DNA from: a virus
DNA: 21,220 nt
Direction: 5' to 3' (one strand)
Virus record (IMG/VR): IMGVR_UViG_3300032753_000201
Coordinates: 1 to 21,220 of that record
Each line of letters opens with the position of its first letter. Within the stretch, counting starts at the first letter, position 1. Position numbers and translations under genes: made by a program. A model generated the notes under the pieces. That model ran no database searches and was not told the DNA's origin. It worked only from the letters and a program-made list of their open reading frames with translations. Of this stretch, positions 1 to 21,220 are shown in pieces.

Positions 1-1
1 T

Positions 2-319
2 GAAGATTTAACTCCTCAACAGATGGTAATCTGGACCGTAAACGCAAAGCTGCGGGAGCAAATCCTTATGCTTCGCATTTTGGAAGTTTATGGAACGGGT
101 GAATTTACCGCCACACTTCATGCGATAGCGGATGCAACACATATGAAAAGAAGCGTTGTAGCCAAAGCTATCAAGGGTCTTAAAGACCTGAACTGGCTGG
201 ACAGCGAACGCAACTATGAAGACAACGGAACAAACTTGCATGTTGTCCGAAACTGCAAATACCGTGTTACGATTGGGGAAGAAAAAGAGGGGAACCCCAA
301 TCCGGAATCCCCCTTTTAA
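2..319 (+). CDS. Winged-helix DNA-binding protein, 5' end cut by window edge
   Basis: This reading frame is open to the left edge. An ATG at 23 has no ribosome binding site before it, and the frame continues upstream of it (EDLTPQQ), so the true start is probably outside the window. The visible part, about 105 residues, looks like a winged helix-turn-helix: a first helix (LREQILMLRILEVYG), a turn-helix pair (IADATHMKRSVVAKAIKGL) and a short wing ending near CKYRVTI. The tail is charged and proline-containing. Such domains occur in phage replication initiators and small transcription regulators, and I cannot separate these. It is the only gene here on the plus strand and converges with the lysis operon, which suggests an early or replication module to the left. 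The fold is a fairly good guess; the role is not known. Confidence 0.7.
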   Translation, partial: EDLTPQQMVIWTVNAKLREQILMLRILEVYGTGEFTATLHAIADATHMKRSVVAKAIKGLKDLNWLDSERNYEDNGTNLHVVRNCKYRVTIGEEKEGNPNPESPF

Positions 320-325
320 GTTAGG

Positions 326-357
326 AAAAACTCTCTCCCACCATTGGGAGAGGGTTT
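326..357 (-). terminator. Rho-independent terminator closing the late operon
   Basis: Read on the minus strand, an 8-base perfect stem (CTCTCCCA at 333-340 against TGGGAGAG at 345-352) with a 4-base loop extends through T:G, C:G and A:T pairs to 328-357. It is followed by a run of five T (330-326). On the plus strand only three T follow, so the signal is stronger for the leftward late operon, although it may also stop the converging plus-strand gene. The stem's right end touches the endolysin stop codon (359-357). Confidence 0.85.
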
Positions 358-872
358 CATCCTACCATCTGGAAAGCAATGGTTTCAACCCTAGAAACGC
401 GGCCAGACCAACCTTTTCCAAAAGCATCCCATGTTGGTAGCCCTTGTAAAAAGTCCATGCGTTTCTCGCATACCTGAGTAGCTACATCACGGGCATTGGC
501 AGCCTCACAGGCGTCAATCGTTTCTTGACCAACTTGACCATCAATGGTGACGTTCAAAATCGTCTGAAGAACCTTGACGGATCTCCCTACCCCAGAATTA
601 ACAGCAAAATCAAAGACGGCATAATCAACACCATCAGGAAGTTCATCACCACGTATTTTATCCCAATATTGCGCCCTATACAGCGGGCCTACATCCTGAA
701 CCGTCAGGTTCTGCATATCTGTTTCGGTTACTTCTTTGCCAATAAACGCTTCCCAGACCGCCTGAGTAACGCCGTGATTGGTACGGCCACCCGGATCGCG
801 TGGATCATTTACATAACCCCCTTCTTCTTTCAGAAGCAGGGCCAAGCATTGTTCAAAATTACCAGCAGCCAT
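357..872 (-). CDS. Endolysin: GH108 N-acetylmuramidase with C-terminal peptidoglycan-binding domain
   Basis: This is the lysis enzyme that cuts the glycan strands of the host wall at the end of infection. The N-terminal half (about residues 6-100) carries the GH108 signature: EEGGYVNDPRDPGG at 16-29 followed by TNHGVTQ, with the first glycine-flanked glutamate (E17) as the expected catalytic acid, and DFAVNSGVGR at 88-97. The C-terminal part (about 105-168), with DGQVGQETIDA and WSGRV, matches the small binding domain usually paired with GH108. The length of 171 residues is typical. No signal peptide or membrane segment is seen, so export should depend on the holin just upstream. The start ATG overlaps the holin stop by one base (TAATG), with GGAG seven bases upstream. 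It is the last gene of the operon, ending on the terminator. Confidence 0.93.
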   Translation of the reverse strand: MAAGNFEQCLALLLKEEGGYVNDPRDPGGRTNHGVTQAVWEAFIGKEVTETDMQNLTVQDVGPLYRAQYWDKIRGDELPDGVDYAVFDFAVNSGVGRSVKVLQTILNVTIDGQVGQETIDACEAANARDVATQVCEKRMDFLQGLPTWDAFGKGWSGRVSRVETIAFQMVG

Positions 873-1399
873 TACTGCGCTCCGTTAATTGCCTGACCAA
901 GAATGTCTGTCTTGGCCTTACTACCGGCGGATGAACCAAAGTAGAAATTCATCACACCGCCCCATCCAGACGCCAAAGCACCCAGAAGAAGGGTGAAGGC
1001 TTGGCTTTGGTTGACGGGGTATAACAGCATAATCAGCAAAACGCCAAAGAAACCTACGGATACGCAGATTGCTAGAAGACGCGGAATCCAGTCCTTCGTG
1101 GAAATTTGCATCTGGCGGGCAGAATCGGTGTTGTCGTTGGACAATTTGACCAAATCGACATTCAAAGATGCCATTTTTGCTTTGAAATCATCATCTATTT
1201 GTTTCATCTGGGCAAGATGATCGGGTGTAACGCCGCCAAGAAGAGCAGCAATATCGTCCGCGCCCTTGCTATCATCTCCACCAAATAGTGCGCTGGACAG
1301 AGCCTTTACGGCCATCCCAGCCAAAGGACCGCCAAGTGCCGTTGCAATCGTTGGTGCGACAGCCCCGATGATAGGGCCAAAGTTTTTTAAAAGGTCCAT
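872..1399 (-). CDS. Holin (3TM / gene-transfer-agent type)
   Basis: This is a predicted membrane protein that would form the lesion releasing the endolysin. The N-terminal 40 residues are Gly/Ala-rich and moderately hydrophobic (IGAVAPTIATALGGPLAGMA) and may be a third membrane-active segment. The middle (about 44-100) is charged and probably helical. Two clear transmembrane segments lie at about 107-127 and 132-154, followed by MNFYFGSSAGSKAKTDIL (150-167), a C-terminal signature I associate with the holin family named for gene transfer agent release. The length of 175 residues is in range. The start ATG overlaps the upstream stop (TAATG), with GGAGG seven bases before it. Being directly upstream of the endolysin supports the call. 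The exact number of membrane spans is uncertain. Confidence 0.82.
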   Translation of the reverse strand: MDLLKNFGPIIGAVAPTIATALGGPLAGMAVKALSSALFGGDDSKGADDIAALLGGVTPDHLAQMKQIDDDFKAKMASLNVDLVKLSNDNTDSARQMQISTKDWIPRLLAICVSVGFFGVLLIMLLYPVNQSQAFTLLLGALASGWGGVMNFYFGSSAGSKAKTDILGQAINGAQ

Positions 1400-1671
1400 T
1401 ATTTTCCCTCCGTAACTTTTTCCAATATGCGAACACGAACCGAAAGATCGTTTATTTCTTTCGTAAGTTCATCACGCAAATGATACCGCGCTTCCGCAGA
1501 AATAGGACTATCCGTCGGGATACCCTGAGACGTGATCAGCATAGGCATTTTGCTTTCTAAATCTTGAACTTTTGTATTTAAAGTAGCGATTTGAGATAAC
1601 AGCCAACCAATCGCTGCAATCAAAATGGGGAAAACCATATTGATCAATTTTGATAAGTCAAAATGATCCAT
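1399..1671 (-). CDS. Small membrane-anchored coiled-coil protein in lysis cassette
   Basis: This 90-residue protein has one transmembrane helix at about 10-28 (INMVFPILIAAIGWLL) followed by a heptad-like coil (QIATLNTKVQDLESKM). A Pro-rich link is followed by a second charged helix (about 58-88). It has no cleavable signal. The layout suits an inner-membrane spanin, a holin partner or an XhlA-like accessory protein, and I cannot choose between these. No lipoprotein partner (outer-membrane spanin) is visible nearby. The ATG overlaps the upstream stop (TAATG), with AAGGG eight bases before it. It resembles in layout the 77-residue protein at 16356-16589 (short hydrophobic helix ending GWL, then a coil), which may be a distant paralogue. 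Confidence 0.65.
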   Translation of the reverse strand: MDHFDLSKLINMVFPILIAAIGWLLSQIATLNTKVQDLESKMPMLITSQGIPTDSPISAEARYHLRDELTKEINDLSVRVRILEKVTEGK

Positions 1672-4600
1672 TACACCCGCCCTTGCATAATCCTGAGAGC
1701 CTTAACGATGTCGTCGTCATGCATGTTCAGCATTGGCTTGGTTCCATCGTCTAATGTACGTTTGGCGGCCTTGAACAGTTTATCTACTTCCGGAATGCGC
1801 CCGCCAGTAGCCCGTTTTGGCCGAGTTATAAAACCACCTTTGTTTGCTTCTAAATCAGATTCATGTTTCCGAGATGGGTCAAAATTTGCAAACCTACCAC
1901 GAAGTGGAAACGTTTGGCCTTTTGGCATGTCCTCAGGAAAAACAATAAAAGCGGTTTTATCTTTAGCGCCCTTTGTTTCAGACGAGCCGGTGTTTTGATA
2001 TTTTACACCAACATATCCTTGATTGCGTAAATGGTTGCGATAAGATTGTACGGCAAACTTACGATCATCAGGATTATATGGTTGTAATCCAAAATTTTTA
2101 ACAAACCCCCACATGTTGTTAGCGCCGATACCGGAAGAATCACGATACATTTCACCAGAAGTAAGTTGATGATGAGCTTTACGCGCTTCCTCTTCTGGTA
2201 CGTGCCATTGTTCCATTAAGTCTTTTACAAATAAATTTGGGTGATGCGTGTATGCATGGGACATTATTTCATTCCGAATTGCCCAATCGTCATGATATAA
2301 GACACCCATATCTGGAATATATGGCTGGTGTATTTGATGAAATTTATCTTCGGATGCCATTTTTAATGGCATGACACGTCCGCCAGCATAAGGATCGGCT
2401 CCTCTCGCTGTAAAATACTCATTGCTGGCAACAGCGGGATCTTTTGCAACGTGGATACCTAAACCGCGAGAAAGAGAATAATCATCTCCACGATCTTCTA
2501 ACCGCGATATTGGTTGTTGTGTCCCATGATAAACATCCACTGGCAATTCATTTTTATAATCTACTTGACCACCTTCTTCATAACCCACACGCCCACCCGC
2601 AGCGCGGGATGGGACAAAATTCTGGCCTACTGTCGGAGCAGCAGCAGAAACCCTAATCATATTTTTTGCCATCGCAGAGAGAAGGCGCGGATTGGATTGA
2701 AGCATTTTTTGCGCATCACGAAACTGTTCAATGTCGGTAGATGCTAACTTGTCAGCCAACCTTTTTGCATACCTCTGCCCCATAAAATGGTCAGCTATGC
2801 TATAAACGTATTGCGCCATTGCTGCTGGCTTGGAGTACAACCAAGTAGGAACAAGGTTCAGTTTCTGAAGCGAACCGTATAAGTTAGGATCGCTCCTACC
2901 CGCACCCTTCGCAAAGTTCGCAAGCGTATTGCGGAACAAAGCTTCTGTCTTTACGAACCGTTCCAGCTTCTCATAGCCGTTGTTTTCAAAAATGTTCCGA
3001 ATAGCTTTTGCCGTATAGTTATTAGGGTCAAAGTACCGTTGAAGCATTTTGGTGTTCAAGCTGCCATCCGAGTTGCGGGTCTTGGTAAGCAACGATGCAA
3101 GAACACCTTGTCGTGCAAGGGTTTTTTCTTGCGGGGTCATATTGATAGTAGAATTGTACGCATTGGTCTGCGCCAATGTGTTACGATCCTTATCCAAAAG
3201 TCGTAGGCCGCCAGTAAATGCGTCTTTTTCTCCGAAGATATCTGCGGAGTTTTTAATCGCATAATCCAGTTCAGGGCTATAATTGGCATTCTTTGGATCG
3301 CGAAGAGGGTCCATAAGAGTTCCAGCAACATTCTTGATCGTCTTACCGACGCCGCCTTCTGTTCCAGCGGGAGAAGTGAATGCCGCATCTTGCATCGCAC
3401 TGAGTTCGCGACGAACCTGATCAATATATTTCATATTGATATTGTTAGGATCAGCCAGCACCATCTGAGGCGGAGGAAGACTTTCAATCGTTGATTTTAA
3501 CTGATCAACGAGATCATTCGTCTGCGCTTTGGCTCTGAGTTTAGCCGCAGCAGTATTATCCGCAGGGTCAACGGCAAACATGCTTTTCAGGCTGATTGGT
3601 TTGATTTTAGTCAAATCGTCGTACGTTTTGATTCCGTAATCATTGAATGTCGAAACAATATCAGGCGGAAAATCAAGGTTAGAAATAGGCGTATCGCCCG
3701 TATTCATAAACGGGGATTTAAACGCTGGACCCATTTCTCTGGTTAAATTTACTTCTGCGTTTTTAACCGCATCTTGGAATACGGGCTTATCCAACAAGTT
3801 ATCCCACTGCGGAAGCCATGTACCCTTACCCAGTTCTGGGTTTTTAATCGGCGCCCAAGCAGCTTCATTACGGTTCTGAAATTCTTGTGCCGCGTCAGCC
3901 TGAAGTTTGGCGGCATTCAGTTCAATACCTTTATTCATCTCCGTAGCGAACTCATCAAACCGTTGGCCGCCATCGGCAAGCCTTTCACGCAACTGATCCA
4001 TAAGATCGGATACAGCATCAGGGTTTTTCTTTGCTATGTCAGTCAATGTCTGTTGGAACTTAGGACCACCAATGTCAGCACCCTTAATAGGTTGCCCGTC
4101 TTTTGCCGCTTGGATCAAGTCAGCAATAGGCATCTTCGATGTGCCGTTCGCCTCATCCAGCAGAAGAGAATTGGAAAGATTGGTAAGTGCCGCGTCACCC
4201 GGTGCGGTCAGTGCCTTCATCCAATCAGGAGCAATGGCGGATGCGCCTTTGGCGATGCCCTCACCGACAGCACCAAGCCCAAGACCTAAACCAGCGCCAA
4301 GAGCGCCGGATGTACCAATATCAGCCTGTTCAGATTCAGGCTTTGAACCAATCAGCTTTTCTTCTGCCGCCGAGCCAGCACCAAGAGCGCCAGCCTCAAC
4401 ACCCATGCCAGCTATACGCGCAACAGTAGGAGCGGCCCCAAGAGCCTCCGCAGCGCCAGCAGCAGGGCCAGCAATTTCACCCGCAAACGGAATGAGGAAC
4501 TGGGAGCCAATATCAGCCGCCAACTGTGTCTTTGGATATTGCTCACCGGAAGCACGACGAAGGGCTTCGTATTGGGCTTTCAGGTCTTCCCTGCGCTGAC

Positions 4601-4937
4601 CGAATGTATCGCCTTGTCCGTACCCTGCCGCCGCAGCAATGTCAGTCCCAGCTTCACGGAGAGCGGGGCCGACACCCAACATTTCACCTGCGCCAGTAGC
4701 GATAGCACCTGTGTATCCAAGGTCTTTTGCCTGTTGTTCTGCAACAGGCATATTCGCTTGGATTTTGGCTTCGTATGGATCGGTCTGTGCGGGTGACGCC
4801 GCCTGTTTATTAAATCGTGCAGCCATGGCTTGATCAAATGGGTCAGGCGCAGCTTCTTGATCAGCATTGGGCTGATTGCTCATCCTTTGCTGCATCAGTG
4901 CGTCAAATGGGTCCGCATTTGAATCAGGTGTTGCCAT
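1671..4937 (-). CDS. Large ejection-type virion protein with C-terminal ADP-ribosyltransferase-like domain
   Basis: This 1088-residue protein lies between the transglycosylase virion protein and the lysis genes. The N-terminus has three copies of a short D-P-[FY]-[DE] repeat (DPFDALMQQR, DPFDQAMAAR, DPYEAKIQAN). Gly/Ala-rich hydrophobic stretches follow at about 140-200 and 215-240, suitable for membrane contact, then a long helical middle with Phe/Gln/Asn-rich parts to about 770. GG linkers (AAGGRVGYEEGGQV) lead into a domain at about 797-1010 with VYHGT, GLGIHVAKDPAVASNEY and GYVGVKYQNTGSSE then AFIVFPED. That order recalls ADP-ribosyltransferase-like domains of phage polyvalent proteins (H, S/T-x-A-Y and a late E). 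The tail has TGGRIPEVDKLFKAAKRTLD. I start it at ATG 4937, two bases after the upstream stop, not at the in-frame TTG at 4955. The ejection role is inferred from order and size; the ART call rests on motifs only. Confidence 0.7.
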   Translation of the reverse strand: MATPDSNADPFDALMQQRMSNQPNADQEAAPDPFDQAMAARFNKQAASPAQTDPYEAKIQANMPVAEQQAKDLGYTGAIATGAGEMLGVGPALREAGTDIAAAAGYGQGDTFGQRREDLKAQYEALRRASGEQYPKTQLAADIGSQFLIPFAGEIAGPAAGAAEALGAAPTVARIAGMGVEAGALGAGSAAEEKLIGSKPESEQADIGTSGALGAGLGLGLGAVGEGIAKGASAIAPDWMKALTAPGDAALTNLSNSLLLDEANGTSKMPIADLIQAAKDGQPIKGADIGGPKFQQTLTDIAKKNPDAVSDLMDQLRERLADGGQRFDEFATEMNKGIELNAAKLQADAAQEFQNRNEAAWAPIKNPELGKGTWLPQWDNLLDKPVFQDAVKNAEVNLTREMGPAFKSPFMNTGDTPISNLDFPPDIVSTFNDYGIKTYDDLTKIKPISLKSMFAVDPADNTAAAKLRAKAQTNDLVDQLKSTIESLPPPQMVLADPNNINMKYIDQVRRELSAMQDAAFTSPAGTEGGVGKTIKNVAGTLMDPLRDPKNANYSPELDYAIKNSADIFGEKDAFTGGLRLLDKDRNTLAQTNAYNSTINMTPQEKTLARQGVLASLLTKTRNSDGSLNTKMLQRYFDPNNYTAKAIRNIFENNGYEKLERFVKTEALFRNTLANFAKGAGRSDPNLYGSLQKLNLVPTWLYSKPAAMAQYVYSIADHFMGQRYAKRLADKLASTDIEQFRDAQKMLQSNPRLLSAMAKNMIRVSAAAPTVGQNFVPSRAAGGRVGYEEGGQVDYKNELPVDVYHGTQQPISRLEDRGDDYSLSRGLGIHVAKDPAVASNEYFTARGADPYAGGRVMPLKMASEDKFHQIHQPYIPDMGVLYHDDWAIRNEIMSHAYTHHPNLFVKDLMEQWHVPEEEARKAHHQLTSGEMYRDSSGIGANNMWGFVKNFGLQPYNPDDRKFAVQSYRNHLRNQGYVGVKYQNTGSSETKGAKDKTAFIVFPEDMPKGQTFPLRGRFANFDPSRKHESDLEANKGGFITRPKRATGGRIPEVDKLFKAAKRTLDDGTKPMLNMHDDDIVKALRIMQGRV

Positions 4938-4939
4938 GA

Positions 4940-7900
4940 TTAATTCACCAACCAACGGGAAAGATGTTTAACGTCTGGGTAGTATTGGTTTACCTTAGCA
5001 TCAAATTGAGCGCGTGTGTAATGTCCATCCATCAATTCCGTAACCAGATTAACATTTTTGCCCTTAGCGTTCTTCCAGCTTAGGTCGGGACTCATAAGGT
5101 CCTGAAGGGCATTTTGTTCACGGTTATACTGATCAGGTGGATAAGCTGCTTGGATAGCCTGTTCAGGGTTACCCATGCGAGCAGTTTTCCCACCAAAGTA
5201 ATTGGTGGCTTGTTGCGCGTCGCGGGCCATGACGTTCTGACGCATAAGGCTCGTGAAAACCTTATTTGCTGCTTCTGGCTCCAACGCGGCACCCGGAAGA
5301 GCAGCTTCAGTAGCATCAATAGTACGTGCGGCAGCGTTATGAGAAACAGAACCGGCCTGTTGATTAGCCATCAAACGGGCAATCTTCTGTAACTCTTGCG
5401 ATGCGACGACAGGATCATCAGACACATTATATCCAGCAACACGCGCTGCGGTAGCCGCCGCACGGATTGTCGCCAACCGGAACGCACTACCAGCACCCAT
5501 CGTACCCCAACCATACTGTTGGGCAACGACAAGGTCATGCGCCATCGTGCTGGCGTCACCAAGCGATGTATTGGCTATCTGGGCGGCTTTATTGGTTTCA
5601 TCCGCATAACCTTGGTACTCACCCTTCAGATTTTTAACGGTATCTGGAGAATAAATTGAATTACCAACCTGTTTCTTCAGGGAGTTAGCATACTGATCCA
5701 AAGTTGCGGCTTTCTCATTCAGCACATCACCAAGTGCCGCAGGAGCGTTACCAGCAGGAGTTGCGCCCGCAGCTTGTTGGCCGCCAGCCTGATTAGGTTG
5801 TGGCATGTCAACGTATTTGTATTGCGGGTTCTCAGGAGTGCCAGTTGTAAAGAGAGCATTACCACCAAAAGGATTTGGAGTAAGACGTTTTAGTTCTTCT
5901 TCAGCACGGGTCAAACCAGCCGTCGCATTTCCAAGATTGGCTTGTCCGTAATCTTTTGCGGACTGTGCCTGTGTCGTCATAGTTTCGCGTTCTTGACCTT
6001 GACCAGCAAGAATGGCGTTAGCGTAAGCATTAGCGGAATTGCCAATATTCGCTCCCGGAGTCGCACCAGCCGCCCAGAACGCGATGTTAGCCAACTGCCT
6101 CTTATCCATAGGAGGAGGTGCAATATAACCAAATCCGGGTTGAGCAGCATCCGACATCGTGCGTGTAGCATCTTGTGCAACTACGTTGTTTGGAACGCGC
6201 TGTGCAGATGCATTTTGTTGCGTTGTTGTTTCGACCTCATCATCTCCAGTTGCTGCTAGATCAGCGACAGTTGGTCTGTTGCGAACAACAGGAGGTATGC
6301 TTGATCCACCGCCACCTTCATCTGGACGAACCCGTGGAATAATAGGTTGGGTTTTAACAGGCGCAGATGTTGCCGGTTCACTAGGAACGATACCGGCATT
6401 TTTACGGGATTCGACATCCGTAACATCAACCGGGACGGAAACACGATTGCGATTTTCCAAATCAGGATCATATTCGTGTTTAATACCGGGAAGAATTCCA
6501 TGAATTACTGGAGCAGAAAATGTCGATAATTTAACATTATCCCAATTTACATTTGATGGGTCTGGTGCAGCACGGAAATCATCAGGCAAGGGCTGGTTTG
6601 CAGTTGCATCTGTTGTTCCCATATCGGGAACATAACCAGTGGAATCCGGATCAGATTCGTCAACAGGGCGCATAGGACCGCTATCAGAGATACCCGTACC
6701 ATTGGCGGCATGAATACGGCCACCTTTGTTTGCACCTACAAGACCAGATGTACCAAGTGCCTCCAACATAGGAGAAAGAACGCCAGCACCGGAGCCAGCA
6801 TAATCTTGTGCGATCTGTTTTACGGTGTTTTGATCAGGCATCCCATAATTCATGCTGATCGGAACATAACCGCCTGAATCATAATGATGGTCATGGGCGC
6901 GAATAAATCCGCCGCGTTTTTCACTTTCATGGTCTGAAACGAATGGGCTATTCCCTTGCCCACCAAAGCTGCCAGATTTATCCGAAGAAGATTGTACAGA
7001 TGGGCCATTTCCTTGACCGCCAAACGATCCGCCTTGGTCATTACCAACGGAACGATCTAAACCAATATTTCCGGAATCAGGTGACGAAACAACACCCATA
7101 GGGCTATGGCCTTCACTTGCAGCACTTGGCGCAGCATTATTTTCCGTAGACTGATCAGCCGTTTGCTGTTGAGCGATTCCAGCTAATGCAGTGGAATATG
7201 CTGGATTAGAAGGAGGTAATGGAACAGATGGCGATTGAGCATTAACAACTACGCCTTCTGGCGTTTGATAACGCATAGGAGGAGAAATCCCCGCATTTGG
7301 ATCAACCAAACCTGTAGCTAATACTTTCTGCGTATAAGCACCCTGTGTTGGGTCCTGACCAGCAGAAATAGCGGCATTATAAGCCCCAAGACCCATGTTA
7401 TAAGCAGCGATAGCATCAGGAACGGAGCCAGTGTAATTGAACAAATTAGAAAGATGTTCTTGCGCCAATTGCGCCGAGATGGTCGGGTCCGCTCTCATGC
7501 TGGAATCGTAACTTATACCCAGTGATTTAGCCGCATCCGCTGCGGCAGAATCGTGCATTTGGAAAGCACCTAGTGCCTTTCCACCATCACCAATAGCCGT
7601 ATTTGGATTAGCAACACCGCCAGTTTCTACTTGGCGGATAGCTGACATAACGCCAGAGGTTGTATCGTTATTGCCAACAGAAGAAGTTGTTGATGCTCCA
7701 AGGTCAGCAGTATTTGGTCCAACGTAATGAGGGGCTACATCGCTCGCAGCCGCAGCATTAGCGGATTCCACAGGCGCTTGGGAAACAACACCTGTATAAC
7801 CGGTTTCCGTTGGAGTTTTATTCTGATTGGACGTGCCTTCAAGCGTTGCGGCAATACCGCTGACTAACCCGCCAAGAGGACCACCCCAGTTAAATGCATT

Positions 7901-9337
7901 GCCTTGACCGCCACCAGAATCATAAGGGCCATAGCCACCGCCACCAACCGGACCATTGCTGCTGGTCGCATCAGGTGAATATTCAGCATTTTGTGCCGTA
8001 ATATTTTGATGAAAATTAGCACCGCCGCCACTTCCTGTATTCGGGCCACCCTCAGGGAATTTGAATGCGGGGACTTTAGGCAAAGTGCTATCTGAAGAAG
8101 ACGATGCTGGCGTGGTAGATGTTGGTGCGTTTGTCCACGGCGTCGAAGGGCTTTGGAGCAAATCTAAATAATTCTGATAAGCCGAATCCAATGCTGTTTT
8201 CGAAACATTAGGATTTGCAGCAAGCTGTTCGTAATTTTGATAAGCCTGAATAATAGAATCAGATGTCGCAGGAGTTCCACCAGCAGCGTACCCAGTACGG
8301 CCACCCCTGTCGTAATTAACACGCCCGCCTGTGTTTAAAGCAGGAAATACGCTTTGTACTGCTGAACCAGCACCGCCTAAAACTGAACCAATTCCTGATC
8401 CGACTGAACCGCCAGCAGCATTGATTGAACCAAGGCTGCCTATGGCACTTAGTGCATTATACGGGCTATAAGTAGGCGAATAGCCTGTCGTCGTGCCGCC
8501 CATTGCAGGAGCCGCACCAGATGCCAAACCAGCATAGTAGCTGAGTTGCTGATAAGGATATGCCTGTTGCTGTAGGTATTGCTGATATGCGGTAGATAGA
8601 CCTGCCTGTTGCTGCTGTTGTTCAGCAGTACCATATCCATACTGTGCTTGAGCCTGTTGCAATGCCGCCGCTTGGCCTTGAGTACCAAGATTCGCAAGGT
8701 TAAGACCAGCATTTGCCATAAGCTGGCGGTTCTGCAATTGCGTTGCCAGATCAGTTTGCTGCTGGGTATTGAACTCGTTTTGAGCCTGAGAGTAACCCTG
8801 ACCAAGCAAGTTCGAAATTGTCGCGTTGTTCGAAAGATTTTGTTGGCGAGCCAAATCAGCTTGAGCAATACCCGCACGGTCGCCACCAAAAGCGCCCTGT
8901 TGAACGGAGTTACCCAAAACTTGTTGCTGTTGCTGAGCATTGGTCTGATTGATGTTTGCAACTGCTGAGTTGACGACATCATTCATGTACGGATTCATGT
9001 ACTGATTGATAGCCGGTTGCGAAAACTGCTGCATTTGCATAGGGGTAGCAGCAGCCCCAGCAAGCCCTGTAGCCGCTTGAAAATATGGGCTAGTATAACC
9101 CTGTAATCCGGAGATGTTTTGACCCGCTTGGACCTGATTGGGGTCCATAGGAGCAACCAATCCCGGATTGTAATTGGCGAATTGAGCCGCCGTAGCGGGT
9201 GTATATTGAGGGTATGGTTGGTTAGATTGCGTAGCCGCACGGTTTAAAATATCCGTAAATGCAGTTTCAACCTGAGGGTTGGCTGAATAACTTGTTGACG
9301 CCGAAGAGCCAAACAGCGATGCACACATTGAACCCAT
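4940..9337 (-). CDS. Giant internal virion / ejection protein with embedded lytic transglycosylase domain
   Basis: This 1465-residue protein has an N-terminal third rich in Gln, Ala, Asn and Tyr (about 1-300, with QQQQQ runs), probably helical. A GG linker follows near 335-352 (GGRVNYDRGGRTGYAAGG), then Ser/Thr/Pro/Gly-rich low complexity. At about 563-680 sits a lysozyme-fold transglycosylase-like domain: IRQVETGG with the likely catalytic Glu at 571, GAFQMH near 590 and AAYNMGLGAYNAA near 645. After it come a tandem peptide with GSFGGQGN twice (near 765-800), more GG linkers (near 807-823 and 864-878), a disordered Pro/Asp-rich stretch, and a helical Ala/Gln/Asn-rich C-terminus (about 1080-1465). 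A wall-cutting domain in a giant neck-cluster protein recalls T7 gp16, which opens peptidoglycan during DNA ejection. The start ATG has AAGGG eight bases upstream; the sequence begins MGSMCASLFGSS. Confidence 0.82.
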   Translation of the reverse strand: MGSMCASLFGSSASTSYSANPQVETAFTDILNRAATQSNQPYPQYTPATAAQFANYNPGLVAPMDPNQVQAGQNISGLQGYTSPYFQAATGLAGAAATPMQMQQFSQPAINQYMNPYMNDVVNSAVANINQTNAQQQQQVLGNSVQQGAFGGDRAGIAQADLARQQNLSNNATISNLLGQGYSQAQNEFNTQQQTDLATQLQNRQLMANAGLNLANLGTQGQAAALQQAQAQYGYGTAEQQQQQAGLSTAYQQYLQQQAYPYQQLSYYAGLASGAAPAMGGTTTGYSPTYSPYNALSAIGSLGSINAAGGSVGSGIGSVLGGAGSAVQSVFPALNTGGRVNYDRGGRTGYAAGGTPATSDSIIQAYQNYEQLAANPNVSKTALDSAYQNYLDLLQSPSTPWTNAPTSTTPASSSSDSTLPKVPAFKFPEGGPNTGSGGGANFHQNITAQNAEYSPDATSSNGPVGGGGYGPYDSGGGQGNAFNWGGPLGGLVSGIAATLEGTSNQNKTPTETGYTGVVSQAPVESANAAAASDVAPHYVGPNTADLGASTTSSVGNNDTTSGVMSAIRQVETGGVANPNTAIGDGGKALGAFQMHDSAAADAAKSLGISYDSSMRADPTISAQLAQEHLSNLFNYTGSVPDAIAAYNMGLGAYNAAISAGQDPTQGAYTQKVLATGLVDPNAGISPPMRYQTPEGVVVNAQSPSVPLPPSNPAYSTALAGIAQQQTADQSTENNAAPSAASEGHSPMGVVSSPDSGNIGLDRSVGNDQGGSFGGQGNGPSVQSSSDKSGSFGGQGNSPFVSDHESEKRGGFIRAHDHHYDSGGYVPISMNYGMPDQNTVKQIAQDYAGSGAGVLSPMLEALGTSGLVGANKGGRIHAANGTGISDSGPMRPVDESDPDSTGYVPDMGTTDATANQPLPDDFRAAPDPSNVNWDNVKLSTFSAPVIHGILPGIKHEYDPDLENRNRVSVPVDVTDVESRKNAGIVPSEPATSAPVKTQPIIPRVRPDEGGGGSSIPPVVRNRPTVADLAATGDDEVETTTQQNASAQRVPNNVVAQDATRTMSDAAQPGFGYIAPPPMDKRQLANIAFWAAGATPGANIGNSANAYANAILAGQGQERETMTTQAQSAKDYGQANLGNATAGLTRAEEELKRLTPNPFGGNALFTTGTPENPQYKYVDMPQPNQAGGQQAAGATPAGNAPAALGDVLNEKAATLDQYANSLKKQVGNSIYSPDTVKNLKGEYQGYADETNKAAQIANTSLGDASTMAHDLVVAQQYGWGTMGAGSAFRLATIRAAATAARVAGYNVSDDPVVASQELQKIARLMANQQAGSVSHNAAARTIDATEAALPGAALEPEAANKVFTSLMRQNVMARDAQQATNYFGGKTARMGNPEQAIQAAYPPDQYNREQNALQDLMSPDLSWKNAKGKNVNLVTELMDGHYTRAQFDAKVNQYYPDVKHLSRWLVN

Positions 9338-9348
9338 AGTCTTGACCC

Positions 9349-9822
9349 TTATTGTACGTGGTTTTCTTGTTTTTCATCATTATGATTATAGATGAAAAAC
9401 GCGCCAGCTTTATGCATTTGCCGTTCTAAAAGTTTAATTTTGGCTTCTGTGCGAACATTGGAAACAATGCCCATCAACAATGGGATACCAACCATATCCG
9501 AATAGTTTTTAGCGAACGAAATTAGGGACTTTGCCCGCGTAGAACGACGATGTTGCGGTGCAACAAAGTTAAAAACGTCGTTTAAGCACCAAGTTTTAGC
9601 GTACCAAAGTTTGTCGATAACCAGACAAACGGCGGCTTCTAAGCCATCTTCGCCATCAATAACGCCGATAATTCCGTTTTTACCCTGCAAAACATTATTT
9701 ACCATGTCGCGAACGGCATCGTAGTCCATTTCAAACAGACCATTTTCCTCATGCATCAATGCAAGAAGAACCATGATGCTATCTGCGTCTTGCGGGGTAG
9801 CCAATCTTACGGCGTAATCCAT
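9349..9822 (-). CDS. GNAT-family N-acetyltransferase
   Basis: This 157-residue protein has the usual GNAT layout. The first strand and helix are VRLATPQDADSIMVLLALM (5-23). Central strands follow around GIIGVIDGEDGLEAAVCLVI (50-69) and NDVFNFVAPQHRRSTRAKSL (81-100), where the basic HRRSTRAKSL stands in place of the acetyl-CoA loop (R/Q-x-x-G-x-G/A), with Ser/Thr replacing the glycines. The C-terminal strand is PLLMGIVSN then a helix and FFIYNH. The substrate cannot be read from sequence. It lies between virion genes, in a position where other phages also carry acetyltransferases; it may modify a virion or host protein. AAGGA lies nine bases before the ATG. The altered acetyl-CoA loop leaves a small doubt about activity. 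Confidence 0.75.
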   Translation of the reverse strand: MDYAVRLATPQDADSIMVLLALMHEENGLFEMDYDAVRDMVNNVLQGKNGIIGVIDGEDGLEAAVCLVIDKLWYAKTWCLNDVFNFVAPQHRRSTRAKSLISFAKNYSDMVGIPLLMGIVSNVRTEAKIKLLERQMHKAGAFFIYNHNDEKQENHVQ

Positions 9823-9855
9823 CAGAAATTTTCCTTACAATGACTTTGCTCGGTT

Positions 9856-10461
9856 CTAGTCGCGTCTTGGACCGGGAAGTTTGCTAAGTGTCTTAACCAG
9901 ATGCTTCCGGACGCCAATAACGAAGTTGTCCAGATAATCATGGCCTTTTTGCATACTTCCATTGCCCAGTTTGCGGACAATATCAGGATGAATAACATAT
10001 TCGCCGCCAGCAGCGACAATCGGCACAGGACGGTAGTTACCAGCAGTAACGGGACCACCTTCAGCTTTTGTCGGAGAAAACGTCGATGATGCGGAGTTTG
10101 CTGAAGCAGGGTTATTTCCAATGCCAAAGAGTTTTTGCATTTGGCCATATTCGCCCAAACTAGGCGGCGTTCCGGGATAAGCGGTAGGAACCTTATTGCT
10201 TACGCCCCAAGGACCGGATGTAAACATATTGCTGATCAACTTGCTGCCAGCCAACGTGTTCCCTTCACCAAGACCGGATACAATGTCAGCGGGAAGGACG
10301 TAGGAGCCTTCCAAAACGTTCATTGGAATATGATCAGTACGCCCGCCAACAGCCATGGTAATAGGCCCTACATGGCATGGCGTGGACTTTTTGCGGGAAA
10401 TCTTGTCGGCAGCTTCAATTGGGTTGCCACCGGATTTATATGAATTTAACTGGTTTGACAT
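9856..10461 (-). CDS. Virion-cluster protein with internal duplication (YVLPADIV repeat)
   Basis: This 201-residue protein has no recognised enzyme domain. Two related halves are visible: 39-80, with GGRTDHIPMNVLEGSYVLPA then DIVSGLGEGNTLAG, and 135-181, with GGPVTAGNYRPVPIVAAGGE then YVIHPDIVRKLGNGSMQKG. A Pro/Gly/Ser linker joins them. The [EG]-[SE]-Y-V-[LI]-x-x-D-I-V-x-x-L-G-x-G unit is common in uncharacterised proteins of environmental phages and sometimes in tape-measure or ejection proteins. The basic end (RKHLVKTLSKLPGPRR) may contact DNA. GGAGG sits five bases before the ATG. It could be a small ejection partner of the two giant proteins downstream; that is inference from order. The 57-base AT-rich spacer upstream (10462-10518) shows no clear hairpin or promoter. 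Confidence 0.65.
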   Translation of the reverse strand: MSNQLNSYKSGGNPIEAADKISRKKSTPCHVGPITMAVGGRTDHIPMNVLEGSYVLPADIVSGLGEGNTLAGSKLISNMFTSGPWGVSNKVPTAYPGTPPSLGEYGQMQKLFGIGNNPASANSASSTFSPTKAEGGPVTAGNYRPVPIVAAGGEYVIHPDIVRKLGNGSMQKGHDYLDNFVIGVRKHLVKTLSKLPGPRRD

Positions 10462-10518
10462 AGCTGCCTCCGATGTTTTTTAGAAATACAATAAAATCTT
10501 GTTTTTTGATAGTCCTGT

Positions 10519-10866
10519 TTAACTATAAGATACAGCTACTATCATGCCTGATCCGGGAACTATAACAATGCCGTTATTCACGGGCATCATGACAGTTTGA
10601 ATCCCAACAGTATTTGCAATAACGTATAGCCTATTCCCGTTGACTGCCCCCGCAACACTGTTGGCATCATAGACCATTCCGGTCGTTGACCCCGCCACAA
10701 TGACAGAAATCTTTGCAACCCAACCAAGATTGGTTTTCAAATAGGTTGTAGCAGCTATTTCACTGCTATTTGCAGCACCAGCAAGATTAAGCGTTGTATT
10801 GTTAACGCTACTGATACTTTGAACACCGTTGCGTTGAACGCTGAGGATATCGTCTAGGGATGCGAT
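10519..10866 (-). CDS. Small phage structural protein, apparent ATC start codon
   Basis: The frame ends at TAA (10521-10519) and is open back to a TAG at 10878-10876, with no ATG or GTG in between upstream of residue 43. A perfect AGGAGG at 10877-10872 lies five bases before ATC (10866-10864), giving a 115-residue product that would read MASLDDILSVQRNGVQSISS. That opening, and the later GSTTGMVYDANSVAG, VIANTVGIQTVMMPVNNGIV and PGSGMIVAVSYS, match a widespread family of small phage structural proteins as I recall them, which begin MASLDDIL. The only alternative start is a TTG at 10740 with no binding site, which would remove a third of the protein. The fold looks all-beta after the first helix. 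The role is unknown; a head or neck decoration protein is a guess. Confidence 0.72.
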   Translation of the reverse strand: MASLDDILSVQRNGVQSISSVNNTTLNLAGAANSSEIAATTYLKTNLGWVAKISVIVAGSTTGMVYDANSVAGAVNGNRLYVIANTVGIQTVMMPVNNGIVIVPGSGMIVAVSYS

Positions 10867-10877
10867 GACAGCCTCCT
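10867..10877 (-). promoter_or_regulatory. Strong ribosome binding site that points to an ATC start
   Basis: AGGAGG (10877-10872) and a five-base spacer CTGTC precede ATC at 10866-10864. It is the best ribosome binding site in the window, and there is no ATG, GTG or TTG at suitable spacing behind it in any long frame, so it decides the start of the 115-residue gene. Confidence 0.7.
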
Positions 10878-10912
10878 ATTTTGCAAATAAACGAAGGGTT
10901 GAGACGTTACCA

Positions 10913-13039
10913 TTAGTATTTCCCGTCCGGTGCTGCGCGATACCTGATGCCACCTAACCGCCAGAACGTACCCGTATCTTGGGACGAAATATTGATCGCC
11001 ACCAAACGCGCCCTGATGCGGCATGAGATATACTCAGTAGACTGCGTCATTGGAAAAGTAGCAGAAAATACGGAGTTGCTTGGATAGCCAGAGTATAAAC
11101 CCGTTGTTACAGGGGCATCAGTTGCATAATTTGTCCAATAAATGGTGATGTAAACGGTGGCATTTTGGTTGCCACTATACGTTCCCCATTTCATGTCAGG
11201 CCAAATTTGGTCGATAAACATGATGTTATCGCCTTCCGCCACACTGAAAAAACCAGTCTGCATGGACGAAAACATTGGCAATGTCGTCGTGCCGGAAGCG
11301 GCATCGTATCCTATTTCATGCTGATATAAATAATTGTCAATACCAGCGCCGATAGGAGGGCCAAGAACAGATTGGTCAATCCAAGCACTACGCCCAAGAG
11401 AACCAAAATCCCACTGCTGGATAGCAGCGTTAAATTTGACATAACTGTCGTTTTCGCCTGTGCTGCTGTTGACAGAAGGGTAGTACCAAGTGATTTCATT
11501 AAACTGAGAATTGACAGCACATCTGATATTTTGGGTATACGGAATCCCATTTGAACCGACTCCCGTGTTCAAGTTTTGGAAAATAACATCCCAAACTGGG
11601 CATGCTAAGGCTTGCGGGCCATTACCAGCATTCATAAAAAACTGCTTCTGGGACATCCAGAAAATGGCATTATTCAACTGTCCAACACATTTACGGGAAA
11701 TCGCACCGCAATTGGACCCAATTTTGTTGAACCCATAAACCAATGGAGAGCCAACATATTGCATTGCCCAAAGGTCTAAGTCGGTCCAAATCAACCCCTG
11801 TTGTGGGCCTTGTATACACGTAACAATTTTGGAGCCGGATGCGATGCGATAAGAACCCGCCTGATTGGTGGCGGTAGCAATCCATGTCGTACTATCCGCG
11901 ATGTCAGACCAGCGAATCAAAAGAGGGTCTTGTTGCAGGGTAAAGGACGAACCCCATGCGATAACCTGCCGTTCTGGCATAGCTACAAAAATGCCATCGT
12001 TAACCAGCGGAGCAGAGCCACTTACAAGTTGTGCATTTTGAATTTGGGTATTCGGCGTCCATGAATAAACTGCACCACCGACAGGGCAAGCAATCAAGTT
12101 TTGCCCAAAATTATCCAAAGTCCAATCTGTCGCGGTAATAGGAGTACCCGGAACAGAAGGTTGCGTGACACCGGAGCCGAATCCTCCTGAGCCAAACGCA
12201 CCAACGCCGAAACCCGTTCCAACTTGGCTTGGGCCAACAGCAATAAAAAATTCAGAATTGATATTGCCGCTGTTGATAGCCGTTGGACCGGCAGTTGAAG
12301 TTGCCGTATTGGTTGGGGCAAAAGTAAATTGCCCGGAAGTCAAACTTCCAAGTGTGGCCGGGGTATCAATAACCGTGTAAAGGCCAAAGAGGGTTATTCC
12401 ACCAATTGATGTAGATACACCAATGTAAAATTCACTTCCCGGATTATACGTATTATTTGCTAAATATGCGGTGACAATCGATGATCCATTGGCCGTCGTA
12501 AACGTATATGATGCCCCAGCATTGCTAACAGTTGCGGTGGCAGGAGTAGATGCTGAAATCGTATACGATGTCCCTGACGCAGTTAAAATTTGATAAGAAC
12601 CCGTCAGAATAAGGCCGCCAACAGACACCGGAGTTACATAGTAAACATAATCTAAGTTTGATGCACTTATGTTCGAATCAATTACCGAAACGGTATAACT
12701 TCCGCTTGTTGTCGAAAAATTAGGCGAAGAATTGGTAACCGTTGTCTGCGGCGTAATAACAGAATTGCTTCCGTTTGTAAGGACGTTAAGCGATGTTGTG
12801 CAGCCGACAGCAAGATGGTTAATGGCGTTAAGATCGGCCCAACCCTTTAAAGCCCTGACAGGCGCAGAATAGGGAACATTGCGGTAAGCTACCCACCCGC
12901 CAAGTTTCTGAGGCAACCCCATTTGGTTCCTATCTGGCATAAACCGGATAAGATTAGACGACGAAAGGGCCGCCTCATTTAAGGTTGGCGTTTTGATTAC
13001 ATCTACGCCGGGAATTAAACGTAAAGTGCTATGAGCCAT
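10913..13039 (-). CDS. Tail hub / DNA-stabilisation-like neck protein with repeated beta inserts
   Basis: This 708-residue protein opens with TLRLIPGVDVIKTPTLNEAA, SNLIRFMPD and LPQKLGGW (5-49), a start seen in many podophage neck proteins that are compared with the P22 gp10 hub/stabilisation protein. The first 80 residues continue into WADLNAINHLAVGCTTSLNV. Residues about 108-270 hold two or three diverged copies of a Ser/Thr-rich beta unit (YVYYVTPVSVGGLILTGSYQ at 131-150 against FYIGVSTSIGGITLFGLYTV at 204-223, then FFIAVGPSQVG). From about 300 a beta-propeller-like part follows (LIACPVGGAVYSWTPN, LIWTDLDLWAMQYVG, AIFWMSQKQFFM), ending near FWRLGGIRYRAAPDGKY. It starts at ATG 13039, directly abutting the stop of the homing endonuclease. 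The structural role is likely; equivalence to gp10 is moderate. Confidence 0.68.
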   Translation of the reverse strand: MAHSTLRLIPGVDVIKTPTLNEAALSSSNLIRFMPDRNQMGLPQKLGGWVAYRNVPYSAPVRALKGWADLNAINHLAVGCTTSLNVLTNGSNSVITPQTTVTNSSPNFSTTSGSYTVSVIDSNISASNLDYVYYVTPVSVGGLILTGSYQILTASGTSYTISASTPATATVSNAGASYTFTTANGSSIVTAYLANNTYNPGSEFYIGVSTSIGGITLFGLYTVIDTPATLGSLTSGQFTFAPTNTATSTAGPTAINSGNINSEFFIAVGPSQVGTGFGVGAFGSGGFGSGVTQPSVPGTPITATDWTLDNFGQNLIACPVGGAVYSWTPNTQIQNAQLVSGSAPLVNDGIFVAMPERQVIAWGSSFTLQQDPLLIRWSDIADSTTWIATATNQAGSYRIASGSKIVTCIQGPQQGLIWTDLDLWAMQYVGSPLVYGFNKIGSNCGAISRKCVGQLNNAIFWMSQKQFFMNAGNGPQALACPVWDVIFQNLNTGVGSNGIPYTQNIRCAVNSQFNEITWYYPSVNSSTGENDSYVKFNAAIQQWDFGSLGRSAWIDQSVLGPPIGAGIDNYLYQHEIGYDAASGTTTLPMFSSMQTGFFSVAEGDNIMFIDQIWPDMKWGTYSGNQNATVYITIYWTNYATDAPVTTGLYSGYPSNSVFSATFPMTQSTEYISCRIRARLVAINISSQDTGTFWRLGGIRYRAAPDGKY

Positions 13040-13615
13040 TTATACAGCCCTTCTAAGCGCATTGTTGCGCCTTAAAGACGCAGTGCGATTGGCTATATGT
13101 TCGGTTGTTAATTTTTTACCTTTCAACGCTGCACTTATTTTTTTTCCGAAATCTGGCGCTCTTTTCCCAGAGGCATTTTTATTGCCATAATTAGCAAGTG
13201 ATAGCTTTCTTTTGTGTTCTTCTGTTTTTTGCAAACCAAGCATGGATTTGCTTTTTTTTAAACGAACTTCTGGAGTATTGGCCAATAAGGCAGATTCTGA
13301 CATTTTTTTACGCGTTTGATCAGAATGTTTAAATCCTTGGATGCCATCTCCCCCATTTGTTAAATTTGTCAATTTATACCCTATATGTCGCCACATGGAT
13401 ATTCTGGATTGCTCCAATCTGAATGCAGCAATTTCCGACAAATTTTCTTCAATTATTCTTATTTCTACATCAAGGCCCAAAAACTTTAATTTATTTTGAA
13501 TATTAAGATGATGTTTTTTTCTTCTTTTTAAATCATATGCACGTTTTTTTTGCCCCTTCCCAACATAAAAAGGCATATTTGTGTCTGGTCTCCAATGTTC
13601 ATAAACATAAAACAT
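13040..13615 (-). CDS. Free-standing GIY-YIG homing endonuclease with NUMOD3 repeats
   Basis: This 191-residue selfish endonuclease would cut relatives lacking the insertion, so that it spreads by repair copying. The N-terminal GIY-YIG domain shows FYVYEHWRP and FYVGKG (the two conserved tyrosine/glycine strands, residues 2-21), then the conserved Arg (R25 in KKRAYDL) and the likely catalytic Glu (E68 in AFRLEQSRI), and LTNGGDG at 85-91. Behind it lie three or four NUMOD3-like DNA-binding units (KHSDQTRKKMSESA, TEEHKRKLSLANYG, APDFGKKISAALKGKK, TTEHIANRTAS). The gene is visibly richer in A+T than its neighbours, which fits lateral arrival. It lies three bases after the adaptor stop and abuts the next start codon without a gap. 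All key residues appear intact, so it is probably active. Confidence 0.9.
   Translation of the reverse strand: MFYVYEHWRPDTNMPFYVGKGQKKRAYDLKRRKKHHLNIQNKLKFLGLDVEIRIIEENLSEIAAFRLEQSRISMWRHIGYKLTNLTNGGDGIQGFKHSDQTRKKMSESALLANTPEVRLKKSKSMLGLQKTEEHKRKLSLANYGNKNASGKRAPDFGKKISAALKGKKLTTEHIANRTASLRRNNALRRAV
13048..13054 (-). promoter_or_regulatory. Ribosome binding site for the 708-residue gene, inside the endonuclease end
   Basis: AGAAGGG (13054-13048) lies eight bases before the ATG at 13039 and is coded by the last codons of the homing endonuclease. The inserted gene therefore supplies the binding site for the essential gene after it. Confidence 0.6.
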
Positions 13616-13618
13616 TTT

Positions 13619-14329
13619 TTATCCTCTTGGAGGAGTTGCCAATGGAGAAGGGGATTGGGAACCCCACGCAACGGATTGAAATTTCTTTCTCACCTCCTCC
13701 ACCATCGCGCCTTTCAACAACTGCTCGTATTGTTGTTCCCAGTTGACTGGCATTTGTTGATCAGCGCCTGTCGAAGAAAAGTTTCTTTGATATCCGGAAA
13801 TGTAAACCATGCTGGCGCAGATAAACAAATCTGGAAGATAAGTAGAAATAAAGGTATTTGTATTTGACGCAGAAAGTGGAGCCGAATGAACCGTTCCCGT
13901 CAACGTTAATGGATAAGCTGCGTTAGGATACGGCCCAAGGAGAATATACTGGCTTGTGTTGCCAGTCGTGGGCGTATCACCGCCATAAACAGCGAATACG
14001 GATGGAATACCAGCACTGGCTGAACTGTTGAATACCGACTGGATGTACTCTTTGGCGACTGGGGCCAATGGATATGAAACGCCATTTACGGTCACCTGAA
14101 TCGTTTGCAGCGTGATAAAGGCTGCGGTAGGTATGGTTAAAAGGTTACCTGTTGTAGGCGTCTGGTATGAGGTGCTATCAAAAACCTGAGTAGACAGGAA
14201 ATCCAGATCACGTTGCATCCGCAATTGTGCATAGTTAATTGCCTGAGGCAAAATGATCTGGAAATTGGCGTCAGTCGTGGGAACAACTGCCAACGTAGCG
14301 ATTTGCTGAACGTAACTGTTATAATCCAC
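13619..14329 (-). CDS. Head-tail adaptor protein, GTG start
   Basis: This 236-residue protein begins with a helical bundle part (YVQQIATLAVV, FQIILPQAINYAQLRMQRDL, residues 6-41), the usual opening of adaptor proteins that bind the portal ring in short-tailed phages (SU10-adaptor-like, similar in role to P22 gp4). A beta-rich middle follows (LLTIPTAAFITLQTIQVTVN, YILLGPYPNAAYPLTLTGTV), then a helical end (DLFICASMVYISGY, WEQQYEQLLKGAMVEEVRKK). The start is GTG at 14329, with AAGGA nine bases upstream. An ATG seven bases into the leader opens only a six-codon frame and is not the start. The end carries AAGAGG, which serves the endonuclease gene. It is close in order to the hub-like protein, as expected of neck genes. 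Confidence 0.78.
   Translation of the reverse strand: MDYNSYVQQIATLAVVPTTDANFQIILPQAINYAQLRMQRDLDFLSTQVFDSTSYQTPTTGNLLTIPTAAFITLQTIQVTVNGVSYPLAPVAKEYIQSVFNSSASAGIPSVFAVYGGDTPTTGNTSQYILLGPYPNAAYPLTLTGTVHSAPLSASNTNTFISTYLPDLFICASMVYISGYQRNFSSTGADQQMPVNWEQQYEQLLKGAMVEEVRKKFQSVAWGSQSPSPLATPPRG
13623..13628 (-). promoter_or_regulatory. Ribosome binding site used by the homing endonuclease, inside the adaptor end
   Basis: AAGAGG (13628-13623) lies seven bases before the endonuclease ATG (13615) and within the last adaptor codons. Before the insertion it may have served the 708-residue gene. Confidence 0.5.
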
Positions 14330-14341
14330 GACTTCTCATCC

Positions 14342-14551
14342 TTATTCGGCTGGCTGCTGTTCCGCTGGTGTTTCAACGGCGACAGGCGCAGCAGGGGCCG
14401 CAGAAGCCGCAGCTTCAATTTGTGGCTTTGCTTGCCCGTGGAGAAGAGCAATCAAGTCCGCTACTTCGGCATATGCGCCCGCAGCAAGATGCTTCAATAC
14501 CGTATTGATGTGAGCGACGGTGAGTTTAAGATCAAGTTCAAGATTATCCAT
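14342..14551 (-). CDS. Small helical virion-cluster protein with Ala/Pro tail
   Basis: This 69-residue protein has two helices (LDLKLTVAHINTVLKHLAAG and YAEVADLIALLHGQAKPQIE), then a low-complexity tail of Ala, Pro, Val and Glu (residues about 46-69). Similar small proteins with the pattern LTV-x-x-[IV]-N-x-V-L occur in structural clusters of many phages, with no known role as far as I recall. AGAGGG lies five bases before the ATG. The gene sits between the DUF7936-like gene and the adaptor. It could be a scaffold or chaperone for an adjacent product; that is a guess. Confidence 0.7.
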   Translation of the reverse strand: MDNLELDLKLTVAHINTVLKHLAAGAYAEVADLIALLHGQAKPQIEAAASAAPAAPVAVETPAEQQPAE

Positions 14552-14560
14552 ATTTCCCTC

Positions 14561-14872
14561 TTAAAATGGCGGTTTTTGAGGCTGAATTTGCGGTTTTGAT
14601 ATTTGTGCTATCTGCGCCGCTATCGCTGCCTCAACCCCTGTTGTGCTAATCGATTGTGATACCCATTGAAACGCCATATCCTGCGTAATTTGGTTGTACG
14701 GAGTAAATTCCGCTGGGTTTGGCGTTCCAAGTTTCACTGTACCAGAATTTGAGGAAGTTACATAGCCATCTGTTCCAGTGCAAACCCAATTTATGGCGGT
14801 TACCACATTTGGTAAATCACCAGCATTTGGGTCAACAATGAATTGGGGAAAAGTCCATGTAAACTGCATCAT
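14561..14872 (-). CDS. DUF7936-like small protein coupled to the short fibre
   Basis: This 103-residue protein has [20 protein letters not shown] (4-23) then [28 protein letters not shown] and a C-terminal helix [20 protein letters not shown]. This matches my memory of a common phage family of unknown function (pattern YTWxI.., VNWxCTGTDG, FTPYxxLTExxVxxWV, IxAQI). The frame is open further upstream to 14965, but that extension is Trp/His/Arg-rich and out of keeping with the family. The start is ATG 14872, which overlaps the fibre stop by four bases (ATGA), so translation is probably coupled; a second ATG follows at once. It may assist or decorate the fibre. Confidence 0.75.
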
Positions 14873-16356
14873 GTGTACTGCGTGATCCGAATGTAACCTT
14901 GTGAACCAGCACCGCCAGCGACAGAAGTTGTGCCAGAATATGTTCTTCCACCGGCCCCACCGCACCCATATAATGTGGCCGAAGGGCCTGGTCCGCTCGT
15001 TTGTCCGACGCCATTGCCGGGCAAATTAATATAATTTGGCTGCCCACCACTACCGGCTACACCCGAACTACCAAATGTGCCAGTTCCGCCTGAAAGACCC
15101 GAAAAACTTAACGTCGCGCCATTGGTCGTTGTTCCCGCAGACCCAGCCGTTCCATTTGTTGTGCCGTTACCAGCACCACCACCGCCGCCACCGCCAGCAG
15201 TGTAAGTCGTAGCCCCTACTGTTATTGTAGTGTTGCCGCCAGCATTTCCGTTATTGAACCCGGCGCTCCCAGCTATTCCAGCCGCACCAACGGCAATTGT
15301 ATAGGCAGTAGATGGGGAAACAGAAATGGTCTGTGTTAAATAACCTCCGCCACCACCGCCACCACCACCTCCATTTACATTGATAGAAGAAGTATATGTT
15401 GCGCCACCACCGCCACCACCGCCACCGAGCATTTCAACATAAATTGTGTTGCAATTTGATGCGGTTGTAAAAGTTGTAGTGCTGGTGCTTGTAATCGTGG
15501 TTTGGCTGATAAAACGGCCAGAAGATGATAAAGCCGCTGATACCCAAGATAGCACATTGCCTGTTAGCGCTGTCCCGCCGGATACCGTTTGTGAAGGCGA
15601 CACTTGCCAACTTGTGCCAGAACCACTTGTAATAGTTGTCCCCGCAGTGACGCCTGTCCCAGTGACAACCTGACCAATTGCAATTGTCCCGCTGGAAACT
15701 GCCGAAACCGTCAATGTTGTACCAGAGATACCGCCAAAAAATACGGAAATAGGCGTTAATGCAGCAGTTAAAACATTTCCGCCTGTTGTTGGTGGGACAA
15801 AGTTTGGCGGGCTAGTTCCATTGCCCAGCATGACGTTGTTCGCTGTAAGTGTTGCCAAGCCTGTACCGCCAAGGGTGACAGGGATTGGAAACTGAACAAG
15901 ACCATCATCTGCCTTATATACGCCCGTCGAACCGTCGCTATAAATCAAAGTATTAAAGTTTTGAGGAACAGTGATCGTGTTACCAATAGCAGCAGTTCCA
16001 CCCGTATTCGACATACCAATTGTAACTGTATATGTGCCACTTGTCGCATTGGTTACAATCCACATACCAGCAACGTTGCTGCTATTGTATTGAGGCAACA
16101 AAACGGTCTGGTTGGCAGCCAATGCCCCTTGCAATAGAAAACGCATCGCTTGCGAAGTGCCGCCAGCCGCCGTCGTACTTGGGGCGGGGATAACTGTAAA
16201 TGATGGCGTTGTACTGGTATTTACGGAAACGCTGGTCGTATTGCCAAATATTTGGTCTAAAATTGTCGTATTATTATTAACAGGCACATCCCACGTATTA
16301 ACATACGCTCCATTACTTGGCTCTGTTAAAGCAAGATTGTTTGTGGTGGTGGTCAT
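14869..16356 (-). CDS. Short tail fibre with glycine-rich tip
   Basis: This 495-residue receptor-binding fibre begins with a virion-attachment-like part ([20 protein letters not shown], 8-27, then [14 protein letters not shown]), followed by beta-rich shaft segments. [20 protein letters not shown] (160-179) is shared with the long fibre. An inserted beta module lies at about 203-267 ([20 protein letters not shown] onward). After RFISQ comes a tip domain starting [14 protein letters not shown] (301 on), with polyglycine runs at 311-318, 329-338 and 388-394, and [15 protein letters not shown] and GYIRITQYT at the end. Such glycine-rich tips resemble the polyglycine-sandwich adhesins of phage fibres. 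The ATG overlaps the preceding stop (TAATG). There is no endosialidase-type chaperone end; trimer formation is expected from the shaft. Confidence 0.85.
15344..15426 (-). repeat. GGT/GGC simple repeats coding polyglycine in the fibre tip
   Basis: Two runs of near-perfect CCACCG-type triplets (15344-15372 and 15403-15426 on the plus strand) code glycine runs of ten and eight residues on the minus strand. A third, less regular run lies at 15173-15200. Units are multiples of three, so length changes by slippage would keep the frame. Confidence 0.75.
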
Positions 16357-16589
16357 TACTTATCCGCCTTCCCGTCAAGTTTGTCGTAAATCCGCTGGAA
16401 CATATCTTCAATATGCGCCATTCGTTTGTCCAAATCCACTTTTAAGACATATTCTTTCGGCAGATTAGCTTGCATGCTACTTATGTCGCGCCGAAGTTCT
16501 TTCACAGCGCCCCATAGTTCGCGGGCAAGCCACCCAACGACTGCAATCGCTACACCCGCCGCCAGATTAATGGTTGATTGATAATCCAT
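16356..16589 (-). CDS. Small membrane-anchored coiled-coil protein in fibre cluster
   Basis: This 77-residue protein has one short hydrophobic helix ([13 protein letters not shown], about 9-22), then a charged coiled coil ([16 protein letters not shown]) and a conserved-looking end ([20 protein letters not shown] then [11 protein letters not shown]). Proteins with the LPxEYVxKxD...KLDxKADK pattern are common in phage late regions without proven roles; XhlA-like holin accessory or inner-membrane spanin are possible. The ribosome binding site is weak. It ends overlapping the short-fibre start by one base. It shares its layout with the 90-residue lysis-cassette protein at 1399-1671. Being placed among fibre genes rather than lysis genes is odd. 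Confidence 0.68.
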
Positions 16590-16596
16590 AATATAA

Positions 16597-16839
16597 TTAC
16601 TCAGTTATGGTTTTGGGTGGATTTGGATCGGTGAAAGTTCCATCGGTGGGATTATAAATCCATCCAAATGTTACGGGAGAACCTTCTGGCAAACCAACAA
16701 TGGTGTATCCTTCCGGTGCTGGATCAACAGCAGGATCAGCAACAATCATATTTACGACCGTCTCATTGCTATTTTGAACAAGAGCGCAAGTCTGCGGATT
16801 CCCATTTACTGGGGCCATCATCATTGGACCTCCAAACAT
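16597..16839 (-). CDS. Small protein following the long fibre (fibre-associated, function unknown)
   Basis: This protein is about 80 residues long. Its core reads CALVQNSNETVVNMIVADPA, DPAPEGYTIVGLPEGSPVTF and GWIYNPTDGTFTDPNPP. This type (ending in the G-W-x-Y/D-x-T-F-x-D-P pattern) is frequent beside phage fibre genes and resembles the first part of some fibre-assembly proteins, but I cannot assign a role. The start is uncertain. ATG 16839 overlaps the fibre stop by one base with GGGAG eight bases upstream, while three consecutive ATG codons at 16824, 16821 and 16818 follow a GGAGG (16833-16829) at spacings of 4, 7 and 10. An in-frame TTG at 16854 is less likely. Confidence 0.7.
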   Translation of the reverse strand: MFGGPMMMAPVNGNPQTCALVQNSNETVVNMIVADPAVDPAPEGYTIVGLPEGSPVTFGWIYNPTDGTFTDPNPPKTITE

Positions 16840-19800
16840 TACGTGTACTCCCAAACAATAATAACACCGGCGGATCCAGCACCACTATTGCCACTATTGC
16901 CACCCACACCGCCAGACCCATATGCAGTCTGACCACCAAAATAAGAACACCCACCCCCACCTGGAACAGTACTCGCAGGAAAACCGCTACCGCCTGTTGT
17001 ACTAAAATCACCATTTGCATTCGACCCACTACCACTGCCAGCCGCTTTCACAGTAGTAGCTCCAACGGTGAAAGTTGTATTACCACCACTATTTTGAGAA
17101 GCTGATCCAGCACTAGCCCCACCTGCTCCAACCGCATAAGTGTATGCCGTGCTAGGAGTTACCGCAAAATACTTGGTAACAAATCCACCTGCACCACCGC
17201 CGAAACCAGTACCGGAAGAGGTACCAGCACCACTTTGACCCCCACCAACCATTTCAATGTAGATGGTATTGCACCCTGCTGGCGTAGTGTAAGATGTTCC
17301 GCTTGTTAAAACTTGCGGAGCGCGAATAAGACGGCCAGAACCAGAAGATGCAGCCGCAGAAGTCCACGTTGTACCGTTGGACGTCAAAATGTTACCGGAG
17401 GTTCCGGGAGCGACAAACTGTACCGCACTTGTTCCATTGCCTAAGATAACGTTATTAGCCGTAAGAGTGTTAGCTCCGGTTCCGCCGTTCGCTACCGCAA
17501 CTGTTCCCGTCACGTTAGCAGCGTTGCCACCAATGCTGAGAGATGCGGCTGTTCCAGTTAACCCAGTACCCGGACCAGTGAATTGGGTTGAGGCGGTGAT
17601 TGTTGTACCGCCAAGAGTCGTGAACGTGCCAGCCGCCGCAGTAGTCCCGCCGATTGCAGGAGGAGAAGCTAAGTATGTGCTAAACCCAGTTCCTGATACG
17701 GTACTGGATGCCGATAACGTAGTAAATGAACCCGCAGCCGCAGTTGTGCCGCCGATAGCAGGAGGTGAGGCAAGATAGGTGCTGAAACCCGTACCAGATA
17801 CCGTGCTGGATGCGGAAAGCGTTGTGAACGCACCCGTGGAGGCTGTGGTTGCGCCAATGGACATATTATTAATCGAACCCGTCGTACCCGACGAGATCGT
17901 GATCGTGCCTGCGCCCGTGGTCGTGTAGGACTGGTTATTCGTGGTTGTTTGGAACGTGATTGCTCCAATGGCATTGATCGAACCCGCAACGCCAACCGTG
18001 GTCGTGCCTACGCCAAGCGCACCAGCCATATAGTTGTTGGCAGTGCCAGCCATGTACAGGTTCCAGCGGTTGGTTCCTGAGGCAAGGTTGCCGTAAAAAC
18101 CATAGGCATTGGTAACCGTAGCTGCGCCTTGTGTACCAACGGTGTTTTCAGAAAAAAATCCATATTGGTTAGAAATTATCGATCCCGACCCACCCGTTGC
18201 TGGGTTGGCATAAAAATGAATTGAACTGTTTGTAGTAAAAGATGCAGCGGCAGATGTTATATTAGAATAATAACTGACTGATTGAGTTGTAACGCCAGAC
18301 TGGACAACACCATTGTTCAAATTTGCAAATGCCGATGTTGCACCAGTAATTTGGGCATTGGTAAGCAGATTGACGCCAGTTGACGTTCCAGATGGGCCGA
18401 TGCTGACGTTGCCGGAGGTGTCTATACGGGCGCGTTCTGTGTTGTTGGTACGAATGGTGAAAGGATAATTGGTTGATGTTCCTACATAACCGACACCATT
18501 TGTGCCGCCCAAAATGTTATTTGACCCACCCGTTTCATCAATACGGATAAAACAGTCTGCGGTTGTACTTTGGAAATACCCTATGAGACTTGTTCCAGAA
18601 ACTTGTAATTTCTGAGTAGGAGAACTTGTCCCAATACCTACGTTGCCGGAGGAGTCGATACGCATACGTTCTGTAACAGTATTTACACCACTTCCTGATG
18701 GAACCGTACCAAATGCAAGAGAACCAGCAAAACCCGACCCACCAATCGGCCATATACCTGCTTGCGCCCAGTTTCCAGTATTATAGAACATAAGGCCAGC
18801 ATTTTGGACTGTTTGCGCCCCATCGGCTTGTCCATTGCCTATAGTTAATTTTCCATAGGAAGACGCTCCGGCAATTGCTCCGATACCGACAGTGCCGGAA
18901 TTATTAAGCCACATGATGTCAGTGTAGGACGACGCACCCGTCTGTTGCATAAAACGTATGCCAGTGGTGGCATTTGTTGATGGATTGACAGTATTCCAAA
19001 TGTTAATTTCGCCGAATCCAGCAGAAAAATTATTGCTAATGCCCAACGATAAATTTTGTGTAGGGTAAGTTGCTCCGGCGTTATAATTGCCTAAATAAGC
19101 AAATGCATTCTGCTGTCTGAAAGAACCGTTTACATCTAACTTATAGGAAGGCGAACTCGTCCCAATACCCACATTCCCCGACGTATCAATACGCATACGT
19201 TCCGATTGGCTACCCGTCTTAAACAGGATTGCGTCAGTCGTACCCGCGCCAGACGTGGATTCCAATGTCAGCGTGGACGATGCGGTCGTACCGCCAATGT
19301 GAAGTGGGGTCGTTAATGAGGTCGTAAGCGTAGGAGAGGACGAGTATGATGGTGCTACACCAACACCGCCCGATACCAACACAGACCCCGTAGCAACGTC
19401 TGCAAGTGATGCAATCGTTGTGGAAGCAGATGCGTAAAGAATGTCACCAGTTGTATACGAAGTAAGGTTTGTGCCGCCAGAAGCCACAGGAACAACGCCG
19501 CCGAGGGTAGCAAGCGTTACGGTGGTCCATGTTGGAGCGGCAGATGCGCCACCAGAAAGGAAGAACTGACCTGACGTGCCATAAGTAGCGCCACCAATAC
19601 CCAATTGACCTGCTGGACCAAAGCGGAATGCTTCTGTTGGTGAGTTATTGCCCGTTGCCGAGGTGAATACCGATGCATAAGCGCCCTGCGCCGTATCGGT
19701 AAAGTTTTCAGCAGCAGAAATAGCAAAATAACCGTTTGAAATAGTCGCGAAGCCAGTTGCGCCATAACCACGGCCAGTAAACTGCGATAAGATATCGCCA

Positions 19801-21220
19801 GCTTGCGACGCGGTTGGAGCAGCCGCAGACCCACGAGCAGAACGTGCGGTATAAACACCATAAGAACCCGTGCCGTAAGCATCTTGGGTAATACGGGTAT
19901 TCGACGAGTTTGCACCCATAATGTACAAATCTGTACCTGCTGGGAGGGTCGAATTTGATGGTGGCGTAGTCGATTGGCTATTAGATACTACCGTTAACGT
20001 AGAATTTGGCGAAGCGGTGTTTAAACCAAGGCGGAAGTTCGTATTATCCCAGAATAGCTTGCTGTTGTTTTGCGTATATGTACCCGACGCCCCCGCAAAT
20101 ACCATTGAACCGGTGGTAAACGCGGTTGCTGTACCAGTGCCGCCATTGGCCACCGGAAGCGTACCAGTGACGCCAGCAGTCAAAGAAACTTGACCAAACG
20201 CCGGAGCAGACGATGCGCCGGTTGAAAGAAGGGCGTACCCCGTTGTGGAGGGCGAAATTTGTCCAACAGAAGATGTACTGGCGGCATACAAAAGGCCATA
20301 AGCCGTCAATGTCGTTAAACCAGTTCCACCGTTTGCGACGCCAACTGTTCCAAGGCCAATCGTATTACCCGTTTTGGTAATAGGAGAAGAAACCTGAATA
20401 TTGCCAGAAGATGAAATCTGCGACCAAATTAATGCCGTAGAACCAACCGTAATGGTTCCCGTGGTCGTCATTGTCCATGACGTTGCACCATTCGTCGTAC
20501 CATTATTGACATATGCAGCAGCGCCCGTTTCAATGTAATTAGGGCCAGACCCAGTGGCATTGAAGTCAGTTGATCGGGTAAGCACCCAGTTCGTTGAACC
20601 CGAACCCTGATTCGTTACGACGTAAATACCATTGTAAGCAGCAGATGTTTCGTTTTTAACCAAAACACGGGTAGCATTGGAAACGTCCGTACCCGTAAAG
20701 GTATAGCCATCAATGGTTAAGGCAGCCTGAGTACCGGCGTTTGTCAACGTAGCGCCGACACCGCCAGTACCGTTATTATACGTTACCGTGCCAAGATCGG
20801 CGGTCGTCGCATAACCAGCAGCGGTATGGTATGTCGTGTTGGCAACCGTTGAAACGGTATTGTCCACATACTGCTTAGTCGAAAGTTGTAAAGCAGACGT
20901 CGGGTCTTGGGTTACCGTAACGGTGGTCAACCCCGCCAGAGTGCTTGATGAACTACCAAGCGAAATTGACGTCGAACCAATAGTAATGGCAGAGTTGGTA
21001 AGACCGGCATTTGGGATAGTCGAAACGGCGGTGAAAGCGCCAGTTCCATTCCCTACAAGATAACCCGTAAGAGTTATTGCGCCTGTGCCACCATTTGCAA
21101 CCGGAAGAGTACCGCTGACGTGTGATGTAAGACCAATTTTGCCCCAAGAAGGAGCAAGCCCCACGCCGCCAGAAATAAGAGCATTGCCAGTAGCGACATC
21201 ATTAAGACGGGCCAAGGTAG
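16839..21220 (-). CDS. Long tail fibre, 5' end cut by right window edge
   Basis: At least 1460 residues are visible, and the frame runs off the right edge, so the virion-attachment end is missing. The sequence is Gly/Ser/Thr/Ala-rich and beta-repetitive. It holds PVANGGTG-type units five or six times, often followed by LTAYGLLYAAST or LTANNVILGNGTS, and three fibre repeats ERMRIDTSGNVGIGTSSP, ERMRIDSSGNVGIGTSSP and ERARIDTSGNVSIG. There are two tandem 34-residue units near STVSGTGFSTYLASPPAIGG. The C-terminus is a glycine-rich tip that starts NTIYIEMVGGG and ends AGVIIVWEYT, related to the tip of the short fibre. Its role is host recognition. No peptidase-chaperone domain is visible at the end. 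The gene is followed, with a one-base overlap, by the 80-residue protein. Confidence 0.87.
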   Translation of the reverse strand, partial: TLARLNDVATGNALISGGVGLAPSWGKIGLTSHVSGTLPVANGGTGAITLTGYLVGNGTGAFTAVSTIPNAGLTNSAITIGSTSISLGSSSSTLAGLTTVTVTQDPTSALQLSTKQYVDNTVSTVANTTYHTAAGYATTADLGTVTYNNGTGGVGATLTNAGTQAALTIDGYTFTGTDVSNATRVLVKNETSAAYNGIYVVTNQGSGSTNWVLTRSTDFNATGSGPNYIETGAAAYVNNGTTNGATSWTMTTTGTITVGSTALIWSQISSSGNIQVSSPITKTGNTIGLGTVGVANGGTGLTTLTAYGLLYAASTSSVGQISPSTTGYALLSTGASSAPAFGQVSLTAGVTGTLPVANGGTGTATAFTTGSMVFAGASGTYTQNNSKLFWDNTNFRLGLNTASPNSTLTVVSNSQSTTPPSNSTLPAGTDLYIMGANSSNTRITQDAYGTGSYGVYTARSARGSAAAPTASQAGDILSQFTGRGYGATGFATISNGYFAISAAENFTDTAQGAYASVFTSATGNNSPTEAFRFGPAGQLGIGGATYGTSGQFFLSGGASAAPTWTTVTLATLGGVVPVASGGTNLTSYTTGDILYASASTTIASLADVATGSVLVSGGVGVAPSYSSSPTLTTSLTTPLHIGGTTASSTLTLESTSGAGTTDAILFKTGSQSERMRIDTSGNVGIGTSSPSYKLDVNGSFRQQNAFAYLGNYNAGATYPTQNLSLGISNNFSAGFGEINIWNTVNPSTNATTGIRFMQQTGASSYTDIMWLNNSGTVGIGAIAGASSYGKLTIGNGQADGAQTVQNAGLMFYNTGNWAQAGIWPIGGSGFAGSLAFGTVPSGSGVNTVTERMRIDSSGNVGIGTSSPTQKLQVSGTSLIGYFQSTTADCFIRIDETGGSNNILGGTNGVGYVGTSTNYPFTIRTNNTERARIDTSGNVSIGPSGTSTGVNLLTNAQITGATSAFANLNNGVVQSGVTTQSVSYYSNITSAAASFTTNSSIHFYANPATGGSGSIISNQYGFFSENTVGTQGAATVTNAYGFYGNLASGTNRWNLYMAGTANNYMAGALGVGTTTVGVAGSINAIGAITFQTTTNNQSYTTTGAGTITISSGTTGSINNMSIGATTASTGAFTTLSASSTVSGTGFSTYLASPPAIGGTTAAAGSFTTLSASSTVSGTGFSTYLASPPAIGGTTAAAGTFTTLGGTTITASTQFTGPGTGLTGTAASLSIGGNAANVTGTVAVANGGTGANTLTANNVILGNGTSAVQFVAPGTSGNILTSNGTTWTSAAASSGSGRLIRAPQVLTSGTSYTTPAGCNTIYIEMVGGGQSGAGTSSGTGFGGGAGGFVTKYFAVTPSTAYTYAVGAGGASAGSASQNSGGNTTFTVGATTVKAAGSGSGSNANGDFSTTGGSGFPASTVPGGGGCSYFGGQTAYGSGGVGGNSGNSGAGSAGVIIVWEYT
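17625..17828 (-). repeat. Two tandem 102-base units in the long fibre
   Basis: The units 17625-17726 and 17727-17828 each code 34 residues (TGAAATTGGIAPP... read backwards; forward core STVSGTGFSTYLASPPAIGG). Of 34 residues, 33 are identical. By my codon-by-codon comparison 22 codons differ silently, one differs in residue (Thr/Ser) and 11 are the same. A degenerate further unit (TTASTGAFTTLSAS) precedes them in the protein. Confidence 0.9.
18385..19202 (-). repeat. Three dispersed ERMRID...GIGTSSP fibre units
   Basis: Copies lie at 19149-19202 (ERMRIDTSGNVGIGTSSP), 18618-18671 (ERMRIDSSGNVGIGTSSP) and about 18385-18437 (ERARIDTSGNVSIG, diverged end). The first two are followed by KLDVNG and KLQVSG. 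This unit is very common in phage fibres and in surface proteins with a C-terminal intramolecular chaperone, which is not visible here. Confidence 0.8.

What the first reader, a model, noticed from the sequence alone, without database searches (positions are those of the whole stretch)
1900..2549. ADP-ribosyltransferase-like domain on a probable ejected virion protein
The C-terminal part of the 1088-residue protein shows VYHGT, then GLGIHVAKDPAVASNEY, then GYVGVKYQNTGSSE and AFIVFPED. This order recalls ADP-ribosyltransferase-like domains in phage polyvalent proteins. The protein sits after the transglycosylase virion protein and has hydrophobic Gly/Ala segments, which suits ejection into the cell. 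Together this suggests a virion-delivered effector comparable in idea to T4 Alt, here fused to an ejection protein of a podovirus-like phage.
Basis: partly seen in the sequence, partly recalled or inferred. Interest (0 to 1): 0.72.

Follow-up and report, generated by a model that had tools for sequence, protein, structure and literature searches.

The report
Swappable ADP-ribosyltransferase cassette on ejection protein
An uncultured short-tailed phage carries, near the end of a protein it probably injects into its host, a domain with the fold of enzymes that use NAD to modify other molecules; related phages have nothing, or a different domain, in the same slot, so the protein looks like a carrier with exchangeable cargo.

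Summary
Window 1671-4937 (-) encodes a 1088-aa protein with the four quoted motifs in order. Residues 794-1033 form a domain whose AlphaFold2 model (pLDDT 83.7) resembles the ADP-ribosyltransferase (ART) superfamily: all 25 PDB entries with Z of 5 or more are ART folds (ParT, MbcT, diphtheria toxin, tankyrase). I found 11 distinct divergent relatives. A model built from the 7 most distant recovers the window at E 1e-40, and one relative passes Pfam ART-PolyVal, although the window itself does not. His804, His829, Glu987 and Asp993 are invariant; the canonical strand-5 acid is Ala/Cys/Ser. It is a divergent sister of the ARTs of phage polyvalent proteins, not an Alt-type (R-S-E) enzyme.

The larger finding is the slot. 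A 92%-identical ejection protein in another phage lacks the domain, and other relatives carry different cassettes between the same Gly-Gly linkers, always followed by a conserved 47-aa tail. The same ART also occurs on a backbone only about 27% identical and on portal proteins. ARTs in virion and polyvalent proteins are already published, so this is a new variant of a known kind. Virion delivery, NAD use, activity and target are inferred, not shown.

The parts
1671..4937 (-). Ejection-protein gene, 1088 aa: backbone + linker + ART cassette + linker + tail
   Evidence: residues 30-358 match phrog_5880 (unknown function), E 5e-12
2568..4937 (-). Backbone, residues 1-790, mostly helical, Gly/Ala-rich hydrophobic stretch about residues 139-235
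   Evidence: homologous in 14 proteins, 15-92% identical; all-helical model, low confidence
2562..2597 (-). Linker GGRVGYEEGGQV before the cassette
   Evidence: GG[RA][VI] occurs at the end of nearly every related backbone
1839..2558 (-). ART-fold cassette, residues 794-1033
   Evidence: model pLDDT 83.7, pTM 0.83; fold matches; held-out profile E 1.3e-40
2526..2528 (-). His804 in strand 1 (YHGT), invariant in 12 of 12
2451..2453 (-). His829 in strand 2 (GIH), invariant, where classical H-Y-E/D ARTs have Tyr
2022..2291 (-). Helical insertion of about 90 residues (883-972) inside the ART core
   Evidence: four main helices in the model, pLDDT mostly above 90
1977..1979 (-). Glu987, invariant, in the loop before strand 5 (candidate catalytic or substrate-binding acid)
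   Evidence: role inferred
1959..1961 (-). Asp993, invariant, just before strand 5
   Evidence: role inferred
1950..1952 (-). Ala996, at the position of the canonical catalytic Glu; Ala, Cys or Ser in all 12
   Evidence: equivalence to PARP/diphtheria-toxin Glu inferred from the YI[VI]F strand
1818..1838 (-). Linker GGFITRP after the cassette
1674..1817 (-). Conserved C-terminal tail KRATGGRIPEVDKLFKAAKRTLDDGTKPMLNMHDDDIVKALRIMQGRV
   Evidence: 21 loci by search; 49-98% identical across cassette types; also ends the MW202675 protein
4940..9337 (-). Upstream 1465-aa DNA-ejection protein
   Evidence: phrog_4287, E 7e-12; SLT found only in syntenic homologues
10913..13039 (-). P22 gp10-like DNA stabilisation protein
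   Evidence: phrog_3287, E 8.5e-59; 45% identical to the 'phage stabilization protein' of MW202675
13619..14329 (-). Head-tail adaptor (SU10 type)
   Evidence: PF24175, E 9.8e-15

Best explanation
The gene encodes the last ejection protein of a P22-like uncultured phage. Its backbone (residues 1-790) and C-terminal tail (1041-1088) are a conserved carrier, and residues 794-1033 are an exchangeable cargo domain of the ART superfamily, a divergent sister of the ARTs in phage polyvalent proteins. Proposed mechanism: the protein is packaged with the DNA and ejected through the tail; inside the cell the ART domain refolds, binds NAD+ with a pocket built around His804 and His829, and, using an acid from the loop before strand 5 (Glu987 or Asp993), transfers ADP-ribose to a host macromolecule before phage genes are expressed, either to redirect host metabolism or transcription or to disable a defence protein. 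Shown here: fold, family relations, invariant residues, optional slot, cassette exchange. Inferred: packaging, ejection, NAD use, catalysis, target.
For: Fold: model pLDDT 83.7, pTM 0.83; all 25 PDB entries at Z 5.0-7.6 are ART-superfamily proteins, the next row is Z 4.4 and clearly unrelated folds start at 3.3; viral-model hits include three named PolyVal ADP-ribosyltransferase and one named ART-PolyVal-like. Sequence: held-out profile E 1.3e-40; relative L062 passes PF18760 (E 7.6e-14 over the whole domain), and L039, L053 and L058 show weak partial hits. Weak hits of the family profile elsewhere fall on other ART domains. Function retained: H, H, E and D invariant in 12; dN/dS 0.20-0.40 between relatives close enough to measure. 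Slot: L005, 92% identical backbone, has no cassette; L015 also empty; L006, L020 and L022 carry PF18760 cassettes in the same place, with E 5.5e-12, 5.5e-18 and 7.2e-9; L023, L025, L027 and L028 carry a different cassette of about 580 aa; L039 has the window-type ART (56%) on a backbone only 27% identical. Delivery context: gene order and phrog_4287; relatives fused to portal protein (PF05136, E 1e-106).
Against: The window domain itself has no Pfam hit at E 1 and Foldseek alone finds no significant PDB match; Z values under 8 are only moderate. The canonical strand-5 acid is absent and strand-2 Tyr is His, so the domain could be a non-catalytic NAD or ligand binder, or do different chemistry (NAD hydrolysis or phosphorolysis, as MbcT does). 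No virion proteomics exists for this phage. The backbone matches no characterised ejection protein in structure.
Confidence: 0.6

Rival explanations
1. ART-fold NADase or NAD phosphorylase: the cassette destroys NAD+ instead of modifying a target, for example to starve the cell or remove the substrate of NAD-based defence.
For: MbcT (Z 6.6) and RES toxins (Z 6.5-6.6) are among the top fold matches; the missing canonical strand-5 acid shows altered chemistry.
Against: Top match ParT is a transferase, and diphtheria-type transferases and tankyrase follow closely; sequence kinship runs to polyvalent-protein ARTs, which are proposed to modify proteins (PMC5512222). Fold alone cannot separate the two.
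Confidence: 0.17
2. Catalytically dead ART fold used as a binding or structural module of the ejection protein.
For: Canonical Glu position is Ala/Cys/Ser in 12 of 12; some sister cassettes (L006, L008, L022: Y[FY]TGTS; L029: AYQGGP) lack even the strand-1 His.
Against: Two His and two acids stay invariant across members only about 25-33% identical to the window, which a scaffold would not need; the cassette is dispensable (L005, L015), so it is not a core structural part.
Confidence: 0.15
3. The protein is not ejected: it is a head-interior or assembly factor, or a protein made late in infection that acts inside the producing cell.
For: No proteomic evidence; in L006 and L008 an ART is on a separate downstream ORF.
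Against: Gene order of a P22-like ejection block, phrog_4287 next door, and fusion of the same ART to portal protein in L047, L059 and L060 point to virion residence.
Confidence: 0.2
4. Assembly artefact or frameshifted chimera joining two genes.
For: Related phages lack the cassette or split it off.
Against: Three other IMG/VR contigs hold the query region at 100% identity, and L039, L020 and L022 show the same backbone-cassette-tail layout in one ORF.
Confidence: 0.02

Closest known systems
ART-PolyVal (PF18760), ARTs of phage polyvalent proteins, Tox-ART-HYD2 clade (Iyer et al. 2017, PMC5512222)
   Same: Strand-1 YHG[ST], G-x-[HY] in strand 2, GY.G...Y.N before a final [YF]IVF strand; large multidomain phage proteins near virion genes; one relative (L062) passes the Pfam cut-off
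   Different: Window scores below Pfam detection; about 90-residue helical insertion; His instead of Tyr; no strand-5 Asp; cassette sits on an ejection backbone with a conserved tail
T4 Alt (virion-injected ART)
   Same: Idea of an ART carried in the head and injected with DNA
   Different: Alt is R-S-E type, a separate protein, and not related in sequence here
ParT / MbcT / RES toxin fold
   Same: Best structural matches, Z 6.5-7.6
   Different: Toxins of toxin-antitoxin pairs; I noted no antitoxin beside the window gene but did not search for one
P22 ejection proteins gp7, gp16, gp20
   Same: Gene position after a gp10-like stabilisation protein
   Different: No detected sequence or fold match; carry no enzyme cassette
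Polymorphic toxin systems (PMC3482391)
   Same: Conserved carrier with interchangeable effector domains
   Different: Phage virion protein; cassette is internal, with a conserved tail after it; immunity proteins not examined

Membership tests
ART superfamily (fold) | Split beta-sheet ART core | tested here: met
   Model strands 7-13, 35-38, 61-67, 73-75, 184-188, 202-206, 219-221; all 25 entries at Z 5 or more are ARTs. Moderate Z, predicted model.
ART-PolyVal PF18760 | Score above Pfam gathering threshold | tested here: not met
   No hit for the window at E 1; L062, same profile family, passes at 53.1 bits. Filed as sister subfamily, not member.
Tox-ART-HYD2 / H-Y-D or H-Y-E ARTs | His in strand 1 | tested here: met
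   His804, invariant in 12
Tox-ART-HYD2 / H-Y-D or H-Y-E ARTs | Tyr in strand 2 | tested here: not met
   His829, invariant His in 12
Tox-ART-HYD2 / H-Y-D or H-Y-E ARTs | Asp or Glu in strand 5 | tested here: not met
   Ala996; Ala/Cys/Ser in 12; invariant Glu987 and Asp993 lie in the preceding loop
T4 Alt / R-S-E ARTs | Arg in strand 1, Ser in strand 2, Glu in strand 5 | tested here: not met
   His, His and Ala at those positions
Polyvalent protein | Effector domain in a large phage protein encoded among virion genes | tested here: met
   one effector domain only in the window, two ART-like in L039
Phage ejection protein | Encoded in the ejection block next to gp10-like and ejection genes | tested here: met
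Phage ejection protein | Present in virion and leaves it with DNA | not testable with these tools
   needs virion proteomics
Active ADP-ribosyltransferase | NAD+-dependent modification of a target | not testable with these tools
   needs assay
Polymorphic carrier | Same carrier with different effector domains | tested here: met

The most novel reading that the evidence does not exclude
A family of short-tailed phages uses its last ejection protein as a standard carrier: conserved backbone, Gly-Gly-coded linkers that let cargo domains be exchanged by recombination, and a conserved tail that serves packaging or ejection. Phages would thus keep a rotating set of pre-loaded effectors against host defences, a virion counterpart of polymorphic toxins, with a non-canonical H-H-E/D ART as one cargo.
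Probability: 0.4. Interest if true: 0.7.

Novelty: new variant of a known kind. Interest (0 to 1): 0.5.

Why it matters
The empty and filled alleles of one ejection protein (L005 against the window) make a natural comparison for what a virion-delivered ART does. The slot gives a systematic way to find injected effectors: whatever lies between the backbone and the 47-aa tail. It also extends ARTs to an H-H active-site variant whose acid has apparently moved.

Tried and rejected
Pfam, PHROGs and NCBIfam on the window domain alone: no ART hit. phmmer and hmmsearch against PDB sequences: nothing meaningful. Foldseek against PDB: nothing at E 0.001; only MbcT at rank 2 made sense. hhalign of the cassette family against the PolyVal cassettes aligned only the last strand region (95.9%). 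No relatives of the cassette in 84,980 species genomes by pattern scan or in 50,697 phage records. tblastn of the backbone and of the upstream gene in phages: none. Backbone structure: pLDDT 60, no useful match. Considered and rejected: Alt-type ART (wrong triad) and misassembly (identical region in three other contigs).

Full report
Observation. The window is a complete IMG/VR record of 21,220 bases, a phage fragment. The gene lies on the minus strand, 1671-4937, 1088 aa. Three other IMG/VR contigs hold the query region (309 aa) at 100% identity.

What the domain is. Curated libraries do not recognise it. Iterated searches of viral contigs brought in 11 distinct relatives of the cassette at 25-56% identity (alignment A5). 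A profile built from only the seven most distant recovers the window at E 1.3e-40 with no decoy hit. One of those seven, in L062, passes the Pfam ART-PolyVal cut-off (E 7.6e-14); L039, L053 and L058 give weak partial hits. The AlphaFold2 model (pLDDT 83.7, pTM 0.83) gives, by VIA-align among Foldseek's candidates, 25 entries at Z 5.0-7.6, all ART folds: ParT, MbcT, RES, diphtheria-type toxins, tankyrase. Viral-model hits include three named PolyVal ADP-ribosyltransferase and one named ART-PolyVal-like. Foldseek alone was not significant against PDB, probably because a helical insertion of about 90 residues interrupts the core.

Active site. Invariant in all 12: His804, His829, Glu987, Asp993, with Asn982 and Thr983 in the NT motif. 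The polyvalent ARTs are described as H-Y-D (PMC5512222, section 9). Here Tyr is His, and the residue that would carry the strand-5 acid is Ala, Cys or Ser. Histidine at the second position is also visible in some Pfam-recognised relatives (GAHFG in L044, L062). I infer that Glu987 or Asp993, in the loop before strand 5, supplies the acid; the model was not examined for distances. Relatives close enough to compare show dN/dS of 0.20-0.40, with dS near saturation, so the domain is kept under purifying selection.

The slot. In L005 the backbone is 92% identical but ends RAEGGRV and runs straight into KRATGGRIPEVD..., with no domain. L015 (61%) is also empty. L006 (64%) has a PF18760 cassette in the slot and a second ART ORF, whose ATG overlaps the stop of the first, ending in the tail. 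L007 and L008 (69%) have two ART-like domains on the downstream ORF. L031 has a small unrelated cassette. On more distant backbones (23-30%), L020 and L022 carry PF18760 cassettes, L023, L025, L027 and L028 a different cassette of about 580 aa that is homologous to a segment beside the ART in L056 (E about 2e-10), and L032 and L035 short spacers. L039 carries the window-type ART (56% identical) on a backbone only 27% identical by BLASTP, plus a second ART-like domain. Cassette similarity therefore does not follow backbone similarity, and the cassette is gained and lost. Gly-Gly motifs encoded by GGTGG lie at both edges, a plausible site for recombination; this is inference.

The tail. The last 47-48 residues are 49-98% identical across all cassette types and close the equivalent protein of MW202675. 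Its constancy beside variable cargo suggests a packaging or ejection role; not tested.

Delivery. The gene follows a block with an SU10-type adaptor, a P22 gp10-like stabilisation protein, an acetyltransferase and a DNA-ejection protein; MW202675 has the same order. The same ART family is fused to lambda-type portal proteins in L047, L059 and L060 (Pfam for L047). All this suggests virion residence. No tool here can show ejection. The backbone model is all-helical and of low confidence.

Known and new. ARTs in polyvalent proteins and their proposed injection are published (PMC5512222; PMC9503650), and the former paper suggests cassette recombination for a kinase locus. My literature searches, limited to open-licence papers, found no account of a polymorphic slot in ejection proteins. 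I rate it a new variant of a known kind.

Noticed in passing
L006:2890; L008:3757; L007:4687: An ART ORF starts with an ATG overlapping the stop of the ejection protein, so cargo and tail are made as a separate, probably coupled, protein.
   Followed up: partly
L006:2243-2800, L008:4603-5163, L022:6425-7015, L029:2717-3514: ART-like cassettes whose strand-1 His is replaced (YTGTS, YQGGP); possible inactive or altered versions.
   Followed up: no
L047:692-4489, L059:827-6205, L060:872-6211: The same ART family fused to the C-terminal side of phage portal proteins, with short GG[KQE][WF] repeats around it.
   Followed up: partly
window 9349-9822: GNAT-like acetyltransferase (phrog_1249, E 5e-6) between virion genes; also in MW202675 at the same place.
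   Followed up: no
window 13040-13615: Homing-endonuclease-like gene (phrog_314, E 2e-14) inserted between adaptor and gp10-like genes.
   Followed up: no
window about 3570-3670 (residues about 424-456): Backbone segment resembling a helix-hairpin-helix; RAD51C N-terminal domain appears among Foldseek hits (prob 0.96 but E 2.8). Possible DNA-binding part; placement by eye.
   Followed up: no
window 4940-10461: Gly-Gly-Arg/Gly-Gly-x motifs recur in the upstream 1465-aa and 201-aa proteins as well.
   Followed up: no
MK942064 26334-26870 and three other Caulobacter phages; F116: The L020 ART cassette hits genes annotated 'lysis protein' or hypothetical (25-31% identity); the lysis annotation may be wrong.
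   Followed up: no
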